Shown here: in pieces, positions 1 to 57,359 of the stretch
Layout of the letters: each line of letters starts with the position of its first letter
Numbering within the stretch: position 1 is the stretch's first letter
Assembly: GCA_030824535.1 (NCBI GenBank)
Contig: JAVBXO010000068.1
Location: 1-57,359, forward strand
Origin: Azonexus sp.
GTDB lineage: Bacteria > Pseudomonadota > Gammaproteobacteria > Burkholderiales > Rhodocyclaceae
Reading direction: 5' to 3'
Length of the DNA: 57,359 nucleotides
Program-made: the position numbers and the translations under genes
Notes under the pieces: generated by a model
What the model saw: only the letters and a program-made list of their open reading frames with translations
What the model was told of the DNA's origin: nothing
Databases searched by the model: none

Positions 1-1
1 T

Positions 2-280
2 GACCCGGATTCACGCATGCTGCGCGGCTTTCTCGCCGGCTTGGCCGAACATTTGACGCCGGCTGGCGAAGGCTGGCTGATCATTTCCGATATTGCCGAA
101 CTGCTTGGCCTGCGTTCGCGGGCGCAATTGCTTGGCTGGATTGCCGAGGCCGGTTTGCAGGTGCTGGGGCGCAACGACACCCGGCCGCAACACCCGAAGT
201 CGCGCGATGCTGCCGACCCCCTGCATGCAGCGCGGGCAGCCGAAGTCACTTCGCTGTGGCGGCTCGGCCGTAAATCCTGA
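2..280 (+). CDS. C-terminal part of a class I SAM-dependent methyltransferase (5' end outside the window)
   Basis: The frame is open from the left edge to the TGA at 278-280 and gives the last 92 residues of a protein. The stretch GEGWLIISDIAELLGLR and the closing TSLWRL strand match the distal half of a small (MTS-type) methyltransferase fold, after the catalytic loop. The SAM-binding and NPP-type motifs would lie upstream and cannot be seen, so the substrate (RNA, protein or small molecule) stays open. The gene ends 68 bases before an unrelated small gene on the same strand. Family assignment is by recall of similar sequences and is moderately sure. Confidence 0.6.
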   Translation, partial: DPDSRMLRGFLAGLAEHLTPAGEGWLIISDIAELLGLRSRAQLLGWIAEAGLQVLGRNDTRPQHPKSRDAADPLHAARAAEVTSLWRLGRKS

Positions 281-348
281 CGGGATATATCGTTTGGCAT
301 AGGTGACGTGCTATTGTCTGGCCGTCCTTATCCCCTGCCGGAGTCATC

Positions 349-927
349 ATGCTCAGATATATCCTGTTGTTGGCGATCTATATTCCCGTTTTTATCGTGG
401 CCATGCTGATCGCGCCGGTACTGCCGCTGTTCGCGGTGATGCGCGATGGCCCGATTGATAACAATAACGGCACCGGCATTGGGCCGCGCCTGCCGAACTG
501 GCTGTTCTGGTTCGACACCACCACCGACAACAGTTTGTGGGGTGATTACGGTTGGCGCACTGGCCATTGCCCGAAATTCTGGGGAACGCAGTTGGGCATG
601 ACTGGCTGGCTGTGGCGCAACCCGGCCTGTGGTTTTGCCTGGAGCATCCTGGCTTATGAGGTCAGCCCCAGTGAAACCTTTACCGTTACTTCGTCCGGTT
701 GCGGCCTCAATCTCGACAAGAGCCGGGATCGTCAGGGCTGGTTTTATATCAAGTCGAGCGGCGGTGCTTTCCAGTTGCGCTGGATCAAAACCTTGCTGGG
801 CAAGCAGTTTTCGCTGGAAGCCGGCTGGCTGCTGGATGTTTATGTCAATGATCCAGCGATGCTGACGACGCGGCCGCGCGCGCCTTTCTCGTTTCAGCCG
901 GCAATGCGCACACCTCCTGCGCCGTGA
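349..927 (+). CDS. Small membrane-anchored protein of unknown function, phage-protein-like (DUF7338 type)
   Basis: This 192-residue protein starts at an ATG preceded by GGAG six bases upstream. Residues 2-30 form one strongly hydrophobic segment, so it is probably held in the inner membrane by its N-terminus. The rest is rich in Trp, Gly and Asn, with a W-x-WRNP motif near residue 85 and a GWFYIKSSGG stretch near 132. From memory these resemble small uncharacterised proteins of tailed phages (DUF7338 type). No other phage gene is nearby, so it may be a domesticated phage gene. It ends 6 bases from the convergent folA stop. Function is unknown; the family link is tentative. Confidence 0.5.
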   Translation: MLRYILLLAIYIPVFIVAMLIAPVLPLFAVMRDGPIDNNNGTGIGPRLPNWLFWFDTTTDNSLWGDYGWRTGHCPKFWGTQLGMTGWLWRNPACGFAWSILAYEVSPSETFTVTSSGCGLNLDKSRDRQGWFYIKSSGGAFQLRWIKTLLGKQFSLEAGWLLDVYVNDPAMLTTRPRAPFSFQPAMRTPPAP

Positions 928-933
928 AAGCTT

Positions 934-1440
934 TCAGCGTCGGCAGTAGCTGACGAAAGCGCAGGCCGGCGTGGTGTTTTCTGCCGCCAGCAGGCGACGC
1001 GTCGTTTCCTGCCAGTCGCTGGCGGCGATTTCAGGAAACCAGGCGTCGCCTTCTGGCGCCAGATCAACTTCGGTGATTTCCAGACGGTCGGCCAGCGGCA
1101 GGGCCTGCGTGTAAATCTGCTCGCCGCCGATGACAAAGGCCAGTTCTGCGGTCGACGCCATTTCCAGGGCCATTTCCACTGAGCCGGCCAGCTCGGCGCC
1201 GGGCGCGGCGTAATCGGCCTGACGGCTGATGACGATATTGCGTCGGCCGGGCAGGGGGCGGAAACGCGGCGGCAGCGATTCCCAGGTCTTGCGTCCCATG
1301 ATCACCACTTGGCCGGCGGTCAGGGTCTTGAAATGCGCCATGTCGGCGGGAATGTGCCAGAGCAACTGGTTGTCGTGGCCGATGACGCGGTTGCGGGCAA
1401 CTGCGGCGATCAATACGACGTCGGTGGGTTTGCAGGTCAT
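934..1440 (-). CDS. folA: Dihydrofolate reductase
   Basis: FolA reduces dihydrofolate to tetrahydrofolate with NADPH in the cytoplasm, regenerating the cofactor that thymidylate synthase oxidises. The 168-residue length is normal. Visible family signatures are the N-terminal LIAAVARNRVIG strand-loop, LLWHIPADMAHFK carrying the substrate-binding acidic residue, IMGRKTWESLP for NADPH, and FVIGGEQIY for the second nucleotide motif. It is the last gene of a thyA-pgi-folA run, starting 7 bases after the pgi stop. Co-transcription with thyA makes metabolic sense because ThyA produces the dihydrofolate that FolA consumes. Identity is secure. Confidence 0.95.
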   Translation of the reverse strand: MTCKPTDVVLIAAVARNRVIGHDNQLLWHIPADMAHFKTLTAGQVVIMGRKTWESLPPRFRPLPGRRNIVISRQADYAAPGAELAGSVEMALEMASTAELAFVIGGEQIYTQALPLADRLEITEVDLAPEGDAWFPEIAASDWQETTRRLLAAENTTPACAFVSYCRR

Positions 1441-1447
1441 GGTCGAC

Positions 1448-3037
1448 TCAGGAAAACTGGCGCAGATGGGCGATCAGGCCACGGGTCGAGGCGTCAAGCG
1501 TCGCATCGTCGCCATCGCCGGCCAGCAGTGGCGTCAGTTTGCCGGCCAGGTATTTGCCGAGTTCAACGCCCCACTGGTCAAAGGAATTCAGGTTCCACAG
1601 CACGCCGAGACAGAAAACCTTGTGTTCGTACAAGGCCAGTAGCTGACCGAGGGTGAAGGGCGACAGCTCGGGCAGGATCAGCGTCGACGACGGCTGGTTG
1701 CCGGGGAAAGTGCGGTAGGGCAACAGGCTGGCGTCGGCGCCGTTGGCCTGGGCTTCCTCTGCCGTCTGGCCGAAAGCGAGGGCAGCGCTTTGCGCCAGGC
1801 AGTTGGCGAGCAGGCCGGGGTGATGGCCGGCCAGCGGGAAATCAGCCCGGGCGAGGGTAATGAAATCGCTGGCGACGACTTGCCCGCCCTGGTGCAATAG
1901 CTGGAAGTAGGAGTGCTGACCATTGGTACCGGCCGTGCCCCAAAGAATCGGGCAGGTCGGCATGCCGATGATTTTGCCGTCACGGTCGACCTGCTTGCCG
2001 TTGCTTTCCATTTCGAGCTGCTGCAGGTAATCCGGCAGGAGTTCGAGCGAGTGGCTGTAAGGGAAAACGCCATGGCTGGCGGCGCCGAGAAAATCGGTGT
2101 TCCACAGCGTCAGCAGGGCCATCGTCAAGGGCAGGTTGCTGGCGGGCGGGGCGCTGAAAAAGTGCTGGTCAAGGTCGTGGGCGCCGGCCAGTAGCTGGCG
2201 GAAATGCCCGAAGCCGATGGCCAGCGCAATCGGCAGGCCAATCGCCGACCACAGCGAAAAGCGACCACCGACCCAATCCCAGAATTCAAAAACATTTTCC
2301 GGCGCAATGCCGAATTCGCCAGTCGCGCGCAGATTGGTCGAGGCGGCGACGAAATGCCGGGCGACGGCGCTGGCGTCGCCAGCAACCGCCAGCAACCAGT
2401 CGCGGGCGGTGCGGGCATTGCGCATGGTTTCCAGCGTCGTGAAGGTCTTGCTGGCGACGATGAACAAGGTGCTGCGCGGATTGAGACTGGCCAGCGTGCC
2501 GGCGAGGTCGGCGCCATCGAGATTGGCGACAAAATGCACGCGCAGGTCGGGCTGCTGGCAGGCGGACAGCGCCTGCACGGCCATGCGCGGACCGAGGTCG
2601 GAACCGCCAATGCCGATATTGACGACATCGGTGATGCGCTCACCGGAAAAACCGCGCCACTCAGCGCTGTGAATACGTTCGCAGAAGGCTTCGATACGCG
2701 CCAGGACCGCTTTGACTTCAGCCGGTGCAGCGTCGCCGGCGCGCAGATCCATGTGGCGGACCGCCCGCTTTTCGGTGTGGTTGATCAACTCACCACTGCG
2801 CATGCGTTGCTGCCAGCCGGTAATCCCGGCAACGCCGGCCAAGGCATGCAAGTGGGTCAGCGTTTGCTCGCAGATACGCTGTTTCGAGAAGTCGAGCAGC
2901 AACTGACCATGCTGCAAACTGAATTGGGCGTATCGGTCACCGTCGACCGCAAAAAGCTCACGCAGGTGTCGGGTGCGCAGCTGGGCGGCATCGGCGGTCA
3001 GCGCCTGCCAGGGGGCGGAGTGGGCGAGTTGGCTCAT
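1448..3037 (-). CDS. pgi: Glucose-6-phosphate isomerase
   Basis: Pgi interconverts glucose 6-phosphate and fructose 6-phosphate in glycolysis and gluconeogenesis. The 529-residue product shows the sugar-phosphate site motifs NIGIGGSDLGP (about residue 143), the FIVASKTFTT loop, GGRFSLWSAIGLP and the GTNGQHSYFQLLHQG segment with the conserved His. An in-frame extension to 3184 would run back through thyA, so the ATG at 3037, giving MSQLAHSAPW, was chosen; it lies 16 bases after the thyA stop. Placing pgi between thyA and folA mixes central carbon and folate metabolism and may reflect shared growth-rate control; that last point is inference. Confidence 0.94.
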   Translation of the reverse strand: MSQLAHSAPWQALTADAAQLRTRHLRELFAVDGDRYAQFSLQHGQLLLDFSKQRICEQTLTHLHALAGVAGITGWQQRMRSGELINHTEKRAVRHMDLRAGDAAPAEVKAVLARIEAFCERIHSAEWRGFSGERITDVVNIGIGGSDLGPRMAVQALSACQQPDLRVHFVANLDGADLAGTLASLNPRSTLFIVASKTFTTLETMRNARTARDWLLAVAGDASAVARHFVAASTNLRATGEFGIAPENVFEFWDWVGGRFSLWSAIGLPIALAIGFGHFRQLLAGAHDLDQHFFSAPPASNLPLTMALLTLWNTDFLGAASHGVFPYSHSLELLPDYLQQLEMESNGKQVDRDGKIIGMPTCPILWGTAGTNGQHSYFQLLHQGGQVVASDFITLARADFPLAGHHPGLLANCLAQSAALAFGQTAEEAQANGADASLLPYRTFPGNQPSSTLILPELSPFTLGQLLALYEHKVFCLGVLWNLNSFDQWGVELGKYLAGKLTPLLAGDGDDATLDASTRGLIAHLRQFS

Positions 3038-3053
3038 GGTGTCGGTAGCGCAA

Positions 3054-3848
<795 letters not shown>

Positions 3849-3880
3849 CGAATTCAGCTTTGTGGAGGTTTGGGCGTGAT

Positions 3881-3886
3881 ATTTTA
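3881..3886 (-). promoter_or_regulatory. Putative -10 box of the thyA promoter
   Basis: On the minus strand GCTAAAAT lies 33 bases upstream of the preferred thyA ATG. It matches the TAAAAT form of the sigma-70 -10 element seen before several genes in this window. No convincing -35 box is visible, so confidence is low. Confidence 0.35.
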
Positions 3887-3994
3887 GCGGGTCAGCCGAC
3901 ATAAGGGGCTGCTTTCGCAGTATTGGGGCATATTGTCGGGTATAAACAGAGTTTGCGGCTTAAACTAATTTCATTGCTGCCAGGGAGACGGGTT

Positions 3995-5524
3995 GTGCTG
4001 AGAAAGATGGGGCTCGGCGGATTGTTCGGCCAAAAGACGGATCATCCGCTGGCCGATGCCAAGGATGTACGGCGGATTCTGGCTGAATTGCCAACCGACA
4101 ATGCCTTCAAGGCGCTCGACGAAATTATTGACTGGTTTGGTTATCTGATTGATAACCACCACTTCCCGGCAGAGCGCTTTTACGAGGTGCTGGTGCAGTT
4201 CGAGGGTGCAGCGCAGCCGCATTTGCAGCGTCTGTCGCGCGAATACTTGCAAAGTGCGCGCTTGTCGCGTGCTGAAGAGCGACGGTTGTGGTCAATACAC
4301 CATGGTTTCTGGACCATGCTGGCCTTGACCTACGAGCGCTGCCTGAAGGTTTCCCTCGCTGTCGAGCGGCCTTCCGACGCCTTGCGTCAGGGTTTGCCGG
4401 CTCTTTGTGTTCGCCTGATCAGTGCCTTGGGTGGGATACTGAAGTGGGAACGCTTTCAGTATGGGAGCGGTGATAATGCGCTGTGGGGACGTCTCGGCTG
4501 GGTGGTGCAGCAGGCCAGCAAAGCCAAGTTTGCCGAGCAGCCGGTATTGGTGGGGCGCGGCAAACCCAGCAGCGTCGAGCAGGAATTCAAGAGGGTCATG
4601 ATCTTCCAGTCGGCGGCGCTGGATGCCTTGCGACCGCTGGACATGGAATTGGCGGAGATCTTGCTGGCGCATTTCCTGGGGCATTTTTATTACACTGGCA
4701 AGGCGGTGCATGACTGTATCTACTGGGTGGATCTGGCCCTTGCCTACCGCCCGCAGCGCCTGGCGATATTTCCGACCAAGGCTGAAAACAGTCAGCGTTT
4801 CTTCAAGGCCGGAGATGCCTACGAAGTGATGCAGCAGATGCTGCGTGATCTCGAGCGGGGCGGGAAATTGCCGGAAGAGCTGGCCTTGGGAGGATTGCAA
4901 TGTACCCCGCTGATGTTGATCGGCGTGTTGCGTCATCTCCTGAACTATTTTTCACCCACGCCGCCCTTGCGTCAGCATGACCGGCACCGGGTCATGCATA
5001 AAATGACATTGCTTGATGGCTTGCCGGCCATCACCAAGGGGCTTTTGGGGCCGCCGGAGGTGCGGGAAGTCGATAGCTGGTTTGTCGAGAATGTCAGTCG
5101 TGGCGGTTTTGGCGCCCTGCTGAAAGCCGCCGCCAGTGACCCGCCGAGAATCGGGGGTTTATTGGCGATGCAGCCGGAAGGCGGTGAAAACTGGTTGCTC
5201 GGGATCATTCGCCGCTGCCGTCGGGAGAGCGATGGCGAGTTGCGCGTTGGTATCGAGATTCTGGCCCGACGGGTTGTGGCGGTTGGCCTGCGCTCCTGCA
5301 ATACACCAAGTTATGTGGTTGCGGGAAAGCTCCATGGCCTGTTGTTGCGCGATGGCAATGCCGAGGGAGAAGTACGGCTGGTTCTGCAACAAGCAGGCTT
5401 TGCCCCGCGCGATACCCTGGAATATTCGCTGGATGGGCAAAAATACCTGCTTTCCCCGCTCATCCTGGTCGAGCAATCGCCGGACTACGTGCTGGCGCGT
5501 TATCGCCAGAGCGTTCTCGCCTGA
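3995..5524 (+). CDS. Conserved protein of unknown function with a PilZ-like C-terminal segment
   Basis: A GTG at 3995 preceded by GGGAGA seven bases upstream is the best start and gives 509 residues; an upstream ATG at 3923 has no ribosome site. The first 370 residues are mostly helical without signal peptide or membrane segment, including an HFLGHFYYTGKAVHDCIYWVDLAL stretch interrupted by charged turns. Residues from about 390 form short beta strands (WLLGIIRRC, ELRVGIEIL, LSPLILVEQ) that resemble a PilZ-type barrel with an RRCRR cluster. The D/N-x-S-x-x-G half of the c-di-GMP motif is not clear. It may be a c-di-GMP-linked cytosolic protein; function is otherwise unknown. Confidence 0.6.
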   Translation: MLRKMGLGGLFGQKTDHPLADAKDVRRILAELPTDNAFKALDEIIDWFGYLIDNHHFPAERFYEVLVQFEGAAQPHLQRLSREYLQSARLSRAEERRLWSIHHGFWTMLALTYERCLKVSLAVERPSDALRQGLPALCVRLISALGGILKWERFQYGSGDNALWGRLGWVVQQASKAKFAEQPVLVGRGKPSSVEQEFKRVMIFQSAALDALRPLDMELAEILLAHFLGHFYYTGKAVHDCIYWVDLALAYRPQRLAIFPTKAENSQRFFKAGDAYEVMQQMLRDLERGGKLPEELALGGLQCTPLMLIGVLRHLLNYFSPTPPLRQHDRHRVMHKMTLLDGLPAITKGLLGPPEVREVDSWFVENVSRGGFGALLKAAASDPPRIGGLLAMQPEGGENWLLGIIRRCRRESDGELRVGIEILARRVVAVGLRSCNTPSYVVAGKLHGLLLRDGNAEGEVRLVLQQAGFAPRDTLEYSLDGQKYLLSPLILVEQSPDYVLARYRQSVLA

Positions 5525-5548
5525 AGGTACGCCGCTGATTTTCCCCTG

Positions 5549-5582
5549 AGCCCTTGTTGCTGCTTTGGCGAGAACAAGGGCT
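5549..5582. terminator. Hairpin between convergent genes
   Basis: AGCCCTTGTT at 5549-5558 and AACAAGGGCT at 5573-5582 are perfect 10-base inverted repeats around a 14-base loop. The hairpin lies 25 bases after the stop of the upstream gene and 19 before the mog stop on the other strand. No long T-run follows on either strand, so it may be a weak terminator or a transcript-end stabiliser. Confidence 0.5.
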
Positions 5583-5600
5583 GGGTGTTTCAGCTTGGCA

Positions 5601-6191
5601 TCAAGCGCTGCGGATCGCCGATTTTGGCCGGAAGGCCTTGATCACCTGGGCGTTGGTTTCGCTGTAGGGGCCGCCGATCAGGTCGATGCAGTAAGGCACC
5701 GCGGCAAAAATCCCGACATGCGTGACTTCACCGTCGGCATTGCGCACGCCTTCGAGCGTTTCGCGGATCGATTTCGGCTGGCCGGGCAGGTTGATGATCA
5801 GCGCCTGTTTGCGAATGACCGCGACCTGCCGCGACAGAATCGCCGTCGGCACGAAGTTCAGGCTGATGCGGCGCATTTCTTCGCCGAAGCCGGGCATTTC
5901 CTTGTCGGCGACGGCCAGCGTGGCTTCCGGCGTGACATCGCGGAGCGCCGGGCCGGTGCCGCCAGTGGTCAGCACCAGATGGCAGCCGCTGCGGTCGACC
6001 AGTTCCACAAGGGTATTTTCAATTGTCGCCCGGTCGTCGGCGATCAGCCGGGTTTCGGCGCGCCACGGGCTGCTTAGCGCCTGGCCCAGCCAGTCCTGCA
6101 AGGCCGGGATGCCCTGATCTTCATAAACGCCGCTCGAGGCGCGGTCGCTGATCGAGACCAGGCCAACGATCAATGCTTCATTCGCGCTCAT
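5601..6191 (-). CDS. mog: Molybdopterin adenylyltransferase (MogA type)
   Basis: Mog transfers AMP from ATP to molybdopterin before molybdenum insertion. The 196-residue protein shows the MoCF-fold signature VLTTGGTGPALRDVTPEA near residue 75 and the LIINLPGQPKSIRETLE loop near 150. The ATG at 6191 was chosen because the protein there begins with the usual VGLVSISDRAS strand; upstream codons lie inside darP. It overlaps the 3' end of darP by 14 bases, so the two are probably translated from one message. A later ThiF/MoeB-like gene at 15.7 kb and the MsrP molybdoenzyme at 26.7 kb are possible functional partners. Confidence 0.9.
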   Translation of the reverse strand: MSANEALIVGLVSISDRASSGVYEDQGIPALQDWLGQALSSPWRAETRLIADDRATIENTLVELVDRSGCHLVLTTGGTGPALRDVTPEATLAVADKEMPGFGEEMRRISLNFVPTAILSRQVAVIRKQALIINLPGQPKSIRETLEGVRNADGEVTHVGIFAAVPYCIDLIGGPYSETNAQVIKAFRPKSAIRSA

Positions 6192-6732
6192 CGTCGTCCT
6201 GCTCGGTATTGGCCTCGGCCGGTTTGACACCGCCGGCATCGAGTTCCTTGAGAATCTGGAAAATGGCGCGGAAGCTCTTCGGCGGCTTGGCGCTTTCGTG
6301 CTCCTTGATGGCATTGCGGCGCAACTGGCGGAGATGCTGGATGTCGACCTCGGGCCAGCTGTTGGCGATTTCGGTCAGCACCGTTTCGTCGGCGACCAGG
6401 CGTTCGCGCATCCGCTCCAGGCGGTGCATGCGCGCGGTTTCGGTGCTTGATTCACCGCGCAACATGGCCAGGCCGGCGCGGATCGGTTCTTCATCGACGC
6501 CGCGCATGAGCTTGCCAAGGTATTGCACCTGCCGGCGACGGGCGCCGTGAGCGGTAATCTTCTGGCAGGCGCGCACTGCATCAAGGAGGTTTTCCGGCAG
6601 CTTGAGGCGTTTTAGCTGCCCGACCGAGAGTTCGACCAGTTCTTCACCGAGGTCGCGCAAGGCATGCATGGCCTCCTTCCGTTTGGTTTTGGAGGGGCGG
6701 CCCAGGTCTTCGGGGAAATCGTCGTCGTGCAT
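6178..6732 (-). CDS. darP: Ribosome-associated protein DarP/YjgA (DUF615)
   Basis: DarP binds late 50S precursors and helps shape the peptidyl-transferase centre. The 184-residue, highly charged, all-helical protein has the family core GRPSKTKRKEAMHALRDLG near the N-terminus, followed by LPENLLDAVRACQKI and RRRQVQYLGKLMR, and ends in an acidic tail. It is encoded divergently from pmbA, an arrangement found widely in proteobacteria. The first ATG fits the family length. No membrane or signal segment is present. Identification is firm; the assembly role is known from E. coli and is assumed here. Confidence 0.92.
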   Translation of the reverse strand: MHDDDFPEDLGRPSKTKRKEAMHALRDLGEELVELSVGQLKRLKLPENLLDAVRACQKITAHGARRRQVQYLGKLMRGVDEEPIRAGLAMLRGESSTETARMHRLERMRERLVADETVLTEIANSWPEVDIQHLRQLRRNAIKEHESAKPPKSFRAIFQILKELDAGGVKPAEANTEQDDDERE

Positions 6733-6762
6733 GGAAAGGTCCGGTGGCGTGCTGTGGCGGGC

Positions 6763-6771
6763 TGCTATGAT
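6763..6771 (+). promoter_or_regulatory. Extended -10 promoter element for pmbA
   Basis: TGCTATGAT at 6763-6771 fits the extended -10 pattern TG-n-TATGAT and lies 29 bases upstream of the pmbA ATG, inside the divergent darP/pmbA spacer. The -35 region is poor, as is usual for extended -10 promoters. Confidence 0.45.
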
Positions 6772-6800
6772 AGCGACTTTCCTGCAACGACGCCGCTTCC

Positions 6801-8144
6801 ATGTCCGATACTGCCGCTTTTTCCTATGCCTTCGCCACCTTGCAGCAACTTGCCGAGGATGTGCTGAAACACGCTCGCAGCAAGGGAGCGACCGACTGCG
6901 AAGTCGATGTTTCCGAAGGTTTCGGACAATCGGTGACCGTGCGTTGCGAAGAGGTTGAAACCATTGAGTTCAACCGCGACAAGGGTATCGGCATCACGAT
7001 TTACGCCGGTCAGCGCAAGGGTTACGCCAGTACGTCCGATTTTTCGGCGCAGGCTTTGCGTGAAACGGTCGAGGCCGCCATCGATATCGCCCGCTTTACG
7101 GCCGAAGACGATTGCTCCGGTCTGGCCGACGCCGCGATGATGGCCAAGGATTTCCCTGATCTGGATTTGTACCATCCCTGGGCGTTGACCGTAGAAGAGG
7201 CGATTGATCTGGCCAATCAGTGCGAACAGGCGGCTTTCGATGCCAGCCCGCTGGTCAGTAATTCCGAAGGCGCTTCAGTATCGACGCAGCAGGCGCATTT
7301 TGTCTCGGCCAACAGCCTGGGCTTCATGGCTGGCTATCCAACTTCCCGTCATTACCTGTCGTGCTCGGTGATTGCCGGCGAACAGGAGGCGATGCAGCGC
7401 GACGACTGGTACACCACGCATCGCAATGCCCGTCATCTTGATGGCGCGGCGCAGGTTGGGCGGATCGCTGCCGAGCGGGCGGTTGCCCGACTGGGTGGGC
7501 GCAAGGTCAAGACCGGTGAATTCCCGGTGGTGTTTGAGGCGCAACTGGCCGGTGGCCTGCTTGGCAGCCTGGTGCATGCCGCCAGCGGTGGGGCGCTGTA
7601 CCGCAAGTCCTCGTTCCTGCTCGATCATCTCGGCAAGCAGATCATGCCGGGCTTCATCAATATTTCCGAACGGCCGCACATTCCCTGCGGTCTGGGCAGC
7701 GCTTCCTTCGACGGCGACGGAGTGGCCACGCGTGACCGCGAAATCGTCACCGGCGGCGTGCTCGAAGGCTATTTCCTGTCGACCTACACGGCGCGCAAGC
7801 TGGGCATGCAGACGACAGCCAATGCCGGCGGTAGCCACAACCTGATCATCGAGCCGGGCGATCTGGATCTTGAAGGCTTGCTGGCCCGCATGGGCACTGG
7901 CCTCTTGGTCACCGAACTGCTCGGTCACGGCATCAATTACGTGACCGGCGATTACTCGCGTGGCGCGGCCGGTTTCTGGGTCGAAAACGGCAAGATCGTG
8001 CATCCGGTCGAGGAAATCACCATTGCCGGCAATCTCAAGACCATGTTTGCCGGTATCCAGGCCGTCGGCAAGGATGTCCAGGTGCGTGGCACGAAGCAGA
8101 CCGGGTCGATCCTGATCGACCGCATGACCATCGCTGGCGAGTGA
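6801..8144 (+). CDS. pmbA: Metalloprotease subunit PmbA/TldE
   Basis: PmbA (TldE) pairs with TldD to form a cytoplasmic protease that degrades unfolded peptides and in some bacteria matures microcins and removes CcdA. The 447-residue product carries the family regions CEVDVSEGFGQSVTVR near residue 33, the GIGITIYAGQRKGYAST strand and the C-terminal GNLKTMFAGIQAVG segment. As expected for this subunit, no HExxxH metal site is seen; the metal sits in TldD, which is not in the window. Start by position and divergence from darP. Known partner absent locally; identity is secure. Confidence 0.95.
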   Translation: MSDTAAFSYAFATLQQLAEDVLKHARSKGATDCEVDVSEGFGQSVTVRCEEVETIEFNRDKGIGITIYAGQRKGYASTSDFSAQALRETVEAAIDIARFTAEDDCSGLADAAMMAKDFPDLDLYHPWALTVEEAIDLANQCEQAAFDASPLVSNSEGASVSTQQAHFVSANSLGFMAGYPTSRHYLSCSVIAGEQEAMQRDDWYTTHRNARHLDGAAQVGRIAAERAVARLGGRKVKTGEFPVVFEAQLAGGLLGSLVHAASGGALYRKSSFLLDHLGKQIMPGFINISERPHIPCGLGSASFDGDGVATRDREIVTGGVLEGYFLSTYTARKLGMQTTANAGGSHNLIIEPGDLDLEGLLARMGTGLLVTELLGHGINYVTGDYSRGAAGFWVENGKIVHPVEEITIAGNLKTMFAGIQAVGKDVQVRGTKQTGSILIDRMTIAGE

Positions 8145-8188
8145 GGACTTAGGGTTTTCCACGACTGTTAAATCTATGGCTTTAGTTA

Positions 8189-8211
8189 GAAAATGGGGCC
8201 AGCCCGTTTTC
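8189..8211. promoter_or_regulatory. Inverted repeat upstream of the TRAP binding-protein gene
   Basis: GAAAATGGG at 8189-8197 pairs with CCCGTTTTC at 8203-8211 with one G-T wobble and a 5-base loop. It lies 32 bases before the dctP start and 44 after the pmbA stop. With no T-run it is more like an operator or a leader hairpin than a terminator. Confidence 0.35.
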
Positions 8212-8243
8212 CGGCTTATCGAATGACCATGGAGGAGACATCT

Positions 8244-9332
8244 ATGCAACGTCGTGATTTTCTTAAAAAAGCATCCCTGGGTGCCGCTGCTGGCGCGGCC
8301 ACCACGCTCGCCGCGCCGGCGATTGCCGCCGAACTGCCGAGCATCAAGTGGCGCCTGACGTCCAGCTTCCCGAAGAGCCTGGACACCATCTTCGGCGGCG
8401 CTGAAGTGTTGGCCAACCGCCTGCGCGCCATGACCGGCGGCAAGTTCGACATCCGCGTTTTCCCCGGCGGTGAAATCGTTCCCGGCCTGCAGGCGCTGGA
8501 CGCCGTGCAGCAGGGCACTGTCGAGTGTTGCCACACCTGTTCCTACTACTACGTCGGCAAGGACAAGGCCTTCGGTTTCGGCACCTCGATTCCGTTCGGC
8601 ATGAACAATCGGCAGATGAACGCCTGGGTTTACTACGGCGGTGGCGACAAGCTGCTCAACGAGTTCTACGCCAATTACAACGTCGTGCATTTCCCTGGCG
8701 GCAATACCGGCACCCAGATGGGCGGCTGGTTCCGCAAGGAAATCAAGTCGCTGGAAGACGTCAAGGGCCTGAAGATGCGTATCGCCGGCCTCGGCGGCAA
8801 CGTCTTTGCCGCGATGGGCGCCGTGCCGCAGCAGATCGCTGGTGGCGACATCTACCCAGCGCTGGAAAAAGGCACCATCGATGCTGCCGAGTGGGTTGGT
8901 CCCTACGATGACGAAAAGCTTGGCTTCTACAAGGTCGCCAAGAATTACTACTATCCGGGTTGGTGGGAACCGGGTCCGATGATCAACTTCTTCGTCAACA
9001 AGAAGGAGTGGGACAAGCTGCCGAAGGAATACCAGGAAGCCTTCCAGGCCGCCGCCTTCGAAGCCAACGTGACGATGATGGCCGAATACGACCACAAGAA
9101 TCCGATGGCCTTGTCGAAGCTGCTGCAAAACGGCGTCAAGCTGCAGGCGTATCCGAAGGACGTCATGGATGCCGCCTACAAGGCCGCCCAGGAGCTCTAC
9201 GCCGACGAGTCCGGCAAGAATCCGGCTTTCAAGAAGATTTACGTCGAGTACGACAAGTACCGCAAGCAGCAGAACGCCTGGTTCAGTCTGGCCGAAATGC
9301 GCATGGACAGCTTCCTGCAGTCGCACAAGTAA
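8244..9332 (+). CDS. TRAP transporter periplasmic substrate-binding protein (DctP family, 2-oxoacid/TakP-like)
   Basis: The protein captures an organic acid in the periplasm for the QM permease encoded at 10.1-12.1 kb. The ATG at 8244 follows a strong GGAGGAG seven bases upstream and gives 362 residues. The N-terminus QRRDFLKKASLG is a twin-arginine signal, with cleavage likely after AAPAIAAE near residue 30, so it is exported folded by Tat. Residues 145-175 (WFRKEIKSLEDVKGLKMRI) contain the carboxylate-binding Arg typical of the family. The VGPYDDEKLGFYKVAKNYY region resembles TakP-type 2-oxoacid or lactate binders. Substrate is inferred. A bidirectional terminator follows. Confidence 0.88.
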   Translation: MQRRDFLKKASLGAAAGAATTLAAPAIAAELPSIKWRLTSSFPKSLDTIFGGAEVLANRLRAMTGGKFDIRVFPGGEIVPGLQALDAVQQGTVECCHTCSYYYVGKDKAFGFGTSIPFGMNNRQMNAWVYYGGGDKLLNEFYANYNVVHFPGGNTGTQMGGWFRKEIKSLEDVKGLKMRIAGLGGNVFAAMGAVPQQIAGGDIYPALEKGTIDAAEWVGPYDDEKLGFYKVAKNYYYPGWWEPGPMINFFVNKKEWDKLPKEYQEAFQAAAFEANVTMMAEYDHKNPMALSKLLQNGVKLQAYPKDVMDAAYKAAQELYADESGKNPAFKKIYVEYDKYRKQQNAWFSLAEMRMDSFLQSHK

Positions 9333-9350
9333 TTCTGCGGTCAACGCCCA

Positions 9351-9381
9351 AAAAACCCGCGAAATGCTCGCGGGTTTTTTT
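9351..9381. terminator. Bidirectional Rho-independent terminator
   Basis: CCCGCGA at 9356-9362 and TCGCGGG at 9368-9374 form a stem with a 5-base loop, preceded by six A and followed by seven T. It ends the dctP message on the plus strand and, through the A-run, the dps message on the minus strand. Confidence 0.9.
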
Positions 9382-9402
9382 ACGTCTGACGTTTGCCCAG
9401 GC

Positions 9403-9867
9403 TCAGCTTTCAAGCAGGCTGCGCAGCATCCAGGCGTTCTTTTCGTGGATCTGCATGCGTTGGGTCAGCAGGTCGGCGGTCGGCTCGTCGCCGGCCTTGT
9501 CGACCAGCGGGAAGATGCTGCGGGCGGTCTTGGTCACGGCTTCCTGGCCGGCGACCAGTTGCCGGATCATGTCCTCGGCCGAGACCTTACCTTCGCTTTC
9601 CTTGATCACCGTCAGCTGGGCAAACTCGCGGTAGGTGCCAGGGGCGGCGACGCCCAGCGCGCGGATGCGTTCGGCGATCAGGTCGAGCGCGTTCCACAGT
9701 TCGGTGTACTGGTCCATGAACATCACGTGCAAGGTGTTGAACATCGGGCCGGTGACGTTCCAGTGGAAATTGTGGGTCTTGAGGTAGAGGGTGAAGGAGT
9801 CTGCCAGCAGGTGTGACAGCCCGTCGGCGATTTTTTCACGATCTTTCTTGCTGATGCCGATGTCCAT
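9403..9867 (-). CDS. dps: Dps-family DNA-binding ferritin
   Basis: Dps forms a 12-subunit shell that oxidises and stores iron with H2O2 and shields DNA during oxidative stress. The 154-residue length is normal. The ferroxidase ligands are visible in [13 protein letters not shown] (His near 32) and [18 protein letters not shown] (Asp and Glu near 51-66). The N-terminus is short with a few Lys, so DNA binding may be modest. AAGGAG lies 7 bases before the ATG. The promoter is directly preceded by a four-block OxyR-type site, matching peroxide induction. The gene sits between the two halves of a TRAP transporter. Confidence 0.93.
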
Positions 9868-9930
9868 TTTTCGCTCCTTTGCGATGATTGATCCTGGGCT
9901 GAAATGTCAGCCTGCCTGAACCATGTGTCG

Positions 9931-9960
9931 AGTATGGTGCGCGGCCAGATAAGGGGCCAA
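9931..9960 (-). promoter_or_regulatory. Putative sigma-70 promoter of dps
   Basis: On the minus strand TTGGCC (9955-9960) is followed after 18 bases by CATACT (9931-9936). The start would lie about 55 bases before the dps ATG. The -35 box directly touches the OxyR-type site at 9960-9996, the arrangement expected for an OxyR-activated promoter. Confidence 0.55.
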
Positions 9961-9996
9961 TCGATTGCAACGATGCTGGCGATAGGTCTGGCCTAT
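9960..9996 (-). promoter_or_regulatory. OxyR-type operator upstream of dps
   Basis: Four tetramers appear at exact 7-base spacing: ATCG (9960-9963), CGAT (9971-9974), ATAG (9982-9985) and CTAT (9993-9996). This matches the OxyR consensus ATAG-N7-CTAT-N7-ATAG-N7-CTAT at 14 of 16 block positions, and the secondary T and A positions inside the blocks mostly agree. The site abuts the dps -35 box. No oxyR gene is in the window. Confidence 0.75.
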
Positions 9997-10000
9997 CGCA

Positions 10001-10033
10001 AAAAAGAGGGCGGGGAAAATTCCCCGCCCTCTT
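10001..10033 (-). terminator. Terminator of the dctQM operon
   Basis: AAGAGGGCGGGGA at 10004-10016 pairs perfectly with TCCCCGCCCTCTT at 10021-10033. Read on the minus strand the stem is followed by a T-run (A at 10000-10005). It lies 25 bases after the dctM stop and just before the OxyR-type site of dps. Confidence 0.9.
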
Positions 10034-10057
10034 TAAATTACCGGCTTGTTTGTGGTG

Positions 10058-11524
10058 CTACTTGTTTTCGCTCTGCATGTTTTTCAGCAATTCGGAGGCC
10101 GCGTCCTGGCTGCTGTTTTCATTCCCGCCGTTGTTCTGGTCGCGCATCAGCGATTCGAGATCAACCTCGCCTTGCTGCTCCATCTGGGCCTTGGCGACCG
10201 GATCGCCGTAGCTGACGATGTTCGGGAAGACGATGATGATCGCCACCATGATGATCTGGATACAGACGAAGGGAATGGCGCCCCAGTAGATATCCGTGGT
10301 CTTGACCGAGGGCGGGGCGACCGAGCGCAGGTAGAACAGCGCAAAGCCGAAGGGTGGGTGCATGAAGGAGGTCTGCATGTTGACCGCCAGCAATACGCCG
10401 AACCACACCAGGTCGATGCCCAGCTTGTCCGCCACCGGCGCCAGCAGCGGCACGATGATGAAGGACAGCTCGAAGAAGTCGAGGAAGAAGGCCAGCACGA
10501 AGACCAGGATGTTGACCACGATCAGGAAGCCCATCTGGCCGCCGGGCAGACCGAGCAGCAGATGTTCAACCCACAGGTCACCATTGACTGCACGGAAGAC
10601 CAGGCCGAAGACTGTCGAACCGACGAGGATGAAGACGACGAAGGAGGACAGCTTGCCGGTCGTGGCCATGGCCTGCTTGAGCAGCTTCCAGTCGAGGCGG
10701 CGGCGGACCAGGGCCATGATCAGTGCGCCGGCTGCGCCCATGGCGCCGCCTTCGGTCGGCGTCGCGATGCCGAGGAAGATCGTGCCGAGGACCAGGAAGA
10801 TCAGCAGCAGTGGTGGCACCAGCGTGGTCAGCACGCGCACCAGCAGCTTCAGGCCGCGCAGGCTGCGGGCTTCGAGCGGCAGGGCCGGGCAGCTGGCCGG
10901 CTTGATGACCGAGAGAATGGCGACGTAGCCGACATAGAGTGTGGTCAGCACCAGGCCGGGGATCATTGCGCCTTCGTACATGTCACCGACCGATTTGCCG
11001 AGCTGGTCGGCCATGATGATCAGCACCAGCGACGGTGGGATGATCTGTGCCAGCGTGCCGGAGGCGGCGATGACGCCGGCAGCCAGGCGCTTGTCGTAGC
11101 CGTAGCGGAGCATGATCGGCAGCGAGATCAGGCCCATCGAGATCACCGACGCGGCAACCACACCGGTCGTTGCGGCGAGCAGGGCGCCGACGAAGATCAC
11201 GGCATAGGCCAGGCCGCCACGCATCGGGCCGAACAACTGGCCGATGGTGTCGAGCAGATCCTCGGCCATGCCCGAGCGTTCAAGAATCAGTCCCATGAAG
11301 GTGAAGAAGGGAATGGCCAGCAGCGTGTCGTTGGCCATGATGCCGAAAATGCGTTCGGGCAGGGCCTGGAACAGTGCCGGCGTGAGCAGGCCGAGTTCAA
11401 TGCCGATCAGGCCGAAGACGATGCCGTTGGCTGCCAGCGCAAAAGCCACCGGGTAGCCGAAGAGCAGGAAGAGGACGAGGGCGCCGAACATCAGCGGCGC
11501 CATGTTGCCGATGATCCATTCCAT
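10058..11524 (-). CDS. dctM: TRAP transporter large permease subunit (DctM family)
   Basis: DctM is the sodium-driven transport subunit of a TRAP system in the inner membrane. The 488-residue protein is hydrophobic throughout, with about 12 membrane segments, starting at LMFGALVLFLLFGYPVAFALA. Family motifs include FFTFMGLILERSGMAEDLL near residue 95 and GVVAASVISMGLISLPIML near 140, which line the ion and substrate path. The C-terminal tail from about residue 455 is unusually long, polar and Gln/Asn-rich. The ATG overlaps the dctQ stop by one base (TAATG), so the two subunits are coupled. A strong terminator follows. Confidence 0.93.
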   Translation of the reverse strand: MEWIIGNMAPLMFGALVLFLLFGYPVAFALAANGIVFGLIGIELGLLTPALFQALPERIFGIMANDTLLAIPFFTFMGLILERSGMAEDLLDTIGQLFGPMRGGLAYAVIFVGALLAATTGVVAASVISMGLISLPIMLRYGYDKRLAAGVIAASGTLAQIIPPSLVLIIMADQLGKSVGDMYEGAMIPGLVLTTLYVGYVAILSVIKPASCPALPLEARSLRGLKLLVRVLTTLVPPLLLIFLVLGTIFLGIATPTEGGAMGAAGALIMALVRRRLDWKLLKQAMATTGKLSSFVVFILVGSTVFGLVFRAVNGDLWVEHLLLGLPGGQMGFLIVVNILVFVLAFFLDFFELSFIIVPLLAPVADKLGIDLVWFGVLLAVNMQTSFMHPPFGFALFYLRSVAPPSVKTTDIYWGAIPFVCIQIIMVAIIIVFPNIVSYGDPVAKAQMEQQGEVDLESLMRDQNNGGNENSSQDAASELLKNMQSENK

Positions 11525-12117
11525 TATTTGGCCTCCTTGGCTTTGGCGGCAGCGATGGCAGCAGCCAGTTCTTCTTCCGGGGTGGGGGCCTGTTCCTTGA
11601 GGTTGGGGTCGCCAATCAGGCCCTGCAGGAAGGCGATGCGTTTGATCAGTTCGGAGATGCCCTGCAGCGCCAGCAGCGTGAAGCCGATGGGCAGCAGCGC
11701 TTTGACCGGCCAGCGGATCAGGCCGCCGGCGTTGGCCGACATTTCATTGATCTTGTAGGATTCGGCAATCAGCGGCATCGATAGCCAGAGGACGGTGATG
11801 ACCATGGGCAGCAGGAAAAACAGCGTGCCGATGATGTCGATGACCGCCAGACCGCGCGGCGAGAACCTGCTTGACAGCACATCGATGCGTACATGCTCGT
11901 TTTTTTGCAGGGTATAGGGGGCGCAGAGCAGGAAAACGGCGGCAAACAAGTACCACTGGATTTCCAGCAGGCCATTGGAGCTGTAGTTGAAAATGAAACG
12001 CACGCTGGCGTTGCCGGCGCTGATGATGGTCATGGCCAGCACCAGCCAGAACGCGCCTTTGCCGACACGCTCATTAAGCGTGTCGATGAGCTGCGAGAGC
12101 TTGAGCAGAAGGGTCAC
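11524..12117 (-). CDS. dctQ: TRAP transporter small permease subunit (DctQ family)
   Basis: DctQ is the small four-helix membrane partner of DctM. The GTG at 12117, with GAGGAG about 8 bases upstream, gives 197 residues. Membrane segments are visible near residues 20-38, 47-70, 88-110 and 130-155, with the family NASVRFIFNYSSNGLLEIQWYL motif broken by the first turn. The C-terminus carries an Ala/Lys/Glu tail (EEELAAAIAAAKAKEAK). The open frame continues far upstream through glyA and the mutase gene, but that part is antisense noise. dctQ leads the QM operon; the binding protein is encoded separately on the opposite strand. Confidence 0.88.
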   Translation of the reverse strand: MTLLLKLSQLIDTLNERVGKGAFWLVLAMTIISAGNASVRFIFNYSSNGLLEIQWYLFAAVFLLCAPYTLQKNEHVRIDVLSSRFSPRGLAVIDIIGTLFFLLPMVITVLWLSMPLIAESYKINEMSANAGGLIRWPVKALLPIGFTLLALQGISELIKRIAFLQGLIGDPNLKEQAPTPEEELAAAIAAAKAKEAK

Positions 12118-12144
12118 GAATTGTTCTCCTCGGTTGATAGAATG

Positions 12145-12166
12145 CCCGACTTCTGGAGTGGTCGGG
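12145..12166. promoter_or_regulatory. Inverted repeat in the divergent dctQ/mutase spacer
   Basis: CCCGAC at 12145-12150 and GTCGGG at 12161-12166 are inverted repeats 28 bases upstream of the dctQ GTG. The position suits an operator or a 5' leader hairpin for the QM operon. It shares no clear sequence with the inverted repeat upstream of dctP. Confidence 0.3.
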
Positions 12167-12219
12167 GTTGAATGAAAATCCCACGTCGCTGAATTTACAT
12201 CGAAGGTAATAGACAGAAC

Positions 12220-12876
12220 ATGGTGGAAATCCCTACAACTCAAGCGACCCGTATTTGCCTCGTGCGCCACGGGGAAACCGAATGGAATGCCGAGCGGCGC
12301 ATCCAGGGGCAGATCGACATCGGCTTGAACGACATCGGTCGGCACCAGGCCGAGGCAGCCGGGCGCTGGCTGCAGGGGGCCGGCATCGCGGCCTTGTACA
12401 GCAGTGATCTCAAGCGGGCCTGGACGACGGCTGAAGCCATTGGCCGGGCTCTGGGCCTGACGCCGCAAGCCGTGCCGGAGATGCGCGAGCGGCGCTACGG
12501 CATTTTCGAAGGCCTGACCTATGCCGAAGCGCACACCCGTTACCCCGAGGGCTATGCCGCTTTCGAGGGGCGCAATGCCGATTACGCTTTCGAAAACGGC
12601 GAAAGCCTGAGCGTGATGTTTGCCCGCGTGACCGGCAAGCTCAAGGAAATTGCCGCGGCGCATCCGGGGCAGAATGTGGTCGTGGTGCTGCATGGCGGCG
12701 TGCTCGATGTGATCAATCGCTTTGTTCGGGGCAATCCGCTGGAAATGCCGCGCGACTTCCTGATTCCGAATGCCGGCATCAACTGGATTACTGCGGTCAA
12801 CGGGGTCTGGCACCTCGAATCCTGGGGCGAAACCGCGCATCTTGAACCGGGGGCGTTGGACGAACTGCCTTCGTGA
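12220..12876 (+). CDS. Histidine phosphatase-family protein (phosphoglycerate mutase-like)
   Basis: The 218-residue protein belongs to the two-histidine phosphatase superfamily. The phosphorylated His lies in CLVRHGETEWN near residue 16, the acid residue in RERRYGIFEGLTY near 92, and the second His in VVLHGGVLD near 155. Such GpmB-like proteins are often general phosphatases, sometimes acting on sugar phosphates or on cobalamin or riboflavin precursors, not true glycolytic mutases. The next gene is glyA, whose promoter lies at the end of this gene, so the two may be only partly co-regulated. Exact substrate cannot be set from sequence. Confidence 0.85.
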   Translation: MVEIPTTQATRICLVRHGETEWNAERRIQGQIDIGLNDIGRHQAEAAGRWLQGAGIAALYSSDLKRAWTTAEAIGRALGLTPQAVPEMRERRYGIFEGLTYAEAHTRYPEGYAAFEGRNADYAFENGESLSVMFARVTGKLKEIAAAHPGQNVVVVLHGGVLDVINRFVRGNPLEMPRDFLIPNAGINWITAVNGVWHLESWGETAHLEPGALDELPS

Positions 12877-12882
12877 TAAAAT
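12856..12882 (+). promoter_or_regulatory. Extended -10 promoter for glyA
   Basis: TTGGAC (12856-12861) and TGATAAAAT (12874-12882, extended -10) are separated by 15 bases and overlap the stop of the upstream phosphatase gene. The start would fall near 12889, some 27 bases before the glyA ATG. Confidence 0.55.
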
Positions 12883-12915
12883 CCCACCCCTTTTCAATGG
12901 CTTGAGGCATTCCCC

Positions 12916-14166
12916 ATGTTTTCCGCGAAAGACACCCTGGCAACCGTTGACTCCGAACTCTGGCAGGCCGTACAGGCCGAGAACCAGCGTCAGGAAGACC
13001 ACATCGAACTGATCGCGTCCGAAAACTACGTCAGCAAGGCCGTCATGGAAGCCCAAGGCTCCCAGCTGACCAACAAGTACGCCGAAGGTTATCCGGGCAA
13101 GCGTTACTACGGTGGTTGCGAGCATGTCGACGTCGTTGAGCAGATCGCCATCGACCGCCTGAAGTCCCTGTTCGGCGCTGATGCCGCCAATGTCCAGCCG
13201 AATTCCGGTTCGCAGGCCAACCAGGCCGTGCTGATGGCCTTCGCCAAGCCGGGCGACACGATCATGGGCATGAGCCTGGCCGAAGGGGGTCACCTGACCC
13301 ACGGCATGCCGCTGAACATGTCCGGCAAGTGGTTCAACGTCGTTTCCTATGGCCTCGATGCCAATGAAGCGATTGACTACGACAAGATGGAAGCCCTGGC
13401 CCGCGAGCACAAGCCGAAGATCATCGTTGCCGGTGCTTCCGCCTACGCCCTGCGCATCGACTGGGAACGCTTTGCCAAGGTGGCCAAGGAAGTCGGCGCG
13501 ATTTTCTGGGTCGACATGGCGCACTACGCCGGCCTGATCGCCGCTGGTTTCTACCCGAATCCGGTGCCTTTCGCCGATGTCGTGACTTCGACCACGCACA
13601 AGACCCTGCGCGGCCCGCGCGGCGGCGTGATCCTGATGAAGGCCGAACACGAGAAGGCGATCAATTCCGCCATCTTCCCCGGCCTGCAGGGTGGCCCGCT
13701 GATGCATGTGATCGCCGCCAAGGCCGTCGCTTTCAAGGAAGCCGCAACGCCGGAATTCCGCAACTATCAGGAACAGGTCATCAACAACGCCCGCGTGATG
13801 TCCCGCGTGCTGGGTGAAGAACGTGGCCTGCGCATCGTTTCCGGTCGTACCGAAAGCCACGTCTTCCTCGTCGACCTGCAGCCGAAGAAGCTCACCGGCA
13901 AGGAAGCCGAAGCCGCGCTGGGCCGTGCCCACATCACGGTCAACAAGAACGGCATCCCGAACGACCCGCAGAAGCCGTTTGTCACCTCCGGCATCCGTAT
14001 CGGCTCGCCGGCGATGACGACGCGTGGTTTCACCGAGATCGAAGCCGAACAGATCGCCCACCTGATCGCCGACGTGCTCGACGCACCGAACGACGAAGCA
14101 GTTGCCGCCACGGTGCGCGAAAAGGTTTCGGCCCTGTGCAAGCGCTTCCCGGTTTACGGGGCCTAA
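12916..14166 (+). CDS. glyA: Serine hydroxymethyltransferase
   Basis: GlyA converts serine and tetrahydrofolate to glycine and methylene-tetrahydrofolate with pyridoxal phosphate, feeding one-carbon units to ThyA. The 416-residue length is normal. The PLP lysine is in [16 protein letters not shown] near residue 229, and other motifs are [13 protein letters not shown] near 31, [15 protein letters not shown] near 55 and HYAGLIAAG near 203. It has its own likely promoter and is followed by nrdR after a short repeat-filled spacer. The combination with nrdR and ribD is common in betaproteobacteria. Confidence 0.97.
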
Positions 14167-14182
14167 GCAGGATCCAGGATTC

Positions 14183-14236
14183 AGGATCGAGCTGCCAGCA
14201 AAGGCACTCGATCCTCGATCCTCGATCCTCGATCCT
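14183..14236 (+). repeat. CGATCCT heptamer element, copy A (glyA-nrdR spacer)
   Basis: Four head-to-tail CGATCCT units occupy 14209-14236. Upstream, AGGATCGAG (14183-14191) pairs with CTCGATCCT (14207-14215) around a TGCC/GGCA inner stem, so the unit can fold as a hairpin. The last heptamer ends 3 bases before the nrdR ATG, leaving no purine-rich ribosome site. A second copy lies at 16541-16612. Confidence 0.8.
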
Positions 14237-14239
14237 TAT

Positions 14240-14710
14240 ATGAAATGTCCTTTCTGCGGTCATGACGAAACAGCTGTCGTCGATACCCGTCTTTCCGACG
14301 AGGGCGATATCGTTCGTCGCCGCAGGAAGTGCAATGTCTGCGACAAGCGCTTTACTACCTACGAGCGGGCGGAAATTCGCCTGCCGCAGGTGGTCAAGAA
14401 AAACGGTTCGCGGACCGAGTTTTCCCGCGACAAGCTGCGCGCCAGTTTCGAGCTGGCTTTGCGCAAGCGTTCGGTATCGACTGAGCTGGTCGATGCTGCG
14501 ATTGTTGAAATCGAAGAAAAATTGCTCTCGGCCGGCATGCGCGAAGTCAGTTCGCAGCAAGTGGGTGAGTTGGTGATGGCCGAGCTGAAGAAGCTCGACA
14601 AGGTTGCCTATATTCGCTTCGCTTCGGTTTATCGCAATTTTGAAGACGTGGATGCCTTTTCCAAGGCCATCCGCGAAGTTTCCCCATCGACGCCCCGCAA
14701 AAAACCATGA
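14240..14710 (+). CDS. nrdR: Transcriptional repressor NrdR
   Basis: NrdR binds ATP/dATP and represses ribonucleotide reductase genes. The ATG at 14240 gives 156 residues and the usual start [11 protein letters not shown]. The zinc ribbon uses the pairs CPFC near residue 3 and CNVC near 31, followed by RRRRKC and the ATP-cone domain (residues about 49-139, LPQVVKKNG onward). Upstream in-frame codons run through the repeat and are rejected. No Shine-Dalgarno sequence is present; the heptamer repeat ends three bases before the ATG. The stop overlaps the ribD ATG (ATGA), so nrdR and ribD are coupled. Confidence 0.95.
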
Positions 14711-15795
14711 GTTTTACCGCCGTCGACCACGGCATGATGGCGCGCGCGCTGCAACTCGCCGAGCGTGGCCTATGGACGACCTCGCCCAACCCGCGCGTCG
14801 GCTGCGTGCTGCTGCGCGACGGCGAGATCGTAGGTGAGGGCTGGCACGAAAAAGCCGGCGAGGCGCATGCCGAAGTTCATGCCTTGCGCGCGGCCGGCGA
14901 GCGGGCGCGTGGCGCTACCGCTTACGTCACGCTCGAGCCCTGCAGTCATCACGGCCGCACGCCACCCTGTGCCGAAGCGCTGATTGCTGCCGGTGTCAGT
15001 CGCGTCGTCGCGGCGATGACCGACCCTAATCCCCTGGTCGCCGGGCGCGGGCTGGCGCTGTTGCAGGCGGCGGGCATGGCTGCAGCCAGTGGCCTGCTGG
15101 AAAACGAAGCGCGCGAACTGAATATCGGTTTTGTCTCGCGCATGACCCGTGGTCGTCCGTGGTTGCGCCTGAAGGCGGCCGCCAGTCTGGATGGCAAGAC
15201 GGCGCTGAATAATGGCCTCAGCCAGTGGATCACCGGGCCGGAGGCGCGGCGTGATGGTCATCGCTGGCGGGCGCGGGCTTGCGCGATTCTGACCGGTATC
15301 GGCACGGTACGCGACGATGATCCGAGTCTGACGGTGCGCGATGTCGAAACGACACGTCAGCCCTTGCGCGTCATCGTCGATAGTCGCCTCGAAACCCCGT
15401 TGACCGCAAAAATCCTGCAAGGTGGTCCAGTTTTGATCGCTGCTGCGGTCGACGATGAAAAACGGGCAAAAATGCTCCGCGCGGCGGGTGCCGACATACT
15501 GGTTTTGCCCAATCCCCAGGGTAAGGTTGAGTTGCCGGCGCTGCTGGCGGAGCTGGGCCGGCGCGGCATCAACGAAGTGCATGCAGAAGCCGGTTTCAAG
15601 CTCAATGGCTCCTTGCTGCGCGAAGGCCTGGTCGACGAGTTCCTGCTCTATTTCGCCCCCTGCCTGATCGGCCACGAGGCCAGCGGCCTGTTCAACCTGC
15701 CGGAACTGGCTACGCTAGACGGCAAGCGCCAGCTGCAGATTCGTGATCTGCGTCAGCTTGGACAAGATATTCGCCTGATCGCACGGCCGAGTTAG
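14707..15795 (+). CDS. ribD: Bifunctional riboflavin biosynthesis deaminase/reductase RibD
   Basis: RibD deaminates then reduces the pyrimidine product of GTP cyclohydrolase II, two early steps to riboflavin. The 362-residue protein has an N-terminal deaminase with the zinc site HAEVHAL near residue 50 and [11 protein letters not shown] near 79, followed by an NADPH-dependent reductase from about residue 150 ([15 protein letters not shown]). It is translationally coupled to nrdR by an ATGA overlap. Its last 86 bases overlap the 3' end of the convergent moeB-like gene, an unusual tail-to-tail arrangement. No FMN riboswitch is visible. Identity is firm. Confidence 0.95.
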
Positions 15796-16537
15796 GCCCA
15801 CAAACGGCGCAGCCGGGATCGCGGCGGAACTTCACGGTGCGCCATTCCATGCTCAATGCGTCGAGCAGCAGCAAGCGGCCGGTCAGCGATTCCCCGATGC
15901 CAGCCGCCAGCTTGAGTGCTTCGGCGGCCTGCATCGTGCCGATGATGCCGGTCAGCGGCGCAAAAACCCCCATGACCGCACAGCGCACTTCCTCGACATC
16001 CTCGGCCTCGGGAAACAGGCAGTGATAGCACGGCGAATCGTCGCGACTGAGGTCGTAGACGCTGATCTGGCCATCAAAGCGAATCGCCGCACCGGAAACC
16101 AGCGGTTTTTTATGATGCACACAAGCCCGGTTGATCGCATGCCGGGTGGTGAAGTTATCAGTGCAGTCCAGCACGATGTCGGCGCTTGCCACCAGCGCAT
16201 CCAGTTCGCTGCCGCCGAGGCGTTGTTGCAGTGGAACGATGGTAATTTCAGGATTGATCGCCGCCAGTGCCTGGCGACCGGATTCAGCCTTGGGCAGGCC
16301 GACGCGGTCCTGGGTATGGAGAATCTGGCGCTGCAGGTTGGTGAAATCGACGCTGTCGTCGTCAACCAGCGTGATTCGGCCAATCCCGGCGGAAGCCAGG
16401 TAGAGCGCTGCTGGTGAGCCCAAGCCACCAGCGCCAACGATCAATGCATGCGTCGAAAGAATGCGTTGCTGCCCTTCAATCCCCAGGGCATCAAGAAGAA
16501 TGTGGCGGCTATAGCGGAGAAGCTGGTCATCGGTCAT
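15710..16537 (-). CDS. Adenylyltransferase of the MoeB/ThiF (HesA) family
   Basis: Enzymes of this family adenylate the C-terminal glycine of a small sulfur carrier such as MoaD or ThiS. The 275-residue protein shows the nucleotide loop IVGAGGLGSPAALYLASAG near residue 34, the VDDDSVDFTNLQRQ segment near 58, DCTDNF near 125 and zinc-binding pairs CYHC near 170 and CAVC near 244. It could serve MoaD or ThiS. A 28-residue tail after the last zinc pair lies mostly inside ribD. No Shine-Dalgarno is seen; a heptamer repeat ends 3 bases before the ATG, as for nrdR. Confidence 0.88.
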   Translation of the reverse strand: MTDDQLLRYSRHILLDALGIEGQQRILSTHALIVGAGGLGSPAALYLASAGIGRITLVDDDSVDFTNLQRQILHTQDRVGLPKAESGRQALAAINPEITIVPLQQRLGGSELDALVASADIVLDCTDNFTTRHAINRACVHHKKPLVSGAAIRFDGQISVYDLSRDDSPCYHCLFPEAEDVEEVRCAVMGVFAPLTGIIGTMQAAEALKLAAGIGESLTGRLLLLDALSMEWRTVKFRRDPGCAVCGPNSAVRSGEYLVQADADHESAAGACRLA

Positions 16538-16540
16538 TTT

Positions 16541-16612
16541 AGGATCGAGGAGTTAGGATCGAGGATCGAGTTGCCTAGGAAACTCGATCCTAATGACTCA
16601 ATCCTCGATCCT
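16541..16612 (-). repeat. CGATCCT heptamer element, copy B (upstream of moeB-like gene)
   Basis: AGGATCGAGGA (16541-16551) pairs with TCCTCGATCCT (16602-16612), and an inner AGGATCGAG (16562-16570) pairs with CTCGATCCT (16583-16591), giving a two-tier hairpin. Read on the minus strand it ends with CGATCCT exactly 3 bases before the ATG, the same geometry as copy A before nrdR. Its other end overlaps the stop codon of the preceding gene by two bases. Confidence 0.8.
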
Positions 16613-17012
16613 ACTTATATTCCCGCCATTCCGGCGGGGTGTCGTCGTGGTCGCCGTGAGGATGATGGCCCCAGGCCTGGACGTAGGCTTCTTGCGAAGA
16701 GCGTTTGAGGCGTTTCTCGGGGGCGCCGACGTTGTGCAGCTGGGTGTCCTCGACGTAGTAGATCAAGGCCCGCGTCAGCTTGGTCAGCAGCGTGTTGTCG
16801 AGGTGGTAGCCCTTGTCGACCAGATGTTCGTCAAGTTCGCGCAAGGTATGCTGCTGGAGGTCATAGCTGACCCCCAGCGAGCGGTTCTCGAGTTTTGCCT
16901 GGACGGCGACGTCTTCCAGATGCTTGAGATCGTCGGCGGCCTCGGGTACCTGTCCTGGCGGAAACTTTGAAAACAGGATTTCCCGATTTTTTTTCAGTTC
17001 AGTGCCGGACAT
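16611..17012 (-). CDS. Conserved hypothetical protein, 133 residues
   Basis: I do not recognise a named family. The protein is soluble, charged and predicted mainly helical up to about residue 105, with a Leu-rich middle (DLQQHTLRELDEHLVDKG). The tail is His- and Asp-rich (WGHHPHGDHDD) and could bind metal. Of two adjacent ATGs the inner one at 17012 has the better spacing to GGGAGGG. The gene lies between ctpA and the moeB-like gene in a minus-strand run, with 18 bases to the ctpA stop and the heptamer element right after its own stop. Confidence 0.65.
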   Translation of the reverse strand: MSGTELKKNREILFSKFPPGQVPEAADDLKHLEDVAVQAKLENRSLGVSYDLQQHTLRELDEHLVDKGYHLDNTLLTKLTRALIYYVEDTQLHNVGAPEKRLKRSSQEAYVQAWGHHPHGDHDDTPPEWREYK

Positions 17013-17033
17013 CATCCCTCCCGGTGAGTATTC

Positions 17034-18440
17034 CTAGCGCGACTTATTCTGCATGATCTGCAGGCCCTTGAGAAGATTCATGGCCTGCTGGAACTGGTAA
17101 TCACCCTTGCCGGCATATTCCAGACGCGCCGGCATTTCCTCGTCGGCTTCGTCCTTGCCCGGCTTGGCGCCAGGTTTGGCTTGCGGTTTGACTTCTGTTT
17201 TTGGCGTTTCCTTGCTGCTGTCCTTGTCGCCGTTGGCCAGATGGCGCTCCAGGTCGGCTTCGCGAACGCGCGGAGAGGCGCTGCCGTTGGCGGTTTCCTC
17301 GACAATGATGTCGGGGGTGATGCCCTTGGCCTGGATGGAACGCCCCGATGGCGTGAAGTAGCGCGAGGTGGTCAGCTTGATTGCGGCATTGCCGGGAAGC
17401 GGCAACACCGACTGGACCGAACCCTTGCCAAAGGTCTGGGTGCCGACGACGATGGCACGCTTGTGATCCTGCAGGGCGCCGGCAACGATTTCCGAGGCCG
17501 AGGCCGACCCGGCATTGACCAGCACAACCATCGGCACCTTCTTGACGTCGACCGGCAGGCTGCGCAGCGGGTCATCCTTGCTGCCATTGCTGCGCAGATA
17601 GTCGCTGGGGCGCGCGAGAAATTCCTGCTTGGCATCCTCGCTGCGGCCGTTGGTCGAGACCACCTTGACGTCTGGCGGCAGGAAGGCGGCCGAGACGCCG
17701 ATGGCGCTGTTGAGCAGGCCGCCCGGGTCGTTGCGCAGATCGAGCACGAGGCCGTTGAGGTTGCCGTCCTGGTAGAGCTTGCCAAGATGCTTGCCCAGCT
17801 CGGCGATGCTGTTTTCCTGGAACTGGGTAATCCGCACCCAGCCATAGCCCGGTTCGACGAGCTTGGACTTGACGCTCTGGACCTTGATGACTTCGCGGAC
17901 CAGCGTCACTTCGATGGGTTTGGTTTCACCCTTGCGCAGAATCGCCAGTTTGATCGGCGTCTTCGGCTTGCCGCGCATCTTTTTGACGGCTTCACTAAGC
18001 GTCAGCCCCTTGACTGGGGTGTCATCAATTTTATAAATCAGATCGCCGGTCTTGACGCCGGCGCGATACGCCGGGGTGTCCTCAATCGGGGAAATGACCT
18101 TGACCAGGCCGTCTTCCATGCCGACTTCGATACCTAGGCCGCCAAACTCGCCCTGCGTGCCGACCTGCAGATCCTTGAAGGCATCGGCGTCAAGATAGGT
18201 GGAATGGGGATCCAGGTTGGAGAGCATGCCGGAAATGGCATTGGCGATCATTTTCTTGTCGTCAACTGGCTCGACATAGCCTTGCTTGATCGCGCTGTAC
18301 ACTTCGGCGAAGGTGCGCAACTCCTCGATGGGCAGGCCGCTCGGGGCTGATTTTTCGGCGAGGGCCGGGATGTGCAGGCTGATCATGGCGCCAGCGATAA
18401 AGGCGCCGACGGTCAGGCTGATGGTCTTGGTTTTGCTCAT
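17034..18440 (-). CDS. ctpA: Carboxyl-terminal processing protease (S41 family)
   Basis: This PDZ-protease cleaves periplasmic proteins, often peptidoglycan hydrolases. The 468-residue form starts at the ATG at 18440, whose ATGA overlaps the envC stop. A signal anchor lies at residues 5-28. The PDZ domain spans about 80-165 (GEFGGLGIEVGMEDG onward). The catalytic Ser is in NAGSASASEI near 318 and the Lys in GTQTFGKGSVQ near 343. After the protease core, residues about 405-440 form a Lys/Pro/Glu linker. Coupling to the hydrolase activator gene envC suggests the pair acts together on cell-wall remodelling; that link is inferred. Confidence 0.92.
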   Translation of the reverse strand: MSKTKTISLTVGAFIAGAMISLHIPALAEKSAPSGLPIEELRTFAEVYSAIKQGYVEPVDDKKMIANAISGMLSNLDPHSTYLDADAFKDLQVGTQGEFGGLGIEVGMEDGLVKVISPIEDTPAYRAGVKTGDLIYKIDDTPVKGLTLSEAVKKMRGKPKTPIKLAILRKGETKPIEVTLVREVIKVQSVKSKLVEPGYGWVRITQFQENSIAELGKHLGKLYQDGNLNGLVLDLRNDPGGLLNSAIGVSAAFLPPDVKVVSTNGRSEDAKQEFLARPSDYLRSNGSKDDPLRSLPVDVKKVPMVVLVNAGSASASEIVAGALQDHKRAIVVGTQTFGKGSVQSVLPLPGNAAIKLTTSRYFTPSGRSIQAKGITPDIIVEETANGSASPRVREADLERHLANGDKDSSKETPKTEVKPQAKPGAKPGKDEADEEMPARLEYAGKGDYQFQQAMNLLKGLQIMQNKSR

Positions 18441-19837
18441 TTCAAACTGGCCCATTTCATCGGGTCTATCGGTTGCCCTTGGTGGCGGAGCTCAAAGTAT
18501 AAACCCGAATCCGGATTGCCCCCGCTGTTGCCTACGGTGGCCACGGTTTCGCCGCCGCGTACGGCCTGTCCGACCTGCTTGAGCAAGGATTCATTATTGC
18601 CGTAAATCGACAGGTAGGCATTGCCGTGGTCGATGATCAGCAAATTGCCAAAACCGCGCATCCAGTCCGAGAAAACCACGCGACCGCCAGCAATCGCCTT
18701 GACCTCGTTGCCGTTGCTCGCGCGGATGAAAAGTCCGCGCCAGGTGCCGCCGCCTTCACGTGGACTGCCGAAGCGGCCACTCAGATTGCCGCGTACCGGG
18801 AGTCGGAGATTGCCTTTCTGCAGCGCGAAATTGCCACTGACGGCAGTTGGCTCGTGGCGGTTTTCAGTTTCCACAGGCTTGCTGGGTGGTAGAGGCTCCA
18901 TCGGCTTGGCGGCGGGTCGAGGCTCATTCTCGCTCCGCGATACCTTTTCCTTCTGGCGGACGGCTTCTGCAGCCCGGCTGGCCTCGGTGGCGCGTGCCTG
19001 CTCGGCCGTCCGGGCTGCACTTTGCGCGGCTTGCGCTGCCTGTGCCGCCTGGCTGGCGAGTAGTGAGGAAAGGCGATTGATCAGCCGCGAAAGTCGCTGC
19101 TCGTCCTGCTGCAGATTGCCGATTTCCTTGCGCTGGTTACGGACCTTGTCGGAAATCCGGGCGTACAGCGCTTGACGTTCTTCGCGCTGCTTCTGCAGGT
19201 CATCGTGGCGCTTTTGCTGTTCGCCTTCGATCTCGGCCAGTTCGTTGCTGTGCTCCTTGGCGGCATTGGCCAGCGTTTTCTTGCGCTCGAGCGTGGCGCT
19301 GATTTCGCCCATCAGCTCGGCGCGCGTCAGGGCAATTGCCGATAAATAGTGCAAGTCGCGGGCCATCTGGTTGGGATTGCTGCCATTGAAAAGTAATTGC
19401 AGCGAATCTGGGTTGCCGCGTAAATACTGTTTGTAGAGCAGTTTTTCCAGCTGCGCCTGTTGTTGGGCCTGTGTTGTCGCCAGCTCACGCTGTTGCTGTT
19501 GCAGGCTGCCGAGTTGCTTGCGCAATTGCCCGCGTTGCCCGGACAGTTCGTGGAGTTCGCGTTGCAGACGGGAAATTTCGCGTTCGGAGGCGCGCAGCCG
19601 GTCTGCGGCATCGGCCTGATTGCCTTCGCTGGCGCTCAGTTCCTTGCGCAAGCTATCGATGCGGCTGCGTAATTCGCCCAGATCGGCCTGCTTTTCGCTG
19701 ATTTCCGGGGTGTTGACCGCAGCAGCGCCGGCGAGGGGGCAAAACAAAGCGGCAGCCAACAGGGCTGCCGCCGGGATGTGCGCTGAATATTTTGGCGATT
19801 TGCCGTCGAGCCTTGATTTTGCGAGATTCATCGCCAT
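18437..19837 (-). CDS. envC: Murein hydrolase activator EnvC (M23/LytM family, degenerate)
   Basis: EnvC activates septal amidases in the periplasm during division. The 466-residue protein has a signal peptide (ALLAAALFCPLAGAAA), then a long coiled coil from about 45 to 255, an Ala/Glu/Lys linker, and a LytM domain from about 350. The zinc-ligand positions are replaced (GLFIRASNG where HxxxD is expected), so it should activate and not cut. Two start ATGs exist at 19837 and 19831, neither with a clear ribosome site; the first was used. The gene is divergent from the arsR-like gene and is coupled to ctpA by an ATGA overlap. Confidence 0.9.
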   Translation of the reverse strand: MAMNLAKSRLDGKSPKYSAHIPAAALLAAALFCPLAGAAAVNTPEISEKQADLGELRSRIDSLRKELSASEGNQADAADRLRASEREISRLQRELHELSGQRGQLRKQLGSLQQQQRELATTQAQQQAQLEKLLYKQYLRGNPDSLQLLFNGSNPNQMARDLHYLSAIALTRAELMGEISATLERKKTLANAAKEHSNELAEIEGEQQKRHDDLQKQREERQALYARISDKVRNQRKEIGNLQQDEQRLSRLINRLSSLLASQAAQAAQAAQSAARTAEQARATEASRAAEAVRQKEKVSRSENEPRPAAKPMEPLPPSKPVETENRHEPTAVSGNFALQKGNLRLPVRGNLSGRFGSPREGGGTWRGLFIRASNGNEVKAIAGGRVVFSDWMRGFGNLLIIDHGNAYLSIYGNNESLLKQVGQAVRGGETVATVGNSGGNPDSGLYFELRHQGQPIDPMKWASLK

Positions 19838-19847
19838 TTGATTTCGG

Positions 19848-19878
19848 TTGAGCGAAATGCAAATCGCTATTTTATAAT
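19848..19878 (+). promoter_or_regulatory. Putative promoter of the arsR-rhodanese-grxC operon
   Basis: A perfect TATAAT lies at 19873-19878, 31 bases before the TTG start of the ArsR gene. A TTGAGC at 19848-19853 would be the -35 box, with a long 19-base spacer. The element is in the divergent envC/arsR spacer. Confidence 0.5.
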
Positions 19879-19908
19879 GCCCCATTCTTCCGGAACGAGG
19901 TTTTAATC

Positions 19909-20229
19909 TTGGAAACGCCTTCCTTTAATTTGATCGACAAGCAAGAGCACATCGAAATGGCGGCTCGGGCGCTGAAAGCGATTGCGCACCCCCTGCGGCT
20001 GAAGATTCTCTGCGTACTCGGCGATCAGGAAGCCTGCGTACAGGAAATCGTCGAAGCCGTTGGCACTTCGCAAAGCAATATTTCCCAGCACCTGGCCATT
20101 CTTCGCGAAAAAGGCGTGCTGCTGACGCGCAAGGACGCCAACCGGGTTTATTACCGGGTCGGCGATCAGCGCACCCTGCAACTAGTGGTTATGATGCGCG
20201 GTATTTTCTGCGGCGTAGAGGAGGCTTAA
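19909..20229 (+). CDS. ArsR-family transcriptional regulator, possible persulfide/thiol sensor
   Basis: This 106-residue winged-helix repressor starts at TTG with ACGAGG eight bases upstream. The recognition helix is in VGTSQSNISQHLAILREKG (about 51-69), followed by the wing DANRVYYRVGD. Cysteines occur at 35, 43 and 101. Members of the BigR/SqrR branch sense persulfides through a Cys pair in roughly these positions and control rhodanese-like genes, and a rhodanese gene follows 3 bases downstream here. The metal-binding CxC of arsenic sensors is absent. Sulfur sensing is therefore a reasonable inference but not proven. Confidence 0.82.
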   Translation: METPSFNLIDKQEHIEMAARALKAIAHPLRLKILCVLGDQEACVQEIVEAVGTSQSNISQHLAILREKGVLLTRKDANRVYYRVGDQRTLQLVVMMRGIFCGVEEA

Positions 20230-20232
20230 GCA

Positions 20233-20655
20233 ATGCCGATGGATTTCATCAACCAGAATATCCTGCTGATTTCGATCATCGTCGTCAGCGGCATGGGCCT
20301 GCTCTGGCCGCTGTTCATGCGCCCGGTGGGCAATGGCGTCAATCCTGGCGAGGCAACCTTGTTGATCAATCGCGAAGATGCGCTGGTGCTCGACGTGCGT
20401 GAGATGGACGAGTTTGCTTCCGGGCATCTGCCAGATGCGAAGAGCATGCCGCTCAGCAAGCTGGCCGACCGTCTGGGCGAGCTCGATAAATACAAGGACA
20501 AGCCGCTGATCGTCTGCTGTGCCTCCGGTATGCGTTCGGGCAAGGCCTGCGGGGAACTCAAAAAAGCCGGATTTTCCCGACTGTTTAACCTGAGCGGCGG
20601 GATTGACGCCTGGGTTGGCGCCGGTTATCCAATCAAGAAGGGAACCCGCAAATGA
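20233..20655 (+). CDS. Membrane-anchored rhodanese-like sulfurtransferase
   Basis: The 140-residue protein has one N-terminal membrane segment (residues about 9-27) and a single rhodanese domain (about 40-135). The active Cys is in IVCCASGMRSG near residue 97, and LDVREMDEFASGHLP is the classic second motif. It probably carries sulfane sulfur on the cytoplasmic face of the membrane. It lies 3 bases after the ArsR regulator and overlaps grxC by ATGA, so sulfur handling and thiol reduction are expressed together. A YibN-type role is the nearest known parallel. Confidence 0.88.
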   Translation: MPMDFINQNILLISIIVVSGMGLLWPLFMRPVGNGVNPGEATLLINREDALVLDVREMDEFASGHLPDAKSMPLSKLADRLGELDKYKDKPLIVCCASGMRSGKACGELKKAGFSRLFNLSGGIDAWVGAGYPIKKGTRK

Positions 20656-20918
20656 GCGCGCATGTGCTGATGTATACCACCGCCGTTTGTCCGTACTGCA
20701 TTCGGGCCAAGCAACTGCTGGCGGCCCGTGGCGTGACCGAGATCGAAGAAGTGCGGGTTGATCTTGATCCCGAGCGGCGCGATGAAATGCTGCAGAAAAC
20801 CAATCGGCGTACTGTGCCGCAGATTTATATCGGCGAAACCCACGTGGGCGGCTGCGATGATCTGATGGCGCTGGATGCCGCCGGCGAATTGAAGCCCCTG
20901 CTGGCTGCCGGCAACTAA
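20652..20918 (+). CDS. grxC: Glutaredoxin 3
   Basis: GrxC reduces disulfides and glutathione mixed disulfides in the cytoplasm. The 88-residue protein has the dithiol active site CPYC near residue 14, the cis-Pro motif TVPQIYIG near 54 and the GGCDDL glutathione-binding loop near 67. The ATG overlaps the rhodanese stop (ATGA). The grxC-secB order is conserved in proteobacteria. It may regenerate the rhodanese or the Cys residues of the neighbouring regulator; that is inference. Confidence 0.94.
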   Translation: MSAHVLMYTTAVCPYCIRAKQLLAARGVTEIEEVRVDLDPERRDEMLQKTNRRTVPQIYIGETHVGGCDDLMALDAAGELKPLLAAGN

Positions 20919-20944
20919 ACAGAATACTCACCTGAAAGCAAATC

Positions 20945-21406
20945 ATGGAACAAAACGAACAACCCGTCTTCGGTATCGAAAAACTGTACGTCAAGGATCT
21001 GTCGGTCGAAGTGCCGAATGCGCCGGAAATTTACCTGGAGCGCGAACAGCCGGAAATTGAAATCCAGCTCGGGACTTCCGGTCGTAACATCGACGAAGGC
21101 ATCTTCGAAGTAGTACTGACCGTGACGGTCACCGCCAAGCTGGGCGAAAAGACGGTTTTCCTGGTTGAAGCTGGTCAGGCCGGTATTTTCCGCATGATGA
21201 ACATTCCTGCTGAACAGATCGAGCCGCTGATCGCCGTGGCTTGCCCGAACGTGCTCTTCCCGTATGCCCGCGAAGTGGTTTCCGATGCGATCGGTCGCGC
21301 CGGCTTCCAGCCCATCGTGCTGCAACCGGTCAACTTCGAAGCCATGTACATGCAGCGTATGCAGGAGCAACAGCAGTCCGCTCCGGCCGACGCGTCGATT
21401 CAGTAA
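20945..21406 (+). CDS. secB: Protein-export chaperone SecB
   Basis: SecB is a tetrameric cytoplasmic chaperone that keeps precursors unfolded and hands them to SecA. The 153-residue protein shows the family strands FGIEKLYVKDLSVEVPNAP near residue 9, VVLTVTVTAKLGEKTVFLVE near 57 interrupted by charged residues, and the CPNVLFPYAREVVSDA helix near 100. It follows grxC by 26 bases with only a weak GAAAG ribosome site. No frame disruption is seen. Identity is firm. Confidence 0.96.
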   Translation: MEQNEQPVFGIEKLYVKDLSVEVPNAPEIYLEREQPEIEIQLGTSGRNIDEGIFEVVLTVTVTAKLGEKTVFLVEAGQAGIFRMMNIPAEQIEPLIAVACPNVLFPYAREVVSDAIGRAGFQPIVLQPVNFEAMYMQRMQEQQQSAPADASIQ

Positions 21407-21411
21407 TTTTC

Positions 21412-21852
21412 ATGTGCCGCCGCCTCCTCGCTGCGTTTTCCCTGGCCCTGCTGGCTGTGCCGGCAGCAGCGCTTGATTACCGCTCGGTCGCGGTGCCGGC
21501 GGCGATTCTTTACGACGCGCCGTCGCAGGCGGGCAAGAAGCTGTACCTGATGCGCGAACTGACGCCGGTTGAAGTTGTGGTGCGCGTCGGTCCGTGGACC
21601 AAGGTGCGCGATCTTGAGGGAACGCTGGCCTGGATCGAGGGGCGTAATCTGGCTGAACGACGGACATTGGTGGTTTCAGCTACCAGCGCCGAGATCCGCC
21701 AGTCGGCCAATGCCAGCGCCAGTGTGCTGGCCGAGCTGGCCAAGGGCGTTGCCGTTGACTATCTCGAGCCCGGCGAGCCTGGCTGGGTCAAGGTGCGCCA
21801 TCGCGATGGCGTGACCGGCTACGTTCGCACCATACAAGTCTGGGGTTTATGA
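21412..21852 (+). CDS. Periplasmic protein with two bacterial SH3 domains
   Basis: The 146-residue product begins with a signal peptide (MCRRLLAAFSLALLAVPAAA) cut near residue 21. Two SH3-like barrels follow: one around 28-80 ending in GTLAWIEG, the other around 85-145 ending in GVTGYVRT. Such tandem domains typically bind peptidoglycan or peptide stems. The gene starts 5 bases after secB and overlaps gpsA by ATGA, so it belongs to the same transcript. No catalytic domain is present. The ligand is unknown. Confidence 0.85.
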   Translation: MCRRLLAAFSLALLAVPAAALDYRSVAVPAAILYDAPSQAGKKLYLMRELTPVEVVVRVGPWTKVRDLEGTLAWIEGRNLAERRTLVVSATSAEIRQSANASASVLAELAKGVAVDYLEPGEPGWVKVRHRDGVTGYVRTIQVWGL

Positions 21853-22838
21853 AAATCACGCTGCTTGGCGCCGGGGCCTGGGGAACCGCCCTGGCGATTG
21901 CCTTTGCCGGCAAGCATCAGGTGACCTTGTGGTCGCGTGAAGCTGATGTTGCGGTCGACCTGCTGGTGACTCGCGAAAATCATCGTTTCTTTCCTGGCTA
22001 TCGCTTGCCGGAATCGGTTGAGGTTTCAACGGATTTTGCGGCGGCGGTTACTGCTGCTGATTGGTTGATCGTTGCCACGCCGATTGCCGGCCTGCGGCCG
22101 ACGGTCGAACGTCTGCAAGCCCTGGGCCTGCAGCGCCCGGTCTTGTGGGTCTGCAAGGGCTTTGAGGCCGGTAGCGGCAAGCTGGCGCATCAGGTGGTCG
22201 CCGAGGTACTGGGGCAGGGGGCGATTTATGGCGCCTTGTCCGGTCCAAGTTTTGCGGAGGAAGTTGCTGCTGGGCAGCCGACGGCGGTGGCGCTGGCGGC
22301 CAATGATCCGGCTTTTGCCCGCGAAGCGGCGCGGCAACTGCATACCTCCCGCCTGCGGATTTACGCCAATGACGATCTGGTTGGCGTTGAAGTCGGTGGG
22401 GCGGTCAAGAATGTGCTGGCGATTGCCAGTGGTACTTGCGATGGTCTGGGGCTGGGCCTCAACTCGCGGGCGGCGTTGATGACCCGTGGCCTGGCGGAAA
22501 TTGCCCGGCTTGGCGTGGCGCTGGGTGCACAACGGGAAACCTTCCTCGGCCTGGCCGGGATGGGTGATCTGATCCTGACCTGTACCGGCGACTTGTCACG
22601 CAATCGGCGCGTTGGTCTGGCGCTGGCGGAAAACAAATCCCTGCCGCAGATTCTGGAAGAACTCGGCCATGTTGCCGAGGGTGTTTACACCGCCCGCGAA
22701 GTTGACCGGCTGGCTCGTCAATACGGTGTCGACATGCCGATCAGCGCTGCCGTGGCGGCCGTGCTCGATGGGCGTCTGACGGCGGCTCAGGCGGTTGAGC
22801 AACTGATGGCCCGCGATCCCAAGGAAGAGCTGGCCTGA
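21849..22838 (+). CDS. gpsA: Glycerol-3-phosphate dehydrogenase (NAD(P)+)
   Basis: GpsA reduces dihydroxyacetone phosphate to sn-glycerol 3-phosphate for phospholipid synthesis. The 329-residue length is normal. It opens with the dinucleotide-binding loop LLGAGAWGTALA near residue 4. The substrate domain contains GPSFAEEVA near 133, VGGAVKNVLAIASG with the catalytic Lys near 185, and GLAGMGDLILTC near 235. It is the last gene of the arsR-to-gpsA run and ends 17 bases before the convergent trmL stop. The grouping secB-gpsA recurs in many proteobacteria. Confidence 0.96.
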   Translation: MKITLLGAGAWGTALAIAFAGKHQVTLWSREADVAVDLLVTRENHRFFPGYRLPESVEVSTDFAAAVTAADWLIVATPIAGLRPTVERLQALGLQRPVLWVCKGFEAGSGKLAHQVVAEVLGQGAIYGALSGPSFAEEVAAGQPTAVALAANDPAFAREAARQLHTSRLRIYANDDLVGVEVGGAVKNVLAIASGTCDGLGLGLNSRAALMTRGLAEIARLGVALGAQRETFLGLAGMGDLILTCTGDLSRNRRVGLALAENKSLPQILEELGHVAEGVYTAREVDRLARQYGVDMPISAAVAAVLDGRLTAAQAVEQLMARDPKEELA

Positions 22839-22855
22839 TTCGGGGAGGGCAGCGT

Positions 22856-23320
22856 TCAGGCGCTGCCGTCGAAGCCGTTTTGCCGCCAGGCCTCGAAGAT
22901 GGTCACGGCGGCGGCATTCGACAGGTTCAGGCTGCGCTGATCGGCACGCATGGGTAGGCGCAGGCGGCGCTCGCTGGCGAATTCAGCCATGATTTCCGGC
23001 GGCAGGCCGCTGGTTTCCCGGCCAAAAACAAATACATCATCGGCTTGTAACTGAATCTGGAAGGGGCTGACCTGGCCCTTGGTCGTCATCGCAAACAGGC
23101 GGCGATTGCCGAACGCCGCTTTGCAACTGGCCCAGTCCGGATGGCGGACGACACGGGCGTATTCGTGATAATCGAGTCCGGCGCGGCGCAGGCCCTTGTC
23201 GTCGATGGTGAAACCCAGCGGTTCAACCAGATGCAGTTCGGCGCCGGTATTGGCGCACATGCGGATGATGTTGCCGGTGTTGGGCGGGATTTCAGGTTGA
23301 AACAGGACGACAGCGAGCAT
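22856..23320 (-). CDS. trmL: tRNA (cytidine/uridine-2'-O-)-methyltransferase TrmL
   Basis: TrmL methylates the ribose of the wobble base in some leucine tRNAs. The 154-residue SPOUT protein starts with LAVVLFQPEIPPNTGNIIR, has VFGRETSGLPPE near residue 100 in the knot region and ends with RSLNLSNAAAVTIFEAW, the SAM-binding knot. The ATG at 23320 matches the family start; a longer in-frame extension runs into the spacer and is rejected. It lies 52 bases from comF on the same strand and may be co-transcribed with it. Confidence 0.93.
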   Translation of the reverse strand: MLAVVLFQPEIPPNTGNIIRMCANTGAELHLVEPLGFTIDDKGLRRAGLDYHEYARVVRHPDWASCKAAFGNRRLFAMTTKGQVSPFQIQLQADDVFVFGRETSGLPPEIMAEFASERRLRLPMRADQRSLNLSNAAAVTIFEAWRQNGFDGSA

Positions 23321-23372
23321 GGGGCAGTGGCTTTGGCAAAAAGCGCGATTATCGGCTGCTTTGCCCGGCTTG

Positions 23373-24098
23373 TTAATGCCTGAAGGCGCGGGCCACGACC
23401 ATGACCTCGACTTGCCGCGCGCCATGGAGCTTGAGCACACGGGCACATTCGTTGGCTGTGGCACCGGTGGTCAGCACGTCGTCGATCAACAAAATCCGCT
23501 GGCCACTGAGATCGCCAAGGCATTCGAAAGCCCCGCGCACATTGGCCAGCCGCTCTTTCGGGGCCAATTCGGCTTGCGGATGGGTGGCGCGGTTGCGAAT
23601 CAGGATTCTGCGGTCAACGGGTAATTTGAGGCATTTTCCAAGTGTCGCGGCGATTTCCCCGGACTGGTTGAAACCGCGCTGACAGAGGCGCTCTGGATGC
23701 AAGGGCAGGGGAATGATCAGGTCGCTGGCCGACGGCTGCAAGTGTGTTGCGAGTTGCTCGCCGAACCAGGGGGCGAGGAGCAGCTGGTGACCGTATTTCA
23801 GCGCCTGGATCAGGCGGTCGGCGGGGAAGTCGTAAGGGAAGAGGGCGTGACAGCGGTCGAAATGCGGCGGCCGATGCAGGCAGGCGCCGCAGTATTCGCC
23901 GTGGGTGGTGACGATGCTGCATTGCGGACAGCGCGCCGCCGGCATCAGCGGCAGGTCGCCGATGCAGCCCTGGCATAGCGGCGCATTGCTCAGCGCGTCG
24001 GCGCCGCAGAGCAGACAACTGCCGGGCGGCAGGAGGTGCTGGATGAGCTTTGTCAGCGTTGCTGGAGAATGCTGGAAAGGGTAGGGTAAAATTGACAT
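23373..24098 (-). CDS. comF: ComF-family phosphoribosyltransferase-like protein
   Basis: ComF proteins take part in natural DNA uptake, on the cytoplasmic side. From the ATG at 24098 the protein has 241 residues. It has an N-terminal zinc-finger region with CLLC, CQGC, CPQC and CGAC pairs (about 28-75) and a C-terminal phosphoribosyltransferase fold with [17 protein letters not shown] near 205. A longer start at 24146 lies close to the divergent bioB region and lacks homology. With the pilBCD genes at 37-40 kb it suggests type IV pilus-based competence, though many non-competent species keep comF. Confidence 0.9.
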
Positions 24099-24178
24099 CC
24101 GCCGCAGCGTCTTTGATAATTCATAATTACCGAATTGCTTCGGCACTGATTTTTAACGTATTTTCTCCAAGGTTACTC

Positions 24179-25162
24179 ATGCAAGCAAGCTCCCTCGCCG
24201 CCGTTTGTTCAACGCAGCAGAATGCTCCCTGTTCCCCGTGGACCGTTGAGCAGGTTCTGGCGCTTTACGAGATGCCGTTGATGGATCTGATCTGGCGCGC
24301 TCAAGGCGTGCATCGCCAGCATTTCGATCCGAACGCGATCCAGCGCTCGGCGCTGCTGTCGGTCAAGACCGGCGGTTGTTCCGAGGACTGCAGCTATTGC
24401 TCGCAATCGGCGCGCTACGACACCGACACCGAACGTGAGCGCCTGATGCCGATTGGCGATGTCGTCGCTGCAGCGCAGGCCGCCAAGGACAAGGGCGCTT
24501 CGCGCTTCTGCATGGGTGCCGCCTGGCGTGGCCCGAAGGATAACGACCTCGACAAGGTGCTGGAGATGGTGCGCGAGGTCAAGGCGCTGGGCATGCAGAC
24601 CTGCGTGACCCTGGGCATGCTCAAGGAGGGTCAGGCCGACAAGCTCAAGGACGCCGGCCTCGACTACTACAACCACAATCTCGACACCGACAAGGAGTTC
24701 TACGGTCAGGTGATCAAGAGCCATACCCACGATGACCGCCTTGACACGCTTGAGCAGGTGCGTGATGCCGGGATCAATGTCTGCTCCGGCGGCATCATTG
24801 GCATGGGCGAGTCGCGCAAAAATCGCGCTGGACTGATCGTTCAGCTGGCCAATTTGCCGAAGCCGCCGGAATCCGTGCCGATCAACAACCTGGTGCCGAT
24901 TCCGGGGACGCCAATGGCCGAAAGCTCGCGTCTCGATCCGTTCGAGTTCGTGCGCACCATCGCTGCCGCCCGCATCACCATGCCGACTTCCTGGGTGCGC
25001 CTGTCGGCCGGTCGCCAGGAAATGAACGACGAGCTGCAAGCCCTGTGCTTCCTCGCTGGCGCCAATTCGATGTTCTACGGTGAACGCCTGCTGACGACCG
25101 GAAATCCGGATATCGACCGCGATGACCAACTGTTCGCCCGTCTTGGTCTGAAAGCGGTTTGA
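24179..25162 (+). CDS. bioB: Biotin synthase
   Basis: BioB inserts sulfur into dethiobiotin using a radical-SAM cluster and an auxiliary [2Fe-2S] cluster. The ATG at 24179 with AAGG six bases upstream gives 327 residues. The radical-SAM Cys triad is in [16 protein letters not shown] near residue 60, and later Cys residues in FCMGAAWRG and TCVTLGML fit the auxiliary cluster. Further upstream codons cover the comF/bioB spacer and are rejected. No BirA operator is visible. bioC follows with overlapping stop and start; bioF, bioD and bioA are not in the window. Confidence 0.96.
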
Positions 25163-26031
25163 GCGCAGCTTTCGTCGACCACCGCCAGGTCGCCCGGCGT
25201 TTTTCGCGGGTGGCCGGCACTTATGATCAGGCCGATTTCCTGGTTCGTGAGGTTGATCAGCGGATGCAGGAGCGGCTTGATTACGTTCGCCTGGCGCCGG
25301 GCTATATCCTCGATCTCGGCTGCAGTCGCGGCGCCAGCTTTGCGGCGCTGCAGGAACGCTATCCCGAGGCCGGCATCCTCGGCCTGGATATCTCGCCAGC
25401 GATGCTCAGCGCCGGGCGTAGCGCTCGCCCGGCCTGGCAACGCCTGCTGGGTATGGGGCGTAGCGATCCTTTGCGGCTGGTGGCCGATGCGAGCAATTTG
25501 CCCCTGAAATCGGCGTCGACCGCATTAGTCTGGTCAAATCTGTTACTGCACTGGCTGGATAATCCGATTCCGGCGCTGGCCGAAGCGCATCGCGTGCTCG
25601 AAGTCGGCGGCCTGTTGATGTTTTCGACGCTCGGCCCGGATTCCTTGCGCGAGCTGCGCCAGGCTTTCGGCGACAGCGATGCCCACACCCAGCGCTTTGC
25701 CGACATGCACGATCTCGGCGACATGCTGGTCGGTTGCGGTTTCTCCGACCCGGTGATGGACATGGAAGTCATCACCCTGACCTACGATGATTTTGACGCC
25801 ATGCTCGGCGAGCTGCGCGCCGCCGGCTCGTCCTGTGCCATGCGCGACCGCCGGCGTGGGCTGATGGGCCGCCAGCGCTGGCAGCAGGTGCGCGATGCCT
25901 ACGAGGCCTTGCGCCGTGATGGCAAGCTGCCGGCGACCTTTGAAGTGGTCTATGGCCATGCCTGGAAAGCCGCGCCGAAGCAGACGCCCGATGGCCGGGC
26001 GATCATCCGCTTCGACAAGTTCAAAAAATAG
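25159..26031 (+). CDS. bioC: Malonyl-ACP O-methyltransferase BioC
   Basis: BioC methylates malonyl-ACP to disguise it as a fatty-acid primer at the start of biotin synthesis. The 290-residue SAM methyltransferase starts at TTG overlapping the bioB TGA, so translation is coupled. Motif I is [14 protein letters not shown] near residue 51, and [18 protein letters not shown] at the N-terminus is typical of BioC. The [17 protein letters not shown] stretch near 153 is also characteristic. It ends directly against the msrQ stop on the opposite strand with no spacer. Confidence 0.88.
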
Positions 26032-26712
26032 TCACTTCGGCCGCTGACTGAAAAATTTCAGCGGCTTGGCTGCGCCCGACTTGGCGATTCCGGATTGTGG
26101 CACCGGGATAGCCTTGCGCTGCCGTTCGCGGACGCGCCAGCCGAGCAGCAGGGTGACAGCGATGGCATAGGCCAGCGGCCAGAGCAGGGCCGTCGCTTTG
26201 ACCAGCCAGAAGTAATGCACACAGGCAATGATCGCCAGCGGATAGATGCTGCGATGCAGTTCCTGCCAGCGCCGTCCGCCCAGCCGGCGGATGGCCCATT
26301 GGTTCGAGCTCGCGGCCAGTGGAAGCAGCAGCACGAAGGCGGCAAAACCGGCCGTGACGAAGGGGCGCTTGAAAATATCCCGGGCAATGGCGTCGACCGC
26401 AAATTCGTGATCAAAGCCAATGAAAGCCAGGAAGTGCAGCAGCGCGTAGAAGAAACAGAACAGTCCGAGCATGCGCCGCAGGCGCGTCAGCCAGGGCAGG
26501 CCGGAGATCACCCGCAAGGGCGTGACACAGAGCGTGATGACCAGCAGGTTGATCGTCCAGGTGCCGGTCCAGCGTTGCACATATTCCACCGGATTCGGCC
26601 CGAAATTACCGCTCCACGCGGCGTGCAGCAAAGGCGCCAGCGGCAGCAGGCAAATGGCAAACAGTGCGATCTTGATCAGCGCGAGCTGGCGTGGGTTGGG
26701 GGTAAAGCTCAT
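26032..26712 (-). CDS. msrQ: Heme-binding membrane subunit MsrQ
   Basis: MsrQ is a haem b membrane protein that passes electrons from the quinone pool or a flavin reductase to MsrP for repair of oxidised methionine in periplasmic proteins. The 226-residue product has about six membrane helices (LIKIALFAICLLPLAPLL onward). Candidate haem His residues are in YALLHFLAFIG near 92, LHRSIYPL near 152 and CVHYFWL near 164. The C-terminal tail is basic. It lies 2 bases after msrP. Convergent bioC ends at the adjoining base. Confidence 0.92.
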   Translation of the reverse strand: MSFTPNPRQLALIKIALFAICLLPLAPLLHAAWSGNFGPNPVEYVQRWTGTWTINLLVITLCVTPLRVISGLPWLTRLRRMLGLFCFFYALLHFLAFIGFDHEFAVDAIARDIFKRPFVTAGFAAFVLLLPLAASSNQWAIRRLGGRRWQELHRSIYPLAIIACVHYFWLVKATALLWPLAYAIAVTLLLGWRVRERQRKAIPVPQSGIAKSGAAKPLKFFSQRPK

Positions 26713-26714
26713 GG

Positions 26715-27665
26715 TCAGAAATACTTTCTCAAATCCATGCCGGCGTACATGCCGGCCACCTGTTCAGCATAGCCGTTGAAGGGCAGGGTCTTGCGCTTGA
26801 AAAATTCGCCCAGCCGCCGTTCCTGGCTCTGGCTCCAGCGCTTGTGCGGGACGTCGGGATTAACGTTGGAATAAAAGCCATATTCGTCCGGGCCGGCCTT
26901 GGTCCAGACGGTCGCCGGCTGCTTTTCAACAAAGCGGATGCGGACGATGGATTTTGCACCCTTGAAGCCATATTTCCACGGGAAAACGATACGGATTGGT
27001 GCGCCGTTCTGTTTCGGCATGGCCTCGCCGTACATGCCGACCGCCAGAAGGCTCAGGGGATGGCGGGCTTCATCGAGGCGCACGGCTTCCATGTAGGGCC
27101 AGTCGAGGAAGGGCAGACGGACAAAAGGCATCTGCTCGGGGTCGGCCAGGCTCCAGAATTCAACAAATTTGGCATTGCCCGTTGGCTCGACCCGTTTCAG
27201 GATTTCGCTGAAAGGGATGCCGACCCAGGGTATCACCGCACTCCAGCCTTCGACGCAACGCATGCGGTAGATGCGCTCTTCCAGTGGCGCCCATTTCAGG
27301 ATGTCTTCGAGGGCATAGGTCCGGGGCGTTTTGACTTCGCCGTCGATGGTCACGCTCCATGGTGCAGTGCGCAGACGATGGGCGTTTTTCGCCGGGCTAT
27401 CCTTGTCCGGGCCGAATTCGTAGAAATTGCCATAGCTGGTGACATTGGACTGCGCGGTGATTTTTTCATCGCGCGTCGACAGCGGGCTGCTTTGCAGGCT
27501 GGCAAAAGGTTTTTCGCTGGTGGCCGCCGCCGAGGTGCTTAGTCCGGGCAGAGCCAGCGTGCCGAGGCCGGCGGCAAAGCGGGCGAGAAACTGCCGGCGT
27601 TGCGTGTAGAGCGTCTCGGTGGTGATTTCTGATGGCAGGATGTCCGGCCGGTGGCGTATCAGCAT
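26715..27665 (-). CDS. msrP: Periplasmic methionine sulfoxide reductase MsrP (molybdoenzyme)
   Basis: MsrP reduces methionine sulfoxide in envelope proteins using a molybdopterin cofactor. The ATG at 27665, after GGGAGAAG, gives 316 residues with a Tat signal ([13 protein letters not shown]) ending near residue 45. The molybdenum-ligand Cys is in [15 protein letters not shown] near 145. Other typical segments are [13 protein letters not shown] and [11 protein letters not shown]. Upstream codons lack a signal-like start. It needs Moco, consistent with mog at 5.6 kb. It is cotranscribed with msrQ. Confidence 0.95.
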
Positions 27666-27712
27666 GGTGCTTCTCCCAGGGTGTTTCCCCTTGGTCGTGC
27701 GGCAGGGCAAAA

Positions 27713-27718
27713 ATCTTA
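27713..27718 (-). promoter_or_regulatory. Putative -10 of the msrPQ promoter
   Basis: On the minus strand TGTAAGAT gives a TG-preceded -10-like TAAGAT (27713-27718), 48 bases upstream of the msrP ATG. No convincing -35 is seen. Confidence 0.3.
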
Positions 27719-27797
27719 CAGTGCTCGCGTTGCGAACTACCTGAGTCTGACCGGTGCTGCCGGGCGTGGTTCGCCTGACGGCATGGCGTGAATGAAA

Positions 27798-27817
27798 AGA
27801 CCGCCCGTGGGCGGTCT
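27798..27817 (-). terminator. Terminator after the CBS-domain gene
   Basis: AGACCGCCC at 27798-27806 pairs perfectly with GGGCGGTCT at 27809-27817. Read on the minus strand it is followed by TTTCATT and lies 29 bases after the CBS gene stop. The T-run is short and the two-base loop needs to open, so efficiency is uncertain. Confidence 0.6.
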
Positions 27818-27845
27818 GCTGAATGGTCACTGCGGCTGAGCAGGA

Positions 27846-28277
27846 TTAGCCGGCGATATAGCGTTCGAGTTGCTCGATCAGGAATTGCTGCGAGCTGATG
27901 GTGGCCTTGACCAGGTCGCCAATCGAAACGACGCCGACCAGCTTGCCTTCATCGTCGAGCACCGGCAAATGGCGGAAATGCTTTTCCGTCATCAGCGCCA
28001 TGCATTCGTCGAGGGTGGCGGAGGGGCTGACATAGGCGACGCGATCACTCATGATCTCGCGCACTTGCGTGTCCTTGGACGCCTTGCCGTGCAGGATGAC
28101 CTTGCGGGCGTAGTCGCGTTCGGAAAAGATCCCGACCAGTTGTCCGCCATCCAGTACCAGCACCGCGCCAACGCCATGCTTGGCCATGATTTCCAGGGCG
28201 TGGAAAACGCTATCGCCGGGAGCGACAACAGCCAGTGGGCCTTGTTTACTTGCGAGTAATTGTTTGAGTGTATTCAT
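27846..28277 (-). CDS. CBS-domain pair protein
   Basis: The 143-residue soluble protein consists of two CBS motifs (about 10-65 and 75-130), which usually bind adenine nucleotides. The ATG at 28277 follows GGAGGAG and is the clear start; an in-frame extension upstream lacks a ribosome site. Recognisable strands are VGAVLVLDGGQLVGIFSERDYARK cut by turns and HLPVLDDEGKLVGVVSIGDL. No enzymatic partner domain is fused and no channel gene is adjacent. A role as an energy or redox sensor is possible but not visible in the sequence. Flanked by terminators on both sides, it is probably transcribed alone. Confidence 0.88.
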   Translation of the reverse strand: MNTLKQLLASKQGPLAVVAPGDSVFHALEIMAKHGVGAVLVLDGGQLVGIFSERDYARKVILHGKASKDTQVREIMSDRVAYVSPSATLDECMALMTEKHFRHLPVLDDEGKLVGVVSIGDLVKATISSQQFLIEQLERYIAG

Positions 28278-28364
28278 GGAATGCTCCTCCGTGGTTGGGT
28301 GCGGTGGGGGCAGTCTAGCGGTGCGGTGCACGGCTGCCAAGGGGCATAAATCCGGAAGCACAAA

Positions 28365-28386
28365 AAAGGCAGCCGTAGCTGCCTTT
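28365..28386. terminator. Bidirectional terminator after cytochrome c4 gene
   Basis: AAAGGCAGC (28365-28373) and GCTGCCTTT (28378-28386) form a perfect stem with loop CGTA, with A-run before and T-run after. It ends the cytochrome gene on the minus strand, 24 bases after the stop. Confidence 0.9.
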
Positions 28387-28409
28387 TTGAAGAGGAACTG
28401 CAGGGCGCT

Positions 28410-29045
28410 TTAGCGCAGACCGGCAGCAAACTCCGATACGGCCTTGATTTCTGCGTCAGAGAGCTTGGCGGCAATCGTACGCATCATCTTTTCCGGATCG
28501 TTGGCACGTTCGTCGAGGCGGAAAGCCTTCAACTGGGTTTCGGTGTATTCGGCGTACTGGCCAGCCAGACGCGGATACTGGGCGGGAAGGCCGGCGCCGG
28601 CAGGGCCGTGGCAGCCTGCACAAGCCGGGATACCCTTCTTGAAGTCGCCCTGGCGCCATAGCTTCTGGCCCAGTGCAATCTTGCTTTCATCCTTGGCGGC
28701 AGCTGGCTTCATTGACTGGCTACCAAACCAGGCGGCGACATTTTTCATGTCTTCGTCGGACAGCGCGGCAGCCATACCACCCATGATCGGGTTGGCGCGG
28801 AGAGCGGGCTTGCCGTCGATGGACTTGAAGTTCGACAACTGCTTGGCGATGTATTCGGGAATTTGACCCGCCAGATTGGGATTGGCGGAAGTCGGGCTGT
28901 TACCATCGGCGCCGTGGCAGGCGACACAGATGGTTTCGGCGACGACCTTGCCTTTGGCAGGGTCGGCCTTAGCGTGTGCTTCTTCGGAAGCGTGGGTGGC
29001 GAAACTGGTGGCGAACAGAATTGCCATTGCCGCTGTACGGATCAT
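28410..29045 (-). CDS. Dihaem cytochrome c4
   Basis: Cytochrome c4 carries electrons in the periplasm, commonly to terminal oxidases. The 211-residue protein starts with a Sec signal ([13 protein letters not shown]). Two haem sites are seen, CVACHG near residue 40 and CAGCHG near 142, each followed by a Met ligand region ([18 protein letters not shown]). The two halves are homologous, as expected for c4. It is divergent from engB, with a 108-base shared spacer. A CcsA-type assembly protein is encoded at 41.9 kb, but it is not a neighbour. Confidence 0.92.
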
Positions 29046-29153
29046 TTTCGAACTCCTAATGCGCGTCTATGGGCGCTTTGGCCGGAACGGAAGTTACAAA
29101 CCTGTTATTCTATATCAGTTCCCCTATTTCAAGGCGGGTCTTCCGCGTTTTTT

Positions 29154-29822
29154 ATGCCTCTGTTCCAGAAGGCGGTCTTTCATACGACCGTCGCCAATCT
29201 GCGCGATTTGCCGCGCGATGCAGTATGCGAAGTTGCTTTTGCCGGCCGTTCCAACGCTGGTAAATCCTCAGCCATCAACACCCTGGCCGGCCGTGTCCGG
29301 CTGGCTTTTGTCAGCAAGACGCCGGGACGAACCCAGCATCTGAATTATTTCACGCTCGACGAAGGTAAATATTTTGTCGATCTTCCCGGCTATGGTTATG
29401 CCAAAGCGCCGGAAGAAATCCGTTCGCAATGGGAAGGCCTGATCGGCCCTTACCTGAGCAAGCGCGAACAACTGGCCGGGCTGGTGGTCATCATGGATTC
29501 CCGCCGACCTTTTACCGATCTCGATATTCGTTTGATTGACTGGTTCCGCCCGACCGGTCGACCGTTGCACATCCTGTTGTCGAAGGCTGACAAGTTGAGT
29601 CGCCAGGAGCAGACCAAGGTGCTGAGTTCGGTCAAGGCCGAAATCGCCACCTGGGGTGATGCCGACTTGTATTCGGTGCAGTTGTTTTCGAGCCTGAAAA
29701 AGACCGGTGTCGAGGAAGCGGAAGCGGTTTTGTCGGGCTGGCTGGGCATAGAGCGCAAAAAGAAAGCTCTGGAAAACAAAGGGCCCCCGGATAAGGGGGG
29801 TCCGGGGGCCAAAATGCCTTGA
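29154..29822 (+). CDS. engB: Ribosome biogenesis GTP-binding protein EngB (YsxC/YihA)
   Basis: EngB is an essential GTPase for 50S assembly. From ATG 29154 it has 222 residues. Motifs are G1 GRSNAGKSS near residue 31, G2 region [11 protein letters not shown] near 56, G3 DLPGYGYA near 77, G4 LSKADKLS near 143 and G5 near 175. An in-frame extension to 28863 lies antisense to the cytochrome gene and is rejected. The last 15 residues ([15 protein letters not shown]) are encoded by a GC-rich palindrome and are not part of the usual fold. The start codon has no clear ribosome site. Confidence 0.94.
29782..29810 (+). repeat. GC-rich palindrome encoding the EngB C-terminal tail
   Basis: GGCCCCCGGA (29782-29791) pairs perfectly with TCCGGGGGCC (29801-29810); the loop contains six G. 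It lies inside the end of engB, 12 bases before the stop. No T-run follows. It could be an inserted short palindrome or a message-end stabiliser. Confidence 0.7.
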
Positions 29823-29829
29823 TAAATTG

Positions 29830-29904
29830 GGTCAAGGCACCCGCTCAGGGAGGTGAAGCGGGAGACAGCGCGTGCCATCTGCCTACTCAGATGCAGGTCA
29901 AGGC
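29830..29904 (+). other. Potential structured RNA region between engB and hemB
   Basis: GGCAC/GTGCC (29836-29840 with 29872-29876) stacks on CCGCT/AGCGG (29841-29845 with 29857-29861), whose loop contains CAGGGAGG. A second hairpin CATCTG/CAGATG follows (29876-29881 with 29888-29893). The nonamer GGTCAAGGC occurs at both borders (29830-29838 and 29896-29904). It may be a hemB leader, an engB 3' end or a processed RNA; I cannot assign a known class. Confidence 0.4.
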
Positions 29905-29935
29905 GAGAAGTTCCGCGCGCTGGCAAACTTTCTGA

Positions 29936-30961
<1,026 letters not shown>

Positions 30962-30981
30962 AGCTGTGCGCTTGGTAAATC

Positions 30982-31003
30982 AAGGGCGGCTGCGGCCGCC
31001 TTT
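30982..31003 (+). terminator. Probable terminator of hemB
   Basis: GGCGGC (30985-30990) pairs with GCCGCC (30995-31000) around TGCG, extended by A-T and one G-T pair, followed by TTTGTCATTTTT. The T-run is interrupted, so strength is moderate. It lies 20 bases after the hemB stop. Confidence 0.65.
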
Positions 31004-31021
31004 GTCATTTTTGCCCGAAAA

Positions 31022-31657
31022 TCACAGTCGACCGCAGAATTGCGGCAAATCGAGGACCGAGGCGAGTTTGACGTCCACGCAAAGTGGCTGGCGTGTGCCG
31101 CTATTGACCCAGACGGTGCGCATGCCCAGTTTCTTCGCCGTCATCAGGTTGGGCAGGCTGTCTTCGACCATGATGCATTGCCGGGGATTCAGGCGCTCGG
31201 CCTTGAGCAGCGTGCGAAACCCCGAAGGCATCGGCTTGGGCTGGAATTTGACGTTTTCCACCGAGTACACCGCAGAAAAGCAGCGTTCCAGACCGGTGAT
31301 GGCGAGAATGGCGTCGGTGTAGTGGCGCGGGGCGTTGGAAAAGAGGATCTTGCGTCCCGGCAGGCGGCGCAGGGTGTGCAGCAGCGCTTTGTCGAAAACG
31401 ACCATGCGCTTGAGGTCGGGGAACTGATGCGTTTCCCACAGGAAGTGCCGGGGATCGGTGCCGTGGTGGCGCATCAGGCCGAGCAGAGTGGCGCCGTAGC
31501 GTTGCCAGTAGTTCTGGCGTACCCGGCTGGCCTCGCGGGTATCGAGCCCCAGGTGCCGTTCGATGTACTCGGTCATCGAGCGGTTGATGTGCGGAAAGAT
31601 GTGCGGGGTCGCGTTGTGCAGCGTGTTGTCGAGATCGAACAGCCAGGTTTTTTGCAT
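31022..31657 (-). CDS. HAD-family pyrimidine 5'-nucleotidase
   Basis: The 211-residue hydrolase has HAD motif I FDLDNTLHNA near residue 7, motif II LFSNAPRHY near 107 and motif IV MVEDSLPNL near 165. The SDT1-like subgroup dephosphorylates UMP and CMP; this is the likely activity. The last six residues, QFCGRL, are encoded by the recurring AATTCTGCGGTCGAC motif (31027-31041 on the minus strand), so this repeat has become part of the reading frame. It starts 17 bases after the argB stop, so the two are probably co-transcribed. Confidence 0.85.
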   Translation of the reverse strand: MQKTWLFDLDNTLHNATPHIFPHINRSMTEYIERHLGLDTREASRVRQNYWQRYGATLLGLMRHHGTDPRHFLWETHQFPDLKRMVVFDKALLHTLRRLPGRKILFSNAPRHYTDAILAITGLERCFSAVYSVENVKFQPKPMPSGFRTLLKAERLNPRQCIMVEDSLPNLMTAKKLGMRTVWVNSGTRQPLCVDVKLASVLDLPQFCGRL

Positions 31658-31674
31658 CGCGCCCCGCGGTCGCC

Positions 31675-32682
<1,008 letters not shown>

Positions 32683-32687
32683 TTAGC

Positions 32688-33158
32688 TCAAGTTTCCTGC
32701 GCAAGCCCCAACAGGCCAATCGCGTCACGATTGCTCCATGAAAAACAGCGTTCTGCGGCTTCCTGCCAGGGCAGCCAGCAGCAGTTGCGGTGTTCGTCGG
32801 GGGCGATTTTGATGGGCAGTTTTTCCGGCACGAGCAGGCTGAAAACATGTTCCTGATTGGTGGTGACGCCAGGTGCGTAGCGATGGCGCCATTCCGGGAA
32901 GATTTCGTAACGGTTGCCCAGCTGCCAGTCGGAGAGTTGGTGCTGGTGGGTGTCAATCCCGGTTTCTTCGGCGACTTCGCGGCGGGCGGTGGCGATCAGC
33001 GTTTCATCGCCCTCGCGGCTACCGGTCACCGATTGCCAGTAGCCAGGATGGGCGGCACGCTCGAGCATCAGGATGTCGAGCGCCGGGGTGTGGATGACGA
33101 CGAGGACGGAGACGGGCTGCTTGGGTGCTGGCGCTGCGTCGCTGGTGGCGAGGTTCAT
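32688..33158 (-). CDS. nudB: Dihydroneopterin triphosphate diphosphatase (Nudix)
   Basis: NudB removes pyrophosphate from dihydroneopterin triphosphate in folate synthesis. The 156-residue protein has the Nudix box GSREGDETLIATARREVAEE (residues about 46-65), which fits the 23-residue pattern, with the PVSVLVVIHT opening strand. The gene commonly follows aspS in proteobacteria, and here it closes the aspS operon. Its ATG overlaps the barstar-like gene stop (ATGA). Together with folA and thyA it covers folate metabolism in this window, though at separate loci. Confidence 0.88.
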   Translation of the reverse strand: MNLATSDAAPAPKQPVSVLVVIHTPALDILMLERAAHPGYWQSVTGSREGDETLIATARREVAEETGIDTHQHQLSDWQLGNRYEIFPEWRHRYAPGVTTNQEHVFSLLVPEKLPIKIAPDEHRNCCWLPWQEAAERCFSWSNRDAIGLLGLAQET

Positions 33159-33580
33159 GCCTTGGGGGTGGGCAGGGAATCGAGATCAAGTCCGGGGGCG
33201 AGGAAGAGTGCCCAGAGTGCCCGTTCCTGTTCGCGCCATTCGTCAGCTGCGGCCTGGAGAACGGCGATCAGGGTGTCGGTGCCTTCTTCGCCAAGCGCCG
33301 CGGTGTTGCCAATGAGCAGGAGCAGCGTCGTTTGCGGCAGGCAGTCGCGGTCGCACAGGCAGTCGTAGAGGGCGTCGAAATTGGCGCCGAAATGTTCGGG
33401 AAGCTGGAGTTGGCGACCCGCCTCTTGCAGCCAGGTCGGGCGATCCGAGGCGGCGCCAGGTTCGATCCGGATGGCGCTCAGGCCGCTGGCGGAAATTTCT
33501 TCCTGAACGGCCGGCAAGCGTTGAGCGGGCAGACGGTAGGGGCCGGCGAGATCGCAACGGCTGAATAGCGGGGTCGCCAA
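33155..33580 (-). CDS. Barstar-family RNase inhibitor
   Basis: The 141-residue protein has the barstar fold: a strand-helix-strand unit with PEHFGANFDALYDCLCD near residue 61, which contains the acidic Asp that blocks the RNase active site. There is no signal peptide, so it acts in the cytoplasm. It starts 3 bases after the secreted RNase gene and overlaps nudB by ATGA. The pair is best read as a secreted RNase with a cytoplasmic antidote that protects the producer. Partner identity is inferred from adjacency and fold. Confidence 0.88.
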   Translation of the reverse strand: MATPLFSRCDLAGPYRLPAQRLPAVQEEISASGLSAIRIEPGAASDRPTWLQEAGRQLQLPEHFGANFDALYDCLCDRDCLPQTTLLLLIGNTAALGEEGTDTLIAVLQAAADEWREQERALWALFLAPGLDLDSLPTPKA

Positions 33581-33583
33581 GGC

Positions 33584-33961
33584 TTACTCCTGGATGCGCC
33601 GGAAACTTTCGTAGTGGTCGGCGGTGTAGTAGAACTCATTGGGCGGATTGCCGCCGCTGATGATGCGTCGCGCGCCACGCGAGCGTTCGCCCGGCGTCTT
33701 GACGGTGTATTCGCGATAGTAGCCGCGACTGGCGCGCGGCAGGCGGCGCTCGAAATTGCGGAATTCGATGCCATCCCGGTCGTAGGGGAAGGGGCCGCCT
33801 TGGCGTATCAGAGCCAGCGCTTGCCGGCCCTCGAAAGGTAGGTCGCGGGCGAAAATCGTGCCGATTTCACCGTTGACCGCAAAAGCCGAGTGGGCGACGC
33901 CGGCCGCGCCAAAAAACGTCAGCCAGAGGATGACGAGCAGGCGCAACCAGCGGTTCGTCAT
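33584..33961 (-). CDS. Secreted guanyl-specific ribonuclease (barnase-like)
   Basis: This 125-residue product carries a signal peptide (residues about 6-28) and a short microbial-RNase domain. Catalytic candidates match barnase: Glu in YYREYTVKTPG near residue 85, Arg in GARRIISGG near 97 and His in YYTADHYESF near 116. RNGIEFRN-like residues (DGIEFRNFERRLP) form the guanine-binding strand. The gene lies 3 bases after aspS and 3 bases before its barstar-like inhibitor. A role in competition or in RNA scavenging outside the cell is possible. Confidence 0.85.
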   Translation of the reverse strand: MTNRWLRLLVILWLTFFGAAGVAHSAFAVNGEIGTIFARDLPFEGRQALALIRQGGPFPYDRDGIEFRNFERRLPRASRGYYREYTVKTPGERSRGARRIISGGNPPNEFYYTADHYESFRRIQE

Positions 33962-33964
33962 AGC

Positions 33965-35764
33965 TTAGGCCTGGTTAACTTCGACTTGCGTTTCGACCTT
34001 CTGACGCAGGCGAACGTGCAGTTCGCGCAGCTGCTTCTCGTCGACCGCCGACGGCGCATCGGTGAGCAGGCACTGGGCGCGTTGGGTCTTGGGGAAGGCG
34101 ATCACGTCGCGGATCGACTCGGCACCAGTCATCATGGTGACGATACGGTCCAGACCGAAGGCCAGGCCACCGTGCGGAGGCGCACCGTACTTCAGCGCGT
34201 CGAGCAGGAAGCCGAACTTGAGCTGCTGTTCTTCCGGACCGATATTGAGTGCCGAGAAGACCTTTTCCTGAACATCGGAACGGTGGATACGCACCGAGCC
34301 ACCGCCGAGTTCCCAGCCGTTGAGGGCAAGGTCGTAAGCCTTGGCCAGGCACTTGCCCGGATCGGTCGCCAGCAGGTCGAGGTGTTCGTCCTTGGGGCTG
34401 GTGAAGGGGTGGTGGCAAGCCGTCCAGCGCTTGGATTCGTCGTCGTACTCGAACATCGGGAAGTCGATGACCCACAGCGGCGCCCACTTGGCGCCAGTGA
34501 CGAAGCCCTTTTCGTGGCCGATCTTGATGCGCAGCGCGCCCAAGGCATCGTTGACGACCTTGGCCTTGTCGGCACCGAAGAAGATCAGGTCGCCGGACTG
34601 CGCGCCAGTGCGTTCAATGACAGCACGCAGCGAGGCTTCGGACAGGTTCTTGACGATCGGCGACTGCAGGCCGGTTTCGTTGATCTGGCTGACGTCGTTG
34701 ACCTTGATATAAGCCAGGCCACGGGCGCCGTAGATGCCGACGAACTGGGTGTAGGCGTCGATCTCGCCACGGGTCAGCGTCGCGCCGCCCGGGATGCGCA
34801 TGGCGGCGATGCGGCCGCCTTCACTGTTGGCAACACCGGCGAAGACCTTGAAAGCGACGTCCTTGAAGGCATCGGTGACTTCAGTCAGCTCGAGCGTGAC
34901 ACGCAGGTCGGGCTTGTCCGAGCCGAAACGGTGCATGGCTTCGGCATAGGTCATGCGCGGGAAGTCGGGCAGATCGACGTTGATCGCTTCCTTGAAGACG
35001 GTGCGGATCAGCGTTTCGGTCAGCGCCATGATTTCGGCCTCGCTCATGAACGAGGTTTCGATATCGACCTGGGTGAATTCCGGCTGGCGATCAGCGCGCA
35101 GATCTTCGTCGCGGAAGCATTTGACGATCTGGTAGTAGCGGTCGTAACCGGCGACCATCAGCAGCTGCTTGAACAGTTGCGGCGATTGCGGCAGGGCGAA
35201 GAACTGGCCTGGATGAACGCGTGACGGCACCAGATAATCGCGGGCGCCTTCCGGGGTCGACTTGGTCAACATCGGTGTTTCGATATCGATGAAGCCGTTG
35301 TCGTCGAGGAAGCGACGGAAAGCGCGGGAGGTCTTGTAGCGCAGCATCAGGTTGTTCTGCATCTGCGGGCGACGCAGATCGATGACGCGATGCAGCAGGC
35401 GGACGTTTTCGGTCAGATTTTCGTCATCGAGCTGGAAGGGCGGGGTTACCGAGGGATTGAGTACTTCGATCTCGTGACAGAGGATTTCGATCTCGCCGGA
35501 AGCTAGGTTGGCGTTGGTCGTACCGGCCGGGCGCGGACGAACCTTGCCAGTAATTTTCAGGCAGAACTCGTTGCGGACGGATTCGGCAATCTTGAAAGAC
35601 TCGGCACGATCCGGGTCGCAAACGATTTGGGCCAAGCCTTCGCGGTCGCGCAGGTCAATGAAGATGACGCCGCCGTGGTCGCGACGACGGTGGGCCCAGC
35701 CGCATAGGGTAACGATCTGCCCGTCGAGGGCGGCATTGAGTTGTCCGCAGTAATGGGTACGCAT
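33965..35764 (-). CDS. aspS: Aspartyl-tRNA synthetase
   Basis: AspS charges aspartate onto tRNA. The 599-residue protein is the bacterial class II form: N-terminal OB fold (about 15-105, [15 protein letters not shown]), catalytic core with motif 2 [17 protein letters not shown] near 215, the inserted GAD domain around 290-420, and motif 3 [10 protein letters not shown] near 530. Whether it also charges tRNA-Asn cannot be told from sequence. It lies 20 bases after DUF502 and leads directly into the RNase-barstar pair. Confidence 0.97.
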
Positions 35765-35784
35765 GAAACTTTCCGTGGGGTTGC

Positions 35785-36414
35785 TTAGATATTGGTTACG
35801 ACGCGAGGGTGTGGCGGCGGCGCCACGACACCCATCGAAATAATATATTTGAGGGCTTCATCGACAGTCATGTCGAGTTCTACCACATCCTTGGTCGACA
35901 TCATCAGGAAGAAACCTGAGGTCGGATTGGGGGTAGTCGGAACATACACGCTGACATAGTCACCAGTCAGATGGTTGACTATGTCGCCACCCGGTTGGCC
36001 GGTCAAAAAGGCTACTGTCCAGCAACCTGCCCGCGGGTATTGAACCAGCATGGCTTTGCGAAAGGCGTTGCCGTTAGGCGAGAACAGGGTATCGGAAACC
36101 TGCTTGACGCTGTTATAGACCGAGTTGACCACCGGAATGCGGGCAAGCAGCTTTTCCCACCAGCCCACCAGCTTTTGACCGATGAAATTGGCCGCCAGCA
36201 GGCCCGTGATGAAAATCATCCCCAGTGTCAGGACTGCGCCGGCACCGGGAATGGCGAAGCCGAACAGAGTCTGGGGATGGATTGAGGCGGGAAGAAGGCG
36301 CAGCGACTGGTCGAGGGTGCTGACGATCATCGACAGCACCCAGCCAGTGATGACCAGCGGTACCCAGATCAGCAGACCGGTAATGAAATAACGCTTGATT
36401 AGCTGGCCACGCAC
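35785..36414 (-). CDS. DUF502 inner-membrane protein
   Basis: The 209-residue protein has two membrane helices ([18 protein letters not shown] near residue 10 and a second near 50-75), then the DUF502 core [18 protein letters not shown] and [16 protein letters not shown]. The GTG at 36414 with AAGGAAG upstream is preferred; the longer frame runs through fmdB. It overlaps the fmdB 3' end by 16 bases. The fmdB-DUF502-aspS order is common in betaproteobacteria. Function is unknown. Confidence 0.88.
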
Positions 36415-36650
36415 GATGAGCAGCTTCCTTCGCCAGTCTGGCAGGGAGGGGGGGCACTTTTCTGCTGGCTGCCCTTGAAGTCGGTGGCATACCAGCCACT
36501 GCCTTTGAGCTGAAAGCCGGCAGCCGAGAGCAGCTTGCTGTAAGTTTCCTTGCCGCATTCCGGACAAGTAGTCAGCGTGGCATCACTCATCTTTTGCAGA
36601 TGTTCCTTCTGGAAGCCACAGGAATCGCAACGATATTCGTAGATCGGCAT
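36399..36650 (-). CDS. FmdB-family zinc ribbon protein
   Basis: The 83-residue protein has the FmdB ribbon: MPIYEYRCDSCG near the start and CPECGKETYSKLL near 34 form two CxxC zinc knuckles. The middle and C-terminus are low in structure, ending in a Cys pair (CSSC). GGAGG lies six bases before the ATG and a TATAAT -10 box 22 bases upstream, so it is first in the fmdB-to-nudB operon. The family is called a putative regulator, but no target is known here. Confidence 0.92.
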   Translation of the reverse strand: MPIYEYRCDSCGFQKEHLQKMSDATLTTCPECGKETYSKLLSAAGFQLKGSGWYATDFKGSQQKSAPPPCQTGEGSCSSCVAS

Positions 36651-36671
36651 CAGAATCCTCCAAAACCTTGA

Positions 36672-36677
36672 ATTATA
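36672..36677 (-). promoter_or_regulatory. -10 box of the fmdB-DUF502-aspS-RNase-barstar-nudB operon
   Basis: A perfect TATAAT on the minus strand lies 22 bases before the fmdB ATG. The -35 region is poor (ATATTG at 16 bases). It is in the 70-base spacer after pilD, so the aspS operon probably starts here. Confidence 0.6.
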
Positions 36678-36720
36678 ACTGAGAGCTTGCTGCCAATATA
36701 TTCGGGCGCAACTTCCTGTT

Positions 36721-37575
36721 TCAAGGGAGAAGATCCAGATAGCCGCGCGTCAATTGCTGTCCCCAGAACAGGGCAATCACGCCAGCAGCAGCGAGATAAG
36801 GGCCGAAAGGTATCGGAACATTGCGGCCGTGCTTGCTCACCATGATCAGCGTGATACCAACAACTGCACCAACGACAGATGACAGCAGAACGATTGCCGG
36901 TAGCAGGCTCCAACCCAGCCAGGCGCCCAGGGCTGCCAGCAATTTGAAGTCGCCGTAGCCCATGCCTTCCTTGCCCGTGGCCAGCTTGAATAACCAGAAG
37001 ATGCTCCACAGCGAGAGATAGCCCGCGACTGCGCCAATCACCGAATTGTCCAGCGAGGTATAAATGCCCCAAAGATTGGCCAGCAAACCTAGCCACAGCA
37101 AGGGCAGGGTAATGCTGTCGGGCAAGAGTTGGGTGTCGATGTCAATGCAGGTCAGCGCCAGCAAAGCCCATATCAGGATGACCGCACCGGCCCCTTGAGT
37201 AGTCGGGCCAAAATGCCATATTGCGTAGGCGGATAACAGGCCGCTAGCCAGCTCGATGATCGGGTAGCGGAGAGAAATGCTCGTTCCGCAACCTGAACAC
37301 TTGCCGCGCAAAATCAGGAAATAGCTGACCAAGGGAATGTTTTCAACTGCACTGATTTTATGGCCGCAGGCAGGACAGCGGGAGCGGGGGCGAGCAAGCG
37401 TCAGTATTTCTGTCGGTTCAGACGATGCTTCGCCCCGCAATTCTGCGCACTGTACATGCCATTCACGCTCCATCATCAGAGGGAGGCGGTGAATGACAAC
37501 ATTCAAAAAGCTGCCGACGCAAAGACCAAGTAGTCCAGCGATGCTTGATGCGATCCAAAGCGTTTCTGGCTGCAT
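36721..37575 (-). CDS. pilD: Type IV prepilin peptidase/N-methyltransferase
   Basis: PilD cleaves and N-methylates type IV prepilins at the inner membrane. The 284-residue protein has eight or so membrane helices. The N-terminal domain carries the zinc tetrad CPACG near residue 70 and CSGCG near 95. The catalytic Asp pair is in LTCIDIDTQLLPD near 150 and GYGDFKLLAALGAW near 210. The start overlaps the pilC stop by one base (TAATG). Unlike many pil operons, coaE and zapD do not follow; the fmdB promoter does. Confidence 0.94.
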   Translation of the reverse strand: MQPETLWIASSIAGLLGLCVGSFLNVVIHRLPLMMEREWHVQCAELRGEASSEPTEILTLARPRSRCPACGHKISAVENIPLVSYFLILRGKCSGCGTSISLRYPIIELASGLLSAYAIWHFGPTTQGAGAVILIWALLALTCIDIDTQLLPDSITLPLLWLGLLANLWGIYTSLDNSVIGAVAGYLSLWSIFWLFKLATGKEGMGYGDFKLLAALGAWLGWSLLPAIVLLSSVVGAVVGITLIMVSKHGRNVPIPFGPYLAAAGVIALFWGQQLTRGYLDLLP

Positions 37576-38801
37576 TAGACGACGGAACCCAGTTTGAAAA
37601 TTGGCAGGTACATGGCGACAACCATGCCACCAATCAGGCCGCCAAGGACAACCATGATGATCGGTTCCATCAGGCTCGACATCGCTTCCACTGCATCATC
37701 GACCTCTTGCTCATAGAAATCGGCAACCTTACCCAGCATGGAGTCGAGGGCGCCAGATTCCTCGCCGATGGCAACCATTTGGATAACCATGCTTGGAAAA
37801 AGATTTACGTTTTGCATGGATAGCGTCAGGCTGGTGCCGGACGACACTTCACCCTGGATTTTTTTGGTGGCCATTTTGTAGACGTTATTGCCAGCAGCGC
37901 CGCCAACGGAGTCCAAGGACTCTACCAAAGGTACCCCTGCGGCAAACATCGTGGCCAGGGTTCGAGTCCAGCGGGCAATGACTGCCTTGCGGATGATTTC
38001 ACCGAAAATCGGCATACGGAGCATGATGCGATCCATGGCGATTTGAACAACTTCGGAACGTTTCCAGGATTCCAAAAATGAATAAATGCCACCGCCAACT
38101 ATTCCGAAGATTGCATACCAGTATTCGACAAAGAAGTCGGAGGCAGCAATTACCATTTTTGTGGGGGCCGGCAGGTCGGCGCCAAAGCTCTTGAATACGT
38201 CCTTGAAAGCAGGAATCACAAAAATCATGATCACTGCAGTGATGAGGAAAGCCACGATGATGACTGCAACCGGGTAAAACAGTGCAGACTTGATCTTGTT
38301 CTTGATTGCAACAATTTTCTCTTTGTAGGTGGCGAGACGATCCAGCAGGGAGTCGAGAATACCTGCCTGCTCACCAGCACTGATGAGATTGCAAAAAAGC
38401 AGATCAAAATATAGCGGATATTTTCTAAAAGCTTGGGATAACGAGCTTCCTGTTTCCACATCTGACTTGATATCCAGGAGCAGCTTTGCCACAGCGCGAT
38501 TGGAGTGTCCTCGACCAACAATTTCGAAGGATTGCAGCAGTGGTACACCCGCTTTCATCATTGTTGCCAATTGGCGCGTGAAAAGGGTGATGTCTTTGTC
38601 AGAAACTGTTCCGCCACTGGCGAACTTGACCTTGCTGACTTTTGTGGCAGTGATCCATTGGCGGCGCAGGAGAGTTCTGACAACCGACTCACTGGCTGCA
38701 CGCATTTCTCCGCGAACGACTTTACCTTCCTTGTTTTTGCCTTCCCATTGAAAGGTAATCTCTTTGACATTTGCGGTGTTACGTCGAGAGGCGGTTGCCA
38801 T
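37575..38801 (-). CDS. pilC: Type IV pilus inner-membrane platform protein PilC
   Basis: PilC forms the membrane platform on which PilB turns during pilus assembly. The 408-residue protein contains two GspF domains (about 70-195 and 275-395), with motif FTRQLATMMKAGVPLLQSF near 73 and its counterpart TRTLATMFAAGVPLVESL near 275, and three membrane helices. It lies 15 bases after pilB. Base composition of pilC and pilB looks lower in GC than the flanking genes. Identity is firm. Confidence 0.95.
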   Translation of the reverse strand: MATASRRNTANVKEITFQWEGKNKEGKVVRGEMRAASESVVRTLLRRQWITATKVSKVKFASGGTVSDKDITLFTRQLATMMKAGVPLLQSFEIVGRGHSNRAVAKLLLDIKSDVETGSSLSQAFRKYPLYFDLLFCNLISAGEQAGILDSLLDRLATYKEKIVAIKNKIKSALFYPVAVIIVAFLITAVIMIFVIPAFKDVFKSFGADLPAPTKMVIAASDFFVEYWYAIFGIVGGGIYSFLESWKRSEVVQIAMDRIMLRMPIFGEIIRKAVIARWTRTLATMFAAGVPLVESLDSVGGAAGNNVYKMATKKIQGEVSSGTSLTLSMQNVNLFPSMVIQMVAIGEESGALDSMLGKVADFYEQEVDDAVEAMSSLMEPIIMVVLGGLIGGMVVAMYLPIFKLGSVV

Positions 38802-38816
38802 CAGGTATCCTCACGT

Positions 38817-40544
38817 TTATGCATTAGTGGTGCTCAGAACTTCGTCCAGCGAGGTAACGCCTTGCCTGACCTTCAGTAAACCCGAGGTGCGCAGATCTTT
38901 TACCCCTTCTTTTTTTGCCAGCACGGCAAGGTCAATGGCGGATGCACCGCTCATGATCAAACGTTGCATGGCTTCTGAAATTGGCATGACCTGATAAATA
39001 CCAACTCGCCCCTTGTATCCGGAGCCTTTGCAACGGTCGCAACCGCCAGGGCCATAAAGTGTCCAGGAGCCATCCAGCTCTTCCTTCTTATATCCAGCAT
39101 CAAGCAGCGCCTGTTCCGGAACGGTCATGGGTTTTTTGCAATTGCAGAGTCGTCGGGTGAGTCGTTGTGCCGTGATCAACAGGATGCTTGAGGCAATATT
39201 AAAAGTGGGTACCCCCATGTTCATCAAGCGGGTCAGCGTCTGTGGTGCATCATTAGTGTGCAAAGTGGACAGCACCAAGTGACCGGTCTGCGCTGCTTTG
39301 ATGGCGATTTCAGCCGTTTCAATATCGCGGATTTCACCGACCATGATGATATCCGGATCCTGGCGCAGGAAGGACTTGAGTGCTGCCGAGAAAGTCAGCC
39401 CGGCCTTGTCGTCGACGTTGACCTGATTGATGCCTGGAAGATTGATTTCTGCCGGATCTTCTGCAGTGGAAATGTTGACGCTGTCCTTGTTCAGGATATT
39501 CAGACAGGTGTAAAGCGAGACTGTCTTACCGGAGCCGGTAGGGCCGGTGACCAGTACCATGCCATAAGGACGGCTCACGGCATCAAGCAAAGCGGCTTTT
39601 TGTTCAGGTTCATAACCCAGCGCTTCGATGCCTAAGGTGGCAGAGGTCGGGTCAAGAATACGCATGACGATTTTTTCACCCTGCAGGGTAGGCAGGGTGC
39701 TGACCCGGAAATCGATGGCACGGCTTTTGGATAGCACCAACCTCATGCGCCCATCTTGCGGAATGCGTTTTTCTGCAATGTTCAGGCGCGAAATGACTTT
39801 GATGCGGGATGACAGCTTGTCCTTGATTGCCAGTGGCGGGGTGCCAACTTCTCTCAGGATGCCGTCAACCCGGAAGCGAATGCGATAGAACTTTTCATAA
39901 GGCTCGAAGTGGATATCCGACGCCCCTTCGTTGATGGCATCGATCAGAACTTTTTGCAGGAATTTGACAACTGGGGCATCGTCAATATCCTGATTCGCAG
40001 CTTCTTCGGCCTTGGCGTTAGCACTCGCATTGGCATCTTCATCGAGGAAATCGAGATTTATTTCATCATTCGTGAGTGATTTAAGTGTTTCACTTGCGGA
40101 TTCTGAATATTTGCCAACCAATGTGGCAAGCTTGGTGTGCTCGACGACAATTGGATCGACCGCCAAGCCAGTTTGAAAACGAATTTCGTCGAGGGCGCGG
40201 AGATTGGTTGGGTCGGCGATTGCTACCGACAGGCGATTGCCGCGTTTGTGCAGCGGAATTACCCGGTGAGCTGCGATCAGCTTGCGGTCGATGGCTTCTG
40301 CCGGGATATGAGCGTCATCAAATGCCGCAAGATCAAGCAGTGGGTAGCCAAAAGTCTCTGCGACAAATTTGGCAATTTCGAGTGCGCTGGCTTTTCGCGC
40401 AACAATAATTTGCTCAATCAGGTGAGTTTTTGTGCTGTGGGACTGCGCAAGTAGTTGCTCTGCTTCCGTCTCGGTGAGCTTTCCTGCCTGCACGAGCGCA
40501 CGTGCCAAGCCACTGATGGGCGGGGTTTGAGGGGTAGCAGCCAT
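38817..40544 (-). CDS. pilB: Type IV pilus assembly ATPase PilB
   Basis: PilB is the hexameric extension motor. The 575-residue protein has an N-terminal MshEN-type domain (about 5-160), then the secretion ATPase core. Walker A is VTGPTGSGKTVSLYT near 330, the Walker B region is DPDIIMVGEIRDIETAEIA near 395, the His box lies near 425, and zinc-binding CNCKKP and CDRCKG near 465-510. It leads the pilB-pilC-pilD run on the minus strand. A pilB-type MshEN domain can bind c-di-GMP; possible here, not shown. No pilin gene is in the window. Confidence 0.96.
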   Translation of the reverse strand: MAATPQTPPISGLARALVQAGKLTETEAEQLLAQSHSTKTHLIEQIIVARKASALEIAKFVAETFGYPLLDLAAFDDAHIPAEAIDRKLIAAHRVIPLHKRGNRLSVAIADPTNLRALDEIRFQTGLAVDPIVVEHTKLATLVGKYSESASETLKSLTNDEINLDFLDEDANASANAKAEEAANQDIDDAPVVKFLQKVLIDAINEGASDIHFEPYEKFYRIRFRVDGILREVGTPPLAIKDKLSSRIKVISRLNIAEKRIPQDGRMRLVLSKSRAIDFRVSTLPTLQGEKIVMRILDPTSATLGIEALGYEPEQKAALLDAVSRPYGMVLVTGPTGSGKTVSLYTCLNILNKDSVNISTAEDPAEINLPGINQVNVDDKAGLTFSAALKSFLRQDPDIIMVGEIRDIETAEIAIKAAQTGHLVLSTLHTNDAPQTLTRLMNMGVPTFNIASSILLITAQRLTRRLCNCKKPMTVPEQALLDAGYKKEELDGSWTLYGPGGCDRCKGSGYKGRVGIYQVMPISEAMQRLIMSGASAIDLAVLAKKEGVKDLRTSGLLKVRQGVTSLDEVLSTTNA

Positions 40545-40629
40545 TTATTATTCAGATTGGATTAAGCAGCGATTTGATCGATGGATAATGCTACGTAGGC
40601 TCGGGTTTGTAAAGGCGCGACATCCCTGC

Positions 40630-41901
40630 TTAGCCGCTCTTTGGGCGAAATACCTTGACAGTCACGACGCTGCGGTTCCTGGTTTGCAGTATTTCCAGGG
40701 TAATTCCCGAGAGTCTGAGGCTGATGCCGGCTTCGGGGATATCCTGGAAATGTTCCAGAATCAGCCCGTTCAGCGTCTTCGGGCCTTCAAGCGGCAAGTT
40801 CAGTTCGAGCATGCGGTTGATATCGCGTAACTGCCTTGAGCCTTCGACAATGGCGCTGCCATCACTCTGCCAGTTCAGATCCTGAGTCAAACCGGGCAGG
40901 GAAGTGGTGAAGTCGCCAACAAATTCTTCGATGATGTCTTCAAGGGTCAGGAGCCCGAGGATTTCACCGTATTCGTCAACGACAAAACCGATGCGCTGTC
41001 GATTTTCCTGGAAAAAAGCCAGCTGGGTGAAGACTTGTGTGCCTGAGGGAATGTAATAAGGGGTATTGAGTTGCCCCAGTAATGCGCTCTCATCGAAATC
41101 TTGCGGCAGCCAGTTGGCTAGCAGTCGACGAACAGGCAGGATGCCCAGTAATTGGTCCAGGGAGTTGCGGCAGACGGGCAGGCGGCTGTGGTGGCTAGTC
41201 GCCAGTTGTGTCTTGACCTCATCCCAGGGTAGATCGAGATCGATGATCTCGATGTTGCCACGAGGAGTCATCACATCTTCTACGGTAATGTTGTTGAGTT
41301 CAAACAGCCGGGAAAGAATGGCGTGATGTTTTTGCGGGATCAGGTGCGATGATTCCAGCACCAGACTGCGCAACTCTTCCTGGGTCAGCTTGTTTTCGCC
41401 ATGCCCGTTTCCTGGCGACAGTCGTAAGCTCTTCAGCAGCGCGGTTACAAATAGATTGACGAACCAGATGATCGGGTAAGCCAGGCGCAGCAAAGGGGTA
41501 AGGACGTAGCTCAGCAGTGGCGCCAGGCGGTCAGCATGGGCGGCACAAATGACCTTCGGGGAAATTTCTGCAACAACCAGCAGGGCGAAAGTAATGCAGA
41601 GCGTGCCAATTTCGAGTGCCCATTTGGTTTGGCCAAATAGCGCCAGTGCAATGTAGCCGGTCATGGTTGCGGCGGCGGCATTGAGCAGGGTGTTGCCCAG
41701 CAGGATCAGTCCGAGCAGTTTGTCGGTTTTACCCAAGAGCGCGATAGCCATCTTGGCTCCCCGGTCCCCGGCCTGAGCAGCATGCCGCAGGCGGAAACGG
41801 TTGGCCGCCATCATCGCGGTTTCTGAGCCCGAAAAAATGCCGGACAGTAATAGCAGGACGAAAAGTGCGCCAAGGAGCGCGGAAAGCGGAATGTCAGCCA
41901 T
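40630..41901 (-). CDS. HlyC/CorC (CNNM) family transporter protein
   Basis: The 423-residue protein has an N-terminal CNNM (DUF21) domain with four membrane segments (LLGALFVLLLLSGIFSGSETA onward), a CBS pair near 210-320 (VMTPRGNIEIIDLDLPWDEV begins it), and a C-terminal CorC_HlyC barrel near 345-420. Such proteins affect magnesium or cobalt efflux and stress tolerance. It ends 85 bases before pilB and starts 6 bases after the CcsA-like gene, a common order in betaproteobacteria. The substrate ion is not known. Confidence 0.9.
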   Translation of the reverse strand: MADIPLSALLGALFVLLLLSGIFSGSETAMMAANRFRLRHAAQAGDRGAKMAIALLGKTDKLLGLILLGNTLLNAAAATMTGYIALALFGQTKWALEIGTLCITFALLVVAEISPKVICAAHADRLAPLLSYVLTPLLRLAYPIIWFVNLFVTALLKSLRLSPGNGHGENKLTQEELRSLVLESSHLIPQKHHAILSRLFELNNITVEDVMTPRGNIEIIDLDLPWDEVKTQLATSHHSRLPVCRNSLDQLLGILPVRRLLANWLPQDFDESALLGQLNTPYYIPSGTQVFTQLAFFQENRQRIGFVVDEYGEILGLLTLEDIIEEFVGDFTTSLPGLTQDLNWQSDGSAIVEGSRQLRDINRMLELNLPLEGPKTLNGLILEHFQDIPEAGISLRLSGITLEILQTRNRSVVTVKVFRPKSG

Positions 41902-41907
41902 TAGCGA

Positions 41908-42747
41908 TCAAACGCGGCCAAGAATTACTTCGGCGACAAAGCGGCTGCCGACATAGGCCAGAATAAGTAGCGCAAAGCCACTCAGGGTCCAGCGCAGGGC
42001 GCGTTTTCCCCGCCAGCCCCAGGCGTGGCGGCCAACCAGCAAGGTGGCAAAAATGGCCCAGGAGGCGAAGGCAAAGAGCGTTTTGTGATCCAGCGCCAGG
42101 GGTTTGCCGAAAAGTGCCTCGGAAAAAAACAGGCCGCTGCCGACAGTGAGCGTGAGCAGGATAAAGCCAATCAGCAGCATGCGAAACAGCAGGGATTCCA
42201 TCGTGAGTAGCGGTGGCAGGCTGCTCAGACTGCGTTTCAGGAGGCGCTTGTGCAATGCATTTTCGGTGAATCCCATAAAAATGGCGTGCAGCGCGGAAAG
42301 CGTGAGCAGGCTGTAAGCCAGCATGGCGGTCAGGAAGTGTAGTTTGAATCCCGTGGCACTGGCGTGGGCAACCAGATGAACATTGGGGAAAATTACCGGC
42401 AAGGCAGCGCAGAGGGCGGCCAGTGGCAGGACCATGGGCTGCATCCCTTCCATGCGGGCCATGAAACTTTCCAGCCAGTAAATCAAGACAGCCAGCCACA
42501 TCATCAGTGACAGTGCGAAACTGAACGAGAAACGCATCCCGACTTCGGCGAACAGGGCATCGTAGAGTCCGTATCCCTGCAGCAGCAGAACGCCGGCAAT
42601 GGCGTAACGCTCCCAGGCTTGCATCGGACGGGCAAGGTGCTGAGTGTCGCTCTCGCGCCAGCGGGTATTCCAGAAATGGAATCCAAGCGCGGCATAAAGT
42701 AGCGCGGCGAGAATGTGGGGCAGAAGCTGAATTACAATGTCGGCCAT
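41908..42747 (-). CDS. CcsA/CcmC-like cytochrome c assembly membrane protein (YpjD type)
   Basis: The 279-residue protein has eight predicted membrane helices and belongs to the cytochrome_C_asm family, whose better-known members handle haem. Candidate haem His residues occur in VHLVAHASATGFKLHFLTAMLAYS near 120-135 and in DHKTLFAFASWAIFA near 220 and LVGRHAWGW near 240. The full WWD haem motif is not seen. It is divergent from ffh with only 29 bases between the two starts. YpjD-like members have no settled function, so cytochrome biogenesis is tentative. Confidence 0.8.
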   Translation of the reverse strand: MADIVIQLLPHILAALLYAALGFHFWNTRWRESDTQHLARPMQAWERYAIAGVLLLQGYGLYDALFAEVGMRFSFSFALSLMMWLAVLIYWLESFMARMEGMQPMVLPLAALCAALPVIFPNVHLVAHASATGFKLHFLTAMLAYSLLTLSALHAIFMGFTENALHKRLLKRSLSSLPPLLTMESLLFRMLLIGFILLTLTVGSGLFFSEALFGKPLALDHKTLFAFASWAIFATLLVGRHAWGWRGKRALRWTLSGFALLILAYVGSRFVAEVILGRV

Positions 42748-42776
42748 CCGCGAATTCTACTAGAAGCCCAACTGAC

Positions 42777-44132
42777 ATGCTCGACAACCTGACTACCCGC
42801 CTTGCTCGCGTCATGAAGACGCTCAAGGGCGAAGCCCGCCTGACCGAATCCAATATTGCCGACGCTCTGCGTGAAGTGCGCATGGCGCTGCTCGAGGCCG
42901 ACGTGGCCTTGCCGGTGGTCAAGGATTTCATTGCCGCCGTCAAGGAAAAGGCGGTTGGCCAGGAGGTCATCGGCTCCTTGAATCCTGGCCAGGCCTTGAT
43001 TGGCGTCGTCCATGGCGAGCTGACCAAAATCATGGGCGAGGCCCATGAAGGGATCAATTTCAATACCCAGCCGCCAGCGATTGTGCTCATGGCCGGTTTG
43101 CAGGGGGCGGGCAAGACGACGACGGTCGGCAAGCTTGGCAAGTTCCTGAAGGAAAATCACAAGAAGAAGGTGCTGGTGGTTTCCTGTGACGTTTATCGTC
43201 CAGCGGCTATTGAACAGCTGAAATCGGTGGCAGGCCAGGCGGGCGTTGATTTCTTCCCGTCGCACGTCGGTGAAAAGCCAGAAGCGATTGCGCTGGCGGC
43301 CCTCGATTGGGCCAAGCGTCACTACCATGATGTGCTGCTGGTCGATACCGCCGGCCGTCTGGCGGTCGACGAAGAAATGATGGCCGAAATCAAGCGCCTG
43401 CATGCGGCCATCAAACCGATTGAAACCTTGTTCGTGGTCGATGCGATGCTTGGCCAGGATGCGGTCAATACGGCCAAGGCCTTCAACGAGGCCCTGCCGC
43501 TGACCGGCGTCGTGCTGACCAAGCTTGATGGCGATGCGCGTGGTGGTGCGGCGCTTTCCGTGCGCCATATCACCGGCAAGCCGATTAAATTTTCCGGTGT
43601 GGGCGAAAAGCTCAGCGGCCTGGAGGCTTTCCACCCGGAGCGGATGGCTTCCCGGATTCTCGGTATGGGCGACGTGCTGTCGCTGATCGAAGATGCGCGC
43701 AAGGGGATCGACGAGGAAAAGGCCGTTGCCTTCGCCAAGAAGCTGAAGGCGGGCAAGAGTTTCGATCTCAACGATTTCAAGGAACAGATTGCCCAGATGC
43801 GCAATATGGGCGGCCTGACGTCGATGATGGACAAGCTGCCGGCGCAGTTCTCGCAAATGGCCGGGCAGTTGCCGGCCGGGGCGGAGAACAAGATCGTTGG
43901 TCGGGTTGAGGGCATCATCAATTCGATGACGCCCGCCGAGCGCGCCAAGCCGGAAATCATCAAGGCCAGCCGCAAGCGGCGGATTGCCGCCGGGTCCGGG
44001 GTTCAGGTGCAGGAAGTCAATCGCCTGCTGAACCAGTTCGAGCAGACACAGAAGATGATGAAGCAGTTTTCCAAGGGTGGTATTGGCAAGCTGATGCGCG
44101 GCATGAAGGGCATGATGCCGGGGATGCGTTGA
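42777..44132 (+). CDS. ffh: Signal recognition particle protein Ffh
   Basis: Ffh binds the SRP RNA and guides nascent membrane proteins to FtsY. The 451-residue protein has the N domain (1-85), the G domain with GLQGAGKTTTVGKLGK near residue 105, DTAGR near 190, TKLDGDARGG near 245, and a Met-rich M domain from about 325, ending MRGMKGMMPGMR. The start has no room for a long promoter because the divergent neighbour starts 29 bases away. A GTCGACCGC inverted repeat follows the stop. Confidence 0.97.
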   Translation: MLDNLTTRLARVMKTLKGEARLTESNIADALREVRMALLEADVALPVVKDFIAAVKEKAVGQEVIGSLNPGQALIGVVHGELTKIMGEAHEGINFNTQPPAIVLMAGLQGAGKTTTVGKLGKFLKENHKKKVLVVSCDVYRPAAIEQLKSVAGQAGVDFFPSHVGEKPEAIALAALDWAKRHYHDVLLVDTAGRLAVDEEMMAEIKRLHAAIKPIETLFVVDAMLGQDAVNTAKAFNEALPLTGVVLTKLDGDARGGAALSVRHITGKPIKFSGVGEKLSGLEAFHPERMASRILGMGDVLSLIEDARKGIDEEKAVAFAKKLKAGKSFDLNDFKEQIAQMRNMGGLTSMMDKLPAQFSQMAGQLPAGAENKIVGRVEGIINSMTPAERAKPEIIKASRKRRIAAGSGVQVQEVNRLLNQFEQTQKMMKQFSKGGIGKLMRGMKGMMPGMR

Positions 44133-44151
44133 TTTTTGCCCGTTTGAAGCA

Positions 44152-44177
44152 GTCGACCGCAGGAATGCGCGGTCGAC
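44152..44177. repeat. GTCGACCGC inverted repeat after ffh
   Basis: GTCGACCGC (44152-44160) and GCGGTCGAC (44169-44177) are perfect inverted repeats around 8 bases. The arms match the core of the recurring AATTCTGCGGTCGAC motif found at 9331, 31027 and 57200. It lies between the ffh stop and the convergent transglycosylase stop, with no clear T-run. Confidence 0.7.
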
Positions 44178-44192
44178 GCTGAAAATGGCCGT

Positions 44193-44804
44193 TTACTGTC
44201 CGGCTTGCGCCAGCTTTCCGGCCTTTTCGTAGCCCCAGTTATTTTGCCAGGCAGCGCGGACCATATTCGGATATTCCGGTTTGCCGAGGCTGCCGTTATA
44301 GCGGCCGAGCGCCCGGTAAAGATCGCCTTTTTCAATATCCAGATAGTGGCGCAGGATCGTGCAGCCGTAGCGCAGGTTGGTGCGCAGGTCGAATAATGAA
44401 TCCTCCGGTCGACCGATCAATTTTACCCAAAATGGCATGACCTGCATGTAGCCACGGGCGCCGACCGACGAGACGGCGTACTTGCGGAAGCCCGACTCGA
44501 CCTGCATCAGTCCCAGCACCAGTTGGGGATCAAGGCCGGCGCGGGTGGCTTCGTAATGTACGCTGCGCAACAAGTCGATACGATATTCCCGGCCGGGAAT
44601 GCGCTTTTCCAGACGCGGCGACATGGTCGTCAGCCAGTCAACGGCATCCATCGAAGTCTTGAACGAACTGACTGCCGGTCGTGAATCCGAGACCGCCTTG
44701 TGCAAGGCGCCCTGTACGCTGGCGGAGAGTGGCTCGTATTTCTGCGCCCCAGCGTAGGTTGCCGTGGCGCAGAAACAGAGCAGGGCGGCGATCAGGCGGC
44801 GCAC
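44193..44804 (-). CDS. Periplasmic lytic transglycosylase-like protein
   Basis: The 203-residue protein has a signal peptide (residues 1-20) and an SLT-type domain from about 85. The catalytic Glu is in [19 protein letters not shown] near residue 103, with MQVMPFW as the adjoining family motif. It would cleave the glycan chain of peptidoglycan to anhydro-muropeptides. Length and architecture are nearest to small MltE/Slt-domain proteins. Its 5' end overlaps the proS 3' end by 13 bases, suggesting one transcript. Confidence 0.88.
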
Positions 44805-46522
44805 AGTTTCCCTTGCAGGGTGGCGAGGATATCGGCCTGGGCAATCATGGTCGCTTCAGCATCGCGGCGACCCTTGTATTCGAACTGCCCTTCCTTCAAA
44901 CCACGCTCACCAATGACCACGCGGTGCGGGATGCCGATCAGTTCCATGTCGGCAAACATCACGCCGGGACGCTCGTTGCGGTCATCGAGCACGACATCGA
45001 CGCCAGCTTGCTTGAGGTCGGTGTAGAGCTGGTCGGCAGCGGCCTTGACGGCCTCGCTCTTGAAGTAGCCCATGGGGACGATGCAGACCTCGAAGGGGGC
45101 GATGGCCTTGGGCAGGATGATGCCCCTGTCGTCATTGCCTTGTTCGATGGCGGCGCCGACGATGCGTGAGACACCAATGCCGTAACAGCCCATTTCCATG
45201 ATCTGGCTCTTGCCTTGTTCGTCAAGGTAGGAACAGTTCAGCGCCTTGGCGTACTTGCTGCGCAGCTGGAAGATATGGCCGACTTCGATGCCGCGGCAGA
45301 TTTCCAGTGTGCCCTGGCCGTCCGGCGAAGGGTCGCCGGCAAGGACATTGCGGATGTCGAAAACTTCGGCTTCCGGCAGGTCGCGACCGAAATTGACGCC
45401 GGTCAGGTGGAAGCCGGCTTCATTGGCGCCGCAGACGAAGTCGCTCATGGCGGCGACCGTGCGGTCAGCGAAAATGGCCACTTTTTCATGGTCGACCGCA
45501 ACCGGGCCGATATAACCCGGAATGCAGCCCAGCGCGTCGATCACTTCGCTTTCAGTCGCCATGCGGAAAGCACCTAGCGCGGGAATCTTGCCGGCCTTGA
45601 TTTCGTTCAGTTCATGATCGCCACGCAGCAGCAGTAGTGCGAAGGTTTTCTTTTCGTCTTCCGTGTCGCTGACGACAGCGATGGATTTGACGATCTGCGT
45701 CAGTTCGACCGACAGGTAGCCGGCCACATCGGTGCAGGCCATCTTGCCGGGCGTGGCGACCTTCTCCATGGCCTTGTCAGCAGCGGTGCGGGGCGTGGCC
45801 GGCGCCAGGGCTTCGGCAAGTTCGACGTTGGCGGCATAGTCGGAAGTCGGGCAGAAGGCGATGTCGTCTTCACCGGAGTCGGCAAGCACGTGGAATTCAT
45901 GCGAACCATCACCGCCAATCGAGCCGGTGTCGGCAGCAACGGCGCGGAACTTCAGTCCCAGACGGGTGAAGATGCGGCTGTAGGTGGCGTACATGTTGCC
46001 GTATTCGCGCACCAGATCCTCGAAAGAGGTATGGAAGGAATAGCCGTCCTTCATCAGGAATTCGCGACCACGCATGACGCCGAAGCGCGGGCGGATTTCA
46101 TCGCGGAATTTGGTCTGCACCTGGTAAAGGTGGATCGGCAGCTGGCGGTAGCTTTTGACATCACGGCGCACGACGTCGGTAATCACTTCTTCGTGCGTCG
46201 GGCCGATGACGAAATCGCGTTGGTGGCGATCCTTGAAACGCAGAAGTTCGGGGCCATACTGTTCGCCACGGCCGGATTCCTGCCACAGTTCAAAAGGCTG
46301 GACGGCGGGCATCAGCAATTCCAGTGCGCCAGCCTTGTTCATTTCTTCACGGACAATGCCTTCAACCTTGCGCAATACCCGCAGGCCGAGTGGCATCCAG
46401 GTGTAGATGCCGGCGGCGGCACGCTTGATATAGCCGGCGCGCAGCATCATTTTTTGGCTGATGACTTCGGCGTCGGCCGGGGCTTCCTTGAGAGTGCTGA
46501 AGAAAAACTGCGAAGTGCGCAT
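44792..46522 (-). CDS. proS: Prolyl-tRNA synthetase
   Basis: ProS charges proline onto tRNA. The 576-residue class II enzyme has motif 1 near residue 65-85, motif 2 [21 protein letters not shown] divided over about 138-160, an inserted editing domain around 225-405 (with [11 protein letters not shown] at its border), motif 3 [14 protein letters not shown] near 440 and a C-terminal anticodon-binding domain. The ATG at 46522 gives [13 protein letters not shown], the normal start; a longer frame runs antisense to rppH. A TAAAAT -10 box lies 32 bases upstream. It overlaps the transglycosylase gene. Confidence 0.97.
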
Positions 46523-46553
46523 GGGATGCTCTTGAATTCGTTGCAAAAAGCGG

Positions 46554-46559
46554 ATTTTA
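46554..46559 (-). promoter_or_regulatory. Putative -10 box of proS
   Basis: On the minus strand GTGTAAAATCC contains a TAAAAT -10 element preceded by TG, about 32 bases before the proS ATG. It is in the divergent proS/rppH spacer. The -35 is unclear. Confidence 0.4.
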
Positions 46560-46633
46560 CACGGAGAGGCGACTTTGCACCGGGGCAGCCTTTGTGAAAG
46601 AATTCGGGCAACCAATAATTTTGCAGGATTTTT

Positions 46634-47188
46634 ATGCTTGATCGTGAAGGCTATCGCCCGAACGTCGGCATCATTCTTTGTAACGCCAAAAACGAGGTTT
46701 TCTGGGGTAAGCGCATACGGGAACATTCCTGGCAGTTTCCACAAGGTGGCATCAAGCGCGGCGAATCGCCCGAAGATGCCATGTTCCGTGAACTGTATGA
46801 AGAGGTCGGGCTCTTGCCCGAGCACGTGCGTATCCTCGGACGGACCAAGGGCTGGTTGCGTTATGAAGTGCCGACACAATGGATCAAGCGCGAATGGCGC
46901 GGATCTTACAAAGGGCAGAAACAGATCTGGTTCCTGCTGCGACTGGTTGGGCGAGACAGCGATGTTTCACTGCGTGCGACCAACAAGCCGGAATTCGATG
47001 CCTGGCGCTGGAACGAGTACTGGGTGCCTCTCGATGCCGTGATTGAATTCAAGCGCAGCGTCTATGAACAGGCGCTCAGGGAACTGGTGCGCTTTCTTGA
47101 GCAGGACCGACGTCTGGGCAAGCCCCGGCGGGCCGGGGAAGAGCATCTTGATGGCTTCTCGGGTGGGTCGGATAAGGAGTCATTATGA
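46634..47188 (+). CDS. rppH: RNA pyrophosphohydrolase RppH
   Basis: RppH removes pyrophosphate from the 5' end of messages and starts their decay. The 184-residue protein has the Nudix box [20 protein letters not shown] (about 38-57) and the RppH-specific WQFPQGGI and [10 protein letters not shown] segments. AGGA lies six bases before the ATG. It overlaps the next gene by ATGA, so rppH, the CNP1-like gene and coq7 are probably one transcript. The last 25 residues are a polar tail. Confidence 0.95.
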
Positions 47189-47706
47189 AGTTGGGCGCTA
47201 TTCTGGCCGGCGTGCTCTTGTTGGGCGCGACAGGCCAAGTCTTGGCTGGCGAAAACGACGGTGAGGACTACCGTCCCTCGCGCTGGCAGGAAGTTGAGGC
47301 AACTTTTCCTCTGCCGCCGAGCGAAACTACGCTCAAGGAGTTCTTTGTCAGCGCCGCGACGACGAATCGTTTCTATGTTGACCTGGCCAGTATTTCCGTT
47401 GGCTCGGATGGCGTTGTCAGGTATGTGTTGGTCGCGCAAACCGCAGAAGGTGGGCGTAACATCAGTTTCGAGGGTATTCGCTGTGAGAGTGGGCAGCGGC
47501 GCATTTATGCGCTGGGCCGTTCCGATGGCTCCTGGTCTGCTGCACGTAACAAGGAGTGGGTGCGTATTCGCGATGTCACTGCCAATCGTCAGCATGCGGC
47601 TTTGTACTCCAGTTATTTCTGTCCGCTAGGAGTGGCTGTGCTAAGCGCTGACGAAGCACGCGATGCGCTGAAACGTGGCGTCCATCCCATGGTCAAGTAT
47701 TGGTAG
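47185..47706 (+). CDS. CNP1-like family exported protein
   Basis: The 173-residue protein has a signal peptide ([21 protein letters not shown]) cut near residue 22. The core with [20 protein letters not shown] near 58-77 and [17 protein letters not shown] near 90 matches the CNP1-like family, named after a Neisseria protein of unknown function. A conserved Cys pair (near 96 and 145) may form a disulfide in the periplasm. It is coupled to rppH and ends 3 bases before coq7, an order found widely in betaproteobacteria. Confidence 0.88.
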
Positions 47707-47709
47707 TTT

Positions 47710-48333
47710 ATGCTTCTGGATCGATTAATCGGTGAGTTTGATCTGGCCCTGCGTACTGTTGCGGCGCCAGCCTGCACGGTGCGCCCGGTGCCAGGCGCCG
47801 AGTTTCCGGATGTTCAGCTCGATGAGCAGCAGCGTCAGCATGTGGTCGGTCTGATGCGGGTCAATCACTGTGGTGAAATTTGTGCTCAAGCGCTTTACCA
47901 AGGGCAGGCGCTGACTTCCCGTGACCCGGCGGTGCGCGAAGCGCTTAAGGGGGCGGCGCTGCAGGAAACCGAGCACCTGGCCTGGACTGAGCGACGGATC
48001 GCCGAGCTGGGGGGGCGCAAGAGCCTGCTCAATCCCCTTTGGTATGCCGGATCCCTGAGCTTGGGCGTGCTGGCGGGCGTGCTTGGTGATCGCTGGAATC
48101 TGGGCTTTCTCGCCGAGACCGAACGCCAGGTGGAGGCGCACCTGGATGGGCATCTGGACGATCTGCCTGTTGATGACCAGCGCTCGCGGGCGATCGTCAG
48201 GCAAATGCGTGACGATGAAATCGAGCATGCTGAAATGGCCGTGGAGTTTGGTGCGGCCGAGTTGCCGCAACCGGTCAAACTGGGAATGAAACTGGCGGCC
48301 AGGCTCATGACCGGAACCGCCTATCGTCTTTGA
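47710..48333 (+). CDS. coq7: 2-polyprenyl-3-methyl-6-methoxy-1,4-benzoquinone monooxygenase
   Basis: Coq7 hydroxylates demethoxyubiquinol, the next to last ring step in ubiquinone synthesis. The 207-residue di-iron protein shows ligands in [15 protein letters not shown] near residue 52, QETEHLAW near 86 and [14 protein letters not shown] near 164. The repeat structure of two E-x-x-H pairs fits the family. It binds the inner membrane on the cytoplasmic face. It ends 6 bases from the convergent OsmC-like gene. Confidence 0.93.
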
Positions 48334-48339
48334 CGAATC

Positions 48340-48768
48340 TCAGGCTTCTTCAATGATTTCAAAGTCGTGGGTGATTTCCGCAGTCTTTGCCATCATGATT
48401 GAGGCCGAGCAATATTTGTCCTTCGACAATTCTATGGCTCGCGCTACGGCCTCGGCCTTGAGTTGCTTGCCCTTGACGCGATAGTGGAAGTGGATCCGGG
48501 TAAATACCTTCGGGTCGCTGTCGGCACGTTCCGCTAGTAGTGACACTTCGCAGCCGCTGACGGCGTGTCGGCCCTTTTTCAGGATCAGGACGACGTCGAA
48601 AGCCGAGCAGCCCCCTGTTCCCGCCAGAACCATTTCCATCGGCCGCAAGCCGATATTCCGGCCGCCGGCTTCAGGTGCGCCATCCATAACCACCGCATGG
48701 CCGCTGCCGGTTTCCGCCACAAAAGCCATTCCGGCGTCGCTGCCCATCCATCTAACAGTGCATTCCAT
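48340..48768 (-). CDS. OsmC-family protein (YhfA-like)
   Basis: The 142-residue protein has the OsmC fold: VRWMGSDAGMAFVAETGSG at the start, then LAGTGGCSAFDVVLILKKGR near residue 48 with the first reactive Cys, and SGCEVSLLAERA near 72 with the second. OsmC members reduce organic peroxides; YhfA-type members are less well known. A TAAAAT -10 box (minus strand, 48794-48799) and TTGGAG ribosome site precede it. A TGCA-core palindrome at 48835 is well placed for regulation. Confidence 0.85.
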   Translation of the reverse strand: MECTVRWMGSDAGMAFVAETGSGHAVVMDGAPEAGGRNIGLRPMEMVLAGTGGCSAFDVVLILKKGRHAVSGCEVSLLAERADSDPKVFTRIHFHYRVKGKQLKAEAVARAIELSKDKYCSASIMMAKTAEITHDFEIIEEA

Positions 48769-48834
48769 CGAAAATCTCCAAGAAAGGGGTTGGATTTTAA
48801 CGGAAGTAGCTCATCAGACGCTCGGATTGCTTTG

Positions 48835-48851
48835 TTGCTGCAGTGCAGCAA
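48835..48851. promoter_or_regulatory. Palindrome TTGCTGCA-n-TGCAGCAA upstream of the OsmC-like gene
   Basis: Perfect 8-base arms flank one G. The centre is about 45 bases upstream of the putative OsmC -10 box (TAAAAT on the minus strand, 48794-48799), a position suited to an activator or to upstream repressor binding. The core TGCAnTGCA is shared with the palindrome at 48993-49009. Confidence 0.6.
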
Positions 48852-48952
48852 TTTGACCTTGTTTTGAGGTGCGCTTGGTCTTTGTGATCGAAGTTATACA
48901 TCGCAATATTGGTTTCATGAGTTATTTAAGTATTCAATAAAAACAATATGTT

Positions 48953-49009
48953 ATTGTGCATAAATAATTGTTTTTAAATGATAAATTATACTATTGTGCA
49001 ATGCACAAT
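48953..49009 (+). promoter_or_regulatory. Promoter and operator region of a candidate small RNA
   Basis: ATTGTGCA-A-TGCACAAT (48993-49009) is a perfect 8-1-8 palindrome directly after a TATACT -10 box (48987-48992), so a bound protein would cover the start point. A half site ATTGTGCA lies 40 bases upstream (48953-48960). The flanking DNA is strongly AT-rich, unlike the rest of the window. No good -35 box is visible, which suggests dependence on an activator or a UP-like element. Confidence 0.6.
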
Positions 49010-49161
49010 TTTGTCTTGTGGTCGGCTCTTGCTTCAGGCAGAATGGGAACCGTTGCAGCTAGAGACTTAAGTGGTTGAGGGGTCTTTAGCTCAGATTTGT
49101 CTCCTCCACCCTCCTCCTTTGGTGTGGATTTAACGCGGCTCAGCGAGCCGCGTTTTTTTTT
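48999..49161 (+). ncRNA. Candidate small regulatory RNA
   Basis: The 565-base gap between the OsmC-like gene and rplM contains no coding sequence I can support, but it has the parts of a small RNA gene. A -10 box TATACT (48987-48992) predicts a start near 48999. AGCTAGAGAC (49057-49066) pairs with GTCTTTAGCT (49082-49091) as a 10-pair stem with one G-T wobble. An unpaired CU-rich stretch CTCCTCCACCCTCCTCC (49101-49117) resembles anti-Shine-Dalgarno target-binding loops. A strong terminator ends it. Expected length is about 160 bases. I do not recognise a known family. Confidence 0.6.
49132..49161 (+). terminator. Rho-independent terminator of the candidate small RNA
   Basis: AACGCGGCTC (49132-49141) pairs perfectly with GAGCCGCGTT (49145-49154) around AGC, followed by nine T. 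It has the plus-strand orientation, yet no plus-strand protein gene precedes it (the neighbour upstream is on the minus strand), so it must end some non-coding transcript. Confidence 0.9.
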
Positions 49162-49258
49162 CTCCGGTCTTGCCTTGCGGTTAATCGATTGCCGCTGGAT
49201 GAGTGATATATGGTCCCGGTGGGCGAGAACGGTATTCTGTTGATCTCGCATCTTTGCA

Positions 49259-49287
49259 TTGACATCTCGAGATCAGTGGAATATACT
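49259..49287 (+). promoter_or_regulatory. Sigma-70 promoter of rplM-rpsI
   Basis: TTGACA (49259-49264) and TATACT (49282-49287) are spaced by the ideal 17 bases. The start would lie near 49294, about 40 bases before the rplM ATG. It is the best promoter match in the window, fitting a ribosomal protein operon. Confidence 0.85.
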
Positions 49288-49333
49288 CCACGGCTTTCTC
49301 AAATATCCGCCAAATTCTCAGGACGGCACACAC

Positions 49334-49762
49334 ATGAAAACGTTTTCCGCCAAGCCACATGAGGTGAAGCGCGAGTGGTTTGTGGTAGACGCCACAGACA
49401 AGGTGCTCGGCCGCCTCGCTACCGAAATTGCCCGCCGTCTGCGTGGCAAGCACAAGGCTATCTACACCCCGCACGTTGATACCGGCGATTTTATCGTCGT
49501 CACCAATGTCGACAAGATCACCGTTACCGGTAATAAGGCCGAAGATAAGAAGTACTTCCGTCACTCCGGTTACCCGGGTGGTATCTACGAAACCAACTTC
49601 AAGAAGATGCAGCAACGTTTCCCGGGTCGTGCTCTGGAAACGGCCGTCAAGGGCATGCTGCCGAAGGGTCCGCTGGGCTACGCCATGCTCAAGAAGTTGA
49701 AGTGCTACGCCGGCGACCAGCATCCGCACACCGCCCAGCAGCCCAAGGCTCTGGAAATCTAA
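49334..49762 (+). CDS. rplM: 50S ribosomal protein L13
   Basis: L13 is an early-binding large-subunit protein. From ATG 49334 the protein has 142 residues, the E. coli length, beginning [11 protein letters not shown]. Typical segments are [19 protein letters not shown] near residue 15 and [14 protein letters not shown] near 78, with [19 protein letters not shown] near 97. A longer frame begins inside the promoter and is rejected. rpsI follows after 9 bases. Confidence 0.98.
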
Positions 49763-49771
49763 GGAGTCATC

Positions 49772-50164
49772 ATGGCTGAAAGTTACTTCTACGGTACCGG
49801 TCGTCGCAAGAGCGCCGTTGCTCGTGTCTTCATGAAGCGCGGTTCTGGCGCCATCATCGTCAATGGCAAGCCGGTCGATCAGTTCTTCTCCCGCGAAACC
49901 GGTCGTATGATCGTCCGTCAACCGCTGGAATTGGTCGAGCAGCTGGCCGGTTTTGATATCAAGGTGAATGTTACCGGCGGTGGTGAATCTGGCCAGGCTG
50001 GTGCTGTTCGTCACGGTATCACCCGTGCCCTGATCGAATACGATGCAGCGCTCAAGCCTGCTCTTTCCAAGGCTGGTTTTGTTACCCGCGATGCCCGCGA
50101 AGTCGAACGTAAGAAGGTCGGTTTCCACAAAGCTCGCCGCCGGAAGCAGTTCTCCAAGCGCTAA
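49772..50164 (+). CDS. rpsI: 30S ribosomal protein S9
   Basis: S9 lies in the head of the small subunit with its C-terminal tail reaching the P-site tRNA. The 130-residue protein begins with the family motif [16 protein letters not shown], has [15 protein letters not shown] near 69 and ends in [11 protein letters not shown], the basic tail whose final Lys-Arg contacts tRNA. AAGGAG is present before the ATG. It closes the rplM-rpsI operon and is followed by a strong terminator. Confidence 0.98.
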
Positions 50165-50197
50165 GTTACATATCCGGCAGTTTTTGCCAGATCAAAG

Positions 50198-50232
50198 ATG
50201 CCGTTCAGTATTTTCTGGACGGCATTTTTTTT
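50198..50232 (+). terminator. Terminator of rplM-rpsI
   Basis: ATGCCGTTCAG (50198-50208) pairs with CTGGACGGCAT (50215-50225) with one G-T wobble, followed by eight T. It lies 34 bases after the rpsI stop. Confidence 0.9.
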
Positions 50233-50346
50233 GCTTGTAGCGGTTTGTAAGGCTTCTCCATGGCCTTGCTTGGGCTTGAAGGAATGATTGCCTTCAATGT
50301 TCCATGCGGCGCAGGTATCATGATGCTTTTCGTGGTGGCCCATACG

Positions 50347-51090
50347 ATGTTCAAAATTCGCCATCCGGCGGTTTCACGGAGATTGCGCAAGTTTCAACGA
50401 CACTTTGGCATTGCTGCACCCAAAGTGGTTGTGCAGACCCATGCTCCCTGGAAACTGTCGCTACTCCTTGTGTTAACCCTGATTTCTGGTTTTGGCGCAG
50501 GCTTCTGGGTTGTCCGGGGGAGCTATGAGCAATTTTCTGCGGGAAGGTCTGCGGGGGAGCTTGGAGCACAATTGCTTCAGTGTCAGGGGGAACTGCTGCT
50601 GACTCGCTCGGAAGCGGGAACGGGGCGCCAGGCGGTGACCATGGAGCAAGCCGTGCAGCAACAGCTGCTGCTCAAGGTTGAGGGGCTGGAACGCGAAAAT
50701 GCCCTGCTCAAGGAGGATGTTCGTGCTTTCGAGCATCTGGGTGCCAGTGCGGATGCGCCAGCCATGCTGCGTATCGAGAATTTCCGGATTCTGCCTGATG
50801 GCGAAAGCACCTACCGCTATCGTGTTTTTCTTGCTTACTCACCTGACAAAAATAATGCCGATTTTCGTGGTCGTTTGCGACTTGTTGTGACTTATCTTCT
50901 TCAGGGGAGAGAGGTTCAGCTTGATCAGCCGGAGCCCAGTAGTGACGGCCCGGAATATGACTTGAAACTTCGTCATTATCTGCGTCGTGAGGGCACTGTC
51001 AAATTGCCTCCCGGAGCGCAGCTGAAAACCATCGAGGCCCGTATTTTTCAGGGCGACGCGCTGAAGGCGCGAAAATTAACCCAGTTATGA
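50347..51090 (+). CDS. DUF6776-family membrane-anchored protein
   Basis: From ATG 50347 the protein has 247 residues: a short basic cytoplasmic N-terminus (MFKIRHPAVSRRLRKFQRHF), one membrane helix at about 35-57, a coiled coil at about 75-140, and a beta-rich periplasmic domain from about 145 (LRIENFRILPDGESTYRYRV). Earlier starts at 50260 or 50320 are open but their products do not look like the family and no ribosome site is clear. It precedes a bactofilin gene by 11 bases, so it may anchor or act with that cytoskeletal polymer; this is inference. Confidence 0.78.
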   Translation: MFKIRHPAVSRRLRKFQRHFGIAAPKVVVQTHAPWKLSLLLVLTLISGFGAGFWVVRGSYEQFSAGRSAGELGAQLLQCQGELLLTRSEAGTGRQAVTMEQAVQQQLLLKVEGLERENALLKEDVRAFEHLGASADAPAMLRIENFRILPDGESTYRYRVFLAYSPDKNNADFRGRLRLVVTYLLQGREVQLDQPEPSSDGPEYDLKLRHYLRREGTVKLPPGAQLKTIEARIFQGDALKARKLTQL

Positions 51091-51101
51091 AGAGATAAAC
51101 A

Positions 51102-51512
51102 ATGTTTGGCAAAAAAAACAATCCGGTTCCTCAGGGGCGAATCGATAGTTTGATTGGTGTGGGAACCTGTATTGAGGGGAATATCAATTTCTCGGGCGGT
51201 TTGAGAATTGACGGTGTCGTCAAAGGCAATGTCGCAGCTGCACCCGATGCCACTAGTTCAACCTTGATCATCAGCGAGCATGCAACGATTGAGGGGGAGG
51301 TCAATGTGGCGCATCTGGTGATGAACGGTACGGTGCTGGGCAGGGTCGTGGTTACCGAGTCCCTGGAAATGGAGTCAAAAGCAAAAATTGTCGGCGATGT
51401 TAATTACTATCTGATAGAAATGCATCAAGGCGCAATTATTGAAGGCCATTTGCTGCACCGTGATGGAAAATCTGGCTTGTCAACGGAACAAAAACCGGAA
51501 ATTCAGAACTAA
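51102..51512 (+). CDS. Bactofilin (polymer-forming cytoskeletal protein)
   Basis: Bactofilins self-assemble into membrane-associated filaments that position cell-wall enzymes, pili or chromosomes. The 136-residue protein has a short N-terminal stretch (MFGKKNNPVPQGRIDSLIG) followed by a right-handed beta-helix (about 20-115) with repeats such as INFSGGLRIDGVVKGNV, HATIEGEVNVAHLVMNGTVLG and ESLEMESKAKIVGDVNY broken by turns. The C-terminus is disordered. It lies directly after the DUF6776 gene and 62 bases before erpA. Confidence 0.93.
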   Translation: MFGKKNNPVPQGRIDSLIGVGTCIEGNINFSGGLRIDGVVKGNVAAAPDATSSTLIISEHATIEGEVNVAHLVMNGTVLGRVVVTESLEMESKAKIVGDVNYYLIEMHQGAIIEGHLLHRDGKSGLSTEQKPEIQN

Positions 51513-51574
51513 GTTCATTGACCACGTTTTTTTGGCACCGGATAATTCCGGGCTGATTTTTAAGGAGTTTGCTG

Positions 51575-51925
51575 ATGAATGCTGTGACCGAAATGAATGT
51601 TCCCCTGGTTTTTACTGATAACGCTGCCAACAAGGTCAAGGAGCTGATCGAGGAGGAGGGTAACCCGGCGCTGAAGTTGCGTGTGTTCGTCACGGGCGGC
51701 GGTTGCTCCGGTTTCCAGTACGGCTTTACCTTCGATGAAGAGGTCAATGAAGACGATGCCACCATGGAGAAGAATGGGGTGACGCTGCTGATTGATCCGA
51801 TGAGCTATCAGTATCTGGTCGGTGCCGAGATCGACTACTCCGAAGGCCTGGAGGGTTCCCAGTTTGTCATTCGTAACCCGAATGCCACCTCCACCTGTGG
51901 CTGCGGCTCTTCCTTCTCTGCCTGA
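51575..51925 (+). CDS. erpA: Iron-sulfur cluster insertion protein ErpA
   Basis: ErpA is an A-type carrier that inserts Fe-S clusters into targets such as IspG. The ATG at 51575 with TAAGGAG seven bases upstream gives 116 residues; a TTG two codons earlier is less likely. The three ligand Cys are in [11 protein letters not shown] near residue 45 and the C-terminal TCGCGSSF near 110. BioB and other Fe-S enzymes here may need such carriers. A bidirectional terminator separates it from cysQ. Confidence 0.95.
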
Positions 51926-51973
51926 GCGGCTTTGCCGGATCGGATAGTTTTTCTCCGATGACCGGGCGAAAAA

Positions 51974-52005
51974 AAAGCGTTTGGCTGTCCGGCCAAACGC
52001 TTTTT
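51974..52005. terminator. Bidirectional terminator between erpA and cysQ
   Basis: AAAGCGTTTGGC (51974-51985) pairs perfectly with GCCAAACGCTTT (51992-52003) around TGTCCG. An A-run precedes and T-run follows, so it can end both convergent transcripts. Confidence 0.9.
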
Positions 52006-52024
52006 GTCTTTCAGCAACTGTTTT

Positions 52025-52807
52025 TTAGAAACCGAGTTCTGTCAGCAGGGCAGGGGTGCTGATGGCGATGAACTCCGGGTTCAGGATAGGGCGGTCCAGG
52101 CCGTAGCGCAGCGTCTGGCCTTGCAGGTCGATGACTCGTCCGCCGGCGACTTCCAGTACGCACTGTGCTGCCGCTGTATCCCATTGGCTGGTGGGCCCAA
52201 AGCGCGGATACAGGTCGGCCAGGCCTTCAGCGATCCGGCAAAACTTCAAGGAACTGCCTGCGGGTTCGAAACGGTAGGGACGATTGACTGAGGCCAGCCA
52301 TTCCGCCAGGCGGTCGGCGCCATGCGAGCGGCTGCCAACTACCCGCATGGTTTCCGGCGTCTCAACCGTTTGTAGCGGGGTTAGCTCACGTTGCTGGCGT
52401 TTCCAGGCGCCCAGTCCTTCGGCAGCAAAATAGAGTGTATCCAGCGCCGGGGCATAGACGATGCCGACAATCGGGCGCGAATTGTGGATCAGCGCAATAT
52501 TGACCGTGAACTCGCCATTGCGCTTGAGGAACTCCTTGGTGCCATCGAGCGGGTCAACGAGGAAAAAGCTGTCGATCTTGCCGGTTTGCGTCGAAGAGGA
52601 TTCTTCCGAGAGGATGAATATGTCGGGAAACTCGCTTTCCAGTCCTTTCCGGATGACCGCATCCGCGCGCAGATCTGCCTCGGTAACCGGTGACGCATCG
52701 GCCTTTTGCCAAATTTCGCCACCGCTTTCATAAACGGCCATGATTTCATTGCCGGCGAGAATGGCCAGGTTGCAGAGTGAGTTCAGTTGTTGTTCGGAAA
52801 GTGTCAT
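52025..52807 (-). CDS. cysQ: 3'(2'),5'-bisphosphate nucleotidase CysQ
   Basis: CysQ hydrolyses 3'-phosphoadenosine 5'-phosphate (PAP), the by-product of PAPS use, to AMP. The 260-residue protein of the inositol monophosphatase fold has FFLVDPLDGTKEFLKRNGEF near residue 81 (metal site DPLDGT), EESSS near 68 and WDTAAAQCVLEVAGG near 211. The ATG at 52807 overlaps the TauE-like stop (ATGA). As last gene of cysD-cysNC-tauE-cysQ it completes a cycle of PAPS making and PAP removal. Confidence 0.93.
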   Translation of the reverse strand: MTLSEQQLNSLCNLAILAGNEIMAVYESGGEIWQKADASPVTEADLRADAVIRKGLESEFPDIFILSEESSSTQTGKIDSFFLVDPLDGTKEFLKRNGEFTVNIALIHNSRPIVGIVYAPALDTLYFAAEGLGAWKRQQRELTPLQTVETPETMRVVGSRSHGADRLAEWLASVNRPYRFEPAGSSLKFCRIAEGLADLYPRFGPTSQWDTAAAQCVLEVAGGRVIDLQGQTLRYGLDRPILNPEFIAISTPALLTELGF

Positions 52808-53595
52808 GGGTACAAAGACCACCACAGTTTGATACTGATCAGAAGGAGTACGCCAGCCAGCAGCGCGCGCAGCAGGCCGTGCGGCAGGCGGGAAGAAAGC
52901 ATGGCGCCAATGATGACGGCCGGGATCGAGCCAAGCAGCAGGTTGCCCAGTAAAGCCAGGTCGACATTGCCGATCAGCAGATGTCCCATGCCGGCAAAGA
53001 TCGCCAGGGGAATGGCGTGCACGATATCGGTGGCAATCAGGCGTGGCGGCGTCAGGCGCAGTGGGTACAGATAGGCCAGGAAGACCGCGCCCAGCGCACC
53101 GGCACCCACCGAGGTCAGTGTGACCAGTGAGCCAAGGATGGCACCTGCCAGGATGGTCAGGGGCGCCTGGAGTGACTTGAAGTGGTTGGCATCCGTGGTG
53201 CGGAAGCGCGTGCCCAGCGAATGCAGCGGCTTCTGGAAGATCATGCCTAGCGCGGTTACCAGCACCGCACAGGCAATGGCCGTTTTCAGCAGATGCACGG
53301 CATCAGCATCGACCGGGTGGATTTTCATCCAGATCAAGGTCGATGCCGATGCAGTCAGGCTGCCCATCCACAGGCGTTTGACTACTTGCCAGTCAATCAG
53401 TCCATGTGAATGATGAACACGCGTTGCGAACAGTTTGGTAATGGCGGCAAACCACAAATCGGTACCAACTGCTGCGAGCGGGGCGATGCCGAAAATCAGA
53501 AGCAGGAGGGGGGTCATCAAGGCTCCGCCTCCCACGCCGGTCAGGCCGACCAGCAGCCCGGTAGATGCACCGGCAACAATCAGCATCGGATCCAT
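52804..53595 (-). CDS. TauE/SafE-family membrane transporter
   Basis: The 263-residue protein has eight membrane helices and the family motif GLTGVGGGALMTPLLLLIFG near residue 18 and its repeat LTSVGAGALGAVFLAY near 160. Such proteins move sulfite, sulfonates or related anions. The ATG at 53595 overlaps the cysNC stop (TGATG); a TTG one codon earlier is also possible. Its position inside the sulfate-activation operon suggests export of sulfite or import of a sulfur anion. Direction and substrate are inferred. Confidence 0.85.
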   Translation of the reverse strand: MDPMLIVAGASTGLLVGLTGVGGGALMTPLLLLIFGIAPLAAVGTDLWFAAITKLFATRVHHSHGLIDWQVVKRLWMGSLTASASTLIWMKIHPVDADAVHLLKTAIACAVLVTALGMIFQKPLHSLGTRFRTTDANHFKSLQAPLTILAGAILGSLVTLTSVGAGALGAVFLAYLYPLRLTPPRLIATDIVHAIPLAIFAGMGHLLIGNVDLALLGNLLLGSIPAVIIGAMLSSRLPHGLLRALLAGVLLLISIKLWWSLYP

Positions 53596-55469
53596 CAATG
53601 CAGGACTTTCAGCAACTGTTCGACGCAGGCTTCCGGCGTGAACTGCAGGGTGTCCAGCGATACCTCCGGGTTTTCCGGCGCTTCGTAGGGGCTGTCGATC
53701 CCCGTGAAGTTCTTCAGTTCACCGCGTCTGGCCTTGGCGTAGAGTCCCTTGACATCACGATCCTCACAGGCATTGAGCGGGGTGCTGACGAAGACTTCGG
53801 TGAATTCGCCTTCCTCGAACAGGCTGCGTGCCATATCCCGTTCGCTGCGGAACGGGGAAATGAAGCTGACCAGCACGATCAGGCCGGCATCGACCATCAA
53901 TTTGGCAGTTTCGGCGACGCGGCGGATATTTTCGACACGATCGGTCTCGGTGAAGCCCAAGTCACGATTCAGGCCATGGCGGACGTTGTCACCATCCAGC
54001 AGGTAGGTGTGCTTGCCTTCGGCGAACAGGCGCTTCTCGAGCAGGTTGGCAACGGTGGACTTACCCGAGCCGGAGAGGCCGGTGAACCAGATGCAGCGCG
54101 GTTTCTGATGCTTGGCGGCGGCACGGACCATCTTGTTCAGTTCGAGCGCTTGCCAGTGGATGTTCTTGGCGCGGCGCAGCGCGAAATCGATCATGCCGGC
54201 ACCAACGGTTTCGAAGGTCAGTTTATCGACCAGGATGAAACCGCCGAGAATGCGATTGGTGTCATAGGGTTCGAAAACCAGCGGTGCGCTGAGCGAGATA
54301 TTGACCGTGGCGATTTCGTTCAGGTGCAGGGACTTAGCCGCCAGGTGCGAGCCGCTGTTCACATCGTCCTTGAACTTGATTTCGGTGATGGTTGCCGAGG
54401 TTTCCTTGCAGGCCAGCTTCAGGAAATACTGTCGGCCGGGTGACATCTCGTGTTCGCTCATCCACAGCAGACGCGCTTCGAACTGGTCAGCCACTTCGGC
54501 GGGGCGGTCGGCGGTGACCAGAACATCGCCGCGACTGGCATCGACTTCGTCAGTCAGGGTGATGGTGACGGAGTCGCCGGCATGTCCTTCGGTGACCGTA
54601 TCGAAACCGGCGATGACTGACTTGACGGTGGTTACGACACCCGACGGCAGCACGCGAACCGCGTCGCCCGGGCGGACGACGCCGGCGGCGATGCGCCCGC
54701 AATAGCCACGGAAATCGAGGTTGGGACGGTTGACCGATTGCACCGGCAAACGGAATGGATCCTGGCTGTCGTCACGGTGTATGGACACCGTATCGAGGTA
54801 TTCCATCAGTGATGGGCCATCGTACCAGGGCATCTTGTCGCTGCGCACCAGCACGTTGTCGCCATCCAGTCCGGACAGCGGTATTGCCTGGATGCTGACG
54901 AAGCCCAGCGCAGCGGAGAATTCGCGATATTCGGCGACAATCTTGTTGAACACGGCTTCGTCGTAATTGACGAGGTCCATCTTGTTCATCGCCAGGACGA
55001 CGTGGCGGATGCCCATCATCGACACGATGCGGCTGTGCCGGCGGGTTTGCGGCAACACGCCCTTGCGACCGTCGATCAGGATGACTGCGAGGTCGGCGGT
55101 CGAGGCGCCGGTGGCCATGTTGCGGGTGTACTGCTCGTGGCCCGGCGTATCGGCGACGATGTAGCGGCGCTTGTCGGTGGCGAAGAAGCGGTAGGCCACG
55201 TCAATCGTGATGCCTTGCTCGCGCTCTGCCTGCAGGCCGTCGACCAGCAGGGCCAGATCGAGTTTTTCGCCCTGGGTGCCGTATTGCCGCGAGTCGCTTT
55301 CCAGTGACTGCAGCTGGTCGTCGAAAATATTCTTGCTCTCGTACAGCAGGCGACCGATCAGCGTGCTCTTGCCGTCATCGACGCTGCCGCAGGTGATGAA
55401 ACGCAGGGTTTCCTTGTTGCGCTGTTCTTCAAGAAAGAGGGCAATATCGTTGGCTTGAAGTGTGTGCAT
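53595..55469 (-). CDS. cysNC: Bifunctional sulfate adenylyltransferase subunit 1/adenylylsulfate kinase (CysN-CysC fusion)
   Basis: The first part (about 1-440) is the GTP-driven CysN subunit with [15 protein letters not shown] near residue 28, [15 protein letters not shown] near 107 and MNKMDLV near 161. The second (about 457-624) is APS kinase with [18 protein letters not shown] near 463 and [15 protein letters not shown] near 492. With CysD it makes APS and then PAPS. The ATG overlaps the cysD stop by one base (TGATG), and its own stop overlaps the transporter start. Fusion of N and C is known in several bacteria. Confidence 0.96.
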
Positions 55470-56353
55470 CAGAAATAACCTTCCTGCTTTTTCTTTTCCA
55501 TGGATCCCGGCGTATCGGAGTCGATCAGGCGCCCCTGGCGCTCGGAGCTACGGGCATTGAATGTTTCGGCAATGATGGCTTCCAGGGTGTCGGCATCGCT
55601 GTCGATGGCCGCCGTCAGCGGCCAGCAGCCCAGGGTACGGAAACGGACCCGGCGCATTTCGGCCTGTTCGCCGGGCTGGAAGGGGAAGCGCTCGTCATCG
55701 ACCATGATCAGTTGGCCGCCACGATTGACGACCGGGCGTTCGGCGGCGAGGTAGAGCGGGACGATGGGGATATTCTCGGCGTGGATGTATTGCCAGATAT
55801 CCTGTTCAGTCCAGTTGGAAATCGGGAAGACGCGGATCGTTTCATCCGGCTGGATGTGGGTGTTGTAGAGATTCCACAGTTCCGGGCGCTGGGCCTTGGG
55901 TTCCCAACGGTGACCGGGAGCGCGGAACGAGAAGATGCGCTCCTTGGCGCGGCTCTTCTCTTCGTCACGGCGGGCACCACCGAAAACCACATCGAAGCCG
56001 TGCGCATCAAGCGCCTGCTTCAGACCTTGGGTTTTCATGATATCGGTGTGGTAGTTGCTGCCATGCGTGAAAGGACCAACGCCAGCGGCCACACCTTCCG
56101 GGTTGGTATGGACGATCAGCTTCATGCCGCTTTCCTCGACCATGCGGTCGCGGTGAGCATACATGGCCTTGAACTTCCAGCCGGTGTCGACATGCAACAG
56201 CGGAAAGGGCGGCGGCGCGGGGTAAAAAGCCTTGCGCGCCAAGTGCAACATGACCGACGAATCCTTGCCGATCGAATACATCATGACCGGATTACGCGCG
56301 GAGGCTACGGCTTCCCGGATAATCTCTATCGATTCCGACTCCAAACTCAACAT
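55469..56353 (-). CDS. cysD: Sulfate adenylyltransferase subunit 2
   Basis: CysD, a PP-loop ATP pyrophosphatase-type enzyme, forms APS from ATP and sulfate with CysN. The 294-residue protein has the PP-loop [18 protein letters not shown] near residue 27, [16 protein letters not shown] near 130 and [13 protein letters not shown] near 177. It leads the cysD-cysNC-tauE-cysQ operon. The 116-base upstream spacer is AT-rich and is the likely promoter region; no clear CysB site can be named. Identity is firm. Confidence 0.96.
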
Positions 56354-56469
56354 GGCAAATCTCTGATTAATAACGATAGGGCGCTACTTTACCTTATGGT
56401 GATATAAACGAGAGTAACGCCGAGCTGAAAAATCTCTCTTTTTGTCAGAAAATAGTCAGTAGGTTTTGT

Positions 56470-57162
56470 TTAAACCGCCAGCGCTTCCCGGACGCCATCC
56501 TGCGGCATGGTTTCGCCCCGACCGCGCATGATGAATTCACCGCGTTCCATCAACAGATACTGGTCGGCCAGCGATTCGGCGAAGTCGTAATACTGTTCGA
56601 CCAGCAGGATGGCCATTTCGCCGGTTTCGGCGAGCATGCGGATGGCGCGTTCGATGTCCTTGATGATCGACGGCTGGATGCCTTCGGTCGGCTCGTCGAG
56701 GATCAACAGCTTCGGCCCCATGGCCAGCGCCCGGCCGATGGCCAGTTGCTGCTGCTGACCGCCGGAGAGGTCGCCGCCACGGCGATGCATCATCTGTTTC
56801 AGCACCGGGAACATCTCGAAGATGCGTGGCGGGATTTTGCTGTTGCCGGGCTTGGTGGCCAGACCCATCAACAGGTTTTCCTCGACCGTCAGGCGCGGGA
56901 AAATTTCGCGGCCCTGCGGCACGTAGCCGATGCCGGCGCGGACGCGTTCGTGCGGTGGCAGGTGGGTGATGTCCTGGCCGTCAAAAGTGATGCTGCCGGA
57001 TTTGGTTTTGACCAGGCCCATCAGCGATTTGAGCAGCGTGGTCTTGCCGACGCCGTTGCGCCCGAGGAGGGTCGTGACTTCGCCGGTTTTGACCTCGAAG
57101 GAGAGGCCGCGCAAGATGTGGCTGCCGCCGTAGGCTTGGTTCAGGGTGTCGATTTTCAGCAT
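56470..57162 (-). CDS. urtE: Urea ABC transporter ATP-binding subunit UrtE
   Basis: UrtE is one of two ATPases of the high-affinity urea importer. The 230-residue protein has Walker A LLGRNGVGKTTLLKSL near residue 32, the signature LSGGQQQQLAIGRALAMGP near 132, Walker B LLILDEPTEG near 153 and the LVEQYYDFAESLADQY segment near 188, typical of UrtE in the LivF-like group. No urtD follows upstream within the 197 bases to the window edge, which is unusual because urtD and urtE are normally adjacent. Identity as UrtE is by resemblance and is fairly sure. Confidence 0.88.
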   Translation of the reverse strand: MLKIDTLNQAYGGSHILRGLSFEVKTGEVTTLLGRNGVGKTTLLKSLMGLVKTKSGSITFDGQDITHLPPHERVRAGIGYVPQGREIFPRLTVEENLLMGLATKPGNSKIPPRIFEMFPVLKQMMHRRGGDLSGGQQQQLAIGRALAMGPKLLILDEPTEGIQPSIIKDIERAIRMLAETGEMAILLVEQYYDFAESLADQYLLMERGEFIMRGRGETMPQDGVREALAV

Positions 57163-57359
57163 GATGGCTGTTCCAGTGGCATGGGCAGGGCGGTCGTTGA
57201 ATTCTGCGGTCGACCCTCAAAAATACCCAAAAATGAAATGTGCTTAGGAACGCCTACGAAATAATTTCCCGTTTTTGGCAAGACAAGGCAGCCCAACAAG
57301 TGTTTAATTTTGGGATCTGAAAACGGCGAGAGAAGAGTGGCATGGACTATTACGGCAAA
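57163..57359. other. Spacer upstream of urtE with AATTCTGCGGTCGAC motif
   Basis: These 197 bases hold no complete gene. AATTCTGCGGTCGAC lies at 57200-57214, followed by CCTCAAAAA, as at 9331. An ATG at 57342, preceded by AGAGAAGAG, opens a plus-strand frame (MDYYGK) that runs off the window; it may be the start of a gene but cannot be judged. Confidence 0.4.
57200..57214. repeat. AATTCTGCGGTCGAC intergenic motif
   Basis: The 15-base word is an exact reverse complement match to 31027-31041, differs at one base from 9331-9345 (AATTCTGCGGTCAAC), and shares its core with the inverted repeat after ffh at 44152-44177. Confidence 0.6.

Follow-up and report, generated by a model that had tools for sequence, protein, structure and literature searches.

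An RF02278 small RNA between osmC and rplM in Azonexus, its PhaR-like operators and a possible link to PHB storage

The gap between osmC and rplM on contig JAVBXO010000068.1 of Azonexus sp. raises the question of which RNA is encoded there and what controls it. An initial annotation of this stretch of DNA (57,359 nucleotides, hereafter the window), made from the sequence alone, had proposed a small RNA gene with an anti-Shine-Dalgarno-like segment. Our analyses indicated that the gap holds a member of a catalogued family, RF02278, preceded by operators that resemble the binding sites of PhaR. The reading we favor, at a probability of roughly three in four, is that this sRNA is under PhaR, being repressed without PHB and released with PHB, and that it would act as a brake on carbon intake.

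The RNA between osmC and rplM

The protein genes around the locus were as follows.

47710 to 48333, plus strand: coq7 (NF033656)
48340 to 48768, minus strand: osmC, the divergent syntenic neighbour (PF02566, NF008009)
49334 to 49762, plus strand: rplM, encoding ribosomal protein L13, the downstream syntenic neighbour (PF00572, TIGR01066)

As the initial annotation had it, there is no protein gene immediately upstream on the plus strand, the nearest being coq7, which ends at 48333, with osmC between on the minus strand. A cmscan search of Rfam identified a full-length match to RF02278, "Betaproteobacteria toxic sRNA", which includes ncS27 of Burkholderia, at 49098-49161 on the plus strand (66.4 bits versus a gathering cut-off of 50; E-value 2.5e-12; model positions 1-64 of 64). 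On the strength of this covariance match, the sRNA between osmC and rplM is a real small RNA and a member of RF02278, and the earlier suggestion that it fits no named family and may be new does not stand, since the match is over the cut-off. Over-expression of RF02278 RNA is reported to inhibit growth in E. coli (Kimelman 2012, as cited in PMC11722255, PMC7011215 and PMC4603805).

Four other sRNA families aligned at the place of the sRNA, all below their cut-offs, and membership of them was rejected: MmgR (RF00519, described as mmgR; 19.9 bits, cut-off 41), NmsRb of Neisseria (RF02877; 26.8 bits, cut-off 52), ncS16 of Burkholderia (26.0 bits, cut-off 48) and Bp1_781. Elsewhere in the window, a weak Qrr alignment at 50142-50232, at and after the end of rpsI (23.2 bits, cut-off 50), is probably chance or a terminator.

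The features of the core were:

49098 to 49161, plus strand: RF02278 core (Betaproteobacteria toxic sRNA, or double-hairpin RNA), from the cmscan match of 66.4 bits and a 40-nt identity in congeners
49098 to 49117, plus strand: anti-Shine-Dalgarno CU-rich segment TGTCTCCTCCACCCTCCTCC, within the 40-nt stretch identical in 31 of 31 loci
49132 to 49162, plus strand: intrinsic terminator, a 10-pair stem and T-run, from the terminator scan and compensatory changes

The first 40 nt of the core were identical in all 31 congeneric loci fetched, which are the best-scoring matches and not a random sample, so that conservation is somewhat favoured. The anti-Shine-Dalgarno segment of the initial annotation, which is part of this identity, was thereby confirmed. 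The 5' UGUCUCCUCC end, an anti-Shine-Dalgarno end that is mostly single-stranded in RF02278, was found in the sequence and in the predicted fold. The annotation had described the CU-rich segment as unpaired; in the predicted fold this held for its 5' end and for the second CUCCUCC, which were open, but not for CCACC, which was weakly paired with GGUGUGG.

The second hairpin is an intrinsic terminator, as in RF02278, and corresponds to the strong plus-strand terminator and 10-pair stem-loop noted earlier (49132-49154; 10 pairs, 7 of them G-C, a loop of 3 bases, then a T-run). The terminator scan alone was weak (5 found versus 1.7 expected in 1501 bases). The stem and T-run were maintained across the 31 aligned congeneric loci, and the stem showed compensatory changes across 141 distinct cores. 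The first hairpin appeared in the predicted fold of the window sRNA and in the consensus for the genus, and was missing from the consensus fold of all 141 cores. The core alignment comprised 176 loci with these 141 distinct cores, drawn from 188 loci after seven without an exact TCTCCTCC near the match start (which were still included in the operator scan below) and five without a T-run had been left out.

The stem and CU-rich motif proved conserved in relatives, as the annotation had expected of a genuine RNA gene: an RF02278 member over the cut-off was present in 58 of the 60 genomes sampled for the genus, 112 of the 150 for the family and 75 of the 200 for the order, each sample including the genome of the window. 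That genome has three copies over the cut-off; two genomes of family f8 (G007 and G178) had 8-9 RF02278 matches each. An identical 33-nt core was present, among the matches listed, in records titled Azonexus, Dechloromonas, Zoogloea, Thauera, Azoarcus, Aromatoleum, Accumulibacter, Methyloversatilis, Herbaspirillum and Limnobacter. The exact core was also seen, among the matches listed, in MAG contigs labelled Chloroflexi and Steroidobacteraceae (L340, L356), which are perhaps misbinned betaproteobacterial contigs.

Both osmC and rplM were found in the fetched flanks of 29 of 31 loci of the genus, 22 of 27 of the family and 13 of 26 of the order, the genus and family loci being the best-scoring rather than random ones. 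The S17 RNA of Bordetella adjoins coq7 (PMC11722255), and the presence of coq7 beside both loci supports a common origin of the place. ncS27 of Burkholderia cenocepacia adjoins BCAL3348a, near BCAL3348, a ribosomal protein gene (PMC5688073, PMC4603805). The window sRNA is probably the positional counterpart of both S17 and ncS27.

Alignment of the 31 congeneric loci gave a conserved promoter and the following predicted transcript.

48987 to 48992, plus strand: TATACT, present, not conserved and probably not the promoter
49016 to 49021, plus strand: predicted -35 (TTGTGG), from the alignment of 31 congeneric loci
49039 to 49044, plus strand: predicted -10 (CAGAAT), from the same alignment
49051 to 49161, plus strand: predicted primary transcript of about 111 nt with a 5' hairpin, from the length and consensus fold of 31 loci
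49097 to 49161, plus strand: inferred processed short form of about 65 nt, by analogy to the RNase E-made S17S of Bordetella (PMC11722255)

A promoter of the form TTG-N3-N17-NANAAT begins 5-7 bp past a palindrome in 31 of 31 loci, which predicts a transcription start near 49051 and transcripts of 99-114 nt across the genus. In the predicted fold of the transcript, a 5' hairpin that recurs in the genus consensus is followed by the CU-rich end, with its weak hairpin, and then by the terminator. The annotation had instead read TATACT as the -10 box of a transcript of about 160 bases. TATACT was found at the aligned place in the window only (1 of 31 loci); the match to TATAAT there was at most 3 of 6 positions in 26 loci, and 4 or 5 in five loci including the window. 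The position of the conserved promoter and the genus lengths likewise argue against an RNA of about 160 nt. Open reading frames overlap the sRNA region; the differences in predicted leader length between loci are not divisible by three, which speaks against a conserved reading frame. S17 and ncS27 are both made long and then trimmed (PMC11722255, PMC5688073), and by analogy a trimmed form of about 65 nt starting at about 49097 is likely for the window sRNA.

Operators resembling PhaR sites

Two palindromes of the same kind precede the RNA.

48836 to 48850, unstranded: operator O1, PhaR-like palindrome TGCTGCAGTGCAGCA between osmC and the sRNA, matrix score 21.7
48994 to 49008, unstranded: operator O2, PhaR-like palindrome TTGTGCAATGCACAA, separated by 7 bp from the -35 that follows it, matrix score 22.2

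The palindrome of the initial annotation (ATTGTGCAATGCACAAT, 48993-49009) thus exists. It had been placed over the start point of the RNA; the conserved promoter 5-7 bp after it puts it upstream of the likely start, neither over that start nor within the RNA. Its interpretation as a sign of regulated expression gained support from the conserved PhaR-like operator at the same place. The palindrome, of the form TTGTGC-RNY-GCACAA, resembles the sites of PhaR (AniA), a regulator that binds PHB and so senses the granules of stored carbon. A site scoring at least 13.7 was found at the place of O2 in 31 of 31 congeneric loci, and a site scoring at least 9, and below 12 in four loci, was found at the place of O1 in 31 of 31 (scan threshold 8). 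The spacing of O1 from O2 was 158 bp in 16 loci, 157 in 11, 156 in two and 155 in two, or about 15 turns. DNA looping between them is possible; two divergent promoters with one operator each would be simpler. O1 was located 68-82 bp before the start codon of osmC, a position from which osmC itself may be in the PhaR regulon.

The scoring matrix was built from 16 sites in Sinorhizobium meliloti promoters that bound His-PhaR efficiently (Table 3, PMC12542648; binding is shown there for promoters and not for each site), and its source is independent of the genomes scanned. Four exoH sites, also of the efficient-binding class, and acyP (an rpoE8 site read backwards) were left out. The score of O2 is close to the matrix maximum of 22.4.

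The presence of the operator followed that of phaR across the order. We scanned 112 RF02278 matches from 76 genomes of the order sample, namely those over the cut-off plus three just below it (L214-L216); phaR was present in 136 of the 200 genomes of that sample. A site scoring at least 12 within 160 nt upstream was found for 52 of 84 matches in genomes with phaR versus 1 of 28 in genomes without it, and in control windows of the same loci for 7 of 968 and 1 of 278, respectively (8 of 1246 in total). Counted by genus, the operator was present in 35 of 42 with phaR versus 1 of 13 without, and by family in 17 of 19 versus 1 of 10 (Fisher tests: 2e-8 for matches, 1e-6 for genera, 5e-5 for families). 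Because relatedness makes the genomes non-independent, counting by family gives the fairest comparison. In Markov-resampled upstream sequences the mean was 1.25 of 84 with a site. The operator was present in 27 of 27 loci of the family sample (L038-L064). Of the 77 scanned loci that share the 33-nt core without a difference, 65 had it, versus 9 of 3125 control windows; three of the 80 identical-core loci were too short to scan, and the samples overlap one another. The genome of the window has phaR (TIGR01848, 137 bits, G000:C211). From this distribution, we infer that PhaR binds these operators.

The sole match with an operator in a genome without phaR was L161, from a genome that is 85% complete and whose congener G081 has phaR. 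No operator was found at the threshold for 32 of the 84 matches in genomes with phaR, and family f8 had it in 6 of 19. A TATTAGAnnATnCTWA-like palindrome was observed over the -10 of 16 of 28 matches in genomes without phaR (e.g., L176, L196, L201, L216) versus 1 of 84 with it; a different regulator may have taken over RF02278 genes where phaR is missing. By eye, several copies in G007 and G178 of family f8 (L149, L158, L166, L171, L177, L207) had an upstream block like GATAT..AATATCTG.TAT..AAGCAGAC and no clear PhaR site.

The same form of operator precedes phasin genes, which are known targets of PhaR: phaP1 and phaP2 are repressed by it (PMC4873508), and the betaproteobacterial PhaR (PhbF) of Herbaspirillum seropedicae, footprinted on TG[N]TGC[N]3GCAA, represses phaP1 and its own gene (PMC3206438). 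Phasin loci of five congeners served as a positive control: a matrix site of at least 12 lay no more than 350 nt ahead of the match in 17 of 25 (for the genome of the window, 4 of 6), and 8 of 25 had none. The O2 form TTGTGC-N3-GCACAA preceded four of the 25 (L115, L119, L124, L127). The locus thus shares with the PhaR regulon a PhaR-like operator near the promoter, the same form before phasins, and phaR in the genome; compared with the phaP genes of PHB-making bacteria, the difference is that the gene controlled here is an RNA. A phasin match ended 145-263 bp before the sRNA core on the same strand in 9 of 20 fetched genus paralogs, hand-picked from the genus match list, and in 9 of all 188 loci. 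Genome-wide, the form TTGTGC-N3-GCACAA was hardly enriched (3 sites versus 2 in the reversed control), and TGYTGC-N3-GCARCA occurred 23 times versus 0 in the genome of the window, 17 versus 1 in G306 and 22 versus 0 in G390. Two PhaR-like palindromes were seen 443 bp apart on one contig of the genome of the window (G000:C356:2448-2462 and 2891-2905).

Predicted targets and related RNAs

The initial annotation had proposed predicting targets from the CU-rich segment. Of 29 congeneric fadD loci (from the 30 most similar of 64 matches, one of which was incomplete), 22 had GGAGGAGACA, the complement of its first ten bases, ahead of the gene, and in the genome of the window 16 contiguous bases before fadD are complementary to the sRNA. 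For rplM, the sole usable control (osmC gave no rows and rpsI one), complementarity did not exceed 4 nt in any of 30 loci. In five genomes, GGAGGAGACA followed by ATG after 1-9 nt gave 3-8 rows per genome versus 0 or 1 in the reversed control; two of these rows were the antisense of sRNA copies themselves, and fadD was, by coordinates, among the genes in all five. Other candidates identified by family search were two TRAP DctP proteins, a Peripla_BP_6 solute-binding protein, a second acyl-CoA synthetase, an enoyl-CoA hydratase and a chalcone-isomerase-like gene, and among the rows read by eye were more solute-binding proteins, short frames and a frame resembling ribonucleotide reductase.

The chalcone-isomerase-like gene is about 600 bp before fadD, and both have an sRNA-complementary ribosome site in the genome of the window (G000:C257:5981-6596; L254, L257), in G306 and in G382. 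An upstream GGAGGAGA, about 600-645 bp before the fadD site, was found in 22 of 29 loci. The window itself contains one predicted target site:

8231 to 8246, plus strand: predicted target site GGAGGAGACATCTATG, where a dctP-like gene for a TRAP substrate-binding protein begins (8244-9332, PF03480)

The complement to the sRNA there is 11 nt long (TGGAGGAGACA). In an RNAduplex ranking of 57 window ORFs against the complete short form, dctP did not stand out; this ranking was not used because it seemed dominated by pairing outside the CU-rich end. Among GGAGGAG sites, enrichment of the target pattern is only mild: ACA followed GGAGGAG in 8 of 53 rows in G382 (6 distinct, sRNA antisense left out), as did AAA in 8, and in G306 the counts were 3 for ACA and 4 for AAA among 49 rows.

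The predicted targets are of the kind described for related RNAs, as ncS27 and S17 are reported to affect carbon transport and catabolism genes (PMC11722255, PMC5688073, PMC10987360). The double-hairpin RNAs ncS03, ncS05, ncS27 and ncS62 of B. cenocepacia are like the window sRNA in their full-model sequence and structure, their CU-rich anti-Shine-Dalgarno segment and their several copies per genome, and ncS27 has a processed form (PMC5688073), like the one predicted here. The literature passages name no regulator for them, whereas the window sRNA has a PhaR-like operator. S17 of Bordetella pertussis has a 5' end close to RF02278 and the coq7 neighbour, and is made as a long form from its own promoter (S17L) and a short form with the conserved end (S17S; PMC11722255). 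S17L is about 190 nt and BvgA-enhanced (PMC11722255), whereas about 111 nt and PhaR-like operators are predicted for the window sRNA. In its proposed control the window sRNA is like MmgR of S. meliloti, which is Hfq-dependent, has a PhaR (AniA) promoter site, is PhaR-repressed and is linked to PHB (PMC12542648, PMC8401924); the reported effect of MmgR is on phasins, whereas the predicted targets here are fadD and solute-binding proteins.

The proposed circuit and its alternatives

In the circuit we propose, PhaR would sit on the operators when there is no PHB, and the sRNA would be off. Under carbon excess PHB would form and PhaR would be titrated onto granules, as at phasin promoters; PhaR is reported to leave DNA when PHB forms (PMC9049629, PMC4873508). 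With PhaR gone from the operators, the sRNA would be made and presumably trimmed to the form of about 65 nt. Its UGUCUCCUCC end, probably with Hfq, would then cover the ribosome sites of genes of carbon uptake and activation, namely fadD, the chalcone-isomerase-like gene before it, and TRAP and other solute-binding proteins. In effect, filling stores would put a brake on the intake of further carbon.

Published expression data bear on this circuit in both directions. Induction in glucose medium (8.0-fold for ncS03, 6.9-fold for ncS05 and 4.3-fold for ncS27; Table 2, PMC5688073) fits it, and induction of these three RNAs in starvation (2.6- to 3.9-fold; PMC5688073) counts against it. Four further points do not fit simply: the operator count of family f8, the upstream place of O2, the activation by PhaR of some motif-bearing S. 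meliloti genes (PMC12542648), and the BvgA control of S17, which indicates that other regulators act in some lineages.

The starvation response and the place of O2 could be accommodated if PhaR activated the window copy and the sRNA were made when PHB is absent, much as ncS27, which a review passage links to nutrient deprivation (PMC10987360), would shut down metabolism under such conditions. In all 31 congeneric loci O2 directly precedes the -35. A repressor would be less expected there than at the position that the site occupies in the paralogs, which leaves some room for activation. We nevertheless consider activation unlikely. In 23 of 24 genus paralogs the site begins 35-38 nt ahead of the core and, by eye, covers the -35 region (the one without it, and four of these 23, being matches below the RF02278 cut-off), and in an automatic test the operator itself supplied the -35 in 28 of 79 loci, a blocking position that is common but not general. 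In addition, phaP1 of S. meliloti has sites 47 and 65 bp ahead of its start that belong to the PhaR-repressed module (PMC12542648), and the precedents of PhaR with phasins and with mmgR are of repression (PMC12542648, PMC8401924, PMC4873508).

It is also conceivable, at a decidedly low probability, that the RNA is an ordinary RF02278 anti-Shine-Dalgarno sRNA and that the palindromes belong to another regulator of the TGC-N3-GCA type. Although O2 (TTGTGC) has the TGC-N3-GCA core, it does not match the strict motif of H. seropedicae (PMC3206438), and the R. eutropha PhaR sites are described as unrelated 12-bp repeats in the same paper. Moreover, in family f36 the site and phaR disagree, the match with phaR scoring 11.9 and the match without it 16.4 (the latter in the genome that is 85% complete). 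Against such a regulator, the matrix came from promoters bound by PhaR in vitro and separated matches with phaR from those without it (52 of 84 versus 1 of 28), and the same sites precede most genus phasin loci. The other families containing both kinds, f10 and f43, followed the trend, with sites in 3 of 8 and 1 of 1 matches with phaR versus 0 of 1 and 0 of 3 without.

Less probable still is that the operators serve only osmC, and possibly a separate transcript, and that the sRNA is constitutive. The position of O1 before the osmC start codon would suit this, but O2 is fixed at 5-7 bp from the sRNA promoter in all 31 loci, and the other sRNA copies of the genus have a site of their own in 23 of 24 cases. 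A long transcript of about 160 nt from TATACT is hardly credible, as the motif is present but unconserved and the promoter scan listed none there, although that scan also missed the conserved promoter, whose -35 is weak.

Returning to PhaR repression of the window sRNA, we think it somewhat more probable than not that the circuit extends further, with the RF02278 sRNAs across PHB-making Betaproteobacteria forming an RNA arm of the PhaR regulon, in which titration of PhaR by PHB would free a storage-fullness brake on fatty-acid activation and carbon uptake. If so, alpha-proteobacteria would have reached the same circuit through MmgR, an sRNA of another family, and PhaR with a CU-rich sRNA would be a convergent wiring. 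Likewise, the RNA would be toxic in E. coli because the strength of a dosage-controlled anti-Shine-Dalgarno RNA is misplaced where the host has no PhaR.

As an RNA, this is a further member of RF02278; the importance would lie in its proposed control by PhaR, which is apparently unreported. RF02278 is known, from the passages cited, by toxicity, changes with growth conditions and target lists. In the open-access main texts searched, no link of RF02278 to PhaR or PHB was found: the words PhaR, PHB and polyhydroxy were absent from the main texts of PMC11722255, PMC5688073 and PMC10987360, PHB occurred once in that of PMC7011215, in a reference title, and the only match in PMC4603805 was "Pharmaceutical". 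A 2021 review called the role of riboregulation in PHB formation by Cupriavidus necator undeciphered (PMC8401924). The PhaR link would join the RF02278 family and the riboregulation of PHB into one testable circuit, and may touch on bioplastic production and on wastewater bacteria. Accumulibacter, Azonexus and Dechloromonas have a role in wastewater, and records of all three, among the matches listed, carry the RNA.
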